From: Balneolaceae bacterium | Lineage (GTDB): Bacteria; Bacteroidota; Rhodothermia; Balneolales; Balneolaceae | Assembly: GCA_007693745.1 (NCBI GenBank) | Contig: REDA01000047.1 | Coordinates: 1-47,407 of the forward strand | Direction of reading: 5' to 3' | DNA: 47,407 nucleotides | Shown: positions 1-47,407 of the stretch, piece by piece | Layout: every line of letters starts with the position of its first letter | Position numbering within the stretch: the stretch's first letter is position 1 | The notes under the pieces: generated by a model | Databases searched by the model: none | Told to the model about the DNA's origin: nothing | The model's input: the letters and a program-made list of their open reading frames with translations, nothing else | Position numbers and translations under genes: made by a program

Positions 1-55
1 TGTTGCCAACATACGCCCCTGAAACGCACGCGTCTACCAATTCCGCCACCCGGGC
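1..55 (-). tRNA. tRNA-Leu (CAG), 3' part beyond the window
   Basis: Read on the minus strand from 55, this begins with acceptor strand GCCCGGG, then TG, and the class II D-arm GGCGGAATTGGTAGACGCG typical of leucine tRNAs. The anticodon stem is TGCGT/GCGTA with loop TTCAGGG, so the anticodon is CAG. The long variable arm, T arm and 3' acceptor strand lie outside the window. A matching promoter lies upstream at 121-153. Confidence 0.9.
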
Positions 56-389
56 TCGGGTAGGCTTTTGAAAACCTGAAAAGTCTGTTGTGGTCTGTTT
101 TCTTCCACAGTTTTCAGATACAAAATATACCAAGCTTTTTATACTTGTTGCAATAAAAAGTTATCCGCATTTTTAAGGATTCAGCTGCTGCCTGATTCAT
201 GGCATTCCTGATGATTATCATGTTCTCAAGCCAGGGATGTTTTATATTCAGATGCAATGGCTCTCAATGATCAGTTTGTGGCCGCCGCATGGTTTTTTGT
301 ATCGGATGAATCTGGTCAAAACGGTATCTGATGTAATCGATCCGCCGGTTTTTTCTGCCTGAACACCTCTTATTTCAATTTTTTTTACT
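56..389. other. Intergenic region between tRNA-Leu and nagB
   Basis: Apart from the tRNA-Leu promoter at 121-153 I see no gene here. The last 30 bases before the nagB start are T-rich, as is common for leaders in this group. A near-match to a DnaA box (one mismatch) occurs at 161-169 but is isolated. Confidence 0.5.
121..153 (-). promoter_or_regulatory. Probable promoter of the tRNA-Leu gene
   Basis: On the minus strand TTGCAA (153-148) is followed by an 18-nt spacer and TATATTTTG (129-121), close to the Bacteroidota primary sigma consensus TAnnTTTG. The spacer ends in GCTTGG. The tRNA-Ser promoter in this window has the same layout: TTGCAA, 18 nt ending in GGTTGG, then TATATTT. The -10 box is about 66 nt before the tRNA 5' end, so a short leader would be processed away. 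Confidence 0.5.
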
Positions 390-2297
390 ATGACTCAACA
401 ATTTGACCACCCCGAAGTCAAGATTTTTGAAAAGATCGACACTACGATTTTCCCGGATGCCACATCCGCTTCGAAATGGGTTGCCGCGGAAATTGCCAAT
501 CTGATTCACGCCCGTAATCAAACCGGGCAGAATACCGTTCTGGGTCTCGCTACCGGCTCTACACCGCTTCAGGTCTATGCCGAACTGGTGCGTCTCCATA
601 AAACGGAAGGCCTCAGCTTCCGGCGGGTGATTACCTTTAATCTGGACGAATACTATCCGATGCAGCCGGAGGAGCTTCAGTCTTACGTCCGGTTTATGAA
701 TGAAAATCTTTTCGACCATATCGACATCCAACCGAAAAATATCCACATCCCGGACGGGACCCTCTCCAAAGAGAAGGTTTTTGAGTATTGCCGCGATTTT
801 GAACGGATGATTGACGATGCCGGTGGTCTGGATGTGCAGCTGCTGGGTATCGGGAGAACAGGTCATATAGGATTCAATGAACCGGGTTCTCTTGAGAAGA
901 CGCGTACCCGGCTTGTGACTCTGGACGACCTCACCCGGTCTGACGCCGCACCGGCTTTTTACGGAGAAGAGCATGTGCCTCGTCAGGCGATCACCATGGG
1001 GGTCGGCACCATCATGAGAGCTCATCGTATCTACCTGATGGCCTGGGGCAATGCCAAGGCTTCCGTGATCCGGGAAACGGTGGAGGGCGAAATCAGCGAG
1101 TATATCCCCGCAACCTATCTGCAAAACCACAAGCATGCCACTGTAATTCTGGATGAGTCGGCCGCTGTGGAACTCACCAGGAGAAAAACTCCCTGGCTGG
1201 TGGCTCCCTGTACATGGACCGAACGAATGGTGAAGAAAGCGGTGACCTGGCTCAGCCTGGAAACGAATAAACCGATTCTGAAACTTACGGATGAGGAGTA
1301 TAACCAGCACGGCATGAGCGATATCCTCACCGAATATGGACGCGCCTATCATGCGAACATTCACATTTTTAACGTGGTGCAGCACACCATTACGGGCTGG
1401 CCGGGTGGAAAACCGGATGCGGATGACTCCAAAAGGCCGGAACGGGCTGTTCCATTTCCGAAAAGGGTGCTGATCTTCTCACCACATCCCGCCGATGACA
1501 TGGTGTCGATGGGAGGTACGCTGATGCGATTGGTTGAGCATGGCCATGATGTCCATATCGCCTATCAGACATCCGGTAATATTGCCGTTTACGATGATGA
1601 AGCTCTCCGCTATGCCGACTTTGTTTCTCAATATGAGAACGGATCAGATTTGCAGGATCTCTATTCTGCACTTGCAGCACAAATGGCTGCCAGGGTGCCC
1701 GGCGATATCGACAGCCCTGAAATGCTGCAGCTGAAAACCAATATTCGCAAGGCTGAAGCACGATCCGCCTGCAGGTATTGCGGTATCCGTGATGAGAATG
1801 TCCATTTTCTCGAAATGCCTTTTTATGAGACCGGCAAACCGAGGAAAAATCCGCTTCAGGACGAGGATCTGGAATTGATCCGTAACCTGATTCAGATGGT
1901 GAAACCGCATCAGATTTACGCCGCCGGCGGTCTCTCGGATCCGCACGGTACCCACCGGATCTGCTGGGACGCCATCCAGACAGTTCTCTCGGAACTGAAG
2001 GAGGAGCCCTGGATGCCGGATTGCTATGTCTGGCTCTATCAGGGGGTTTGGCAGGATCTGGATCTGAGTGAAATGGATATGGCTGTGCCTCTGAGTCCGG
2101 ACGAACGCCTGAAGAAGCGCCGCGCTATTTTTAAACATGCCTCCCAAAAGGATCAGCCCAAATATCCCGGCACGATCAGCGGTGAATTCTGGAGCGCCGC
2201 AGATGAGAAGACCACACAGCATGCAAAGAATTACGACAGACTGGGGCTGGCTGAGTACGACTCTATCGAGGGCTTTACACGATGGATGGTACAGTAA
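390..2297 (+). CDS. nagB: Glucosamine-6-phosphate deaminase fused to a PIG-L/LmbE-type domain
   Basis: The N-terminal half (about residues 20-280) is a NagB sugar isomerase/deaminase that converts glucosamine-6-phosphate to fructose-6-phosphate and ammonia. It shows the phosphate-binding LGLATGSTP, the TFNLDEYYP acid motif, and GRTGHIGFNEPGS with active-site His159. The C-terminal half (about 355-600) is a PIG-L/LmbE domain, a zinc N-deacetylase fold, with FSPHPADDMVSMGGT and PHGTHR (His519, His522). This roughly 630-residue fusion is characteristic of Bacteroidota. In the deacetylase motif the family pattern is HPDD. Here it is HPAD (H366-P-A368-D369), so the zinc ligands H366 and D369 remain but the Asp expected to act as general base is Ala. 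The second domain may therefore be non-catalytic. The convergent GlmU-like gene and glmS catalyse later and opposing steps of amino-sugar metabolism. Confidence 0.93.
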   Translation: MTQQFDHPEVKIFEKIDTTIFPDATSASKWVAAEIANLIHARNQTGQNTVLGLATGSTPLQVYAELVRLHKTEGLSFRRVITFNLDEYYPMQPEELQSYVRFMNENLFDHIDIQPKNIHIPDGTLSKEKVFEYCRDFERMIDDAGGLDVQLLGIGRTGHIGFNEPGSLEKTRTRLVTLDDLTRSDAAPAFYGEEHVPRQAITMGVGTIMRAHRIYLMAWGNAKASVIRETVEGEISEYIPATYLQNHKHATVILDESAAVELTRRKTPWLVAPCTWTERMVKKAVTWLSLETNKPILKLTDEEYNQHGMSDILTEYGRAYHANIHIFNVVQHTITGWPGGKPDADDSKRPERAVPFPKRVLIFSPHPADDMVSMGGTLMRLVEHGHDVHIAYQTSGNIAVYDDEALRYADFVSQYENGSDLQDLYSALAAQMAARVPGDIDSPEMLQLKTNIRKAEARSACRYCGIRDENVHFLEMPFYETGKPRKNPLQDEDLELIRNLIQMVKPHQIYAAGGLSDPHGTHRICWDAIQTVLSELKEEPWMPDCYVWLYQGVWQDLDLSEMDMAVPLSPDERLKKRRAIFKHASQKDQPKYPGTISGEFWSAADEKTTQHAKNYDRLGLAEYDSIEGFTRWMVQ

Positions 2298-2450
2298 GGG
2301 AATGTTGTGGCCGCTGAGCCAAATCTGTTTTTCGGATCTTCAAACCGGATCCGGTCAGGTTTCGAAGCAGCAGGGTAGCGATTGTTCAACCCGGCATGGT
2401 GTTATGTGAGAAGGTATTTGCCCTTCCGGTAACGGCAGATTGTCCTCTGA

Positions 2451-3668
2451 TTAAAAATTTGTGGACCGGTAAATTGCTTTCATCATCCGCTTGTAGGACG
2501 GCGTAAGCGGTACATTTCGTCTTCCCATCATCCGTTCCATCGCTTCCATCGCTTTTTCGAAGTGATAGGGAACCGTATCGCTTCCGCTCACCCAGCTGAA
2601 TGAGGGAATGAATTTCGGCGGATAGGCATCTGAAAAAAGGTTGCAGCAAACCCCGCATACGGTTCCGGTGTTGAGCATGGAATTGATACCGGTTTTACTG
2701 TGATCGCCCATAACCGTGCCGGCAAACTGCTGCCCGCTGTCGTACATCTTTTTCCGCTTCCAGTCGTACACTTTCACTGTTCCGTAGTTATTTTTCAGGT
2801 TGGAAGTGTTGGTGTCGGCACCCAGGTTGCACCACTGGCCAAAAACAGAGTTCCCTGTATATCCGTCGTGCGACTTGTTGGAGTAAGAGTGAAAGATCAC
2901 ATTGGCAATCTCGCCACCTACTTTGCAAACCGGCCCTATGGTTGTCTCTTCATATATTTTGGCACCCATTTTCACGACAGAGTGCTCACATACCGCCGAT
3001 GGGCCGCGAACAACGGAATTGGCCATGATTTGTGCTCCTTTTCCGATATAAATGGGACCGTTTTCTGCGTAGAGAAGTGCACCGGGCTCAATCATGGCTC
3101 CCTCTTCAATGTAGATGTTCTCTGGTCTCACCAGCAGTGCATGGGGAAAGCGCGCCGGTTCAGTAACCGGATCCGGTTTCATCAGCTTAATGTCGGCTTC
3201 AATCTGCCGGCCATTGTGCCGGAAGAGCTCCCAGCTGTTCTTCAGGAGTGTAAATTCAGAGTTTTTAATCTGAATCTGATCAATTTCCCCCGGTTCAATA
3301 CCGGTTAAGATCCATTTTTTATGCAACTCCTGACTGATTTTGCAGGCTATCAGCTGATCTTCAAACAGGAGTCCCTGACCCGGGGAAAGCTTCATTACCC
3401 TTTCGGCGAGATCTGGCGTTGGAATAAAACGCGGATTGATCCGGATTACCGGATGGGTTTCATTTTCAAATTCCGGTTCTTTGAAAACCCCCTTTAAATG
3501 GCCGCGAAGAATCGAGTGTACAGTTCCGGATTCCAGTTTCAGTGAGTTTTCCCATTTCTGGCCAAGAGTGAGTATTCCAACCCTCAGATCGTGCAGCGGA
3601 CGTGTAAGAGTGAGCGGGTGAAAGCTTTCCAGATAGTGATCTTCAAAAAAACAGAATTCCTGTTTCAT
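2451..3668 (-). CDS. GlmU-like sugar-nucleotidyl/acetyltransferase, Bacteroidetes type
   Basis: This 405-residue protein resembles the alternative GlmU family of Bacteroidetes, thought to supply UDP-N-acetylglucosamine for peptidoglycan. The N-terminus carries the family signature (FFEDHYLESFHPLTLTRP, then DLRVGI), replacing the classic GlmU pyrophosphorylase motif. The second half (about 185-350) contains hexapeptide-type segments such as GAMIEPGALLYAENGPIYIG and MANSVVRGPSAVCEHSVVKM, consistent with a left-handed beta-helix acyltransferase fold. It is divergent from glmS with 78 bp between the starts and convergent with the nagB fusion, so three amino-sugar genes are adjacent. Assignment is by family resemblance; activity on glucosamine-1-phosphate is inferred from context. 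Confidence 0.82.
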   Translation of the reverse strand: MKQEFCFFEDHYLESFHPLTLTRPLHDLRVGILTLGQKWENSLKLESGTVHSILRGHLKGVFKEPEFENETHPVIRINPRFIPTPDLAERVMKLSPGQGLLFEDQLIACKISQELHKKWILTGIEPGEIDQIQIKNSEFTLLKNSWELFRHNGRQIEADIKLMKPDPVTEPARFPHALLVRPENIYIEEGAMIEPGALLYAENGPIYIGKGAQIMANSVVRGPSAVCEHSVVKMGAKIYEETTIGPVCKVGGEIANVIFHSYSNKSHDGYTGNSVFGQWCNLGADTNTSNLKNNYGTVKVYDWKRKKMYDSGQQFAGTVMGDHSKTGINSMLNTGTVCGVCCNLFSDAYPPKFIPSFSWVSGSDTVPYHFEKAMEAMERMMGRRNVPLTPSYKRMMKAIYRSTNF

Positions 3669-3682
3669 GGATTTTTTTATTA

Positions 3683-3712
3683 TTTGATTTATTGCTGTAT
3701 TCCTTACATTTA
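3683..3712 (+). promoter_or_regulatory. Possible glmS promoter
   Basis: TTTG at 3683-3686 is followed by 18 nt and TACATTTA (3705-3712), close to the Bacteroidota TTTG/TAnnTTTG arrangement, about 35 nt before the glmS start. The region is only 78 bp long and must also hold the promoter for the divergent GlmU-like gene. No glmS ribozyme fits here. Confidence 0.35.
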
Positions 3713-3746
3713 GTCACGAAAAAATAGTGATAAAATCTAACATTTT

Positions 3747-5588
3747 ATGTGTGGAATTGTAGGATATATCGGGGAAAGAAGTGCATCTGACGTTTTGATC
3801 AAAGGGCTGAAACGTCTCGAATACAGAGGGTATGATTCGGCAGGGGTGGCCGTAATGAACGGTAAGATGCTCTGCAGCAAAGGGAAGGGAAAAGTCTCAA
3901 ACCTCGAAAAGACACTGAAGAAGAATAAGATTGAGGGGTTCCTTGGAATTGGCCACACCCGGTGGGCAACACATGGAGAGCCGAATGATGTTAACTCTCA
4001 TCCGCACCTGAGTGAAAGCGGAAAGATTGCGGTAGTCCATAATGGAATTATTGAGAACTATACCACCCTGAAAAAAAATCTGATCGAGCGTGGCAGAACC
4101 TTCCAGAGCCAGACAGATACAGAGGTGATCGCTCAGCTGATCGAGGAGATCTATACGACCTCAGCTGATATTACGTTCGACAGAGCCATCCGCCTGGCAC
4201 TGAAGCAGATTGTGGGCACCTATGGCCTCGCCATCCTGAACAGTGAAACACCGGATCGCATCTTTATCGCACGAAAAGGATCTCCTCTGCTCCTGGGGAT
4301 CGGAGATAATGAGATGTTTGTCGCTTCGGATGCTTCTCCCATTGTGGAGTACACAAACAAGGTGGTCTATCTGGATGATGGTGAGATGGCCATTGTAACG
4401 CAGGACAGTTACAGGGTGAAAACGATTGATGATTTTCCGCTTACCAAGGAGGTTCATGAACTGGCAATGAGTCTGGACGCCATCGAAAAAGCCGGCTATC
4501 CCCATTTTATGCTGAAGGAAATTTTTGAACAACCCCGGTCCGTGGCAGACTGCATGCGCGGGCGCCTGAACCATGAAGAGGGGACTATTCTTCTGGGTGG
4601 GATTGAAGATGTGATGGACCATCTTGTGAAGGCCCGGCGTATTGTGATCGCTGCCTGCGGCACAAGCTGGCACTCCGCACTAGTTGGCGAATATCTGTTT
4701 GAACAGCTTGCCAAGACACCCGTGGAGGTTGAATATGCATCCGAGTTTCGATACAGGGATCCGCTGATCGGTGAAGGAGATGTGCTTCTGGTGATTTCCC
4801 AAAGCGGAGAAACAGCCGATACACTGGCCGCACTGCGTGAAGCGAAGAAGAGGGGAGCCCTGGTTCTCGGGATCTGCAACGTGGTGGGATCCACCATCTC
4901 AAGGGAGACCGATGCAGGAGTGTTTACGCATGCGGGACCCGAAATCGGGGTCGCATCCACCAAAGCGTTTACGGCTCAGGTGGTGGTACTGATTATGATG
5001 GCTCTCGAACTCGGAGAACGCAAGGGTATTCTGGGGCAGAAGGAGATGAAGAGATACCTTACGGAACTGATGCGGATTCCCTCTAAAATTGAATACATTC
5101 TGGAGCATAGCGATGAGGCGATTCAGAAAATGGCCGGACTCTTTACTTATGCACCTAATTTTCTCTACCTGGGCAGAAGTTTTAATTTCCCGGTGGCTCT
5201 TGAGGGAGCGCTTAAACTGAAAGAGATCTCCTATATCCATGCCGAGGGGTATCCTGCGGCCGAAATGAAACACGGACCCATCGCACTGATTGATGAGATG
5301 ATGCCCGTTGTGGTAATTGCCGCCACAGATCATACCAACGACAAGATGATCTCCAATATCCAGGAGGTGAAAGCGAGAAAAGGAAGAATCATCTCCATTA
5401 TGAATGATGACAATCCGGAAGTAAAGGAACTTTCTGAGTTTCATATCTCCATTCCATCTACCATCGACTGCTTTTCACCACTGCTCACGGTGATTCCGCT
5501 GCAGCTTCTTTCATACTATATTGCGGTGAACAGGGGATGCAATGTGGATCAGCCGCGGAACCTTGCCAAGAGCGTTACTGTTGAGTGA
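3747..5588 (+). CDS. glmS: Glutamine-fructose-6-phosphate aminotransferase (isomerizing)
   Basis: GlmS makes glucosamine-6-phosphate from fructose-6-phosphate and glutamine, the first committed step to UDP-GlcNAc. The protein begins MCGIVGYIG, so Cys2 is the class II amidotransferase nucleophile after Met removal. The glutaminase domain (about 1-230) includes GHTRWATHGEP and HNGIIENY. Two SIS domains follow, with CGTSWHSALVGEY, SQSGETADT and ASTKAFTAQ. It ends in the canonical KSVTVE tail. At 613 residues it is full length. The enzyme opposes the NagB deaminase encoded nearby. Confidence 0.97.
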   Translation: MCGIVGYIGERSASDVLIKGLKRLEYRGYDSAGVAVMNGKMLCSKGKGKVSNLEKTLKKNKIEGFLGIGHTRWATHGEPNDVNSHPHLSESGKIAVVHNGIIENYTTLKKNLIERGRTFQSQTDTEVIAQLIEEIYTTSADITFDRAIRLALKQIVGTYGLAILNSETPDRIFIARKGSPLLLGIGDNEMFVASDASPIVEYTNKVVYLDDGEMAIVTQDSYRVKTIDDFPLTKEVHELAMSLDAIEKAGYPHFMLKEIFEQPRSVADCMRGRLNHEEGTILLGGIEDVMDHLVKARRIVIAACGTSWHSALVGEYLFEQLAKTPVEVEYASEFRYRDPLIGEGDVLLVISQSGETADTLAALREAKKRGALVLGICNVVGSTISRETDAGVFTHAGPEIGVASTKAFTAQVVVLIMMALELGERKGILGQKEMKRYLTELMRIPSKIEYILEHSDEAIQKMAGLFTYAPNFLYLGRSFNFPVALEGALKLKEISYIHAEGYPAAEMKHGPIALIDEMMPVVVIAATDHTNDKMISNIQEVKARKGRIISIMNDDNPEVKELSEFHISIPSTIDCFSPLLTVIPLQLLSYYIAVNRGCNVDQPRNLAKSVTVE

Positions 5589-5746
5589 GTGTAGTGATTG
5601 TCTCCGGGCAGAACAGTCAGGCATGGAATTTAAATCGGGACCCTGGTTTGGTTGTTACCTGGTTCAATTTGGATGTATGTGGTTTACAATGATTGGGTTG
5701 ACGATGATTTTTCACACAGAAAACAGACGTTGAGGTTTTTAGCAAA

Positions 5747-5995
5747 ATGGAAAAAACGTACGATATATTTGGAATGCACTGCGCCGGGTGTGTGAACAGC
5801 GTAGAAAGATTGCTCACTTCGGTTGAAGGGGTGTCTAAAGCTTCGGTGCACCTTACAACCGAAAAAGCGGTGGTTGAATTTGAATCTGAGGAGAGTCCGG
5901 TGGATGATAACGTGCTGATAGAGGCCGTTTCCAAAGCAGGCTTTGAACTGGTTCCTGCGCCAAAAAAAAAAGGACAGGAGAAGCTGAACGGCTAA
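5747..5995 (+). CDS. copZ: Heavy-metal-associated (HMA) copper chaperone-like domain; N-terminal frame of CopA
   Basis: An 82-residue HMA domain with GMHCAGC (Cys12, Cys15), the CxxC Cu(I)-binding motif. On its own it would be a CopZ-size cytosolic copper chaperone. However, the stop at 5993 lies in the middle of what would be the linker to the ATPase. In the -1 frame, from the A run at 5962-5971, the reading continues without interruption through a charged, Arg/Lys/Glu-rich linker into the P-type ATPase. The frame change would yield a 758-residue protein, the normal size for a CopA with one HMA domain. I therefore read this as the first part of a copA gene that can also terminate early. An indel in the genome or a base-calling error in the A run is the alternative. 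Confidence 0.85.
   Translation: MEKTYDIFGMHCAGCVNSVERLLTSVEGVSKASVHLTTEKAVVEFESEESPVDDNVLIEAVSKAGFELVPAPKKKGQEKLNG
5962..5971 (+). promoter_or_regulatory. A10 run: candidate -1 frameshift or transcriptional slippage site
   Basis: Ten consecutive A residues follow CC and precede GG. In the HMA frame they read (cc)A AAA AAA AAA, so a heptamer of the A_AAA_AAA type is available for tandem tRNA-Lys slippage by -1. The ATPase frame is open from 5947 and the HMA frame ends at 5995, so the switch must occur within 5947-5995, and the A run is the obvious place. I do not see a strong downstream stem-loop. A GGACAGGAG purine tract follows the run. Confidence 0.5.
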
Positions 5996-6045
5996 AGGAG
6001 AAGAGAGAGCGGGAGGAGAAAAAACTCGCGGATGCAAGAGGTAAA

Positions 6046-8022
6046 ATGATTCTCAGCTGGGCGGTTACATTGCCCCTGATGATCTGGATGTTCCTGGAGA
6101 TGGTGCTGGGGCTGCACATGATGTCACACCTCGTTATGGAACTGGCTATGGTAGCGGGCGCTTCCTATGTGATTTTCCGGCCGGGGCGTGAAACACTTCT
6201 TAGTGCCGCACGGTCGGCCCGTGTCTGGATACCTAACATGGATGTACTGATCGCACTTGGTACGCTCGCTTCACTTCTCACCGGACTGGCAGCACTCGGG
6301 TATGAATTAGGGTTACTTCAATCTCCTTTTTACAGTTTTGCCGGTATTGCAGCGATGATCATGGCGTTTCATCTCACAGGACGCTATGTGGAAACGAAGG
6401 CGCGCGGCCGCGCTTCCGAAGCGATCACACGGCTGCTGACCCTGGAAGCTGCCACGGCCACACTGATTGTAAACGGTATCGAGAAATCGGTGCCTGCAGA
6501 TGAACTGAGGAAAGGGGATGTGATGATCATCCGGACGGGAGAAACCGTGCCTGCGGATGGTGTGGTGGTGGACGGGAAAGGTTCCCTGGATGAAGCGATG
6601 ATTACCGGAGAGCCAATGCCGGTAACCCGTACAGTCGGGGATCCTGTAGTGGGTGGTACCATCAACAGAGAGGGATTTCTGAGGGTGAAGGTAACCGTAA
6701 CGGGAGAAGATACCTTCCTGAGCAGGGTTATCCGGCTGGTGGAAGAAGCTCAGGGGTCCAAAGTACCCATACAGGATGTCGCTGATAAGGTGACAGCTGT
6801 TTTTGTTCCCGTGATCTTGCTGCTTTCACTGGCTACCTTTCTTGCCTGGTTGCTCTTGCCGGCACTTCTCAATCCTCTGCTCGATTTTGCAGAGGGATTT
6901 ATTCCGTGGATCGTAACGGATCTCAATCCGGTGGGCCAGGCGTTTTTTGCAGCACTCGCCGTTCTGGTGATTGCCTGCCCCTGCGCTCTGGGACTGGCAA
7001 CCCCGACCGCCCTCATGGTCGGATCCGGACTGGGTGCGGAAAATGGAATTCTGATTCGCAGGGGAGAGGCTATTCAGCGACTGCAGGAGGCTACAGTACT
7101 TGTTTTTGATAAAACCGGAACACTGACTCAGGGTAAGCCGGAAGTTGCGGAATGGGTACAGATCGATGGGGAAGAAGCTGAAATCAAAACACTTGTGGGA
7201 TCCCTCGAAAAGCAGTCAGAACATCCGGTAAGCCTCGCCATCACCGAGTTTGTAAAGGCAGAATTGACAGAGGATGTCAGGGATTTTGAGACCTATACAG
7301 GTATGGGCGTATGCGGTATGGTTGGTGATCGCCGTATCGTGGCGGGGAACCTTGATCTGATGGATCATTTTTCCATACCCGCAGAGGGTGAAGCCGGCCG
7401 GAAAGCCGCTGAAATGCTGCAAAAGGGTTACACCACCATTTTTATCGCATCTGATGGCAGGATCTCTGCTGTTGCCGGTCTTACCGATCAGATTAAGGAT
7501 GGTACAGCGGAGATGATTCAAAGAGTGAAGATGATGGGCTACAGGACGATCATGCTCACAGGAGATCAGGAAAAGTCGGCCAGACTGATTGCGGATCAGA
7601 TCGGGATTGAGCAGGTGATTGCCGGAGTAAAACCGGACCAGAAATCGGAAGTCATTACCGGCCTGCAAAAAAGGGGAGAAGTGGTTGTGATGATAGGCGA
7701 CGGTGTGAATGACGCCCCTGCACTCTCAGCCGCAGACGTAGGGATTGCCATGGGTACCGGGACGGATATTGCGATAGAAGCCGGGAGCGTGATCCTTGTG
7801 GATGGTCATCCGAATGGTCTGGTGAGGGCGCTCAATCTGAGCCGGGAAACATTCCGGAAAATCAGACAAAACCTTTTCTGGGCTTTTTTCTACAATGTTG
7901 TGATGATTCCTGTAGCAGTGATTGGATGGATGCACCCGGTACTGGCAGAAGCTGCCATGGCCTTTAGCTCCGTTAATGTCGTGGGAAATTCACGCCGGCT
8001 GAGCCATAAAAAGCTCGATTAA
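6046..8022 (+). CDS. copA: Cu(I)-translocating P1B-type ATPase CopA (membrane and catalytic part)
   Basis: This P1B-type ATPase exports Cu(I) across the inner membrane. The listed part, 658 residues from the first ATG, starts just before the first transmembrane helix. Visible motifs are actuator TGE (187-189), CPC (311-313) in the ion-path helix, phosphorylated Asp355 in DKTGT, SEHPVS, and hinge GDGVND (551-556). YN in FFYNVVMIP and MAFSS near the C-terminus are Cu(I)-type (P1B-1) signatures. No ATG, GTG or TTG lies in this frame between 5947 and 6046, yet the frame codes for a plausible charged linker upstream, so the natural full-length product probably starts at 5747 and reaches this frame by a -1 shift. 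Separate initiation at 6046 is possible (AGAGG lies shortly before it) and would give an ATPase without a metal-binding domain. Confidence 0.93.
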   Translation: MILSWAVTLPLMIWMFLEMVLGLHMMSHLVMELAMVAGASYVIFRPGRETLLSAARSARVWIPNMDVLIALGTLASLLTGLAALGYELGLLQSPFYSFAGIAAMIMAFHLTGRYVETKARGRASEAITRLLTLEAATATLIVNGIEKSVPADELRKGDVMIIRTGETVPADGVVVDGKGSLDEAMITGEPMPVTRTVGDPVVGGTINREGFLRVKVTVTGEDTFLSRVIRLVEEAQGSKVPIQDVADKVTAVFVPVILLLSLATFLAWLLLPALLNPLLDFAEGFIPWIVTDLNPVGQAFFAALAVLVIACPCALGLATPTALMVGSGLGAENGILIRRGEAIQRLQEATVLVFDKTGTLTQGKPEVAEWVQIDGEEAEIKTLVGSLEKQSEHPVSLAITEFVKAELTEDVRDFETYTGMGVCGMVGDRRIVAGNLDLMDHFSIPAEGEAGRKAAEMLQKGYTTIFIASDGRISAVAGLTDQIKDGTAEMIQRVKMMGYRTIMLTGDQEKSARLIADQIGIEQVIAGVKPDQKSEVITGLQKRGEVVVMIGDGVNDAPALSAADVGIAMGTGTDIAIEAGSVILVDGHPNGLVRALNLSRETFRKIRQNLFWAFFYNVVMIPVAVIGWMHPVLAEAAMAFSSVNVVGNSRRLSHKKLD

Positions 8023-8818
8023 AAAATCACTGCCGGGCTTTTGATTGCTTCCGGCAGGGCAAAGGATTGCTCATTAAAACCGTTTTTAAGCCCAATCTCT
8101 TTTTTGGCAGAACGTTCAAAACCTCATCTGTTTAAATGTAGATTCGGTTTTAAATTTGTTTCGGTCAGAAGCCCGCACAAACCTCAGGTTTACAACCCCA
8201 TCAATGGCTCTGATGAAGCCAACTCAGAAGGATTGATCCGAAAGCAGGGGAGAAAACCGATGAGCAGACTCTCTATGGTGTGAATAAATTGATTTAGACA
8301 TGAAATAAATTATTAAATATTAAATTAAAACAATGCAAATTTAATGACATTTGAAGATATTTAGTCATGCCAGTTTAGAAAAAACCTTGAAAAAAGAATG
8401 TGGATAACTTGCATTTCAAAAAGAAAACCTTTATCTACCCTTAATGCTCATATACTCTCTGTTCGATAATGAAAAACTGGAAAACACTTCTTTTTAAAAT
8501 CGCCCTGCTCATTGTGGTGATCATCGTGGCCTTTACCGGGTAAGTTCTGGCTCCCGATCCTTTGATATCTGTCTGTTCTGATTCAGATAAGCAAAATATG
8601 TCTGTTTTAGCGGGAACCGGTCAGGTTTTTGGAACAGGATTCACGTACCTGTCTCTGTAATGAAGAGGCTGATTACGTGCCGAAGACAGATCCTTCCCTG
8701 ATCAGTGGATTTCACCTGAATTTTGATCCTACGATCGTAAGCGATTCTTTTTGCTGCATTACCGCGCTGTTCTGTTCAGCCCGAATCGTGCAATAAAGAT
8801 CTCCAGGATCAGTGAGCC
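8023..8818. other. Gene-poor 0.8-kb region downstream of copA
   Basis: No established gene. About 8284-8345 is very AT-rich. A perfect DnaA-box nonamer (8399-8407) is isolated and not enough to call an origin. A 24-codon hydrophobic ORF lies at 8469-8543. Its frame stays open after the stop to 8660, and another frame is open from 8611 to 8796, so a decayed gene is possible. Neither extension resembles a family I know. Confidence 0.4.
8469..8543 (+). CDS. Candidate 24-residue membrane peptide
   Basis: The ORF encodes MKNWKTLLFK followed by a run of 12 hydrophobic residues and a TG end, a shape seen in small single-span membrane proteins or in a signal-anchor start of a longer gene. A possible promoter sits just upstream: TTG at 8409 and TATCTA at 8432, 20 nt apart. 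The same frame continues open for 38 codons after its stop, so it may instead be the remnant of a longer protein. Expression is unproven and I assign no function. Confidence 0.28.
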   Translation: MKNWKTLLFKIALLIVVIIVAFTG

Positions 8819-9268
8819 TCAGGAGTCTCTCAGTTTCATAACGATGTGTGGTATTCCATCGACCGGATAGGGCTGTCCGGTTTCTGAAAATCCAAAAGAG
8901 CGGTAAAAATCCAGCAAATATGTTTGCGCTTCAATTTCAATTTGATTTATGCCCTGCTTTCGGATTTTATCAATCGCTTTCTCCATGAGCTGCCGGCCAT
9001 ACCCCATTCCTCTTTTATCCGGATTGGAAACAACTCTGCCTATCGAAATCGAATTCAGTTTTACTCCGGCAGGCACGATACGGCAGCAGGCCAGGAGTTC
9101 ATTCTCACTGCTGTAGAGTAGAAGGTGTGCGGAGATTAAATCGACCCCGTCTATGTCTTCATAGATGCAGTTCTGCTCGATGATGAAAACATCCTGCCTC
9201 AGTTTCAAAAGATCATAAACGTGCCTCGAAGTGAGCTCACGGAAGGTTTCCGCTATTTTCCATTTCAT
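8819..9268 (-). CDS. ElaA-family GNAT N-acetyltransferase
   Basis: This 149-residue single-domain GNAT resembles E. coli ElaA closely in motif order. It has LYxLLKLRQDVFIIEQNCIY-like N-terminal text with EDIDGVDL, then ISIGRVVSNPDKRGMGYGRQ (acetyl-CoA pyrophosphate loop) and FYRSFGF...DGIPHIVM at the end. The substrate of ElaA proteins is not established. It is a single gene, transcribed toward the gene-poor region after copA. Confidence 0.88.
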   Translation of the reverse strand: MKWKIAETFRELTSRHVYDLLKLRQDVFIIEQNCIYEDIDGVDLISAHLLLYSSENELLACCRIVPAGVKLNSISIGRVVSNPDKRGMGYGRQLMEKAIDKIRKQGINQIEIEAQTYLLDFYRSFGFSETGQPYPVDGIPHIVMKLRDS

Positions 9269-9403
9269 GGTGATAACTTTTTTTGACGGTTGCCGTATGT
9301 TACAAAAAGTATGATTGCTTATAAACAGTATCCGTCCGGTCTCATTCAGAACGGGTCGTTGTTGATTCAGGCAGATTCAGATTTTTAAGAAAAGGTTTAC
9401 AAA

Positions 9404-9555
9404 GCCATCTGTTGATGGCGGATTTAAAAAACCAGGAGTTTTGCAGAAGATTAAGGCGAAAGCGAATGTAATACCGCAGTCTGTTTGCGAACCGTGAGGA
9501 GTTTAAAGTACCGCCAACGAAGATATTGGGCAAAAGAACAGTTTTTAACAGGCCG
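9404..9555 (+). repeat. Interspersed intergenic element, copy A
   Basis: This about 150-bp stretch aligns with 18826-18984. Shared blocks in the same order are AAAAACCAGG, a GAT/ATCAAGGYGA-type block, AAGC, ACCGCAGT, CGAAG, TATTGGG and AAAAGRACAGTT. The distance between ACCGCAGT and TATTGGG is 43 nt here and 44 nt in copy B. A perfect hairpin, GCCATC TGTT GATGGC (9404-9419), opens this copy. Both copies lie just upstream of plus-strand genes in the same orientation. A short minus-strand reading frame across this copy is, in my view, not a real gene. The 9269-9587 interval holds nothing else I recognise. Confidence 0.62.
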
Positions 9556-9587
9556 CTAATGATAACCCGAACAGAGCAGAGGAGAAC

Positions 9588-9914
9588 ATGATAAAAATCT
9601 TACTCATTAACAGTATTGTGATTTTTGCAGGAGCCTATCTTTTAAATGGGGTCACCGTGAAGAATTTTTTGTCAGCGATTGGGGTAGCCGTGGTACTGGC
9701 GATTATCAATGCCCTGCTAAAGCCGTTGATTCTGTTTCTGACACTCCCTCTTACTATTCTCACACTGGGTCTTTTTGTACTGGTTATCAATGCATGGATG
9801 CTGATGCTGGCTGATAAAGTCATCGATGGATTTAAAATCAAAAACTTCTGGTGGGCTGTTATTTTCAGCATTTTCATTTCGATTGCGAATGGCCTCATGC
9901 TAAGGATTTTCTGA
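9588..9914 (+). CDS. YvlD-like four-helix membrane protein (phage holin family 4 superfamily)
   Basis: A 108-residue, very hydrophobic protein with four predicted membrane segments (about 3-20, 28-47, 52-75, 85-107). It has the family's LSAIGVAVVLAIINALLKP and LPLTILTLGLF motifs (pfam04020 type). Despite the 'holin' label, chromosomal members are widespread and of unknown function. There are no phage genes nearby. It is 120 bp upstream of ptsH. Confidence 0.85.
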   Translation: MIKILLINSIVIFAGAYLLNGVTVKNFLSAIGVAVVLAIINALLKPLILFLTLPLTILTLGLFVLVINAWMLMLADKVIDGFKIKNFWWAVIFSIFISIANGLMLRIF

Positions 9915-10035
9915 AACAGTCACGATATTCTCAATCGGTTTTTCTATTTTGTATTGCATATTGCCCGGATAGCAGATGCACTGTTTCTGCTTGCTGATCA
10001 AAAAGACTGCCACCCGAAATTTATTAAGTAACCAG

Positions 10036-10314
10036 ATGGTTTCTCAACTTGTTGTCGTTAAAAATGAATCGGGGCTGCATGCCCGGCCGGCATCCGTGCT
10101 GGTAAAACACGCCACGAAGTATCAATCAGAATTTACCATTAAAATGTACGGCTACTCTGTAAATGGAAAGAGCATTCTCGGAGTGATGACTCTCGCTGCC
10201 GAATGCGGAGCCGAAATGGAACTGGTGCTTGAGGGTCCTGATGAGCAAGAAGCACTGAGAGAACTCGTAGCCCTGTTTGAAAATAAATTCCAATCTCACA
10301 ACGAACAGGAATGA
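10036..10314 (+). CDS. ptsH: Phosphocarrier protein HPr
   Basis: HPr carries phosphate from enzyme I to its partners. I chose the start at 10036 rather than the in-frame upstream ATG at 9976. It gives MVSQLVVVKN and places the phosphorylated histidine at residue 15 (GLHARPAS) and the regulatory serine at residue 46 (NGKSILGVM), exactly the canonical numbering. The product is 92 residues. Its stop overlaps the ptsI start by four bases (ATGA), so the two are translationally coupled. Both His15 and Ser46 being conserved suggests the carrier could be phosphorylated at either site. No HPr kinase or EII gene is in the window. Confidence 0.93.
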   Translation: MVSQLVVVKNESGLHARPASVLVKHATKYQSEFTIKMYGYSVNGKSILGVMTLAAECGAEMELVLEGPDEQEALRELVALFENKFQSHNEQE

Positions 10315-12029
10315 ATCAGTTTACTCAACCGGTATTGTTATCGGGGAAACCGGCCGCACCGGGTATTGGCATCGGGCAGGCAAGAATCCTGAAGAGTGAG
10401 ACCACCGGGGTGAGTCCCGAAACGATTGGCCCGGAATCAATTACGGAAAATTTAAAAAAATATGAGAAGGCCTCTTCATTTCTTCTGCAGGAGTATGAGA
10501 TGCTGAAATCCTCTACCGGCGATCGTGATGCGAAGGATATTCTGGATGCCCAGATTCAGATTTTACAGGACCCGGAGCTTGAAAAAACGATCCGCAGGCA
10601 GATTAAACAGGAACGGTACAGCATGGAGTATGCCGTATTCAATACGTTTAATGACTACATCAGACTGTTCCAGTCTTCTTCAGTGCGATGGGCAAACGAC
10701 CGTGTCATCGATGTGGTATCCATCCGTGATGAACTGATTGACGCTGCGAGAGAGAAGAAGAAGGTCATTCGGGTGAAACCAAATGAAATCGTATTCGCAG
10801 AGGATATCTCCCCGGCGGTAATGGTGAAAATATCCCGAACCGAAATTGCCGGTATCGTGATTGAGCGGGGTGGATTAACCTCGCATGTGGTGATTCTGTC
10901 TCAGTCGCTGGGTATTCCCTGTGTGATCAATGCCCGATGGAATCGCTACGAGCTGAAAAAGGGTGCTTCAGTGATTATTGACGGCATAGCAGGCCAGGTG
11001 ATTCTGAATCCCACTGCCGATCAGAAGGAGACCTACCGCCAGCGAAAAGGAGATGAGGTGCTGCGCTTCAAAAAAGCTCTGGATTGGGTTCTGAGCCCAA
11101 ATGAAACCCGCTGCGGATCATCCTTCACCTTGCGCGCCAACGTAGAATTTCTTGAAGAACTGCCCAAAGTAAATGAGTATATGGCAGAGGGAATCGGCCT
11201 GCTCCGGACCGAAACCATTCTGTTCGAAAGTGAAAATTTTGACGTGGTAAAGCAGATGAAGTTTTATTCCACACTGCTTGAACAGACGGGTGACCATCCT
11301 GTCACAATTCGGCTCTTTGACGCCGGTGGTGACAAACTGCTGGAAGATTCTGTTCGTGAATCGAATCCTTTTCTCGGATGGAGAGGGGTGAGGATGCTTC
11401 TCGACAAAAAGGATCTGCTGCGTAAACAGCTGGAAGCGGTTTACAGAGTTTCAGCACTATTCCCCGGCAGGATCAGAATCCTGATACCTATGGTATCCCG
11501 TACTGAGGAGATCGAACGGGTCAGAGAGGTGTGTGATGAAGTTCAGCGAAACCTGAAAAAACAATCGCTGCAACCCGACGGAAAAATTCCGCTGGGGATT
11601 ATGATTGAAGTTCCGTCAGCTGTTCTCGTGGCGGATCAGGCAGCAGCACTATGCGATTTCTTCAGTATAGGAACAAACGACCTTACTCAGTACACCTTTG
11701 CAGTGGATAGAGGAAATGAGCGGGTTTCAGAACTGTTTGACAGTTTTCACCCGGCGATTTGGAAGCTCATCAAAATGACGAAGGAGGCTGCTGACAGGGC
11801 GGAAATTCCTCTGACGATCTGCGGTGAGATGGCATCAAGACCGGAGGCGGCAGCCTGCTTTGTCGGGCTGGGAATCACCGATCTGAGCATGAACAGCGCC
11901 TCGATCCCAAAAGTGAAGTCCGTACTTTGCCGCCACACCCTGGCAGAAATGCAGAAACTCGCAGCTGATGTGACAGCAACAGGTGAAATTCAGGAAATAC
12001 ACAAACTTTTGACCAAATGGAGATTTTAA
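10311..12029 (+). CDS. ptsI: Phosphoenolpyruvate-protein phosphotransferase (PTS enzyme I)
   Basis: Enzyme I autophosphorylates from PEP and passes the phosphate to HPr. At 572 residues it is full length. The phosphohistidine is His192 in GGLTSHVVILSQSLGIP. The PEP-binding TIM barrel shows RTETILF, NPFLGWRGVRMLL, GIMIEVPSA, GTNDLTQYTFAVDRGN and the terminal LTICGEMASRPEAA with the catalytic Cys. It is coupled to ptsH by a 4-bp overlap. With no sugar EII component nearby, the pair may serve a regulatory or mannose/nitrogen-type PTS encoded elsewhere. Confidence 0.96.
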   Translation: MNQFTQPVLLSGKPAAPGIGIGQARILKSETTGVSPETIGPESITENLKKYEKASSFLLQEYEMLKSSTGDRDAKDILDAQIQILQDPELEKTIRRQIKQERYSMEYAVFNTFNDYIRLFQSSSVRWANDRVIDVVSIRDELIDAAREKKKVIRVKPNEIVFAEDISPAVMVKISRTEIAGIVIERGGLTSHVVILSQSLGIPCVINARWNRYELKKGASVIIDGIAGQVILNPTADQKETYRQRKGDEVLRFKKALDWVLSPNETRCGSSFTLRANVEFLEELPKVNEYMAEGIGLLRTETILFESENFDVVKQMKFYSTLLEQTGDHPVTIRLFDAGGDKLLEDSVRESNPFLGWRGVRMLLDKKDLLRKQLEAVYRVSALFPGRIRILIPMVSRTEEIERVREVCDEVQRNLKKQSLQPDGKIPLGIMIEVPSAVLVADQAAALCDFFSIGTNDLTQYTFAVDRGNERVSELFDSFHPAIWKLIKMTKEAADRAEIPLTICGEMASRPEAAACFVGLGITDLSMNSASIPKVKSVLCRHTLAEMQKLAADVTATGEIQEIHKLLTKWRF

Positions 12030-12105
12030 TATTATTGTATTCGCTGAATTCTTTGCACATACGGTGTTTTGACCAGTATTTTCGTTAATGCACAATTAAG
12101 CCTCA

Positions 12106-12125
12106 CTGAAGCAACCAGGCTTCGG
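12106..12125 (+). terminator. Possible terminator hairpin after ptsI
   Basis: CTGAAGC (12106-12112) can pair with GCTTCGG (12119-12125) with one G-U pair and a 6-nt loop, followed by only a short T run. It is about 75 nt beyond the ptsI stop. Confidence 0.3.
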
Positions 12126-12397
12126 TTTCATAGATGCATCAGTCCCTGATTTTCGAAACATTCTGGATCGGCATCTGTTTTTTTTCTTTAACCCGAGAGC
12201 TTCTTTTATCTTTTTCCCTTAAACAGAAACCGCTACCAAGCAGTATTTTAATTAGGTAAATAAGATAAATGGCTAATAATTAATAATTAAACAGGTATTA
12301 ATAAATTATTAATATCTATTAAGGTCTTTAAATTCTTAAATTATTTAAGTATTTTTATTTTTTACAAATTTTAAAACTATTCAAATCCATTATTGCG
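12126..12397. other. AT-rich leader region before the CBM48-like gene
   Basis: The interval 12030-12397 contains no gene. From about 12240 to 12380 the sequence is almost entirely A/T, with several near-palindromic ATTAATAAATTATTAAT-type motifs. It probably carries the promoter of the downstream operon, but the bias makes any single -10 call unsafe. It could also be a binding region for a nucleoid-type protein. Confidence 0.35.
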
Positions 12398-12697
12398 ATG
12401 ATCAAAAAAGAGTTTACCCCAAAAAGAACAGTTTGTAAGGTCACATTTTCCATTCCTGCTGAATGGGCTGAAAAAAACGTACAGCTTGTTGGAGATTTTA
12501 ACGACTGGGATGAAGATTCAGATGCGATGGTGAAGAAGGGTGATGTCTGGACAACCACCCTGCGGCTGCAACCTGAGACCCGCTATCGATTTAAGTATCT
12601 GATCGACAATGATAACTGGGAAAATGACGACGCTGCTGATGAATATGTGGAAAATATCTTTGGCAGCGATGACAGTGTTGTAAATATCGGAAAATAG
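12398..12697 (+). CDS. Small CBM48 / isoamylase-early-set (glycogen-binding-like) protein
   Basis: A 99-residue stand-alone early-set immunoglobulin-like domain. The signature QLVGDFNDWDE followed by the WTTTLRLQPETRYRFKYL strand block matches the glycogen-binding domains of AMPK beta subunits and branching enzymes. There is no catalytic domain, signal peptide or membrane segment, so it is probably cytosolic. It is separated from birA by 3 bp and so heads the birA-tilS-hpt operon. The functional link to those genes is unclear. Ligand binding is inferred from the fold only. Confidence 0.82.
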   Translation: MIKKEFTPKRTVCKVTFSIPAEWAEKNVQLVGDFNDWDEDSDAMVKKGDVWTTTLRLQPETRYRFKYLIDNDNWENDDAADEYVENIFGSDDSVVNIGK

Positions 12698-12700
12698 ACT

Positions 12701-13540
12701 ATGGATACCGGCCCGTTCAACGAAGAGGAGTTTCTGCTGTTTCTTCAGACAGAATGGGTCGGCAAGCATTTTATCAGTCTGCCGGTATCGGATTCCACGA
12801 ATTCCTATCTGAAGGAACTTCCTCAGTGCGATTCACCCCACGGATCTGTCGTTTTTAGCGATCATCAGAAAAAGGGGAGGGGACAGTATGGAAAACGGTG
12901 GGTCTCTGAGCCCTGTGCAAACCTCTCTTTTTCTGTCATTTTCAGACCGGAATGTGCAAATGCATTGCCACTTTTGACTTTGGGCTGCGCTTATGCTTCG
13001 CTCACTGTTTTTGAGAGATACAGCAGTGAAAGCCTGGTTTTAAAATGGCCCAATGACCTGCTGGCTTCCGGTTTGAAACTGGGCGGCTTGCTTACCGAAT
13101 CTGTTTTTATGGGGATGTTTCCGGAGAGGGTTGTGGTCGGTATTGGCCTGAATCTATTTCAGACAACATTTCCGGGGGATCTGAGTGAGACGGCGATTTC
13201 ACTCTCTCAGCTGAGTGACAAACCGTTTTCAAGGGAAAAAATTCTGGCCGAACTGCTTCAGGAGATCGAGTTTGTTTACAGTTTCTGGAAACAGCAGCCA
13301 TCTCTTCTCAGAGGACTTGTACAGAAGAAAATGGAGGGGTACGGTTCCTGGGTCAGGATATCGGTTCACAATGAGTTGCAGGAGGAGCCCTATAAATTTA
13401 TCGGAATCAGTGAGCGGGGAGAACTATTGATGTTGAATGAGCAGCTGGATGTGCATACATTTAGTTATGAGCAAGTTCGAATCATCACCGGTAGTGAAGG
13501 AATTCCGCAAACAGGTGACCCGGTATCTTCAGGATTCTGA
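12701..13540 (+). CDS. birA: Biotin-[acetyl-CoA-carboxylase] ligase
   Basis: BirA activates biotin as biotinyl-AMP and attaches it to the biotin carboxyl carrier protein. The 279-residue protein has the catalytic domain motifs DSTNSYLKEL, KKGRGQYGKRW (adenylate-binding loop), LKWPNDLL, GGLLTES and VVGIGLNL. It lacks the N-terminal winged helix of E. coli BirA, so it should be a ligase without repressor function. The 3' end overlaps the start of tilS. Confidence 0.92.
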   Translation: MDTGPFNEEEFLLFLQTEWVGKHFISLPVSDSTNSYLKELPQCDSPHGSVVFSDHQKKGRGQYGKRWVSEPCANLSFSVIFRPECANALPLLTLGCAYASLTVFERYSSESLVLKWPNDLLASGLKLGGLLTESVFMGMFPERVVVGIGLNLFQTTFPGDLSETAISLSQLSDKPFSREKILAELLQEIEFVYSFWKQQPSLLRGLVQKKMEGYGSWVRISVHNELQEEPYKFIGISERGELLMLNEQLDVHTFSYEQVRIITGSEGIPQTGDPVSSGF

Positions 13541-14822
13541 CAGGACGGTATTGGCCGGCATCAGTGGCGGACCCGACTCCATGGCACTTCTCTATCTGCT
13601 GAACCGCCACAATGTGAATACAGTGGTTGTTCACTGTAATTACCAGCTAAGAGGCAAGCATTCGGAACAGGATCAGCTGATGGTGGAGCAGTTCTCATCT
13701 CTCTGGAAGATGGAATGTATCTCACTCAGACTCGACCCCGGAGATGCTGAGGGTACAAACTTTCAGCAATGGGCGAGGGAGGAGCGTTACCGGATTTTCC
13801 GTGAACTGAAAAGCGAAACCGGAGCCTCACTGATTCTGACTGCGCATCATGAGGATGATCAGGCAGAGACCATTTTGCAAAAGATCCTGAGAGGTGGTGG
13901 TCTTTCATCGTGGCAGGCGATGAAAGTATGGAGTGGTGATCTGTTCAGGCCGCTGCTGAATTGCAAGAAGGGTGAGATCATGCAGTTTCTGCATGAACAG
14001 AGTATTCCCTATAAAATCGACAGCAGCAACGAGGAATCAACGTATGCCCGGAATTTTATCCGTAATACCTGGTTCCCGGAAATGAACAGGCTTTTTCCCG
14101 GCTGGAAAGAAAATCTGCTCAAAATCCCACATAGAGCAGCCGAATTTAGTTTGCTGACCGACTCGGTTCTGGATCGGATCCTGGATGACGAATTTCATCT
14201 GAACAGAGAAGGATTCATGGAACTGGACAATGGACTGAAACCTGTGATACTCCACCGGTTTGTGGAACGCCTTGCACCTGAGGCGGATCTGAGCCGCGGA
14301 TTCCTGGACAGAATGGAAAAGCTCGATAAGCTGCAGACCGGAAAATCCTGGACAGTATCGGAGCAATTAAACCTGCTTCGCGATCGCGGCTCTTTTGTTC
14401 TGGTGAGTCGCACAGCGGATCCTTACGATTTATACAGAATCACGCCGGAAGAGCTGAAGGATGGGTTTCTTGCCGGCCATATAGAGATGAGAACCGAGCA
14501 GTATCAACAGAAAATTGAGGAAGGAATATTACAGCTGGATTTTGACAGGCTTCTCTTCCCGCTCACACTTCGCCGTTGGGAGGATGGGGATGCGATCCGG
14601 CCGCTTGGAATGAGGGGAACCCAGAGTGTATCCGATCATCTAACCAACCGGAAAATTCCCGCGGTGAAAAAACGGGACGCTTTTGTACTCCTCTCTTTTG
14701 ACGGGACTATTTCTGCTGTTATCTTTCCGAAGCTTAAATCCGGGCCGTTTTCCGGCACAATATCTGAAACCGTTCGTTGCACCCGTAAAACCCGTAATAT
14801 ATTAACGATTCGAACCCGATAG
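13467..14822 (+). CDS. tilS: tRNA(Ile)-lysidine synthetase
   Basis: TilS converts C34 of tRNA-Ile(CAU) to lysidine so that it reads AUA codons. The PP-loop is SGGPDSMALLYLL, followed by VVHCNYQLRG and LTAHHEDDQAETILQKILRG. The C-terminal region includes FPLTLRRWEDGDAIRP, typical of the TilS C-terminal domain. I prefer the ATG at 13467 (MSKFESSPVV, 451 residues). An in-frame ATG at 13437 would add ten residues. Either start overlaps the birA 3' end (by 74 or 104 bases). The next gene, hpt, begins 3 bp downstream, the tilS-hpt order common in Bacteroidota. Confidence 0.92.
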   Translation: MSKFESSPVVKEFRKQVTRYLQDSDRTVLAGISGGPDSMALLYLLNRHNVNTVVVHCNYQLRGKHSEQDQLMVEQFSSLWKMECISLRLDPGDAEGTNFQQWAREERYRIFRELKSETGASLILTAHHEDDQAETILQKILRGGGLSSWQAMKVWSGDLFRPLLNCKKGEIMQFLHEQSIPYKIDSSNEESTYARNFIRNTWFPEMNRLFPGWKENLLKIPHRAAEFSLLTDSVLDRILDDEFHLNREGFMELDNGLKPVILHRFVERLAPEADLSRGFLDRMEKLDKLQTGKSWTVSEQLNLLRDRGSFVLVSRTADPYDLYRITPEELKDGFLAGHIEMRTEQYQQKIEEGILQLDFDRLLFPLTLRRWEDGDAIRPLGMRGTQSVSDHLTNRKIPAVKKRDAFVLLSFDGTISAVIFPKLKSGPFSGTISETVRCTRKTRNILTIRTR

Positions 14823-14825
14823 CCT

Positions 14826-15380
14826 ATGGATCTTTATCAACCTGAGGTCGTTCACGTAAATGGCGAACAATTCCGTGTATATCTTACACATGAAGAGATA
14901 CAGCAGCGTATTAAACAGATCGGAACCTCCATCAGCAGGGATTTTTCTGAAAAAAAACCCATTTTTATTGGAGTCTTGAACGGTGCGTACATTTTCCTTG
15001 CGGATCTGATGAGGTATGTAACGATTCCATGCGAAGTGGATTTCATGAAACTGAGCAGCTATGGAGACGAGAAAGTATCTTCGGGTCAGGTAGAGGATTT
15101 GAAGGAGATCAACGCAAACATCAGAGGCAGGCATGTGATTCTTGTGGAGGATATTATTGATACCGGACTCTCTATGAAGTATCTGATTGATAAAGTGAAA
15201 CTGATGAATCCCGCTTCACTCACCGTAGTGACTCTGCTCCATAAGCAGGATGCCACGCGGTATGAAGTACAGATCGATTATACAGCCTTCAGGATTCCGA
15301 ATCTCTTTGTCCTGGGCTATGGTCTCGATTATGCCCAGGAGGGAAGAAATCTGGCTCAGATCTATATTCTGGAGGAGTGA
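14826..15380 (+). CDS. hpt: Hypoxanthine phosphoribosyltransferase
   Basis: This enzyme salvages hypoxanthine or guanine to IMP or GMP using PRPP. The 184-residue protein shows the PRPP-binding motif VILVEDIIDTGLSM (about residues 101-114) and FIGVLNGAYIFLADL near the N-terminus. It lies 3 bp after tilS. Purine nucleoside phosphorylase, the enzyme that would supply its substrate, is encoded at 22688-23482. Confidence 0.94.
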   Translation: MDLYQPEVVHVNGEQFRVYLTHEEIQQRIKQIGTSISRDFSEKKPIFIGVLNGAYIFLADLMRYVTIPCEVDFMKLSSYGDEKVSSGQVEDLKEINANIRGRHVILVEDIIDTGLSMKYLIDKVKLMNPASLTVVTLLHKQDATRYEVQIDYTAFRIPNLFVLGYGLDYAQEGRNLAQIYILEE

Positions 15381-15390
15381 AACCATCAGG

Positions 15391-15413
15391 ATTGAAGATC
15401 GGTGATTTTCAAT
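15391..15413 (+). terminator. Hairpin after hpt
   Basis: ATTGAAGATC pairs with GATTTTCAAT over 10 bp (one G-U), with loop GGT, 10 nt after the hpt stop. There is no U tract, so it may be an mRNA 3' stabilising or processing hairpin, or a weak terminator. Confidence 0.42.
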
Positions 15414-15443
15414 GGACTGATTTGGGAAAGGATAAAATCTCTG

Positions 15444-15476
15444 TTGCAAAGGCAGTGTAAAGGTTGGTATATTTAA
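15444..15476 (+). promoter_or_regulatory. Promoter of the tRNA-Ser gene
   Basis: TTGCAA (15444-15449), an 18-nt spacer ending in GGTTGG, then TATATTTAA (15468-15476), 26 nt before the mature tRNA. Box sequences, spacing and the TTGG before the -10 are shared with the tRNA-Leu promoter at 121-153. Confidence 0.6.
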
Positions 15477-15502
15477 TGCCTAATGACTTATTTTCACCAC
15501 AC

Positions 15503-15590
15503 GGAGAGATGGCTGAGTGGTCGAAAGCGCTCCCCTGCTAAGGGAGTATACTCCAAAAGGGTATCGAGGGTTCGAATCCCTCTCTCTCCG
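15503..15590 (+). tRNA. tRNA-Ser (GCT)
   Basis: Acceptor GGAGAGA (15503-15509) pairs with TCTCTCC (15583-15589), discriminator G at 15590. The anticodon stem CTCCC/GGGAG encloses loop CTGCTAA, giving anticodon GCT. A long variable arm (class II) and a GAGGG/CCCTC T stem with loop TTCGAAT are present. CCA is not encoded. It reads AGC/AGU serine codons. Confidence 0.97.
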
Positions 15591-15596
15591 CCGGAA

Positions 15597-15626
15597 AACC
15601 TGATCAGAGTGGTCAGGTTTTTTTTT
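15597..15626 (+). terminator. Intrinsic terminator of tRNA-Ser
   Basis: AACCTGATC (15597-15605), loop AGAGT, GGTCAGGTT (15611-15619). This is a 9-bp stem with one G-U pair followed by nine T residues (15618-15626). Confidence 0.88.
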
Positions 15627-15916
15627 ACCTGTTCACCCGACTCGTGGCAGGAGTAGAATTACGAGAGGATAGAATTGCCGGCAGTCTTGGATTGATGAAT
15701 CTGTATTTATTCGCATTTTGGAAAAATGCCGCCAGAGAGAATGACGTAAACAGGCATAAAATTCAGTTACCCGGTTCGATGCATAGACTTTAAAACCGGA
15801 TCAAAAAGAGTCAGGAGGCGTTTTTCTGCTCTTCCCCCTGGTCATGATCATGATGAAGTGCTACAGATCGTGAATTGGAAAAATCACTACACCTTGTTTC
15901 GTTAAACTCATACAGG

Positions 15917-16501
15917 ATGCTTCTTTTTATTGACTCTGTTCCCTTTTACTGGGTACCCGTTTTTATCTTTTTTGCCCGAATTCTGGATGTGAGCCTGGGT
16001 ACACTCCGTATTATGTTTGTCTCCAAGGGACTCCGCTGGAAAGCGACTCTGCTGGGTTTTATCGAAGTGCTGATCTGGATCATCATTGTAGCACAAATTT
16101 TCCAGAACCTTGACAACTGGCTCAACTATGTTGCCTATGCAGCCGGTTTCTCAGCCGGTACATTTATTGGAATGTTCATTGAGGAGAGAATGAAGATGGG
16201 CATTCAGATTTTCAGGATTATTGTCGGGAAGGAGAGGGACGCTCTCATTGAGAATTTGAAGGAACACAATTTCAGAGTGACATCACTCGATGGCGAGGGC
16301 AAATATGGCCCGGTAAAAGTGATTTTTACAGTAGCCAAACGCAAGAGATGGCAGGAGCTGGCTAATCTGGTGAACGAACACGCACCTAACTCATTTTACT
16401 CAGTGGAGGATGTGAAACATGTATCGCAGATGGACGAGGAGGTGCAGCCCCAGCAACAGGACTTCATGACACGCATGCTCAAACTGAAGAAAGGAGTGTA
16501 G
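15917..16501 (+). CDS. DUF2179 / UPF0316 membrane protein
   Basis: A membrane protein of 194 residues from the ATG at 15917; a TTG 42 bases upstream could extend it. Three hydrophobic segments (about 6-25, 38-63, 69-90) carry the family motifs FARILDVSLGTLRIMFVSKG and AAGFSAGTFIGMFIEE. A soluble DUF2179 domain follows (about 105-165, with GKYGPVKVIFTVAKRK). The function of the family is unknown; the cytosolic domain is of a type found in PII-like or ligand-binding membrane proteins. It is convergent with ppk2. Confidence 0.88.
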   Translation: MLLFIDSVPFYWVPVFIFFARILDVSLGTLRIMFVSKGLRWKATLLGFIEVLIWIIIVAQIFQNLDNWLNYVAYAAGFSAGTFIGMFIEERMKMGIQIFRIIVGKERDALIENLKEHNFRVTSLDGEGKYGPVKVIFTVAKRKRWQELANLVNEHAPNSFYSVEDVKHVSQMDEEVQPQQQDFMTRMLKLKKGV

Positions 16502-16540
16502 TACGAAGGGCGGGCTTTGTAGCGAAAGAAAACCTAAAGG

Positions 16541-16605
16541 GGGGGCAGAAATCAGTATCGGATCACTGATCCGAAGAACCGCACATCAGACGTAAGACTG
16601 CCCCC
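16541..16605. repeat. Nested inverted repeats between convergent genes
   Basis: An outer 8-bp arm GGGGGCAG (16541-16548)/CTGCCCCC (16598-16605) encloses a perfect inner hairpin TCGGATC-ACT-GATCCGA (16558-16574). The sequence lies exactly between the stops of the DUF2179 gene and ppk2. It may act as a bidirectional terminator, though neither side has a long T tract. Confidence 0.6.
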
Positions 16606-16616
16606 GATTGATATCA

Positions 16617-17390
16617 CTAAAGATCACCACCCTTCAGGGAATGCATCTCAATTTCCGGATAATCGATGTCGTAACGGCTCAGTTTATCCGTGATCGCTTT
16701 CAGAATGAAATAGTTTCGATACCACTTTTTATCAGACGGAACAATCTGCCACGGTTCTGCATTGCACTCTCTGAATAGCCTTTCATAAACCTCCAGATAC
16801 TGTTTGCGCTGCTGAGTAGCCCGGACATCTGACGCTTCATATTTCCAGCGCTTATTGGGCTGAAGTTTGCGCCGTCTTATCCGCTCGATCTGCTCTTCTT
16901 CAGATATATGCAGATAGAATTTCATCAGAATGGTGCGGTTGTTCACTAAAAGTTTTTCGAAACAATTGATCGATTCGATCCGCTGGTCAATCTGCTCAGG
17001 CGTGGCATATCCCTCTACGGTGGGCACCAATACATCTTCATAATGGGAACGGTTAAATACTTTGATCATCCCCCACTCCGGACAAACCTGATGAACTCTC
17101 CAGAGAAAGTCGTGTTTCATTTCGAGCGCTGTTGGGACCTTAAATGAGGTAACCCGGCAACCGGCTGGATTTACCCGGGAAAATACATTTCGAACAGCAC
17201 CATCTTTTCCGGAAGCATCCATACCCTGCAGCACAATCAGCAGGGCGTATTTTTTCTGGGCATGCAGCTTGCGCTGTGTTTCGGCAAGTTGATCCGACAA
17301 GGTTGAAATTTCCCGTTTCAGATCACCTTTGGTGAGGTTTTCGGGTGGATTTGCGGAGTATAGAGAGAGACTTTTGAACGGTTCGGACAT
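16617..17390 (-). CDS. ppk2: Polyphosphate kinase 2 family protein
   Basis: PPK2 enzymes transfer phosphate between polyphosphate and nucleotides, usually in the direction of nucleotide synthesis. The 257-residue single-domain protein has Walker A GMDASGKDGAVR, Walker B-type FNRSHYEDVLVP, and the lid segment RRRKLQPNKRWKY, all in place. Length and motifs fit the one-domain PPK2 class I or class III types. The preferred nucleotide (ADP, GDP or AMP) cannot be read from sequence by eye. Confidence 0.93.
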   Translation of the reverse strand: MSEPFKSLSLYSANPPENLTKGDLKREISTLSDQLAETQRKLHAQKKYALLIVLQGMDASGKDGAVRNVFSRVNPAGCRVTSFKVPTALEMKHDFLWRVHQVCPEWGMIKVFNRSHYEDVLVPTVEGYATPEQIDQRIESINCFEKLLVNNRTILMKFYLHISEEEQIERIRRRKLQPNKRWKYEASDVRATQQRKQYLEVYERLFRECNAEPWQIVPSDKKWYRNYFILKAITDKLSRYDIDYPEIEMHSLKGGDL

Positions 17391-17479
17391 TGAATTCTTG
17401 CTGTATAGATGATTAATAATTACCGGGAAAGATAGAAGTGTGGGCAGTTTAAATCCATTTAAATATCAGTGTAATTCTG

Positions 17480-18256
17480 TCAACCGAAAAGACCGGCAAC
17501 AATCCCGCCATCATGACTGATGGTCTGCCCGGTGACATAACTGCTGTGAGGAGACAGGAGCCAGGCTGCAAGCGAGGCAAACTCTTCGGCGGTTCCCATG
17601 CGTCCCACAGGAATTTTTGCCTCCAGTTCTTTCTTGGCTTTCTCATAAGAGATGCCCAGTGTCTGGCTGTTATTTTTGATCACCCTCTCAATGGCCGGTG
17701 TTTCATGCGATCCCGGTGCCATTAGATTGACAGTTACCCCATCCGGGGCGATCTCCAGTGCCAGGGATTTTGCAAATCCGGCAATCCCTGCCCTGAACGC
17801 ATTGCTGAGAACAAGTGAAGGGAGGGGTTGTTTAACGGTCTGACTTTCAATAAATAAGAGCCGCCCATATCGTTTCTCTCTGAGCAGAGGTGCCAGGCGC
17901 AGAGCAAGATCGATTTTCCAGCGCATCACCAACTGCCAGGCAGCATCCCAGTCCATCATGTTGGTCTGCAGTGGCGTACCTGTTGGCGGGCCACCCGCGT
18001 TCAGGACGATTCCATGAAAGGGTCTCTCTCTGGCGGATTTTTCTATCTTGTCCAGAGTTTCACCGTATATCAGACTTCCTTCAATGATCTCAACCCGATC
18101 CTTAAAATTACCATAGAGCTCATGTAACTGATCTCCTCTCCTGGCTACAGCCACTACAACAGCTCCTTCGATAAGTAATTGTTTCGCAATCGCAAGGCCA
18201 AAACCACTGCTGGCTCCACATACAATAAATCGCTGTTCACTAATTTTTAAATCCAT
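17480..18256 (-). CDS. Divergent SDR-family oxidoreductase lacking the Tyr/Lys catalytic pair
   Basis: A short-chain dehydrogenase/reductase of 258 residues. The Rossmann glycine motif CGASSGFG (13-20) and VLNAGGPP (84-91) are present. The canonical catalytic pattern is Ser, then Tyr 13 residues on and Lys four further. Here Ser138 is present but the Tyr position is Ser151 and the Lys position is Arg155 (LVLSNAFRAG). The C-terminal TVNLMAPG and YVTGQTISHDGG are SDR-like. Divergent SDR subfamilies with a similar SN..R segment exist, so this may be an alternative mechanism rather than decay. The substrate is unknown. Confidence 0.86.
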   Translation of the reverse strand: MDLKISEQRFIVCGASSGFGLAIAKQLLIEGAVVVAVARRGDQLHELYGNFKDRVEIIEGSLIYGETLDKIEKSARERPFHGIVLNAGGPPTGTPLQTNMMDWDAAWQLVMRWKIDLALRLAPLLREKRYGRLLFIESQTVKQPLPSLVLSNAFRAGIAGFAKSLALEIAPDGVTVNLMAPGSHETPAIERVIKNNSQTLGISYEKAKKELEAKIPVGRMGTAEEFASLAAWLLSPHSSYVTGQTISHDGGIVAGLFG

Positions 18257-18339
18257 TTTTGTTCACTGTTTCTAAAATCATATTTAACTCATGACGGCAT
18301 CGAAAACCGGGAAATTATTCAAAAGACCGAACCCCTTAA

Positions 18340-18798
18340 TTAAGGTTTCTGCTGCCAAATCTGATCAGCTGCTTCCAGATATTTTGAAAGAGCTGCAGAT
18401 CCGTACCACTGATACAAATCCGGAGCCAGCAGGTTTTCCCGAATGGCAGGATCACTTTGAAGCAATTCAACTGCTTCCTCAAGCGTTGCAACATTCAGAA
18501 TGAAAATTCCCCTAAAGTTATCTTCATTTGGCATCAAAGGACCGGCTACAATCAACTTATTCTCTTCTGCAAGACGGTTGATATTCTCCAAGTGACCGGC
18601 AAAACTTTTTTGAACTGTTTCGGGATCAGCGTTTTGATTACTGCCCGTTTTTAAAATCGCCAGGACATAAAATTTCATACCTAATTCGTCCGCACCCAGC
18701 TCCTGAGCCAGTTCCATATTATAGTTGGGATTTTGAGCCTGTACCGGAATGGCAGTTAAAAGTGAGAGAGTTAGCGCGAGAAGTAGTGAAGATTTCAT
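18340..18798 (-). CDS. Exported YciI-like domain protein
   Basis: 152 residues. A cleavable signal peptide (MKSSLLLALTLSLLTAIPVQAQ) precedes a ferredoxin-like YciI/dimeric alpha-beta barrel domain, recognisable from KFYVLAILKTG, HLENINRLAEENKLIVAGPL, GIFILNVATLEEAVELLQSDP and the following Ala/Leu-rich tail. YciI proteins are usually cytosolic, so the export signal is a little unusual. The biochemical role is unknown. Confidence 0.82.
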   Translation of the reverse strand: MKSSLLLALTLSLLTAIPVQAQNPNYNMELAQELGADELGMKFYVLAILKTGSNQNADPETVQKSFAGHLENINRLAEENKLIVAGPLMPNEDNFRGIFILNVATLEEAVELLQSDPAIRENLLAPDLYQWYGSAALSKYLEAADQIWQQKP

Positions 18799-18825
18799 TG
18801 GCTCTGTTCTAATCGGGTTTTATTC

Positions 18826-18984
18826 AGTCATTGTATGGGGCTTTGAAAAACCAGGGATTTATCGCAAAATCAAGGTGAATCAAGGTGAAAGCAAAATTAA
18901 AACCGCAGTACAGTTGTGACACGTTGGGAATCTTAAATTTACAGCAGCGAAGTTATTGGGTAAAAGGACAGTTATTAAAAGCAC
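18826..18984 (+). repeat. Interspersed intergenic element, copy B
   Basis: Diverged relative of 9404-9555 in the same orientation and also upstream of a plus-strand gene (typA). It contains GAAAAACCAGGGATTT, ACCGCAGT (18902-18909), CAGCGAAGTTATTGGG and AAAAGGACAGTTATTAAAAG. It differs by an internal 10-bp tandem duplication (ATCAAGGTGA twice, about 18869-18888) absent from copy A, which explains the main alignment gap. The rest of 18799-19159 holds the typA promoter. Confidence 0.62.
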
Positions 18985-19076
18985 ACTGTATGAATGTAGC
19001 TATCTCACAGAATAGTTGACAGTTAGAAATTATGGTGAATCGCCCCTCTGCTTTCAGATTTAAATAAAATTAACTG

Positions 19077-19084
19077 TATATTTA
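19077..19084 (+). promoter_or_regulatory. Probable -10 box of the typA promoter
   Basis: TATATTTA, the same octamer as in the tRNA-Ser promoter, lies 75 nt before the typA start. A clear -35 is lacking; TTTCAG about 19 nt upstream is the best candidate. Confidence 0.3.
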
Positions 19085-19159
19085 AGGCTATCCGATTTTT
19101 GAAAAATTTCAACAAACAAGTCTGACCGCACTATCGTTGTTGCGGTTGAAGGTTTAATT

Positions 19160-20980
19160 ATGACACAAGATATCAGAAATATCGCCATTATTGCCCACGT
19201 TGATCATGGGAAAACAACGCTGGTTGATCAGATGCTGCGCCAGAGCGGTACATTCAGAGAGAATCAGCAGATGGTTGAAAGGGTGATGGATTCAGGTGAC
19301 CTTGAAAAGGAGAAGGGAATCACCATCAGCTCAAAAAATACAGCCGTCCTCTGGCAGGGAACAAAGATCAATATCGTGGACACCCCGGGTCACGCCGATT
19401 TTGGCGGTGAAGTGGAACGTATTCTGAAGATGGTGAATGGTGTAATACTGCTTGTGGATGCTGCGGAAGGTCCCTTGCCGCAAACCAAATTTGTACTTCG
19501 GAAGTCTCTCGAGTTGGGTTACAGACCCATCGTGCTCATCAATAAAATCGACCGCCAGGACGCCCGGCCGGATGCGGTTCTTAACGAGGTATTTGATCTC
19601 TTTGTCTCTCTGGACGCAAACGATGAACAGCTCGATTTTCCTGTTCTCTATGCCATCGGAATCGATGGGATTGCAAAGGAAGATCTGGCTGACAGTAACG
19701 ACAATCTGGACCCTCTGTTCGCGAAAATTATTGAGCATATTCCTCCGCCTGAGCAGAAAACAGATGTCCCTTTCAAAATGCTTGTGAGTAATGTGGACTG
19801 GAACGATTATGTAGGAAGGATCGCCATTGGAAGAGTGGAGCAGGGCACCATCCACCTGAATCAGGAAATCGTTCTTGTGGATCGTAAGGGCAATCAGAAG
19901 GAGAAGGCCAAGGCAACCAAGCTGTTTACCTTCAATGGATTACAGCGTGAACCTGTTGAAGATGCTGGTGCCGGTGACATTTTCGCACTGGCAGGGTACG
20001 ACAGAGTGGAAATTGGCGACACACTCACCCATATCTCCGATCCGGAACCGATTCCCTATTACGATATCGACCAGCCAACCATGGCGATGTATTTCCGGGT
20101 GAATAACTCACCTTTCGCTGGCAAGGAGGGGGATTTCGTTACATCCAATATGATAAAAGACCGGCTGAACAGGGAAATTCGCACCAATGTTTCAATTCGG
20201 GTTGAACAGACCGATAACCCCGATATTTTCAAGGTATCGGGCAGGGGAGAGCTTCAACTGGCTATCCTTATTGAAACGATGCGGCGTGAGGGGTATGAGT
20301 TTGCAGTGTCGCGACCCGAGGTGCTTTTCAGAGACGTGAACGGAAATGTTCATGAACCGTTTGAAGAGGTGGTAATCGATGTACATACAGATTACAGTAA
20401 CAAAGTGATCGACAACCTGCAGCGCCGAAAGGGAATTATGACCTCTATGGCTCAGGAAGGAGAAAATAACCGTATTGAATTTAAGGTTCCTTCCCGCGGA
20501 TTGATCGGTTTCAGGGGTGAAATGATGACCGAGACCCGCGGAACCGGTATCATGCATCAGCAGTTCTATGCGTATGAACCCTATGCGGGCGATATCTCCG
20601 GCCGGACAAGAGGTGCCCTCATCGCATTGGAACAGGGTGATGTGACAGCCTATGCACTCGAAGGACTGCAGGATCGCGGTCAGTTTATCATCGAGCCGGG
20701 AGATCCGGTCTATATGGGGCAGGTTGTGGGAATCAACAAGCGAGGGGATGATATGGTGGTGAATGTGGTAAAAAAGAAAAACCTTACCAACCACAGGGCC
20801 ACACAAACAGCCGATTCTGTGAAGATTTCTCAGGCAAAACGAATGAGTCTGGAGCAGTGCATGGAATTTCTGGATAACGATGAACTGCTGGAAGTGACCC
20901 CGCAGAGCCTCAGAATCCGTAAACTCTATCTGGATGAAAATGACAGAAAGAGGGAAAAAAAGAGAAAGGAGATGGCTTAG
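19160..20980 (+). CDS. typA: Ribosome-associated GTPase TypA/BipA
   Basis: TypA is a translational GTPase related to EF-G that binds ribosomes and helps in stress adaptation and 50S assembly. G-domain motifs are AHVDHGKTTL (G1), DTPGHADF (G3) and NKIDR (G4). The C-terminal region contains GRGELQLAILIETMRREGYEF and GALIALEQGDVTAYAL, typical of TypA rather than EF-G. At 606 residues it is full length. The photolyase gene follows 60 bp later on the same strand. Confidence 0.97.
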   Translation: MTQDIRNIAIIAHVDHGKTTLVDQMLRQSGTFRENQQMVERVMDSGDLEKEKGITISSKNTAVLWQGTKINIVDTPGHADFGGEVERILKMVNGVILLVDAAEGPLPQTKFVLRKSLELGYRPIVLINKIDRQDARPDAVLNEVFDLFVSLDANDEQLDFPVLYAIGIDGIAKEDLADSNDNLDPLFAKIIEHIPPPEQKTDVPFKMLVSNVDWNDYVGRIAIGRVEQGTIHLNQEIVLVDRKGNQKEKAKATKLFTFNGLQREPVEDAGAGDIFALAGYDRVEIGDTLTHISDPEPIPYYDIDQPTMAMYFRVNNSPFAGKEGDFVTSNMIKDRLNREIRTNVSIRVEQTDNPDIFKVSGRGELQLAILIETMRREGYEFAVSRPEVLFRDVNGNVHEPFEEVVIDVHTDYSNKVIDNLQRRKGIMTSMAQEGENNRIEFKVPSRGLIGFRGEMMTETRGTGIMHQQFYAYEPYAGDISGRTRGALIALEQGDVTAYALEGLQDRGQFIIEPGDPVYMGQVVGINKRGDDMVVNVVKKKNLTNHRATQTADSVKISQAKRMSLEQCMEFLDNDELLEVTPQSLRIRKLYLDENDRKREKKRKEMA

Positions 20981-21040
20981 CTTAAAAATCCACTACCTGA
21001 ATTTTGGAATGTATCTTCTGAAATCGCGGTTTGTTCTTCT

Positions 21041-22519
21041 ATGAAGAATATTAACAGCCACCGTGTCTTTAAACGCAATCAGAGGGATCCCAATCCGGAC
21101 GGGGAATTTGTACTCTACTGGATGCAGATCAACCGAAGATTGAACTATAATTACGCCCTGGAATATGCCGTTGGCTGGGCCAATAAACTTGGAAAACCTC
21201 TGCTGATTCTGGAGGCTTTCTCTTGCGACTATCCCTGGGCATCCGACCGCTCTCACACTTTCGTGCTGCAGGGTATGAAAGAGCACTTTGATACCGTTGA
21301 CCACCGCTCTTTCAATTATCTGCCCTTCGCAGAACACGAAACCGGGCAGTATGACCAGCTTATAATGAACCTTGCCGGCCGGGCTTCCATGCTGATTACC
21401 GATGAGTATCCGGTCTTTATCATGAAAAAAAGAAATGATACCTATCCTGCCCGGGTAGAAGTTCCCTACTATACGGTTGACAGTAACGGATTGATCCCGC
21501 TCGGCCTAACCGATAAGGACCCGTACAGTGCCTATCTCTTTCGAAAGATCATGCAGAAACATTTTGTGGAGGCGTTTACCCATCCTCCTCAAAAGGATCC
21601 GCTTGAGATGCTTGAAAACCGTTCCGGTATAGTTCTCCCCGAAGCCATTTTTGACGGCTTACCGGATACAGAGGAGGTTCTCAACGGCATTGAAGGGTTT
21701 GTATCAGGTCTGGTGATTGATCACTCTGTAAAACCGGTATCCATGCATGGCGGGCGTAAAGCAGCTCTCGACCGGTTGTCAGGATTTATTTCAGAAGCTC
21801 TGCTCAGCTACGGTGATCAGCGGAACCATCCGGATGTGAAAATGACCAGTCAGTTGAGCCCCTGGCTTCATTTTGGGAAAATCTCTGCATATGAGATTGT
21901 GCAGGAGGTTCTGAAATATCAGCCAGAGGAGTGGGATCTGGATCGAATTACCTATAACAACGGATCTTCCGGTGGCTTTTTTAACGGGAATTCGAGTATT
22001 GAAAGTTTTCTGGATGAACTCATCACCTGGCGTGAAGTGGGTTTTCATTTTGCACATCACCGCGATGACTATGACCAGTTTAACAGTCTGCCCGACTGGG
22101 CGGTTCAGACTATGAATGATCACAGATCGGATACCAGGGAATGGAATTACAGTTATGAGGAGCTTGCCGCTTCACAAACTCATGATGAGATCTGGAATGC
22201 AGCACAGACTCAGCTCAGAGAGGAGGGACTCATTCATAACTACCTGCGAATGCTGTGGGGTAAAAAAGTGATTGAATGGACGCCTGACCCTGAAACAGCC
22301 CTGCAATATCTGATCGATCTAAATAACCTGTATGCGATTGACGGGCGGGACCCCAACAGTTATTCCGGGATTTTCTGGTGCTTCGGCCGGTTCGACCGGG
22401 CCTGGCAGGAGAGGCCGGTGTTTGGAAAACTTCGCTATATGGCGAGCGAAAATACCAGAAAAAAGGTGAAGATGAAGCAGTACCTGAGCCGTTATGGTAA
22501 TCAGCGCAGTTTAATTTAA
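21041..22519 (+). CDS. Class II deoxyribodipyrimidine photolyase
   Basis: A light-dependent repair enzyme for cyclobutane pyrimidine dimers, 492 residues. The class II character shows in the N-terminal GEFVLYWMQINRRLNYNYAL and in the C-terminal FAD-binding half: LSPWLHFGKISAYEI, LHNYLRMLWGKKVIEW-type text (here HNYLRMLWGKKVIEW), AIDGRDPNSYSGIFWCFGR and ERPVFGKLRYM. Class II enzymes occur patchily in bacteria. It follows typA closely and is probably cotranscribed. Its presence fits an organism exposed to sunlight. Confidence 0.93.
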   Translation: MKNINSHRVFKRNQRDPNPDGEFVLYWMQINRRLNYNYALEYAVGWANKLGKPLLILEAFSCDYPWASDRSHTFVLQGMKEHFDTVDHRSFNYLPFAEHETGQYDQLIMNLAGRASMLITDEYPVFIMKKRNDTYPARVEVPYYTVDSNGLIPLGLTDKDPYSAYLFRKIMQKHFVEAFTHPPQKDPLEMLENRSGIVLPEAIFDGLPDTEEVLNGIEGFVSGLVIDHSVKPVSMHGGRKAALDRLSGFISEALLSYGDQRNHPDVKMTSQLSPWLHFGKISAYEIVQEVLKYQPEEWDLDRITYNNGSSGGFFNGNSSIESFLDELITWREVGFHFAHHRDDYDQFNSLPDWAVQTMNDHRSDTREWNYSYEELAASQTHDEIWNAAQTQLREEGLIHNYLRMLWGKKVIEWTPDPETALQYLIDLNNLYAIDGRDPNSYSGIFWCFGRFDRAWQERPVFGKLRYMASENTRKKVKMKQYLSRYGNQRSLI

Positions 22520-22603
22520 TTGGACTGATGCTGCTTTTCCTGTAGTTATCAGAGTATATCTGGCACCGTTTGATCGATTTCATCCGATGTCTCTCTCTTG
22601 TCA

Positions 22604-22646
22604 ATCAACTCTTCCCGGAGTTGATACAGTTTCCGAAAACCGGAAA
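22604..22646. terminator. Two hairpins between convergent photolyase and punA genes
   Basis: ATCAACTC-TTCCCG-GAGTTGAT (22604-22625) is a perfect 8-bp hairpin. TTTCCG-AAAAC-CGGAAA (22630-22646) is a second, 6-bp hairpin. Both stand in the 168-bp gap between the two stop codons. Neither is followed by a long T run, so bidirectional termination is likely but not certain. Confidence 0.45.
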
Positions 22647-22687
22647 AAATAGCCCCACAAGACCGCAATGACGAGATGAAACCGTAT

Positions 22688-23482
22688 TTACAGCTTCAGA
22701 ATTAATTCAGTCACCAGCCGTGTAAAATCACTTTTCCGTGATTCGGCAGCCTCTTTCACTTCGGAGTGATCAAGTTTCCCTTTCTGAACACCCGCAGCCA
22801 TGTTGGTGACCAGTGAAATGGCCGCAGCCGGCAACCCGATTCGTGCGGCCTCCATAAGTTCTGCCGCCGTACTCATGCCAACCACATCAGCACCCAGTAC
22901 CCGGAAGGCACGGATTTCAGCTTTGGATTCATAATTGGGCCCCTTGACATAGATATAGGTACCCCGCTGAATCTCCAGTCCGATCCCGGTGGCGATCGAA
23001 CGTACTCTGTCGGCTACCGGGTAGAGGTTGTAGCGATAGGGCTGAGCGGGCATCACGGAGAGTGTGTGAAAGGGTCGGATCAGATCTTCAATCACCATCA
23101 GGTCTCCCACATTGAAACGGGTATTAATGGCTCCTGCAGCGTTGGAGATGATGATCTTTTTTGAAAGAAATGAAGCTGCAAGATGAACGGGAAGGACAGT
23201 TCGTGAGAAGGCGTGCCCTTCATAGTGATGGAACCGGCCCGAAAAAGCTATGATCTGTTTCCCTTTTACCGTGCCGGATATCAGTTCTCCGGAGTGCCCC
23301 TGTACTGTGGTTTCCGGGAATCCGGGAATCTGAGCATAGGGCACTGCCACTTGATTGCCAATGGCTTCTGTAAAACCTCCCAGACCGGATCCGAGAATGA
23401 CAACGGCTTCTGCCTGATCAGGAAAACCCTCTCTGATCAGATACTTTTTTATCGGATGGATGGTATCGGGCAGAAGTTTCAT
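22688..23482 (-). CDS. punA: Purine nucleoside phosphorylase (trimeric type)
   Basis: Phosphorolyses inosine and guanosine to the free base and ribose-1-phosphate. The 264-residue protein has VVILGSGLGGFTE (phosphate binding), QGHSGELISG, FHHYEGH, SNAAGAINTRFNVGD, YVKGPNYESKAEIRAFRVLGAD and VGMSTAAELMEAA, the trimeric PNP signature. It is the last gene of a minus-strand run, overlapping the metallo-hydrolase gene by 4 bp. It supplies bases for the Hpt salvage enzyme. Confidence 0.94.
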   Translation of the reverse strand: MKLLPDTIHPIKKYLIREGFPDQAEAVVILGSGLGGFTEAIGNQVAVPYAQIPGFPETTVQGHSGELISGTVKGKQIIAFSGRFHHYEGHAFSRTVLPVHLAASFLSKKIIISNAAGAINTRFNVGDLMVIEDLIRPFHTLSVMPAQPYRYNLYPVADRVRSIATGIGLEIQRGTYIYVKGPNYESKAEIRAFRVLGADVVGMSTAAELMEAARIGLPAAAISLVTNMAAGVQKGKLDHSEVKEAAESRKSDFTRLVTELILKL

Positions 23483-24267
23483 AGATGTTCGACTGAGTAA
23501 CCCTTTTTTTGCTCATAACCGCTCAACTGAAAGACGGGGTGGTCGGTTTCGTGATAGGCAAGGATCTTGTACTTTTCATCGTATGCAAGTTCTTTTAATT
23601 CCGTCCGAACATCCATGCTTCGATTGGGGTCAAAGTCAAATTTGGCTTTGAAACTTCGGTTTACAGCAATTCTTCGGCCGATCACATCTCCGGCCATAAG
23701 AAACCGATCCTCTCCGTTCTCGTAAAAGAGCACCTGGTGGTGTTCACTGTGACCACCTGATTTCCATACACGTACGGGTGGAATGGGACGTGAATCGTCG
23801 GGCAGAAAATGGAGATCAGCACGGCTGTCCAGAAAGTAGAAGAAATCAGCATACTCTTCCCTCTGCTGATCGATATACCGCTTTCTCTTGGCCCAACCCT
23901 CTTCCGAGACCCAGATGCGTGCATCGGGAAACGTAAGCTCCCAGAAACCGCTTTTGCGATGGGCAAGGCCACCAAAATGGTCAAAATGGAGATGACTTAT
24001 AAAGATATCGGTAACATCATACTCTGAAATTCCCTGCTCCTCCAGATTTCCGAGAAGTACATCGATATCAGAATCGGGACTCACCAGGTCGCCGAGTCCG
24101 GCATCGAAGAGAATAGTGTACGCTTCGTCCCGGATGAGAAAAGGATGGATGGAGAGCTTTAATGTCGCCTTTGGTGGTGCATCATGCCGATTCATCCGGT
24201 TGAATACCTTATCCATTCCAACTGCGAATGTCCCTTCGTAAAGTGGTGTAACGGTAACCTGACTCAT
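23479..24267 (-). CDS. Metallo-beta-lactamase-fold hydrolase
   Basis: A 262-residue cytosolic MBL-fold protein. Zinc ligands are visible in SHLHFDHFGG, GGHSEHHQ, MAGDVIG and the late Tyr-His of LAYHETDHP. It resembles lactonase- or glyoxalase-like members of the superfamily but I cannot name the substrate. The coding sequence overlaps punA by 4 bp, and the phoH stop lies about 22 bp upstream of its start, so it is within the operon. Confidence 0.88.
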   Translation of the reverse strand: MSQVTVTPLYEGTFAVGMDKVFNRMNRHDAPPKATLKLSIHPFLIRDEAYTILFDAGLGDLVSPDSDIDVLLGNLEEQGISEYDVTDIFISHLHFDHFGGLAHRKSGFWELTFPDARIWVSEEGWAKRKRYIDQQREEYADFFYFLDSRADLHFLPDDSRPIPPVRVWKSGGHSEHHQVLFYENGEDRFLMAGDVIGRRIAVNRSFKAKFDFDPNRSMDVRTELKELAYDEKYKILAYHETDHPVFQLSGYEQKKGYSVEHL

Positions 24268-24289
24268 GCTCGGGTGAGAATTCTGTTAG

Positions 24290-25255
24290 CTATCTCTTTT
24301 TGTTTTCAAATTTTTCATAGGCATCGATGATATCCCGAACCAGCTTGTGCCGAACCACATCTTTCTGATCTAAATAGACAAAGGAGATCCCGTCAATCTG
24401 TTTCAGAATATTCTGAATGGATATGAGTCCTGATTCCTGTTTCTTGGGGAGATCGGTCTGTGTGATGTCTCCTGTAATAATTGCACGACTGTTAAAACCC
24501 ATACGGGTCAGAAACATCTTCATTTGTGTGTTTGTGGCATTTTGTGCCTCGTCCAGTATCACAAATGCGTTATTCAGCGTTCGGCCCCGCATGTAGGCCA
24601 GGGGGGCAATTTCGATCACATTTTTTTGCAGGAGAAATTCCAGTTTGTCAAATTCGATCATCTCTTCAAGCGCATCATAAAGGGGCCGGAGATAGGGGTC
24701 AATTTTTTCTCTCAGATCGCCCGGCAGAAACCCAAGGTTTTCCCCGGCTTCCACTGCCGGTCTGGCAAGAATGATTTTTTTTACTTTCTGCTCTTTCAGT
24801 GCCTTAACAGCCAGCGCTACGGAAGTGTAGGTTTTCCCGGTACCGGCCGGACCAATCGTGAATAAAATATCGTTGGTTTCCGATGCTATGACAATGTCGC
24901 GCTGTCCCGGTGTTTTTGCGGTGATTGCTTCACCCGTGTAGGTGTGAAGGATCACATCACCGGTGTCCATCTGGTATTTCGGGGACTTTTCTTTTCTGAG
25001 GCCTTTCTTTCCGGCCTGTCCCGAATCCTCAAAACTTCGGTTTGAGAGTGCAAGGAGTGTGATAATATCACTGCTCTCGACCTGGGTGTTCATTTTTGCT
25101 ATCCGGGTCATTTCCTTTAGTATATTGAGGATCATTTCAACCTCAGTCTCGGGACCCAGTATTTTAATCCGGTGACCCCGGGCAGTGATCTTGGTTGAAG
25201 GAAATGCACGATCCAGCTGGATCAGGTGCTTGTCACCAAACCCCAGTATCACCAC
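24290..25255 (-). CDS. phoH: PhoH-family ATPase; N-terminus probably extends upstream
   Basis: PhoH-like P-loop ATPase: Walker A GPAGTGKTYTSVALAV, ARPAVEAGENLGFLPGDL, and Walker B-type NAFVILDEAQNATNTQMKMFLTRM. PhoH proteins have been linked to RNA metabolism and, in the YbeZ type, to ribosome maturation with YbeY. The given start (GTG, 25255) yields VVILGFGDKHL, but the upstream codons continue in frame as ETSLQLTEDTFLIKSVDP, which resembles the first strand of PhoH proteins. That extension (to 25330, after a TAA at 25333-25331) contains no ATG, GTG or TTG, only ATT and ATC. The true start may thus be a rare codon, or a base error lies upstream. Confidence 0.9.
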   Translation of the reverse strand: MVILGFGDKHLIQLDRAFPSTKITARGHRIKILGPETEVEMILNILKEMTRIAKMNTQVESSDIITLLALSNRSFEDSGQAGKKGLRKEKSPKYQMDTGDVILHTYTGEAITAKTPGQRDIVIASETNDILFTIGPAGTGKTYTSVALAVKALKEQKVKKIILARPAVEAGENLGFLPGDLREKIDPYLRPLYDALEEMIEFDKLEFLLQKNVIEIAPLAYMRGRTLNNAFVILDEAQNATNTQMKMFLTRMGFNSRAIITGDITQTDLPKKQESGLISIQNILKQIDGISFVYLDQKDVVRHKLVRDIIDAYEKFENKKR

Positions 25256-25385
25256 AGGATCAACGGATTTGATGAGAAAAGTATCTTCGGTAAGTTGAAG
25301 TGAGGTTTCGATAGTGGTAAATGAATGAATTTAGGTTGACGCTTGTGTATTTACTTATTTTGTTGGCTTTAAATAACGTAACATT

Positions 25386-26075
25386 CTACGCGCGGGCAGC
25401 GTGCCCGTCTCTGGCTGATTCCCTGATTTTACGGATCTGTACGGCCATGCTTTCTGATTTAAATATACTGCTTCCTGCAACAAGGATATCGGCTCCTGTT
25501 TGGGTGAGTTGAGAACTGTTTTCAAGTCCTACACCACCGTCCACTTCGATGAGGTATCCAAAACCGTGTTGTTCACGGTATCTGTAAAGTGTATCAATTT
25601 TCTGATAACTCGATTCAATAAATTTCTGCCCGCCAAATCCCGGATTCACACTCATCACCAGAACGAGATCCACTTCTGGCAGAACGGGGAGAAGCAGATC
25701 AACAGACGTAGCCGGATTGACCACGACACCGGTCATGCACCCATTGGCACGGATGTTCTGCAGTGTTCGGTGAAGATGTGGACAGGCTTCATAATGAACG
25801 GAAATCAGATCGGCTCCTGCATCTGCAAAATCCTCAATGTACTGATCCGGGTTTTCAATCATCAGATGTACATCCAGAAAAGCCTCAGGGGCGATCTCCC
25901 TGACAGTGGAGACCACTCCCGGTCCATAACTGATATTGGGGACAAAATGGCCATCCATGATGTCGCAGTGGATCCATTTGATGCCGGTGTCCAGACACTC
26001 CCGGATCTGTTCTCCCAGCCTTGAAAAATCGGCGGCAAGAATGGATGGTGCAATTACCGGATATTCAGTATCCAT
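25386..26075 (-). CDS. rpe: Ribulose-phosphate 3-epimerase
   Basis: Interconverts ribulose-5-phosphate and xylulose-5-phosphate in the pentose phosphate pathway. The 229-residue TIM barrel shows APSILAADFSRLG, HCDIMDGHFVPNISYGP, LDVHLMIENP, SVHYEA, VMSVNPGFGGQKFIE and EVDGGVG, including the metal-binding His and Asp residues. It starts 5 bp after the PASTA gene stop, so these two are cotranscribed. Confidence 0.96.
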   Translation of the reverse strand: MDTEYPVIAPSILAADFSRLGEQIRECLDTGIKWIHCDIMDGHFVPNISYGPGVVSTVREIAPEAFLDVHLMIENPDQYIEDFADAGADLISVHYEACPHLHRTLQNIRANGCMTGVVVNPATSVDLLLPVLPEVDLVLVMSVNPGFGGQKFIESSYQKIDTLYRYREQHGFGYLIEVDGGVGLENSSQLTQTGADILVAGSSIFKSESMAVQIRKIRESARDGHAARA

Positions 26076-26080
26076 AATGA

Positions 26081-26905
26081 TTAATTATTTTCCAGATTAT
26101 TATTGCTGTTCACTGCAGTGGTATCATCAATAATGGCTCCGGATTCAATCTCTTCACGGGCATCAAACCTCTCGGCCACAATCAATAAGAGTGCTTCACC
26201 CTCTGTGAGCTGAGGCTCTGAAGGGGTGAATGAGATAACCGTATTGGGGGATACCGTCATACTGGGCTCAAATCGTATTTCACCGACCCTGAGTCCGGCA
26301 CGGATGATCTCTTGCTGCGCTTCGGTGAGACGCAATCCCTTCACATCCGGCACATCTACAAGTCTCGAACCCAGTCCGTCACTTACCACAAGGTTCACTA
26401 CTGTACCCCTCGCTACCGTGTCTCCGGCTGCAACCGACTGCCGTAAAATAGTATTACGAAACCTGGAAGATTCATAACTGCGTGTTCCGACTGTCAAACC
26501 GTGATTTTCGAGCTGGATTTCGGCGTTACGAAGAGAGAGATTCACCACCTCCGGAACTACAGTTTGAGGCGTGACTGCCGTGTTGACTGTAAGGTATATT
26601 TTTCTGTTTGGTTTTACGATTTGACGTGCTGTGGGCGCCTGATCGATAATATAGTTCGCCGGATAGGCACTATTTGCTCGCCTGTCCAGAATCTCGAATC
26701 TCAGTCCCGCGTTTACAAGCTTTTCTTCTGCCTCTTCAAGAGATATTTTTGTTACATCCGGAACAGTGATTCCCTGATTGTAATTGGTGTAATAGGGCAT
26801 GATAAGCAGATCTGCAATCAGTGCCAGAGCGATGCCGGCAGTGAACAGTCCACCCAGCATCAGCATGATTTTTTTTGTGAAAATTTTTGATATATACGGT
26901 TTCAT
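26081..26905 (-). CDS. Membrane-anchored protein with three PASTA domains
   Basis: From the ATG at 26905 (274 residues; an ATG at 26959 would add 18) the protein has a basic N-terminus, one transmembrane segment (about 12-35) and three PASTA repeats (roughly 47-115, 116-185, 190-258), each with a VPDV/VPEV start (ITVPDVTKISLEEAEEKL, TVVPEVVNLSLRNAE, VDVPDVKGLRLTEAQ). The C-terminus is Asn-rich. PASTA domains bind peptidoglycan or muropeptides in PBPs and Ser/Thr kinases; here there is no kinase or transpeptidase domain. It heads the rpe-phoH-MBL-punA run. Confidence 0.9.
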   Translation of the reverse strand: MKPYISKIFTKKIMLMLGGLFTAGIALALIADLLIMPYYTNYNQGITVPDVTKISLEEAEEKLVNAGLRFEILDRRANSAYPANYIIDQAPTARQIVKPNRKIYLTVNTAVTPQTVVPEVVNLSLRNAEIQLENHGLTVGTRSYESSRFRNTILRQSVAAGDTVARGTVVNLVVSDGLGSRLVDVPDVKGLRLTEAQQEIIRAGLRVGEIRFEPSMTVSPNTVISFTPSEPQLTEGEALLLIVAERFDAREEIESGAIIDDTTAVNSNNNLENN

Positions 26906-27033
26906 TCGACTCGGATTGCTCTTTCCCGGATTGATTATAACGCAACACAGGTTTTTCACGGAATCATTAAATGTACGGTTTTTGTTCCCGATTCAGTGAC
27001 TGATTTTCTGTTATTTGTGCTTTTTAAACCGGA

Positions 27034-28014
27034 TTAAAACGTTAGTAAAACTTTAACCTGTTCACCCGGATAGAATGTTGGAGTGACATTTAGCCGGTTT
27101 TGTTTCATTGAGAGTGTAAAATAAGCATCAAAAGCTGAAATAAAATGGTTTGCAATCAGAAGGGATTTAAACCGGTTACTTTTCCTGAAGTTGTCGTTGA
27201 AGAGAAATGATCTCTCAACTCCTTCATAGAAAAGCGGACTCGCATAGTTTCCGTTTCTGTCAATCCGGAATCGCTGGCCAAACTGGTCACCCAGATGCCC
27301 AAGACTGTTGTGGAATGAGCCATAATCTCTCCAGCCAGCCTGATACTGATAATACTTTGAAATCAATTCATAATACTGCTGTGAGCCAAAATCGGGAAGG
27401 GTGTGGGAAAACAAACTGGCAAAAAGTTCATCCGTGGTGTGGTAGGGGGTATTGCGTTCCACGCTTCTGAGCAGTGAGAGGGAGATCTGATTCCACTCCA
27501 CAGAGGTGTTAAAGGTAGGCGAGATACCGTTGAGCATCTCCCTGAGCTGTTTCAGGTAAGGGTTCTCAATTTTGTGATAATCGTGATATTCAATCAGCCA
27601 GTTGGCATACTGAATCACACTCCAGTTTTGATCTGCAAACCGTTCATAAGAGCGCTCACCCTGTTTACCCCGGTTTTGATACTCCAGCACATAGTAGATG
27701 GAGAGTGCTTCCGCAATAAGATAAATCCCGCCCCTCACCCAGTTACCATTAGCAAACTGTCCACTTCCGGGCAGAATCAATGAACTAATAAACCGGGATC
27801 CGGGCCGCTCGAAAAAAGAGGGTTTTACATCGTGAAATGCCTGAGAAGGGTAAGGAACGCGAAGAAGCACAGGTGTTACAATGTATAGCTCCTGAGTGGT
27901 TACAGCAGTGTCACTTATTTGTTTGACATTGGAGTCAATATCCCCTGCAAGCACCTTTCCGCTCAGGAGTGTTATGAAGGCAAAAAGAAGAATAGAAGAG
28001 GAGAGTCCCTTCAT
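27034..28014 (-). CDS. Exported DUF5683-like envelope protein
   Basis: 326 residues with a signal peptide (MKGLSSSILLFAFITLLSGKVLAG). A core RFISSLILPGSGQFANGNW then RGGIYLIAEALS resembles the DUF5683 region of Bacteroidota envelope proteins (two hairpin-like hydrophobic segments after an LxPGxGQ motif). The rest is rich in aromatic residues, as in outer-membrane proteins of this group. Its start overlaps the stop of the preceding barrel protein by 4 bp (28011-28014), so they are translationally coupled. Function unknown; it is the last gene of the PorV-headed operon. Confidence 0.72.
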   Translation of the reverse strand: MKGLSSSILLFAFITLLSGKVLAGDIDSNVKQISDTAVTTQELYIVTPVLLRVPYPSQAFHDVKPSFFERPGSRFISSLILPGSGQFANGNWVRGGIYLIAEALSIYYVLEYQNRGKQGERSYERFADQNWSVIQYANWLIEYHDYHKIENPYLKQLREMLNGISPTFNTSVEWNQISLSLLRSVERNTPYHTTDELFASLFSHTLPDFGSQQYYELISKYYQYQAGWRDYGSFHNSLGHLGDQFGQRFRIDRNGNYASPLFYEGVERSFLFNDNFRKSNRFKSLLIANHFISAFDAYFTLSMKQNRLNVTPTFYPGEQVKVLLTF

Positions 28015-31000
28015 AATGGATCAAAATCAAAAGTTAAACCAAAATAGAAAATCAGCTGCCTCCCATACGTAACTGTTCCTGAATCACCCGGTGTGATAAA
28101 CTGAGGAGGCAGTGAGAGATCAAAGCGGCTGAGTCCGTATGCTGATGTGACAAAGAGCTTTAATGGGAAAAGATAATCAGAGTTGAGTGAAAGTCGAAGC
28201 TCGGCTCCAAATCCGTATTTCAGCCGGTTCCCGGTTTCGAGCGGTCCTCCCCACCCATTTGCTGTTTCAACAAACAGATGGGCAAACAGTTTGTCCGGAG
28301 AATATCCGCTAATTTGACGATCCAGTCGTGTGAACACCGGTTGTAGCAGTGAGAATCTTGAGAAAAATGTTCTGTTGCCTCCTAATGCATACGTCGGGTA
28401 GGAACGCATTCCACCCAGTCCACCTGTATAATCGAGATAGAAAGAATCATCCGGATTGTTGAGATAACTGAAAAAACGGCTCCTTACCATCATCCCGCCG
28501 GCTTCCCCTGTTTTAAATCCGATTCCCAGTCTTGCCTGCACAGAATGATTGATGTCGCGCGAGTAATTGGGTGTCAGCAATCCATCTTCCACATCAAAGG
28601 ATTGCAGAAGCCGCCCGTTCTGTATTTGGTAACCGATCGTCCCGTTTAATCCTGCCGGAAACATATCAGAGTGCTTGTGAGGTTGCTGCAGATCTGTAAT
28701 CCATGCAAGAGAGAAGGTAGTGCCGCGAAAATATTCGGTGGTGCTGCCCGGTATGGTCTGACGGTACTCCTCTGAAAAGAACCGCTCAGTCGTTACCGAG
28801 TAGGGTGACCTGATAAAACCTGCTTCCAGCAGACTCCAGCGGCTGAGTTTGCTGCGGAACCAGAGACTTGCTTCCCACATGGAGTATCGCAGGTCAATCG
28901 GTTTCTCCACCGGCAGGCAGGAGGTACAGGGAAACTCATCGATTGTAAACCCGTTTTTAACACTTCGTGTGAGGTTATAAACTTCAAAAGAGACTGTTGG
29001 TGACCAGCTTCTTTGTATAAAGGGCAATCCTCGGTGTTCCACGATGAAGAAAAGATCCCGATCCAGTTTATTGAGGCGGGTTGGGGAGAAAAAGCCTGCA
29101 AAACTGTCTGCAGGCTGAGAGCCCGGACCAAAAAGTGCCCCGCCAAAAAATGAGATCTGTTCCGTAACATCACGGACAGATAAATAGGCGCCCAGTTTCA
29201 AATCACGCCAGAGGTTTTTCCCAAGAAGAGCGGCATTACGATTTCGTATCAGCTGAAAATTACTTCCGTAAGTGCGGCTGTAGGCATCGATTCGAAGAAC
29301 AGGAAAAATCGACAGACCGGTAGTCCGTTCGCTGTAGGGACGAATCTCAAATACGTTATTCTCTTCCTCTGAAATCGAAGAGACTGCCGAGTAGTACAGC
29401 TGACCTGAGAGCTTAGTTTGCACAGATGCTTCGGGAATGAAATCGTCCATTCTTAAAAGAAGCGAAGAATCCATTTCACCCTGAATTGTCATTTCAGAAA
29501 TCTGATATCCGTTGCCTCTGAATTCAGAAAAAAGAAGAGTCTTTCCATCGCTCCAGGGCATGAATCCGCCCCCTCTTAACTGTGTAACCTGTTGTATCAT
29601 CTGATCTTCGAGGCGAAGTCTGTAGATATTGAATATGCCGGTTGCATCCGATGAGAAGTAAAGCCACTTTCCATCGACTCCGGGCCATGGATCCCGAAAG
29701 TCGATCCCGCTGTGATAGAGCAGAGGTTTCATTTCTCCTGATTCGATATCGAGAATCCAGATATCGCGATTGGATCTGTTCCCTCTGGAGAACCAGAGGC
29801 TTTTTCCGTCGGGCGCCCAAACCGGAGTGTAAAGGGTTTCCCATTCTGAGAATCGGGTAAGCACTGCGATATCGCCGGTCGCAACATCTGCCGTAACCAG
29901 GTTTTGAGTCCCGTTTTGATGCTGAATAGCCGCCAGAATGGGTAAACTGGGGTGCCAGGCCGGATCCTGTAGTCTGCCGTTCTTTGTCAGCCTGACACTC
30001 TCACTGCTATCTATTGAGTAGAGCCAGAGATCAAGATAGTTCTCACCCAGTCGGTTTACGCTGTGCCTGCTGTATGCCACAGTGCTGCCATCCGGAGAAA
30101 AACTGAAACGGTTCGCTGCTCGCGGGGAGAATCGTCCGGAAAACCGGGTCTCATCATAGTTGTATGGAGAGTCGTTTGGTGGATGAATAAAACCGGCCGG
30201 AGCCTTCTCCGTTCCGGGGTTCTCTTCCCTGAATATGAGTGAGAGTCGATTGTCGTCCCTGCCCTGATTCGACAGATATGCAGTCATGTTACTGTCTGGC
30301 GGGCGCTGAGGGTGAAAATGAAGAAACCCGTTATCCGAGACGGTTTCCGGTATGTCCTGAACGGTTTCCGGCAATTCTTCTCTGACCCGATTCAACTCAT
30401 ATTGTATCCAGCTTTCGAATAAATCATCTGCTTCTGATCCCGTCACAGACTTAAGTATATGGTTAAAATTCCGCTTCGACATCTCGGCAGATGCAGCGGT
30501 CAGTTTAGCGATTACCGATTCTCCGAAATTCTCTGTCAGCCAGCTTACAAACGCAAATCCCTGATTATAGACCAGTTCTCTTTCAAGGCTGTTTTTTGAG
30601 CTGAAATGAGACATTTCCGTGAGAGAAAGTATGTTTTCAGTGAGCAGATGCTCGCGAAGAATCATCTCCCGGTGAGAATCCCTTTCATCAAACCGAAAGC
30701 CCTCAATCTGATATTGTGCCGCTCCTTCAGCAAACCATGCAGGTATGCCAAGAGCCGGAAACGGGTGCGTAATGATGCCGTTGGGATAACCGTATAGAAC
30801 ATCAGGCCTTCTTACATTTTCATAATTGAGCCACTGAAGATAGAGAGCGGGTATTGCAGGATTTCGTCTCATGGAAGCTCCCAGTTGAATCATGTGAATA
30901 AATTCATGTGTAATCACATTATGGAACCAGTCGTGTGAGCCTCTGAACGGGGTATCGATCGAGGGGAGCCAGATTTCAATCTTGTTGTCAAAGAAAAATG

Positions 31001-31406
31001 CGGCTCCGTTCGAGTAATCTTCCCGGTCACGTAAAACAATACTCACCTTGCGATCCGGCTCATGATCATAAAAAGTGGTCACAGGCTCATAAATCATCTC
31101 TGCGATGGATGCCGAGTAACGGGCCGCTTCTTCACTGCCAGGCTGGAAGTGGATCAGAAAGTGATCACTTTCGAGAGTAAACCATTTCAGATGATTATTC
31201 GGATAAGAGAGGTCACCCGGCCGGATTTGAGCACTGGATAGTACTGGAGAAACAAGCAGAAGCAGCAGCCAGGATGTAATAATCAGATTTTTTTTACGAA
31301 CGGGTCTTGCAGAATCCCTGAAGTACTGAAGAAAAAATCTCACCGGGTTCGTATTCTGCCAGGCAGACAGATAAGAAGCACTGTTACGGATCGCTTGAAT
31401 GGTCAT
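28011..31406 (-). CDS. Gluzincin peptidase / beta-propeller / C-terminal beta-barrel outer-membrane protein
   Basis: 1131 residues with a signal segment at about 40-60. Residues about 65-350 form a gluzincin (peptidase MA-like) domain: zinc motif HEFIH (167-171) and the downstream GIPAWFAEGAAQY glutamate, so it looks catalytically competent. A TolB/WD40-type propeller (about 400-690) follows with repeats such as RFSFSPDGSTVAYSRHS, PVWAPDGKSLWFSRG and GVDGKWLYFSSDATG. The C-terminal third (about 735-1131) looks like a surface-antigen-type beta-barrel with alternating aromatic strands, ending in YFGLTFDFDPL. Such proteins are often annotated as 'biopolymer transporter Tol'. It overlaps its upstream and downstream genes by 4 bp each (ATGA type), implying fixed co-expression with the T9SS-sorted protein. 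Confidence 0.82.
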   Translation of the reverse strand: MTIQAIRNSASYLSAWQNTNPVRFFLQYFRDSARPVRKKNLIITSWLLLLLVSPVLSSAQIRPGDLSYPNNHLKWFTLESDHFLIHFQPGSEEAARYSASIAEMIYEPVTTFYDHEPDRKVSIVLRDREDYSNGAAFFFDNKIEIWLPSIDTPFRGSHDWFHNVITHEFIHMIQLGASMRRNPAIPALYLQWLNYENVRRPDVLYGYPNGIITHPFPALGIPAWFAEGAAQYQIEGFRFDERDSHREMILREHLLTENILSLTEMSHFSSKNSLERELVYNQGFAFVSWLTENFGESVIAKLTAASAEMSKRNFNHILKSVTGSEADDLFESWIQYELNRVREELPETVQDIPETVSDNGFLHFHPQRPPDSNMTAYLSNQGRDDNRLSLIFREENPGTEKAPAGFIHPPNDSPYNYDETRFSGRFSPRAANRFSFSPDGSTVAYSRHSVNRLGENYLDLWLYSIDSSESVRLTKNGRLQDPAWHPSLPILAAIQHQNGTQNLVTADVATGDIAVLTRFSEWETLYTPVWAPDGKSLWFSRGNRSNRDIWILDIESGEMKPLLYHSGIDFRDPWPGVDGKWLYFSSDATGIFNIYRLRLEDQMIQQVTQLRGGGFMPWSDGKTLLFSEFRGNGYQISEMTIQGEMDSSLLLRMDDFIPEASVQTKLSGQLYYSAVSSISEEENNVFEIRPYSERTTGLSIFPVLRIDAYSRTYGSNFQLIRNRNAALLGKNLWRDLKLGAYLSVRDVTEQISFFGGALFGPGSQPADSFAGFFSPTRLNKLDRDLFFIVEHRGLPFIQRSWSPTVSFEVYNLTRSVKNGFTIDEFPCTSCLPVEKPIDLRYSMWEASLWFRSKLSRWSLLEAGFIRSPYSVTTERFFSEEYRQTIPGSTTEYFRGTTFSLAWITDLQQPHKHSDMFPAGLNGTIGYQIQNGRLLQSFDVEDGLLTPNYSRDINHSVQARLGIGFKTGEAGGMMVRSRFFSYLNNPDDSFYLDYTGGLGGMRSYPTYALGGNRTFFSRFSLLQPVFTRLDRQISGYSPDKLFAHLFVETANGWGGPLETGNRLKYGFGAELRLSLNSDYLFPLKLFVTSAYGLSRFDLSLPPQFITPGDSGTVTYGRQLIFYFGLTFDFDPL

Positions 31407-34400
31407 CTGACAACAGCAATTTTAAACATAAGTGACTCTCGGCTTTTACCGTCATTGGCTTCAATGAGTGCGATATAAGCTCCGCTGGCCCATTGTGAGG
31501 TCTCTATCCGGATCTCTTCGGGAAAACTGCCGCGGGATGTTGTTTCTGAATCGTGGATCAGACGGCCGCTGAGCGTCAGAATCCGTATCCGTATTTCAGC
31601 AGGTTGACGGGTATGGAAACGAATATGTGTGTGATCTCTTGCAGGATTGGGCCAGTTGTAGGTTTCATCTTGATCTAAGAGAGTCTGCAGAGGTTCGGCA
31701 GGATTGGGGCTGGTGGCAGAACTGATATAGGATCCCTTATTATTGACGCCATCGCCCAGAACAGATCCCCACTCTACTGCGGAAATCTGAGGAAACTTCC
31801 AAAGAATCAGCTCGTTGCTGCTGTTCACGGCAGCGAGATAATTCCCTGCTACAGTCATGATTACCGGTTGCTCATCGGGCTGCCCTGCATCTCCTGCAAG
31901 AAGGGGAAACCCCGGCAATTTGGATCCGGAACTGCTGTAGCCAAAAATAAGCAGGGAGTAGGAATCGCGTCCCATAATCAGAAGCTCCTGATTTCCATTT
32001 CCGTTCAGATCAGCAATGAGTGGAGCACCGAAAAACTTTGTACTTTTCGGTGCCCTGACCGGAAAACCATCCAGCGTTGCACCATTCAGATTACGGACAG
32101 TCATCCTGTCGCCATGTTCACTTATCCACGCGATATCGGGATATCCGTCACCCGAAAGATCTCCGAATGCCGGCCGTTGAAGGGATTCATTTTCAACGAT
32201 GGTGAGCGGATCTCTGTACTGGTTGACACCCCGGTAAATCTGCAGTTTGCGACCCAGATTTAGCCAGACATCTATTGACTGATCTGACTGCGCCAACAGA
32301 CCGAGTGAGAGGTGATCGCTTTCCCGAATATCGCTGTTTAGCTGTAACGTTTCGGTGCCTGACCGGATGGAAAGTCTGTTATCAATGATGGACGCCTGCA
32401 GTGATTGAATAACTGCTGAATTACGGGTAATACCACTCAGGGAGACGAGAAGATCTTCTTCAATATTGAATCGCAGGTCTGTTCCTTCAAGATCCACATA
32501 ATCCGGATCTGACCAGCTCAGGTAGCCGTTGTTGGCCGGTATTTCTGCACTATTCACAAGTTCTGTTTTATTTTCACCGATTTCATAAAAATCGAGTTTC
32601 AGCCCATCTGACCGGGAGAAGTCAGGCCGTGATGCGGCGGCAATCCGGTTCATGCCGGGCAAGATGAGGGGCTGCTGCATACGCTTTATCATGACCGGCG
32701 GGGTGATCCACTCCATTGTTTCAAGATGAAGAATGCGGAAACCATTGTCTGCTGAAATGAGCAGATGAGGTTCTTGCCTGCTGTTAATAAATCCCCGGAG
32801 CGATAGCGGGTAGTGCCTGAGGTATGGATCTTCCGACTGAAAGGTTGTTCGCAGGGGTGCAAGACCGAGCCTTTGAGGTGGCTCATACAGGATATCAACC
32901 GGTTGAACCGGCCTGATTCTGAATGAAGCGGTTGGCAGGTTATCAGAAAAATCGTACAGTTCGAAGAAGGAGGGGGTGCCTGCATGACTGTAATTATTTG
33001 GAAATGTATCGAGCCCAAATCGGTTTTGATAGAGGCTCAGTGTATCACCTGACTGGGTAATTACGGCAGAATCGTTTCCATTCCACCAGAAGTCAAATGG
33101 TGAACCATTGACTTCGTTTTGGAAAAAGAGTCCTTCAATGGGTCTGCCTATATCCTGAGCCCCGTCTGCTTCCTTTACCTCAACACCGCGGCGATCAGGA
33201 TTGCTGTTGATCCCGGTGCTGTTTATCTGACGCCGGATCACAGACTCGTCTATGTGCCAGATTAGAATTCCGCCGTTGAGAGCCTTTCCGTTTGAATACC
33301 CCGAACCGGGGTTTCGGAGTCCGCCGGGCAGTGAGAAGTCAAAATGAGAAACATCTGTCACCACACCGGGTTCGAGCAGGAGGTCGAACCCTCTGCTTTG
33401 GTTCACGAAATCGTCATCCTCATTTGAAAATGTTTGCTGTACGAACGAACCATCGGGTTTTCGGATAGTCAGAATTACACCAGTTCCATGCGGATCCCGG
33501 TGCCTGTTTTCAATCAGGTAATATTCATCCGAAGAGATGGATACTCTCCCAATCTCTCCGGGCTGTGTTTCTGAAGTTGCTTCGAGGGCAATATGCATCT
33601 CTGAATCATACTGAATACCGAACGGCTCTGCCCATCCTAAATAGACACGTTCCCAGGCTGAAAGATTCGGTGGAAAGAGACCATTGTAGGAGAAGATTCC
33701 CGCTCCATCCATTAATCCGAAGCGACCAATACCGGACCTGCCGTTTGTGGTGTTGAAAAGATCGGGAAGGCCAAGATGGCTGCCGATGCGTGAGGTAAGC
33801 AGTCCGTTCACAGAGAGTGGAACAACGAATCGATCGCCATTTACTTCAGTTCCGGCTCTGCTCAATGTTCTTGGGATTATGAGCGTGTTGGATACCAGTA
33901 CCGATCCATTGTTAATTGAAATTCCGCTAAATGACGGGTCATCCAGAAGATCGCGCAGTGAGTTCAGGCTCAGATAAGCTGAGGGAATATCCTGCGGGGT
34001 ACGGTCGAGGGAGGTTCCCGTTAATTCAATATCTCTCCCAATGCCGGCATGGAAGAGAATAAAAGCAATGTTGCTGCAATGAGTTGCAGGTAAATCCAGT
34101 GAACCGGATTCGGCGATCATCGACCAGCTGTCCACCATCAGATCGGCGAGAGGCTCAAGGCCCGGATTTTCACCTACAGGTGAATATTCCTCCATTTTTC
34201 TCTGCAGCCTGTACACAGCCGGAAGTACGGAGTAGCTGATTTCGATTCCATTCCCGGAGTTTCGTTCGAAATAGTTCTTTGCAAATTCGAGATGGGCTTC
34301 AAAATACCCCTGATCATGGGGGAGGGCATCCACAGAAGTTCCCGGAGATTCAAGATAGGGCACGCTGCCCGTATCGAAAGTGCCATTTCCTGAAGTAAAA

Positions 34401-34615
34401 GGATTTTGATCGGGCTGAAATTCGATTCTGGCTGCGAGGAGATGCAGACATTTATTTTGCGTGACAGCTGAATTTGAATGGGGGAGGAAGGCTGATGAGT
34501 AAGAGACTTCTTCAGCAAAAGGCAGAGTTACAGAGAGGGGAGATACTCCAAACCCAAAAAGAAAGAGCAGCACCGGAAGGAGGCCGGAACTGCTCTGGAA
34601 AAGAGTATAGATCAT
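31403..34615 (-). CDS. M6-like secreted protein with degenerate zinc site and T9SS type A sorting domain
   Basis: 1070 residues. The N-terminal half aligns by motif with M6 (immune inhibitor A-like) metalloproteases: SRIGSHLGLPDLFNTTNG, GIGRFGLMDG and LSAWERVYLGWAEP. In active M6 enzymes the first motif is HExGHxLGLPDL. Here the two zinc histidines and the glutamate are Ser275, Arg276 and Ser279, so the enzyme should be inactive. A later region (about 820-930) contains FG-GAP/VCBS-like propeller text (LSGDGYPDIAWISEHG, DLNGNGNQELLIMG). The last about 80 residues (NWPNPARDHTHIRF ... SGAYIALIEA) are a T9SS type A C-terminal sorting domain, so the protein is probably exported and surface-attached. 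The stop overlaps the start of the barrel gene by 4 bp. The PorV-family gene ends 11 bp upstream. Confidence 0.85.
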   Translation of the reverse strand: MIYTLFQSSSGLLPVLLFLFGFGVSPLSVTLPFAEEVSYSSAFLPHSNSAVTQNKCLHLLAARIEFQPDQNPFTSGNGTFDTGSVPYLESPGTSVDALPHDQGYFEAHLEFAKNYFERNSGNGIEISYSVLPAVYRLQRKMEEYSPVGENPGLEPLADLMVDSWSMIAESGSLDLPATHCSNIAFILFHAGIGRDIELTGTSLDRTPQDIPSAYLSLNSLRDLLDDPSFSGISINNGSVLVSNTLIIPRTLSRAGTEVNGDRFVVPLSVNGLLTSRIGSHLGLPDLFNTTNGRSGIGRFGLMDGAGIFSYNGLFPPNLSAWERVYLGWAEPFGIQYDSEMHIALEATSETQPGEIGRVSISSDEYYLIENRHRDPHGTGVILTIRKPDGSFVQQTFSNEDDDFVNQSRGFDLLLEPGVVTDVSHFDFSLPGGLRNPGSGYSNGKALNGGILIWHIDESVIRRQINSTGINSNPDRRGVEVKEADGAQDIGRPIEGLFFQNEVNGSPFDFWWNGNDSAVITQSGDTLSLYQNRFGLDTFPNNYSHAGTPSFFELYDFSDNLPTASFRIRPVQPVDILYEPPQRLGLAPLRTTFQSEDPYLRHYPLSLRGFINSRQEPHLLISADNGFRILHLETMEWITPPVMIKRMQQPLILPGMNRIAAASRPDFSRSDGLKLDFYEIGENKTELVNSAEIPANNGYLSWSDPDYVDLEGTDLRFNIEEDLLVSLSGITRNSAVIQSLQASIIDNRLSIRSGTETLQLNSDIRESDHLSLGLLAQSDQSIDVWLNLGRKLQIYRGVNQYRDPLTIVENESLQRPAFGDLSGDGYPDIAWISEHGDRMTVRNLNGATLDGFPVRAPKSTKFFGAPLIADLNGNGNQELLIMGRDSYSLLIFGYSSSGSKLPGFPLLAGDAGQPDEQPVIMTVAGNYLAAVNSSNELILWKFPQISAVEWGSVLGDGVNNKGSYISSATSPNPAEPLQTLLDQDETYNWPNPARDHTHIRFHTRQPAEIRIRILTLSGRLIHDSETTSRGSFPEEIRIETSQWASGAYIALIEANDGKSRESLMFKIAVVR

Positions 34616-34626
34616 CCCGATTGGGA

Positions 34627-35754
34627 TTAGCGGAAGTTGATCAGCAGGCTGAGGCGAATGGTATTTGCCAGCGGGTGATCTTCTTCGAGCGTGTAGAGAT
34701 AGCTGAAATCCACTCCGAAAATGTTGTACCTGAGACCGGCTCCAAGAGTAATGAATTCTCTGTTTCCATTTTCAGGATTTTCAAAATAGTAGCCTCCTCT
34801 GAGAGCGAAGAGGTTGTCGTACCAGTATTCAAGACCAAATCCGAACATGAGCTGCTGAGCAAGTGACACGGTTACATTTTCGGTACCGTTAAAGCGCTCG
34901 AAAGAGCCCCAGGAGTTGAAAAGTGCTTCAAACACACCCATATTCTGGAACTCCGGGTTATCCTGGTCGGTGCTGATTCTCTCATTCCTGGCCATAATTT
35001 TTGATACATCATTCGAAAAGGTAAGAGAGTTCAGACCGTTCGAATCGAGATCCATTTTGTACGCCCATCCCGCGCGGAGTGTTGTTGGCAGGGGATCTTT
35101 TTGTGCGTTGTCTGTGTATTGAATACCCGGACCTATGTTTGCAAGATTGAAACCGGCACTGAAGGTTGCTTCCCGGCTGCCAAGGGCAAAAGGTCTGGAC
35201 TTGTAAAGACCGGCAAAATCCACACCAACACTGGAGCCCGGGGTGATATCCTGCCCGCTCACGCTTCCGTCAGCAAGTGAACTGTAGATGTATCTCAAAC
35301 CGGTACCCAGTGCAAAAGTCTCGGAAATCCTGAAACCGTATGAGAGTCCGGCGGAAATTTCAAAACTGTTAAAACGCCCCAGCTCCAGACCTGTTTCATC
35401 CGTTCTTGTCTGTTCACCGAGGTTGAGGAAGGTGATATGACCACCGATCGTTCCAATCCCATCGATATGGTAAGTGCCTACAAGATAGTCATAGAACAGA
35501 TCTGCATTAAACGCGGGCAGCCAGTTGGCATGAGTGATACTAACCTGACTCTGATTCTGAAATGCCAGACCGGCCGGATTCCAGAAAATTGCAGATGCAT
35601 TGTCTGCAATCGCAACACCGGTGTTACCCATTCCTGTAGCGCGGGAATCGGGTTCAATCTGCAGAAAAGGAACTGCAGTAATACCGACCTGAGCCATAAG
35701 GGTTGACAGGGGAATAAAAACAGTGAAAATGGTTGTGATAAAAATTTTTTTCAT
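34627..35754 (-). CDS. PorV/PorQ-family outer-membrane protein
   Basis: I place the start at 35754 (375 residues), where MKKIFITTIFTVFIPLSTLMAQ forms a clean signal peptide; an upstream in-frame ATG adds 18 residues without a signal character. The mature N-terminus is typical of PorV: VPFLQIEPDSRATGMGNTGVAIADNASAIFWNPAGLAF-like blocks (residues about 28-65). The rest is a FadL-like barrel. PorV proteins shuttle T9SS cargo with a sorting domain to the attachment complex. This one is directly upstream of such a cargo gene, so it may be dedicated to it rather than the general PorV. No porU is visible in the window. Confidence 0.87.
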   Translation of the reverse strand: MKKIFITTIFTVFIPLSTLMAQVGITAVPFLQIEPDSRATGMGNTGVAIADNASAIFWNPAGLAFQNQSQVSITHANWLPAFNADLFYDYLVGTYHIDGIGTIGGHITFLNLGEQTRTDETGLELGRFNSFEISAGLSYGFRISETFALGTGLRYIYSSLADGSVSGQDITPGSSVGVDFAGLYKSRPFALGSREATFSAGFNLANIGPGIQYTDNAQKDPLPTTLRAGWAYKMDLDSNGLNSLTFSNDVSKIMARNERISTDQDNPEFQNMGVFEALFNSWGSFERFNGTENVTVSLAQQLMFGFGLEYWYDNLFALRGGYYFENPENGNREFITLGAGLRYNIFGVDFSYLYTLEEDHPLANTIRLSLLINFR

Positions 35755-36026
35755 ACGTCTGTGTAATAGATATTCCGAAGGAATTAATAATGCTTGCTCA
35801 TAACTCATTTTAATGAATTATGTTGTGCTGCAGTGTTGCAGTTATTTCTCATATAAGCCGAAATAATGGAGTAGATGAAAAATGGTATCGAATCCCTATA
35901 AGCCTGTCTTTTTAAATTGGAGGTATTGAAACAAGATACGAAAAGATTGATAAATACGGTTTATTTGAGATGATACTATCGGAAATCAAAAAAGTCAAGC
36001 ATTTGTAAAGGCTTTTGAATGGATGT

Positions 36027-37205
36027 TTACAGGAGTTCAACAACCATGGCGGATGCGCCGCCGCCGCCATTGCAAATTCCTGCACAACCAGTTTTTTTAC
36101 CATATGCCTGCAATGCGTGAATCAGTGTAACAAGAATTCTTGCACCTGAGCACCCTATCGGATGGCCGATGCTGACTGCTCCCCCATGAACATTAACCTG
36201 ATCCGGATTTAGCTTTAAAAGCCTGTTGTTGATTAATGAGACGACAGAAAAAGCCTCATTGATCTCAAAAAGATCGATATCCTTAAGTGATAATCCCGCT
36301 CTTTTTACGGCCAGTGGAATCGCATCAGCCGGGGCCGTGGTAAACCACTCCGGTGCTTTTGCAGCACTTGCATGACTCAATATTCGTGCTATTGGTTTAA
36401 TGCCGAGCTCCAGGGCTTTATTTCCGCTCATTATCAGAACTCCGGCGGCTCCGTCGTTAATACTGCTCGCGTTGGCTGCCGTTATGGTTCCCTCTCTGTC
36501 AAAAACCGGTCTCAGCGATGAAATTTTATCAAAATCAACCCGATCCGGTTCTTCATCTTTTTCTACCATTGTGACATTTCCCTTCCGATCGCGAATTTTC
36601 ATCGCAATGATTTCGGCGGCAAAGAAGCCCTCATTTTGAGCTTTGATGGCGCGGCGATAAGATTCTGTGGCGTAGGCATCCTGTTCTTCGCGGGTTATAT
36701 TGCACTCCCTGGCACAAAGTTCGCCGGCACTCCCCATATGATAATCGTTATAGACATCCCAAAGCCCGTCCTGAATAATTCCATCAAGAGCCTGCACATG
36801 CCCCAGTTTAGACCCGAACCGCTGTTTAGGGAGATAGTAGGGAACATTACTCATACTTTCCATACCGCCGGCAAGCATGATCCGGTTTTGTCCCAGCATG
36901 ATCTGATCGGATGCGATCATGATCGCTTTCATTCCGGAAGCACACACTTTGTTTACGGTAGTTGCAGGGGTAAGAGTGGAGATACCGGCTTTTATTAAGG
37001 CCTGTCTGGCCGGTGCCTGACCCATTCCGGCTGACAATACATTTCCCATCACCACTTCTTCCACCTGATCCATGGTAATCCCTGAACCTTTAAGCAGTTC
37101 AATAAAGACTGCAGCGCCCAGTTCAGGTGCTGTAAAACCGGACAGATTCCCTCCAAACGATCCAATGGGAGTTCTTTTGGCCGAAACGATTACAACATTG
37201 TCCAT
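36027..37205 (-). CDS. Acetyl-CoA acetyltransferase (thiolase)
   Basis: Condenses or cleaves acyl-CoA. The 392-residue protein shows the nucleophilic Cys in TTVNKVCASGMKA, the active-site His in NVHGGAVSIGHPIGCSGAR, NEAFSVVSL, and C-terminal Cys in AGICNGGGGASAMVVE. Length and motifs fit a biosynthetic acetoacetyl-CoA thiolase or a beta-oxidation thiolase; I cannot decide which. It follows the TPR lipoprotein gene by 26 bp. Confidence 0.94.
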   Translation of the reverse strand: MDNVVIVSAKRTPIGSFGGNLSGFTAPELGAAVFIELLKGSGITMDQVEEVVMGNVLSAGMGQAPARQALIKAGISTLTPATTVNKVCASGMKAIMIASDQIMLGQNRIMLAGGMESMSNVPYYLPKQRFGSKLGHVQALDGIIQDGLWDVYNDYHMGSAGELCARECNITREEQDAYATESYRRAIKAQNEGFFAAEIIAMKIRDRKGNVTMVEKDEEPDRVDFDKISSLRPVFDREGTITAANASSINDGAAGVLIMSGNKALELGIKPIARILSHASAAKAPEWFTTAPADAIPLAVKRAGLSLKDIDLFEINEAFSVVSLINNRLLKLNPDQVNVHGGAVSIGHPIGCSGARILVTLIHALQAYGKKTGCAGICNGGGGASAMVVELL

Positions 37206-37231
37206 GCTTGGTCAGTTTACTTTCTGTGGAC

Positions 37232-38488
37232 TCAAAGGCTCAGAGTACGCTCAATTTGATCTGCTTCATCCGTCATATTCAATCTAAGGTAGATTTCATG
37301 CAGACGGTACCTGTATTCAAGCCTGTCCGGATTTAGTTCAGCGGCTTTTTCGATCAGTTCGAGAGCCTGCTTGCGTGAGAGGTCGCTTTTCTCTGAAATC
37401 TGACTCCCTGATTCACCTCTGCTGTTCTCATGTTCAGCCAATGTGTCGAGCAGGTCTGCCAGATAATTGAAGTAGAGGCCAGTCTTGAAGTGCAGCTCTT
37501 CACTCATGGGAACTCTTTCCTTTAAGGAAGTGAAAATTTCTTCAAATTTCCCTGCAGTCAGAAGTATATCTGCGATTGCAGTCTCCGGATTGTTCTGTGT
37601 CATCTCCGGCTGAAGATAACTGGTTGCCATCGATTCAATCAGGAAATAGTACTGTTCAAAAAGAGTTTCAAGATAATAGGTGCGAGCCGGGAATTCCTGA
37701 GTCATTAAAGATAATCTCTCCACAGCTCTTGCATTCATCCGGCTGATGACATAGGCATTCACCAGACCATGCAGAAAATGGCTGTTCGAGGGGTTCTCTC
37801 TGACAAGCTGCTCATAATATGAAACAGATTGTTCAGTGTCGCCGGTTTCCAATAGAAGCCATGCTAATTTTTCAATGATTTCAGGTTTAACGGACTCATT
37901 TTCTTCCATCGCCAGATGAAGTGTGTTGATCGCCTGCTGTACTTCTCCGCGTTCGTAATATGTGGTTGCGAGGAGCGAATAGGTAACAAGGCTATCGGGG
38001 AGAATTGCGATAGCATTCTGGAAGTGATCCGCGATCTGCTGATGCTGTCTGTTGGTTCCTTCACTCTTATCCTGCTGGTGCAGGCGAATTCCGCTGCTCT
38101 GCTCTCTGTTCCATATCAGTTTCCGTTTTTCATTCAGAATAGTGAGATCCGGATCCCTCTGAAAAACAGTTGAAGAAGATAGAGTGGTAATTTCACGGTA
38201 AATATCTGTGCGCTGATGCGGTTCGGCGAGCTGATCGGCAAGTTGAAAAAGGAGCTCACCCTTTCTCAGGAGAAGGGTCTCGTTCTCAGGTTCAGCTTGC
38301 AGCTGCTGATTCAGTTCTCTGAGTTCGTTCTCAATTCCTCTGTGAAAACCCGTTCCGGAATCACTGCTGCGTTCAAATGCAGTGCAGGAGAGCATAAAAA
38401 AAAGCCCGAAGGTGAGCAGGATGCTCACCATACGGGTTGAAATCAGGTAATGTGGAATTTGCTGCAGAAACAGAATTGGTTTACTCAT
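37232..38488 (-). CDS. TPR-repeat lipoprotein B
   Basis: 418 residues from the ATG at 38488. The N-terminus (MSKPILFLQQIPHYLISTRM, then VSILLTFGLFFMLSC) has a lipobox-like LSC, so the protein is probably a lipoprotein. An ATG at 38431 would leave a signal with no basic residue, so I favour the longer start. Several TPR-like pairs follow, such as YSLLATTYYERGEVQQAINTL, EKLAWLLLETGDTEQSV and a final ALELIEKAAELNPDRLEYRY. It overlaps TPR lipoprotein A by 8 bp, and the two have similar architecture, so they may derive from a duplication. Function unknown. Confidence 0.8.
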   Translation of the reverse strand: MSKPILFLQQIPHYLISTRMVSILLTFGLFFMLSCTAFERSSDSGTGFHRGIENELRELNQQLQAEPENETLLLRKGELLFQLADQLAEPHQRTDIYREITTLSSSTVFQRDPDLTILNEKRKLIWNREQSSGIRLHQQDKSEGTNRQHQQIADHFQNAIAILPDSLVTYSLLATTYYERGEVQQAINTLHLAMEENESVKPEIIEKLAWLLLETGDTEQSVSYYEQLVRENPSNSHFLHGLVNAYVISRMNARAVERLSLMTQEFPARTYYLETLFEQYYFLIESMATSYLQPEMTQNNPETAIADILLTAGKFEEIFTSLKERVPMSEELHFKTGLYFNYLADLLDTLAEHENSRGESGSQISEKSDLSRKQALELIEKAAELNPDRLEYRYRLHEIYLRLNMTDEADQIERTLSL

Positions 38489-39797
38489 CAAAACCTGCTC
38501 TTCTCATTGCTGCATCGGCTTCCTGCTCCATTCCAAGTGTGGTATAGACCTGAAACAGGGACCGCCAGTTTTCCGGATTATCGGGGTTGAGTTCGGCTGC
38601 TCTTTCGTAATAGACAAGTGCGTCTCTGAGAGTGTCTCTTGCCCTGTCATCATACTCCATCACAAGATCGTTGGTAGGTGCGTTGTTCCGTCGGTCAAAG
38701 AGGCTTGCAGCCCGGTTTTGATAAATAATTCCGAGGATAAAATTAGCTGATTCACTTTCCGGTTCCAGCTCCACTACTCTCTCCATTTCGCGGATCGAAA
38801 TCAGTGTGAGGGCATCTATATCTGCTTCTTTTTCATTGATTTCGGCCCTGATGGTTGCAATATTTGCTTCAGCTTCATCACGTGCAGCGCCACTCAGGCT
38901 TCTGGAATTTCTTTCGAGGTCAAAAATCTCCTCATAAAGTGCAGAGACATCCTGGGTAATCTGATCCACCTGCTGATAGATCTGGGTTCCGAGTACGCGT
39001 CGGTACTGTGGATTTTCCGGATCACCGGCAATAAGCGATTCAATCAGTTCAATCGCAGTTTCCCGCTGACCTGATTGTATGTAGGCATCCGCCTTGAACT
39101 GTACAAACGAGGTGTTGTCGGGGTAGAGAGCCAGGGCTTCGTCTGATTTTTGGATAGCTTCATTAAATCTTCCCTCAATCAGGTAGAGACTGATCAGATA
39201 CTCAAAATCATCCGGCATCGGTGGACTCAGCAGGCTCATGGCCGTTTCGTAGGTACTGATTGCGTTATCGGCATCCTGAAGCTGATAGTGAGTGGATGAC
39301 ATAACCTGATAGGTCATTGCGCTGTCCGGATTAATGGTAGCTGCATTCCGGAAATGAGCAAGCGATCTCTGAAGATCATCGAAAGCACCGGTAAACAGAG
39401 AATCTGTCTGAATATTTACTCCGAGATTATACTCATCCGCCCAGAAAGCGATGATTGTCTCATTTGTTTCTTCATACTCGTCCGGGAGTTCCTCGAGGCC
39501 GGTCATGATTTCCTTTGCACGCTCAAAGTTCTCTCGCGCTTCGGCATAGAACGGACCTCTCTCAAACGGATCAGCGATCTCTTCTGCCTGTGTGGCCAGT
39601 ATCAGACCTTTATAGTAGAGAGCCACATAATTACCGGGATCTGCCTCAAGTGCGTCATTGGTAACCTGCAGGGCTGCATCAAAATTTCCGGTCACGAGAT
39701 TTACCATCACGTCATTCACAAACGGATCGGTACTTTCACATGCCCACATAAATCCTGCAAAAGCAAAAATCATTAAAAATAGTTTATAACTTTTCAT
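38481..39797 (-). CDS. TPR-repeat lipoprotein A
   Basis: 438 residues from the ATG at 39797, where MKSYKLFLMIFAFAGFMWAC is a convincing lipoprotein signal with Cys20. An in-frame upstream ATG (39884) would bury it behind 29 residues. TPR-like segments run throughout: GNFDAALQVTNDALEADPGN, VALYYKGLILATQAEE, AISTYETAMSLL, GRFNEAIQKSDEALALYPDN and DALVYYERAAELNPDNPENW near the end. A long helical stretch (about 280-320) may form a coiled coil. First gene of the operon with lipoprotein B and thiolase. Role unknown; a periplasmic scaffold is a reasonable guess only. Confidence 0.82.
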   Translation of the reverse strand: MKSYKLFLMIFAFAGFMWACESTDPFVNDVMVNLVTGNFDAALQVTNDALEADPGNYVALYYKGLILATQAEEIADPFERGPFYAEARENFERAKEIMTGLEELPDEYEETNETIIAFWADEYNLGVNIQTDSLFTGAFDDLQRSLAHFRNAATINPDSAMTYQVMSSTHYQLQDADNAISTYETAMSLLSPPMPDDFEYLISLYLIEGRFNEAIQKSDEALALYPDNTSFVQFKADAYIQSGQRETAIELIESLIAGDPENPQYRRVLGTQIYQQVDQITQDVSALYEEIFDLERNSRSLSGAARDEAEANIATIRAEINEKEADIDALTLISIREMERVVELEPESESANFILGIIYQNRAASLFDRRNNAPTNDLVMEYDDRARDTLRDALVYYERAAELNPDNPENWRSLFQVYTTLGMEQEADAAMRRAGFDE

Positions 39798-40190
39798 CTG
39801 TTTCGGGTGTCTTTTTTTCTTGGTTGGTTGATGTATTAAAAGTAACCATTCATATGCGCTTGTGCAATAGATTCCCGAATTCATAGAGATGAGCGCTTGC
39901 GATAATTACAGTTTGTCAATAGATTGGTTCATGAGTCACTGGCATGGAAAAATATGAGTCTCCGCCTGGATGCGGGGTCATTAGGGTAGTGCAGTAACCT
40001 CTTGAGACGAATATATATTCGGATAATATGAATTCATTCGGATGTAGTTCGTACTGAACCTTTTTGATTATTTTGGTCTTGAGTGTGACCGAAATGTAAT
40101 GGAATTTCAAAATCCCCGGAAAATAAAACATTGAGTTGCATTTATTATGAATGGTTGTTTCAAAACTGTTTGTCCAATTAAAAAAAAGTT
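39798..40190. other. Divergent intergenic region between TPR lipoprotein A and ridA
   Basis: 393 bp without a recognisable gene, holding promoters in both directions. I could not identify a clear -35/-10 pair for either. There is an ATATATATT run at about 40010-40020 and nothing repetitive. Confidence 0.4.
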
Positions 40191-40574
40191 ATGATGAAGA
40201 AAAGTATAGTTAAAACACCCGATGCCCCTGCGGCGATCGGTCCGTATAGCCAGGCTGTTCTGTTTGATGGAATTCTCTACTGTTCCGGACAGATACCCTT
40301 GAATCCCGGAACGATGGAGATTGTGACGGGAGGCGTGAAGGATCAGACTCAGCAGGTGATGGATAACCTTGAGCAGGTGTTACTGGCAGCGGGAAGTGAT
40401 TTTTCAAAAGTCCTGAAAACGACAATCTATCTGGCTGATATGAATGATTTTTCTGTTGTGAATGAAGTATACGGATCCAAATTTCCGCAAAACCCGCCGG
40501 CCAGGGAGACCGTTGCAGTAAAGACACTTCCCAAAGAAGTTCTGGTTGAGATCAGCTGTATCGCTCATCTGTAG
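40191..40574 (+). CDS. ridA: RidA family enamine/imine deaminase
   Basis: RidA hydrolyses reactive enamine/imine intermediates such as 2-aminoacrylate, protecting PLP enzymes. The 127-residue protein has the family motifs PAAIGPYSQAV, CSGQIPLNPGTMEIV, NLEQVLLAAGSDFSKVLKTT, the conserved Arg in PPARETVAV, and the C-terminal PKEVLVEISCIAHL. The first two codons are both ATG (40191 and 40194). It is convergent with the M23 peptidase gene, with repeats between them. Confidence 0.94.
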   Translation: MMKKSIVKTPDAPAAIGPYSQAVLFDGILYCSGQIPLNPGTMEIVTGGVKDQTQQVMDNLEQVLLAAGSDFSKVLKTTIYLADMNDFSVVNEVYGSKFPQNPPARETVAVKTLPKEVLVEISCIAHL

Positions 40575-40705
40575 GCCTGATCGGCTCCTCTGCCGACTGG
40601 ATAGGATAATGCCTGATGAGAGCAGGGTAATGCATGAAGAGAGGCCGTAACGCGTCCTGTGAATGTGGCAAAAACTGCGTCCAACCCTCATGCAACCTAA
40701 ACCTT

Positions 40706-40832
40706 AGGCGAGCCCGGCCGGTTAACCCGGGGAACCCTAAGCTTATCCCAACCTTAATCGCAATCTTCAGCGCCTCCGGCCCCTCACCCGGGGAACCTCA
40801 ACTTTAAGCGCCTCCATTCCATCACCCTGGAA
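40706..40832. repeat. Degenerate direct repeats, about 40 bp, three copies
   Basis: Three imperfect copies: about 40706-40740 (GGCGAGCCCGGCC ... AACCCGGGGAACCCTAA), 40766-40804 (CAGCGCCTCCGGCCCC ... ACCCGGGGAACCTCAA) and 40805-40840 (AAGCGCCTCCATTCC ... ACCCTGGAAACCCCAA). They run straight into the hexamer tract at 40833. No coding function seen. Confidence 0.5.
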
Positions 40833-40880
40833 ACCCCAACCTCAACCCCAACCTCAGCCTCAGCCTCAACCTCAGCCTCA
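40833..40880 (-). repeat. Hexamer tandem repeat (TGAGGY) that begins with the stop codon of the M23 gene
   Basis: On the minus strand, eight hexamers of type TGAGGC/TGAGGT (two are TGGGGT) run from 40880 down to 40833. The first TGA is the stop codon of the M23 peptidase. Because 6 is a multiple of 3, the following TGA triplets are also in frame, giving five further in-frame stops. The G-rich mRNA strand has regularly spaced GG pairs that could form a two-tetrad G-quadruplex. Confidence 0.8.
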
Positions 40881-42764
40881 GTAAGACACCGTGACCTCTC
40901 TGCGGTTCAGATTACCCACTCCGTCAAAAATTTCCATACTGACCCGATTCGATGATTTGGGTTTAAATTCGGGATGATAGAAGATCAGAAAGTTTTTTTC
41001 GGGATCGTATTCAATAATTCCTCTCTGACCGTTAACTGTGATGACGGATCTTCTGTAATCAATTCCGGTTTGCTGATCACGTGCCGGTACAACAACGATG
41101 TACTTTTCGTTAAGGTTCTTCTCGATTCTTGGAGTTCCAGCCCAGGGGGCAACGCCATCCTGCATAATTTTCAGGCTGCTGATCTCACTGAGTCTGCCGC
41201 GTATCAGCCCGTCCTGGTTTACAGCTCCCAGAAAAAAAGTCCTGTTTCTGTATTTGTCGTGCGAAAAGAGAGCCAGTTTTTGATTGTATTTCATATGATC
41301 AGGCAGAATATAGTTGAAATCTATCGGCTGCTGAATGGGAAGTCTGTCCGGATCGAAGTGAATATAGATTTCATCATCATTAATCTCGATTTCCAGATGC
41401 AGTTCAAGGGAATCAAAAAGTGCGTTTTCAGGTACTGTGAGCCATAACTTACGGTCAGCAGAGTGTATCGAGTACTTTTTGCCCGGTTCAAGGATCTTTT
41501 CGACTCTGTATGTAGTTGGCTGGTAAAATGGTCTGTAAATTTTTACGAAGGGTATCGTGTGATTTTCTGCAGAAACAAGGTAATGGTGGTTGTGATCGCT
41601 GCGGTAATCGCTCCATCTGAATGGGTTTAATGGGATTGTTGATGATTGATGATGTTCCGGCAGGGGATAAGCAGGTACATAAGTGATTTCAGAACCGTGT
41701 CTTTTGTTATTTTCCACATGCACAGTAATAAATGCAGTTTTACTGTTGCCGTAGATATCAGTGGCAACGATTTCAAGGTTATAGGTTCCGGGTTCAAAAT
41801 TGATAACCCCCTCATTTTTGACGGATCTGTAGAAAGGCAGATGATTTCCTTCAACTCTGTATAGTCTTTGATAGGCTCTGCGTGTTTGAGCCAAAAGCTG
41901 GTAGGATCGATCCAGAAACATGTGTCTCGCCTCCCTGTAAGAGAAATGATCTTTCACTGCGTGAAACAGAGTATCTGTTTCGTGTACAAGTGCAAGAGAG
42001 TAAACAGAATAGCGGTTGGGGGATCCGTCTGCCTGATCATACAGACTTACAGCCAGACCGGCCGGTCCCTGTAATGTTATTTCACCGAATTGATGGTTTC
42101 TGCCGGATCGTGTGCCGGTAATGATATCGTGTCCGGTTCGGCGCAGGGTTTTGTTGTCGAGGTGTTCAATGGCAAGATGTGTAAAGACAGGGGGTATTCG
42201 ATCACGGATACCAAGATTTGTCAAAAGCGGATTAAACGGATTGTAATCCGGATCTCTGAGTTCAAAATGCAAATGGGGAGGACCCACGCCGGTTGATCCG
42301 GTAAAAGCGATTACATCTCCTTGTGAATAAGTAAATTGTGAGGAATCAGGATGAATATCAAGATCGGCTGTGAAGTCAATAAGTCGTATGGAGTCCGCAA
42401 AAGCCTGAAGTCTGGGTTCAAAACGATTCAGATGCGCATAGACAGAAAACGATCCGTCAGGATGCCGCATATACACCACATTTCCGTAACCCCTGGGGCT
42501 CATTCCTATTCGGTAGACATAGCCGCTTCGGGTGGCAAACACTTTATACCCCTCGCGTCCCCATGTTCGGATGTCGATACCTGCATGGAGATGAGCCGAT
42601 CTGGTTTCAGCAAACGTGGAAGAAAGTTGCCGGCTGGCATCAGTTGGCCATAAATAGCTGACTGAATCAGCCAGAAAAGAGACAGGGTTCTGACCCGTAA
42701 CAGAAGAAGGAATCAGAAACAGCAGAGAGAAAAGAGCTGAAAGAAATCGCTTACGCCCGCACAT
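40878..42764 (-). CDS. M23-family (LytM-type) peptidase with large C-terminal extension
   Basis: 628 residues from the ATG at 42764, which gives a signal peptide (MCGRKRFLSALFSLLFLIPSSVTGQ); an in-frame ATG at 42815 would lengthen the overlap with the upstream gene. The M23 domain (about 45-190) has HAGIDIRTWG (first His and Asp), YAHLNRF and HLHFELRD, so the zinc site is complete. The remainder (about 200-628) is an uncharacterised beta-rich region. Its end, NRVSMEIFDGVGNLNRREVTVSY, reads like the last strand of an Ig-like domain. Probable periplasmic or surface peptidoglycan endopeptidase. The stop codon is inside a hexamer repeat. It overlaps the FAH-family gene by 14 bp. Confidence 0.87.
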   Translation of the reverse strand: MCGRKRFLSALFSLLFLIPSSVTGQNPVSFLADSVSYLWPTDASRQLSSTFAETRSAHLHAGIDIRTWGREGYKVFATRSGYVYRIGMSPRGYGNVVYMRHPDGSFSVYAHLNRFEPRLQAFADSIRLIDFTADLDIHPDSSQFTYSQGDVIAFTGSTGVGPPHLHFELRDPDYNPFNPLLTNLGIRDRIPPVFTHLAIEHLDNKTLRRTGHDIITGTRSGRNHQFGEITLQGPAGLAVSLYDQADGSPNRYSVYSLALVHETDTLFHAVKDHFSYREARHMFLDRSYQLLAQTRRAYQRLYRVEGNHLPFYRSVKNEGVINFEPGTYNLEIVATDIYGNSKTAFITVHVENNKRHGSEITYVPAYPLPEHHQSSTIPLNPFRWSDYRSDHNHHYLVSAENHTIPFVKIYRPFYQPTTYRVEKILEPGKKYSIHSADRKLWLTVPENALFDSLELHLEIEINDDEIYIHFDPDRLPIQQPIDFNYILPDHMKYNQKLALFSHDKYRNRTFFLGAVNQDGLIRGRLSEISSLKIMQDGVAPWAGTPRIEKNLNEKYIVVVPARDQQTGIDYRRSVITVNGQRGIIEYDPEKNFLIFYHPEFKPKSSNRVSMEIFDGVGNLNRREVTVSY

Positions 42765-43410
42765 ATGTCTCCAGCAGTGATAAGTTATGTCCGGCAGAAG
42801 CTGTAATCCTTTCATTTACAGCGATGGGGCCGACACCCTCCGGAGTTCCGGTAAAAATCAGGTCTCCGGGTGTAAGTGTAAAATGTTGATTGAGATAGCA
42901 GAGTATTTGTGTTACAGAAAATATCATTTCCTCTGTGTTACCTGATTGTCGAATCTCCCCATCTGTTGTGAGCCGGAGATCCAGATTTTGCAGATCTGTT
43001 TTTTCGGGATCAAACTCCACAAAGTTTCCGATTGGTGCGAATGTTTTCAACCCTTTGGCCATTGCCCATGGGAGACCGTTTTTCTTCGCATCAGCCTGCA
43101 GGTCTCTTGCAGTCAGGTCGATCCCCACGGCAAATGCCTTAATGGCAGTCAGTGCGTTTTCAGGAGTCAGTTTTTCGGGAATATTCCCAAGAAGCAGAAC
43201 CAGTTCCACTTCATGATGAACCTCAACTGATGCGGAGGGATAAAGGATCGGGTCTCCGCTGCGTATGACAGATGAGCGTGGCTTAAGAAAAACAACGGGT
43301 ACAGCAGTCTCCACTGACTTCATTTCGCGGATGTGATCCGAATAGTTTCTGCCGATACAGTATAGAGTTCCGAATTGAAGATCCGGAAATTCCCTGATTG
43401 AGTAGTCCAT
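42751..43410 (-). CDS. Fumarylacetoacetate hydrolase (FAH) family protein
   Basis: A 219-residue FAH-fold protein. GTLYCIGRNYSDHIREM, PVVFLKPRSSVI, metal-binding EVHHEVELVLLLG, GIDLTARDLQ, KGLKTFAPIG and LTPGDLIFTGTPEGVGPI are all family motifs. Such single-domain members act as acylpyruvate hydrolases or oxaloacetate decarboxylases, but the substrate cannot be assigned. It begins only 69 bp after rpmA, with the rpmA terminator in between. Confidence 0.9.
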   Translation of the reverse strand: MDYSIREFPDLQFGTLYCIGRNYSDHIREMKSVETAVPVVFLKPRSSVIRSGDPILYPSASVEVHHEVELVLLLGNIPEKLTPENALTAIKAFAVGIDLTARDLQADAKKNGLPWAMAKGLKTFAPIGNFVEFDPEKTDLQNLDLRLTTDGEIRQSGNTEEMIFSVTQILCYLNQHFTLTPGDLIFTGTPEGVGPIAVNERITASAGHNLSLLETYVRA

Positions 43411-43420
43411 GGAGTCAAAA

Positions 43421-43455
43421 TAAAAAAAGCCCCGTTCATTCTGTGAACGGAGCTT
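43421..43455 (-). terminator. Intrinsic terminator after rpmA
   Basis: On the minus strand AAGCTCCGTTCA-CAGAA-TGAACGGGGCTT (43455-43427) forms a 12-bp stem with one mismatch, followed by a run of T residues. It stands between rpmA and the FAH-family start codon. Confidence 0.88.
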
Positions 43456-43479
43456 ATAAAAAGTTGCAAAAAAAAATTA

Positions 43480-43734
43480 TTATACGGACTCGATATTGAC
43501 AAATTTTCTGCCCTTTGCCTTTGTTCTGAAAGCGACTACGCCATCAGCAAGAGCAAACAGTGTATCATCACCGCCTCGTCCAACATTATCACCCGGGTGA
43601 AACTTTGTTCCACGCTGGCGTACGATAATGTTACCGGCTTTGACGACCTGTCCGCCGAATTTTTTTACGCCGAGACGTTTGGATTCCGAATCGCGGCCGT
43701 TTCTGGTAGAGCCTTGTCCTTTCTTATGTGCCAT
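43480..43734 (-). CDS. rpmA: 50S ribosomal protein L27
   Basis: 84 residues, [20 protein letters not shown] start and [33 protein letters not shown]. The N-terminus matches the mature form that reaches the peptidyl-transferase centre. Thirteen bp separate it from rplU, the conserved L21-L27 pair. Confidence 0.98.
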
Positions 43735-43747
43735 GATTTACCTCCGC

Positions 43748-44056
43748 TTAGGAAATTTTTCCGATTTGCAGTTGTGTGACGGGTTGTCTGTGACCTCTTT
43801 TTACCCGATATCCTTTTCTGCGTTTCTTTTTAAAGATAATTACTTTGTCAGCTTTGAGCTGATCCAGAATTTTCGCCTCCACCTTTGCACCTTTAACCAC
43901 AGGCGATCCGATGCTGACTTTACCATTCTCATCTTTAACCAGAAGAACTTCTTCCAGTGTAATGTTTTCGGACTCTGACGACAGCTTATTCACAAAGATC
44001 TGCTGATTTTCAGTGACTTTGTATTGATGCCCGCCGATTTTTACGATAGCGTACAT
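43748..44056 (-). CDS. rplU: 50S ribosomal protein L21
   Basis: 102 residues beginning [16 protein letters not shown], with [24 protein letters not shown] and the basic [16 protein letters not shown] segment that contacts 23S rRNA. First gene of the rplU-rpmA operon. Confidence 0.98.
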
Positions 44057-44093
44057 AGTGCTTTAATTCATTATTGTAAATTTTATGCAGAAT

Positions 44094-44102
44094 GGAAAGA
44101 TA
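44094..44102 (-). promoter_or_regulatory. Possible -10 box of the rplU promoter
   Basis: TATCTTTCC on the minus strand, about 38 nt before the rplU start, with a T-rich stretch 19-25 nt upstream. It is near the TAnnTTTG consensus but not perfect. Confidence 0.3.
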
Positions 44103-44191
44103 GCTCTTTTAGATTTGATTTAAAATAAAAAAATGTAGTTTTCCTTTTCCTTTCCACATTTTGTGAGATCTCTTATATTTCATCAAAAAAG

Positions 44192-44368
44192 ATGGTTATG
44201 CGCATACTTCCCGATTTACACAAACAGGCATTTAAATTCAAGAATACAAAAAGGCTTCAGCGAGACGGCGGCAGGGCGTGGATAAAGGATTCCCAGCTTT
44301 TTGAGTCACGAAAAGATGCCAACGGCAGGCTTTTGACAAAAAAGGATGCAGTTCAAAGTCAGGTTTGA
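44192..44368 (+). CDS. Candidate 58-residue basic hypothetical protein
   Basis: An uninterrupted ORF from ATG 44192 to TGA 44366 encodes a hydrophilic, Lys/Arg-rich peptide (start MVMRILPDLHKQAFKF; middle RAWIKDSQLFESRKD; end DAVQSQV). Residue and codon use look like its neighbours. It fills the gap between rplU and lexA, both on the opposite strand. TATATTTCA just upstream (about 44174) is a possible -10. I do not recognise a family. Confidence 0.4.
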   Translation: MVMRILPDLHKQAFKFKNTKRLQRDGGRAWIKDSQLFESRKDANGRLLTKKDAVQSQV

Positions 44369-44400
44369 AGAAAAAGGTACCGTTCGCAACAGGGTGACTT

Positions 44401-45054
44401 TCAACTGGCCATTCTCGTTGCTTTGTGAATTCCGCTCCGGTTCACATGACCAATATATTTTCCTATCACCCTTACCTCCTCAAATATATCGGGTTCAATG
44501 ATAATGTCGCTGTACTCATCATTGGCAGGCTCGAGGCGTAAGCCGTTTTTATCCTTATAAATGCGTTTCAGGCTTGTTTCACCATTGTAAAGTACGGCTC
44601 CAATGTCTCCGTCGCGGATGTCACCATCCATCAACAAAACAAAATCACCGTCATAGATTCCGGCATCTTTCATGCTCATGCCGGACACGCGCAGGGCAAA
44701 CATGCTGTCGAGATGCGGAAAAAGAGTTTCCAGCGTGATTTTTCCAAGATCGGCCTCCACGGCTTCCTGAAGGTAGCCTGCTGCGATCAGCCCCCTTACC
44801 GGAATTCCGGTACTCTTTCGGATCCCAAAATTTTTGTCGTAGTCAGGGTGGATATCATATTCATCTTCCTGAGTTCTGATCAGTACATCTTTCTTTAACA
44901 GAGCCTGTATATTTTGCGTGACACTGTTCGGAGACTTGTAATTAAATGCCTCCGCAATTTCACGATAGGTAGGCCAGATATCATTTTCCTCCTTGTATTC
45001 CAAAATGTAGTCCAGAAACTCTTTCTGTTTTCTTGTCAATTGTGCATTATCCAT
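44401..45054 (-). CDS. lexA: LexA-type SOS repressor
   Basis: LexA represses DNA-damage genes until RecA stimulates its self-cleavage. The 217-residue protein has an N-terminal winged helix (TYREIAEAFNYKSPNSVTQN), the cleavage site Ala92-Gly93 in GLIAAGYLQ, catalytic Ser127 in VSGMSMKDAGI, and Lys163 in ETSLKRIYK. All residues needed for autoproteolysis are present. The operator for this clade is unknown to me; an inverted repeat lies upstream at 45164-45189. Confidence 0.95.
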   Translation of the reverse strand: MDNAQLTRKQKEFLDYILEYKEENDIWPTYREIAEAFNYKSPNSVTQNIQALLKKDVLIRTQEDEYDIHPDYDKNFGIRKSTGIPVRGLIAAGYLQEAVEADLGKITLETLFPHLDSMFALRVSGMSMKDAGIYDGDFVLLMDGDIRDGDIGAVLYNGETSLKRIYKDKNGLRLEPANDEYSDIIIEPDIFEEVRVIGKYIGHVNRSGIHKATRMAS

Positions 45055-45163
45055 GATGTTAGGTTGATTATCCTGGCAGCTATATCGTTCGGGTTCTTTT
45101 TTAAAAGCCCCCTAATTTTGTGTTCAGTCAGGCCCGGCTCAGGCAAGCAGTACGGAGACTGTA

Positions 45164-45189
45164 TTGAACTATGTATAATATATGTGCAA
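45164..45189. promoter_or_regulatory. Inverted TTGAAC/GTGCAA half-sites between lexA and the PPIase gene
   Basis: TTGAAC (45164-45169) and GTGCAA (45184-45189) form an imperfect dyad around an AT-rich centre that contains TATAAT (45174-45179), a possible -10 for the rightward gene. If this -10 is used, transcription starts after the ATG at 45182, supporting the later ATG at 45221. An operator role is speculative. Confidence 0.22.
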
Positions 45190-45220
45190 TAAACAAAGAT
45201 CTTTTATAAAATACAATCAA

Positions 45221-47194
45221 ATGTTTCTAAAAAATTTTCAGAATTCATTTCTCCGGGTTTTACTCATGACAGTTGCTGTTACATCCTGTCAAAAGCATCA
45301 GCTCTATGTTGATTCAGAAATCAGTGGAACGACTGAAGACGCATCCCTGATGAGAGCGATTGCAGAACGAGACAGTGCTGCGTTATTTGCTTTTACCGGT
45401 CACCCGGATCCGCATATTTCAGACCTTGCGTGGAAAGGGCTGGCGCATGCTGAACTTGATGCATCTGATGTAAGGTATCTGTTTGATAGTGCAGTTGAAG
45501 ATTCCTCAGCCAAGGCCTGGTTTGTACTGGCACATCAGGATTTGACTGATGAACCAAGCAGGGAAATTGAATCTTTGTTCCTCTCAGGTGAACTTCAGCC
45601 AGGCCCGGTATGTCACTATTTGAAACGAAAAGGCAGTGCTGAAGTGCTTGAAAAGATGGTCCGGTACCCTGAAATCTTTGCCTATCCTGAATGCTCTGCC
45701 GCAGCCGGGTTTATGATTCAACGCATCCCGCTTCAGCATCAGGAGGTCGACTCTCTGTTTTCTCTGATTAAAGGGTCAGATGATCAGGAATTGAGACTCC
45801 ATCTGCTGTACGGTTTCTGGCGAACTCCTCTGAACCGGCCCAAAACCGGCAGTGATTCACATCAGATAGTGATGGAGATGCTCTATCAACGAAGAGATAA
45901 CCAGCCGGAAACAGAGGATGAATTTCTGCTGCGAATTGCAGGAATAGAGGCCTTTGCGGATGCAGCTGAAAGAGTAAAACTGACTGATTCGGAGCGAAAC
46001 AGTCAGTTTGCAGTTACAGCGGCGGCTCTTTTATCACAAATGGCACCTGATTCGATTGATATTTCGTCAGTATTGATCTTGCTTGAACATCCCAACCCTA
46101 ATGTTGCTCTTGAGGCACTTGAAGCCCTGAAACAGGTTAAACCGCTTGACCATTCTGTTCTTGAATTGATATGGGAGACGGTACTTTTATATCATCCGTT
46201 TCCCGAAGCGGAGATAAGTCTGCTCGAACTGATGGTAGAACAGGGGCAGGAGAAGCATGGTAATCTGCCGCTGTTGCGGAATTTACAAGAGGAGCAGCCA
46301 TATCTCACCTCACGTGTACTGGATCTCATCAAACTCTGGGTGGTTGAGACAGATTATCTGACCCGCATCTCAGAGCTTCTGCCGGGTGAGGGTATTTCCT
46401 CCATGCATTCAGCGATGGCACTCTCGGATTATGTTTCCACTCACCCGGCTCCGCGCATGGTGGCATCAAAGATCAGCGAGCAGTTTCAAAATGAAGTGAA
46501 AGCGTTTAACCGCAGTCTTTTATCTGTGTCAGAGCTGCTGCTTTTCAATCCATATTTCTTTCCCGACAGTTTCTTACCTGTTCTCGAAACTCTTCTGGAA
46601 GAGGCATATCAGAAAAATGAGTATTCTCTTGCCGCTATGATTTCTTCCGTTTTAAAAGAGCGGGGTGCAGCGGGTGGAGCGGAGGATGCCGGTCCTCCCC
46701 GAAAACCCTTCCGCTATCCGGAATCAGACTGGGAAACAGACACGGATCGGCACTATGACTGGGTTCTGGAAACGTCTCAGGGTGAAATCAGAATTCGGCT
46801 GGATCCGGATTCGGCACCTTTTACGGTCTCATCTATTCTTCATCTAAGTGAAACGGGACAGTATGACGGAGTGGTTTTCCACAGAGTGGTGAGGAATTTT
46901 GTAATTCAGGGGGGGGATTTTGACCGGAGGGACGGTTTTGGAGGTCCGCCGTACAGAATTCCAACGGAACCTTCATTCAGCAGTTTTAACAGAGGCAGTG
47001 TGGGAATGGCCAGTTCCGGACAGGATACCGAGGGTAGCCAGTTTTTCATCACGCATACCCGGACTCCTCATCTCGACGGACTCTACACGCTTTTCGGGGA
47101 AGTGGTTGAGGGGATGGAGGTGGTGGATCGCATCCGGCTTGGGGATGTTGTGATCAGTGCGAGGGTGGAGGTGAGGGAAGGGAGGGGAAAGTGA
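45221..47194 (+). CDS. Lipoprotein with HEAT-like repeats and C-terminal cyclophilin-type PPIase
   Basis: 657 residues from the ATG at 45221 (MFLKNFQNSFLRVLLMTVAVTSC: a lipoprotein signal with Cys23); an ATG at 45182 would add 13 residues. Residues about 40-490 are helical with HEAT-like pairs, e.g. SVLILLEHPNPNVALEALEAL. The last about 145 residues are a cyclophilin-type peptidyl-prolyl isomerase: VLETSQGEIRIRLDPDSAPF, GVVFHRVVRNFVIQGGD, GSVGMASSGQDTEGSQFFIT and LDGLYTLFGEVVEGMEVVD. Active-site Arg and Phe in FHRV and QFF are kept. Probably an envelope-facing foldase on a scaffold. The stop is followed within 70 bp by tandem repeats. Confidence 0.88.
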   Translation: MFLKNFQNSFLRVLLMTVAVTSCQKHQLYVDSEISGTTEDASLMRAIAERDSAALFAFTGHPDPHISDLAWKGLAHAELDASDVRYLFDSAVEDSSAKAWFVLAHQDLTDEPSREIESLFLSGELQPGPVCHYLKRKGSAEVLEKMVRYPEIFAYPECSAAAGFMIQRIPLQHQEVDSLFSLIKGSDDQELRLHLLYGFWRTPLNRPKTGSDSHQIVMEMLYQRRDNQPETEDEFLLRIAGIEAFADAAERVKLTDSERNSQFAVTAAALLSQMAPDSIDISSVLILLEHPNPNVALEALEALKQVKPLDHSVLELIWETVLLYHPFPEAEISLLELMVEQGQEKHGNLPLLRNLQEEQPYLTSRVLDLIKLWVVETDYLTRISELLPGEGISSMHSAMALSDYVSTHPAPRMVASKISEQFQNEVKAFNRSLLSVSELLLFNPYFFPDSFLPVLETLLEEAYQKNEYSLAAMISSVLKERGAAGGAEDAGPPRKPFRYPESDWETDTDRHYDWVLETSQGEIRIRLDPDSAPFTVSSILHLSETGQYDGVVFHRVVRNFVIQGGDFDRRDGFGGPPYRIPTEPSFSSFNRGSVGMASSGQDTEGSQFFITHTRTPHLDGLYTLFGEVVEGMEVVDRIRLGDVVISARVEVREGRGK

Positions 47195-47261
47195 AAAGGG
47201 ATTCGGAGCGCAGCGTAGAACCGCGAAGTGCACCGAGCGAAGCGATTCCCACGAAGCGAAA

Positions 47262-47380
47262 ACGCCCGAGGAGTCGGGATTGCGAACTGCACGCAGCAAA
47301 ACGCCCCGAGGGATCGGGACTGCGAAAAGCACGCAGCAAAAGGCCCCGAGGAGTCGGGACTGCGAACTGCACGCAGCAAA
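47262..47380. repeat. Three tandem repeats of about 40 bp with internal hairpins
   Basis: Units at 47262-47300 (39 bp), 47301-47340 and 47341-47380 (40 bp each) share CCCGAG-G(A/G)(G/A)TCGGGA, then YTGCGAA, then GCACGCAGCAAA. Each contains a CCCGA/TCGGG stem. In the middle unit the loop is GGGA instead of GGAG, yet the stem is unchanged. The preceding 47207-47261 looks like more decayed units. Confidence 0.82.
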
Positions 47381-47407
47381 ACGCAAAACGCAAAACGCAA
47401 AACGCAA
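47381..47407. repeat. Heptamer satellite (ACGCAAA), continues past the window
   Basis: ACGCAAA repeated almost four times to the last base of the window, directly after the 40-bp array. The ACGCAAA unit resembles the GCAAAACGC junction of the 40-bp repeats, so it probably expanded from it. Confidence 0.85.

Follow-up and report, generated by a model that had tools for sequence, protein, structure and literature searches.

A conserved adenine run between the HMA and ATPase frames of Balneolaceae copA: one gene that may yield a CopZ-like chaperone and CopA by slippage

Introduction

The slippery site of Escherichia coli copA is CCCAAAG, and E. coli dnaX undergoes a ribosomal −1 frameshift at A_AAA_AAG. 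PMC7558416 and PMC9548414 credit programmed ribosomal frameshifting in E. coli copA/CopA(Z) to Meydan 2017 and Drees 2017. The copA event works through a slippery site, a pseudoknot and the nascent chain (PMC7558416), and ribosomes that stay in the standard frame make the long protein (PMC5009743). Transcriptional slippage occurs at a run of nine A in Thermus thermophilus dnaX (PMC1088944, PMC5009743). In Shigella mxiE, two overlapping frames yield their longer protein only through transcriptional slippage at a homopolymer (PMC1088944).

Here, we describe a copA gene from a Balneolaceae bacterium, in which the HMA domain and the ATPase lie in different frames that overlap at a run of ten A (A10). 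The gene lies in a contig of 47,407 nucleotides (hereafter the window), and its genome (2.87 Mb, 100 contigs) was compared with 27 relatives of its genus, most of the compared genomes being drafts in many contigs. As in E. coli copA, a P1B-1 Cu+-ATPase and a short HMA chaperone would come from one gene, with no separate copZ, and the shift would be to −1 after the N-terminal HMA domain. A literature search, covering few subscription papers, returned no precedent for an A-run in copA and nothing on copA of Balneolaceae.

Results

Two overlapping frames meet at an A10 run

No other A/T run in the 47 kb window is as long as the A10 run (Table 1). The entire 2.87 Mb genome holds five A10 runs, three of them intergenic and two coding, in copA and dnaX. 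The HMA frame (0 frame) starts at ATG 5747 and stops at TAA 5993–5995, exactly the 22 bases 3′ of the run that were originally noted. The −1 frame likewise proved open, as noted, from 5947 into the CopA ATPase, through a linker lacking a start codon: a start-codon scan from 5947 found no ATG, GTG or TTG before ATG 6046, which lies at the first TM helix. In-silico translation of the window gene yields a single product of 758 aa, the length foreseen for the joined protein, from a transcript with one additional A, and a product of 79 aa from a transcript with one A fewer. Past the run, alternative-frame stops follow at 7 codons in the 0 frame and at 4 codons in the +1 frame, and at no more than 14 codons in relatives. 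Elsewhere in the window, a G8 tract (46909–46916) falls at codon 576 of a long open frame of 671 codons and is possibly an unstable homopolymer.

Table 1. Features of the copA gene in the window and the A-run of dnaX
Feature	Position	Strand	Basis or remark
Slippery run A10	5962..5971	+	CCA AAA AAA AAA GGA in HMA frame
0-frame ORF, 82 aa, CopZ-like, single HMA domain (GMHCAGC)	5747..5995	+	ORF reading, Pfam PF00403
−1 open frame: linker and P1B-1 Cu+-ATPase	5947..8022	+	TIGR01511, motifs
Charged linker, −1 frame (RTGEAERLKEKREREEKKLADARGK), without start codon	5972..6045	+	pN/pS, start-codon scan
Leu codon CTA of −1 frame	5992-5994	+	With next A forms 0-frame stop TAA 5993-5995
First ATG of ATPase frame, at TM1; candidate internal start if two genes	6046..6048	+	Start-codon scan
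dnaX A10 run	L156, G000:C24:73334-73343	minus	Other genus dnaX loci L159-L185

The two predicted proteins are a copper ATPase and an HMA protein

The ATPase scored 524.3 bits against TIGR01511 (copper-translocating P-type ATPase), above the curated cut-off of 397. Assignment to P1B-1 was based on CPC in TM6, YN..P and M..SS in the last TM helices, and DKTGT; all motifs were found, namely CPC, DKTGT, GDGVND, YNVVMIP (YN..P) and MAFSS (M..SS). The 82-aa protein matched the Pfam HMA family PF00403 with 62.6 bits over residues 4–67, with its CxxC present as GMHCAGC, and so has what we took to define CopZ: one HMA domain with CxxC in about 70 aa. The best of the curated CopZ models, NF033794, gave it 53.8 bits, below the cut-off of 95. 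Judged by these models, the 82-aa product is an HMA protein and no curated CopZ equivalog; we infer that it works as a Cu chaperone.

The window gene has one HMA domain where its genus relatives have two in tandem, and the short product is therefore 82 aa instead of the about 147 aa of the two-HMA relatives. The window HMA (5747–5961) is about 44–63% identical to the first HMA of the relatives and about 33–51% identical to the second; it looks as if a deletion had fused the two domains.

The run is kept across the genus and the break recurs

Reading the HMA–ATPase junction in the relatives, an alignment that the original prediction had proposed as a check, revealed the identical −1 break at A9 or A10, at the matching place, in 12 other genomes of the genus (G019, G017, G020, G010, G014, G023, G008, G021, G001, G003, G018 and G024). 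In the broken genes the run is A10 (A9 in G014) and lies directly 3′ of the last HMA domain, and the 0-frame stop comes 2–7 codons past it. Nine further orthologs (G012, G007, G006, G002, G025, G013, G004, G009 and G022) keep a run of A9 or A10 in an uninterrupted frame. A9 or A10 is present in 22/22 genus orthologs and lengths of 8 or 11 never occur; the species are related, and these counts are non-independent events. Uninterrupted relatives with A8 or A11 had been named beforehand as evidence against the prediction. The uninterrupted relatives that exist have A9 or A10 and closed alternative frames: where the junction holds the run, stops follow after 2–4 codons in the −1 frame and after 7–8 in the +1 frame. 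Because these frames are closed, slippage in the in-frame relatives would give a short product. In G009 and G022 (L017, L022), an A9 run is found about 13 codons further 3′ along the linker, as though the slippage site had undergone positional turnover.

On the tree, one clade is broken in 8/8 genes (its own support is moderate, 89/88), and in the other clade the frame state is mixed by subclade, with A9 or A10 throughout. Since the frame state follows the tree, it is consistent with a fixed trait that switched few times, which argues against phase variation. The break at A10 is no chance event: it recurs, it is always −1, and it is always at A9 or A10.

The linker is conserved in the −1 frame and its leucine forms the stop

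Over the linker from the run to TM1, in the 13 broken genes, pN/pS was 0.29 in the −1 frame (bootstrap 0.20–0.41), compared to 0.97 and 1.36 in the other two frames, which alone contain stops. These ratios indicate that the −1 frame is under purifying selection and translated right from the run. The start-codon scan found no early linker starts, and no ATG at the TM1 position in G021 and G003. Separate initiation of the ATPase is disfavoured by the conserved −1 linker together with these missing starts.

In 20/20 genes with a junction run, a count made non-independent by shared ancestry, the homologous linker leucine forms the off-frame stop. Its codon is TTA, CTA, or CTG followed by A, in contexts such as LEEKR, LDQKR and LKEKR. 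About 0.28 of the Leu codons elsewhere in these genes would be expected to form such a stop, and TTA or CTA account for only 3% of the leucines in the window. In G009 and G022 the run lies 3′ of the leucine, and CTG followed by G creates no stop; in G028, which is outside the genus and has no run, the homologous codon is CTT. Synonymous sites of the linker are near saturation (pS 0.9), and three separate spellings lead to one outcome. Both frame states thus appear to be arranged to yield two products.

Genomes with the run have no stand-alone CopZ

A whole-genome HMA census of the genus located the HMA domains of run-bearing genomes only in the copA gene, the exceptions being G022, with further fused HMAs and a 48-aa fragment, and G010, with two matches under the family cut-off. 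A stand-alone CopZ-type HMA ORF was found in 0/22 of the run-bearing genomes. G005, G011 and G015 each carry a stand-alone HMA ORF (111, 81 and 91 aa, respectively) and a different copA (about 38% identity) without a run of 9. The association (3/3 without the run versus 0/22 with it) has p = 4e-4, a naive value that ignores relatedness.

The break was found in one genus only

Among 80 CopA loci surveyed, the nearest HMA was out of frame only in L042 and L045. L042 is the contig of G010, already in the genus count; L045 (Falkowbacteria) was rejected as an ordinary copZ and copA gene pair. Other loci flagged for a frame difference had separate upstream HMA ORFs, as judged from coordinates. A run of at least nine A was present in the CopA linker of 0/78 loci from other phyla, with A8 in one. 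In other Balneolaceae genera, the HMA–ATPase break was absent from the loci read, and an in-frame A9 or A10 occurs in the CopA linker of G033 (L013), G076 (L197), G097 (L191) and G098 (L186). A Lys-rich linker can bear such a run, and the break therefore carries more weight as evidence than the run on its own. G033 has a separate short HMA ORF despite its in-frame linker run.

dnaX, downstream structure and tRNA-Lys

The dnaX gene has an in-frame A9 or A10 at the same codon, LKK(K/N), throughout the genus (25/25 read; two more were not located). Both other frames close within 12 codons, and the run is often followed by C and not by A or G. This is the layout of transcriptional slippage in Thermus dnaX, and tau and gamma are probably produced in the genus by transcriptional slippage.

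A structure scan that covered stem-loops gave no signal downstream of the copA run over 20 genes (mean z −0.2 for 50 nt and −0.55 for 90 nt). In G023 and G000 the only tRNA-Lys found was tRNA-Lys(UUU), in a search mostly of tRNAs <83 nt and on an incomplete G000; tRNA-Lys(CUU) was not found in the well-assembled relative G023. An argument of the dnaX type from tRNA-Lys(CUU) was dropped, since with only UUU found the mechanisms are not separated. With tRNA-Lys(UUU) present and no tRNA-Lys(CUU) found in G023, A_AAA_AAA or A_AAA_AAG could also slip on the ribosome.

Discussion

We propose that one gene probably produces both a CopZ-like chaperone and CopA by homopolymer slippage, with RNA polymerase as the slipping machine. 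RNA polymerase crossing A10 would slip in some fraction of passes. A faithful A10 transcript would encode the 82-aa HMA protein, the CopZ-like chaperone; a transcript with one A more (or two A fewer) would join the HMA domain and linker to the ATPase in a CopA of 758 aa; and a transcript with one A fewer would give an HMA protein of 79 aa. The chaperone:pump ratio would then be set by the slippage rate. In the in-frame relatives, faithful reading would give CopA, and slipped reading the short protein. Against the proposal, these relatives show that CopA can be made without slippage. The original prediction, an 82-residue CopZ and a 758-residue CopA through −1 slippage at the A-run, fits all the comparative evidence and is supported by it. 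We give an even chance to a wider reading, in which single-base indels have switched the default product between chaperone and pump from species to species while a transcriptional slippage site was kept lineage-wide.

That slippage occurs, and that its agent is RNA polymerase over the ribosome, we infer from the gene comparisons; we consider RNA polymerase considerably the more probable of the two machines. It is favoured because the runs are always at least 9 long, no conserved downstream stem-loop was found, and dnaX has the layout described above. A ribosomal slippery heptamer needs 7 A, fewer than in the runs seen. Two marks of programmed transcriptional slippage are present, namely A≥9 conserved between species and nearby stops in the frames of the short products.

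The same two products would result from ribosomal −1 frameshifting on A_AAA_AAA or A_AAA_AAG, as in E. coli dnaX, which we regard as rather unlikely. A usable in-phase heptamer lies within every broken run, tRNA-Lys(UUU) is the sole tRNA-Lys found in G023 and G000, and ribosomes are described as sliding on A-runs (PMC4363877). However, a conserved stimulatory stem-loop was not found, runs are never shorter than 9 though 7 would suffice, the in-phase position and the following codon vary among the genes, and AAC is frequent at the site in the dnaX genes of the genus.

It is less likely again that slippage merely rescues a fixed frameshift, a role put forward for some insect endosymbionts, and that the short HMA product is functionless. 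Slippage-prone runs can occur in genes whose frames are disrupted (PMC1088944), and in-frame relatives exist; yet these relatives retain A9 or A10 and the off-frame stops where rescue is needless, and no other CopZ is present in the run-bearing genomes.

Two separately started genes, copZ followed by an ATPase reinitiated from ATG 6046 or nearby, are very improbable. Most broken genes have an ATG at TM1, preceded in the window by GAGGT, and a true copZ/copA pair exists in L045. However, the linker 5′ of that ATG is conserved as −1 frame protein, the ATG is absent in G021 and G003, and the A-run would be left unexplained. Slightly less probable still is DNA-level phase variation, with the run length shifting in populations and copA turned on and off: homopolymers are prone to replication slippage and the genus shows both frame states, but the state is constant within clades (8/8 in the broken one), a single kind of correction would restore every broken gene, and lengths are 9 or 10 only. 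Assembly or base-calling error, the competing explanation named at the outset, has a negligible chance even though the window has no longer A/T run than A10, and for the genus it is refuted by the 12 other assemblies with the same −1 break and different flanks, the broken set including the near-complete genomes G023 (about 7 contigs) and G003 (about 20 contigs).

If the default product has indeed switched, the chaperone:pump ratio would vary among species with no change in gene content. Natural comparisons are available within the genus, between the two frame states of one run and with species that encode CopZ separately. Automated annotation pipelines would be prone to label such genes as frameshifted pseudogenes despite the selection on them.

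The run resembles the A9 of Thermus dnaX in being a sense-strand A≥9 with nearby alternative-frame stops and two product lengths; the gene is different, and in the window it is the slipped product that would be longer. As in Shigella mxiE, the longer protein would need homopolymer slippage to join two overlapping frames, although mxiE is an unrelated gene whose short product is no proposed chaperone. E. coli dnaX is approached by the AAA AAA AAG of several relatives and by the −1 stop within 2–4 codons in the in-frame relatives; it differs in its shorter run and in its downstream hairpin, of which no conserved counterpart was found.

The likeness to E. coli copA originally suggested holds for the two predicted products and is reversed in polarity. 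In 13 species the unslipped frame encodes the putative chaperone, whereas in E. coli it encodes the full pump; a full-length pump from the unslipped frame is found only in the in-frame relatives, and the window frame stops at 5993. The CCCAAAG heptamer is absent from the window site; where E. coli has this heptamer, a pseudoknot and the nascent chain, the genus has A9 or A10 with no stem-loop found. On these grounds of signal and polarity, we place the window gene outside the E. coli copA frameshift family, and regard it as E. coli copA-like in its proposed working. If this reading is true, the gene represents an independent route to the arrangement of E. coli copA, with another signal, the opposite default product and another machine too, probably RNA polymerase, which suggests that a chaperone and pump pair is worth producing from one gene in unrelated bacteria.

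Follow-up and report, generated by a model that had tools for sequence, protein, structure and literature searches.

The locus described here raises the question of whether four closely packed envelope genes constitute a dedicated surface module, with their products held in equal amounts in one complex, or whether only some of them belong together. The genes lie on the minus strand between 35754 and 27034 of the window, by which we mean the whole 47,407-nucleotide stretch of DNA analysed, a contig (C82) that is part of a 2.87-Mb genome judged 95.5% complete. In order, they encode PorV, a T9SS-sorted protein with a dead M6 protease domain (referred to here as M6i), a barrel protein with a zinc-protease site and a propeller, and a DUF5683-like protein. 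Inspection of the open reading frames and the sequence upholds these domain calls of the original prediction as well as its gene spacing, an 11-bp gap between PorV and M6i followed by two 4-bp ATGA overlaps. Most of what is known about T9SS components comes from Porphyromonas and Flavobacterium.

Four envelope genes and their products

The first gene (34627..35754, minus strand; the reading frame is also open from an in-frame ATG upstream, at 35808) encodes PorV, the general T9SS shuttle. Its product scores over the cut-off of the NCBIfam equivalog NF033710 (296 against 250 bits), and it is on this score that we file it as PorV, adjacency to porU being mere context. In many relatives porU is the neighbour of porV, the usual T9SS pairing (in Porphyromonas gingivalis, PorU is PG0026 and PorV is PG0027 in the cited part of PMC5053529), but here it is not, as the gene is absent from the genus. 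A second gene of the PorV/PorQ family, on contig C41, exceeds the cut-off for that family, scores 42.5 on the PorV equivalog (cut-off 250), and from its sequence looks PorQ-like. A PorV-family gene over the cut-off is present in all 58 genomes sampled from the window's family, Balneolaceae, and porV is still in place at each of the eight fetched loci from which the M6i and barrel genes are missing. The proposal that PorV is dedicated to M6i and the barrel protein is thus refuted: the window gene is the only full PorV equivalog detected in its genome, no separate general porV was found there, and loss of the other two genes leaves porV behind. As a separate observation, one genome of the same genus (G019) has a second PorV (L192:8998-10092; 292 against 250 bits) located away from its M6i locus.

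M6i is encoded at 31403..34615 (minus strand) and passes NF052323, the profile for T9SS-dependent M6-like inactivated metalloproteases, with 1169.7 bits (cut-off 600). It belongs to this family by score, by its lost catalytic residues and by its type A sorting tail, although the family name is silent on any partner or role, and the link with porV and with the barrel gene is a result of the present analysis. The tail (approximately residues 988-1068; 31412..31654, minus strand) matches both PF18962 (31.8, cut-off 27) and TIGR04183 (25.2, cut-off 23). In the alignment rows the lost active site of the window protein reads SRIGS in place of the HExxH of active M6 (residues 275-279; 33779..33793, minus strand), and the three catalytic His/Glu/His residues of M6 are lost in all 163 readable rows, with the columns assigned by reading the M6 motif; these rows, and likewise those counted for the barrel protein below, include some genomes twice, under different locus names. 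A structural model (pLDDT 84.4) predicts an M6 fold for residues 52-571, resembling an immune inhibitor A2 chain (Z 20.7, 385 aligned, rmsd 3.8), and a BamB-like propeller for residues 572-941 (Z 23.1, 310 aligned, rmsd 3.6). PorZ and PorU chains are among the Foldseek matches of the model, and comparison of the M6i profile with solved structures by sequence gave no match.

The barrel protein (28011..31406, minus strand) is seen from its profile and model (pLDDT 79.5) to comprise a gluzincin domain, a TolB-like propeller and a C-terminal barrel. Its HExxH motif (residues 167-171; 30894..30908, minus strand) and Glu227 (30726-30728) are conserved without exception in all 152 readable rows, and the gluzincin site appears intact, with proteolysis as the predicted activity. 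The window protein falls slightly below the Peptidase_MA_2 cut-off (31.2 against 32.4), and 42 of 43 members match that family at E <= 0.01. The propeller (approximately residues 349-645; 29472..30362, minus strand) gives a VIA Z of 24.6 (238 aligned, rmsd 2.6), and the barrel (approximately residues 698-1126; 28029..29315, minus strand, delimited by the secondary structure of the model) has 16 strands by our count and matches Deinococcus BamA (8xnb; Z 20.1, 333 aligned, rmsd 4.3); the Foldseek and VIA lists for this protein are dominated by propellers, and the other parts are barely probed by them. Omp85_2 matches four of 22 barrel domains at E <= 1, the best at 3.7e-4 and the window domain not among them, and the barrel domain alone returned a single chance-like match (E 0.03) when compared with solved structures by sequence. 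Because in the model the propeller is joined to the barrel by a short linker of low confidence, with no POTRA domain between them, we call the barrel BamA-like and do not file it as Omp85. The start at 31406 puts the signal peptide unusually far from the N-terminus, and codon 22 is an in-frame GTG, so the overlap of the M6i and barrel genes in this genome is probable rather than certain.

The last gene (27034..28014, minus strand) encodes an exported DUF5683-like protein. The window protein is under the Pfam cut-off (PF18935, 19.5 against 26.7), and all 19 of the alignment members scanned, this one included, match DUF5683 at E <= 0.01.

Other genes in the window are of interest in their own right. 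The gene at 26081-26959 encodes an exported protein that has three PASTA domains but lacks a kinase portion, and at almost every family locus it is kept with DUF5683 on one side and rpe-phoH on the other. Two overlapping TPR-repeat genes (37232-39884) are situated upstream of the thiolase gene, and have the same place in many relatives. The product of 40878-42815 contains an NlpD-like murein hydrolase domain, and its middle weakly matches positions 960-1009 of the PorU profile (E 0.0007); that of 45182-47194 is a 670-residue protein with a C-terminal cyclophilin-type peptidyl-prolyl isomerase domain.

Gene order and co-occurrence

The relationships among these genes were examined at M6i loci from 45 family genomes, from the best 80 of 415 relatives, all of them named records, and from 40 out-of-family genomes, the last picked from 110 pair-carrying out-of-family genomes so as to spread over families. 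PorV and M6i are adjacent at 43 of the 45 family loci (the other two are contig ends) and at 72 of the best 80 relatives (eight are too close to an end), and PorV directly precedes M6i at all 40 out-of-family loci. M6i and the barrel gene are adjacent at 45/45 family loci and, on the same strand, at 75/80 of the best relatives, with five too close to an end and two of the 75 showing odd spacing in the ORF calls. Outside the family the barrel gene directly follows M6i at 32 of 40 loci, the remaining eight consisting of seven that have room but no adjacent barrel gene and one at a contig edge, and PorU directly precedes PorV at 37 of 40. The same five-gene order recurs in two genomes of the low-scoring family f19. 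Taken together, these counts are most simply explained by an ancestral Bacteroidota locus of the form porU-porV-M6i-barrel-DUF5683, and conservation among relatives excludes a chance arrangement. The original prediction called for such conservation to be sought, and for M6i and the barrel gene it extends well beyond Balneolota.

The place of DUF5683 in this arrangement is different. The eight pair-less family loci retain their thiolase-PorV and PASTA-Rpe-PhoH flanks, and two of them keep DUF5683; around unlinked barrel genes, DUF5683 follows the barrel gene at four of 11 loci. Thus the unit of four genes originally envisaged holds for M6i and the barrel protein, and does not hold for DUF5683 as a strict member; the DUF5683-like protein is a looser companion of the barrel.

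Co-occurrence was determined in 394 Bacteroidota genomes, sampled irrespective of T9SS presence, with M6i called by NF052323 at E <= 1e-40 and the barrel protein by its own profile at E <= 1e-80. Each is present in 151 genomes and the two sets are identical, with zero discordant genomes; in 145 of the 151, M6i exceeds the NF052323 cut-off. Within the family sample both genes are found in 47 of 58 genomes and the same 11 are without either, with two of the 47 having M6i only as pieces under the cut-off. Distances could be compared in 103 of the 110 out-of-family genomes, those with coordinates listed for both genes: the two genes are no more than 8 kb apart in 85 and unlinked in 18. Seventeen of the unlinked cases have the genes on separate contigs, and in one (G062) they are 862 kb apart on a single contig; the unlinked status of G148 and G404 probably reflects contig breaks. 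Since 18 of 103 genomes keep both genes without linkage, linkage alone is insufficient to account for the joint occurrence. We also note that the pair does not stand out in mirror-tree partial correlations, which are 0.50 both for M6i with the barrel protein and for M6i with PorU. Given the same 151 genomes and the conserved order, the proposal that M6i and the barrel protein are a coupled unit is borne out, and that they form a genuine pair is in our view very likely.

PorU loss and the fate of the pair

In many relatives a gene of about 1300 residues lies between the thiolase gene and porV, and the one example tested is PorU (NF033707, 1068 bits). In the window this place is taken by a short gap (35809..36026), in which no PorU relic was found. 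PorU is present in 32 of the 58 family genomes and in none of the seven from the window's genus, and SprA, like the PorV-family gene, is present in all 58; weaker or partial copies are all that a few less complete assemblies show. A search for the C25 domain matched three of three positive controls and found none in 21 PorU-less genomes; NF033707 matched only tails in the window genome, with no divergent PorU, and a relative's PorU used as a protein query there gave no match in a search run without a positive control. A divergent PorU hidden in the window genome is rejected on the tail-only NF033707 matches and the lack of a C25 domain. Elsewhere, a Gracilimonas record (L132, 8364-8633) retains approximately the last 90 PorU residues before porV, and at another locus (L118:4880-8782) PorU is split into three pieces; as read from sequence, the relic and the broken copy show apparent decay of porU next to a retained porV. 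First-look matches to the M6i profile have a median of 14.5 in the 26 PorU-less family genomes and 55 in the 32 with PorU, although this is a crude proxy for cargo, as the profile rings on tails and propellers and kinship is ignored.

A genus that has SprA and PorV yet neither PorU nor any C25 domain, and a pair that carries an intact protease site, could suggest that M6i guides the barrel zinc protease to cut T9SS sorting tails, replacing PorU in PorU-less genomes. We regard this as very improbable. The pair and PorU are found together in 31 of the 32 PorU-bearing family genomes, the one exception being a genome 78% complete (G009), and the pair is also missing from 10 of the 26 PorU-less family genomes; the peptidase, moreover, is probably periplasmic. 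The concentration of pair losses in PorU-less genomes indicates a tendency within the family for the pair to be lost following PorU, rather than to substitute for it, and as a general PorU substitute the pair is rejected, both for its coexistence with PorU and for these losses.

Some losses have left traces. One locus (G025) retains about 65 N-terminal residues of M6i followed by a piece of the barrel C-terminus, and another (G042) just 19 residues from near the barrel C-terminus, and we read these remnants as deletion scars. Because one deletion can take both neighbours, joint losses in the family speak for shared fate and not for contact. A quick tree of 53 loci, with branch support from SH-aLRT only, requires the pair to have changed at least six times on supported branches.

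These patterns also bear on a quite different interpretation, in which the pair would be a protease for outer-membrane quality control at large, unconnected with T9SS in any special way, and would adjoin porV for historical reasons. A protease combined with a BamA-like barrel and with propellers resembling TolB and BamB would fit such a function, 15 of the 53 tree loci have the pair but no PorU, and the barrel gene is away from porV-M6i at seven of 40 out-of-family loci. However, M6i has a T9SS tail and adjoins porV at every one of those 40 loci, and losses of the pair in the family are almost confined to PorU-less genomes, and we consider this interpretation rather unlikely. The persistence without PorU, together with absence of the pair from 243 of the 394 genomes, does mean that the pair is an accessory at most, and an alliance of the pair with T9SS function is probable.

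Proposed arrangement and its meaning

The explanation that we favor, with modest confidence, is that M6i and the barrel protein together make up one outer-membrane unit of two obligate parts, in alliance with T9SS, with PorV bringing M6i to the surface; jointly with it, and at the same modest level, we regard the window locus as a trimmed form of an old and widespread T9SS locus from which PorU is missing. T9SS cargo with tails leaves through SprA and is collected by PorV (as described in the cited part of PMC12618676), and M6i would leave by the same route and be collected by PorV as the general carrier; a platform for binding at the cell surface would then be formed by the dead M6 domain and propeller of M6i. 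The barrel protein would reside in the outer membrane. Its gluzincin and TolB-like propeller should face the periplasm, their most likely location, because the barrel has 16 strands and the other domains are N-terminal to it; PlpD, in which an enzyme domain N-terminal to an Omp85 barrel was found to be periplasmic (PMC11116518, abstract), offers a precedent. M6i and the barrel peptidase may therefore lie on opposite sides of the membrane, in which case M6i and the barrel protein would meet across it or at the surface loops of the barrel, and the pair would aid or keep watch over the assembly or processing of proteins of the outer membrane or surface that are linked to T9SS. The surface location of M6i, the periplasmic location of the peptidase, the contact between M6i and the barrel and the role of the pair are what we infer from these features.

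This topology is relevant to the original suggestion that the dead M6 domain is the scaffold or substrate-recognition partner of the barrel peptidase, held together with an equal amount of PorV in a single complex. The suggestion is in keeping with how tightly M6i and the barrel protein are coupled and how strictly they co-occur, but PorV is general and is kept without the pair, and the predicted topology parts the M6 domain, at the surface, from the peptidase, in the periplasm. A guide-and-protease model is strained in that it requires both to be on the same side of the membrane, and we think the suggestion unlikely to be correct. Within the two-part unit allied to T9SS, a specific arrangement with M6i as the surface half and the protease inside, building, checking or processing T9SS-linked surface proteins, is offered tentatively. 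Equally speculative is an outer-membrane-spanning machine, a protease-bearing BamA-like barrel capped by a T9SS-delivered dead protease, that might assemble, proofread or release surface complexes linked to T9SS in a large part of Bacteroidota.

There are partial parallels among known systems. PlpD is alike in having an enzyme domain N-terminal to the barrel, but that domain is patatin-like instead of a gluzincin with a propeller, and the abstract names no exported partner (PMC11116518). A survey of Omp85/TpsB proteins includes a WD40-Omp85 group and a Metallo-Omp85 group, the second of which has PF00149 (PMC4104836); as presented in the cited part of the survey, an Omp85 barrel at the C-terminus is similarly preceded in these by a propeller or a metallo-enzyme domain at the N-terminus, whereas the barrel protein carries both domains on one barrel, has a gluzincin and not PF00149, and has an exported partner. 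The Bacteroidota BAM complex, with its extracellular canopy, combines a BamA barrel with surface partner subunits (PMC12611786) and so resembles the proposed pair, although its subunits are other proteins and the complex as isolated, in the portion of that report cited, is without T9SS components. The PorU/PorV/PorQ/PorZ attachment complex also has tailed surface proteins near PorV (cited parts of PMC12618676 and PMC11285876), and M6i resembles PorZ in combining a propeller with a tail, but M6i differs in its dead M6 domain and its protease-barrel partner, and PorU is absent here. The gene that follows porV in Cytophaga hutchinsonii carries a zinc-protease annotation, and judging from the fragment sizes in the cited part of that work (PMC8564354) it looks too short for M6i. 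No paper on the M6i-barrel pair was found in the literature searched, which left out most subscription papers.

An obligate pair tied to porU-porV, and found in 151 of the 394 Bacteroidota genomes sampled, would extend T9SS by an accessory layer, and would give a protease-bearing BamA-like barrel its biological context. Lineages such as this one, with SprA, PorV and tailed proteins but without PorU, also make the role of the sortase directly testable.
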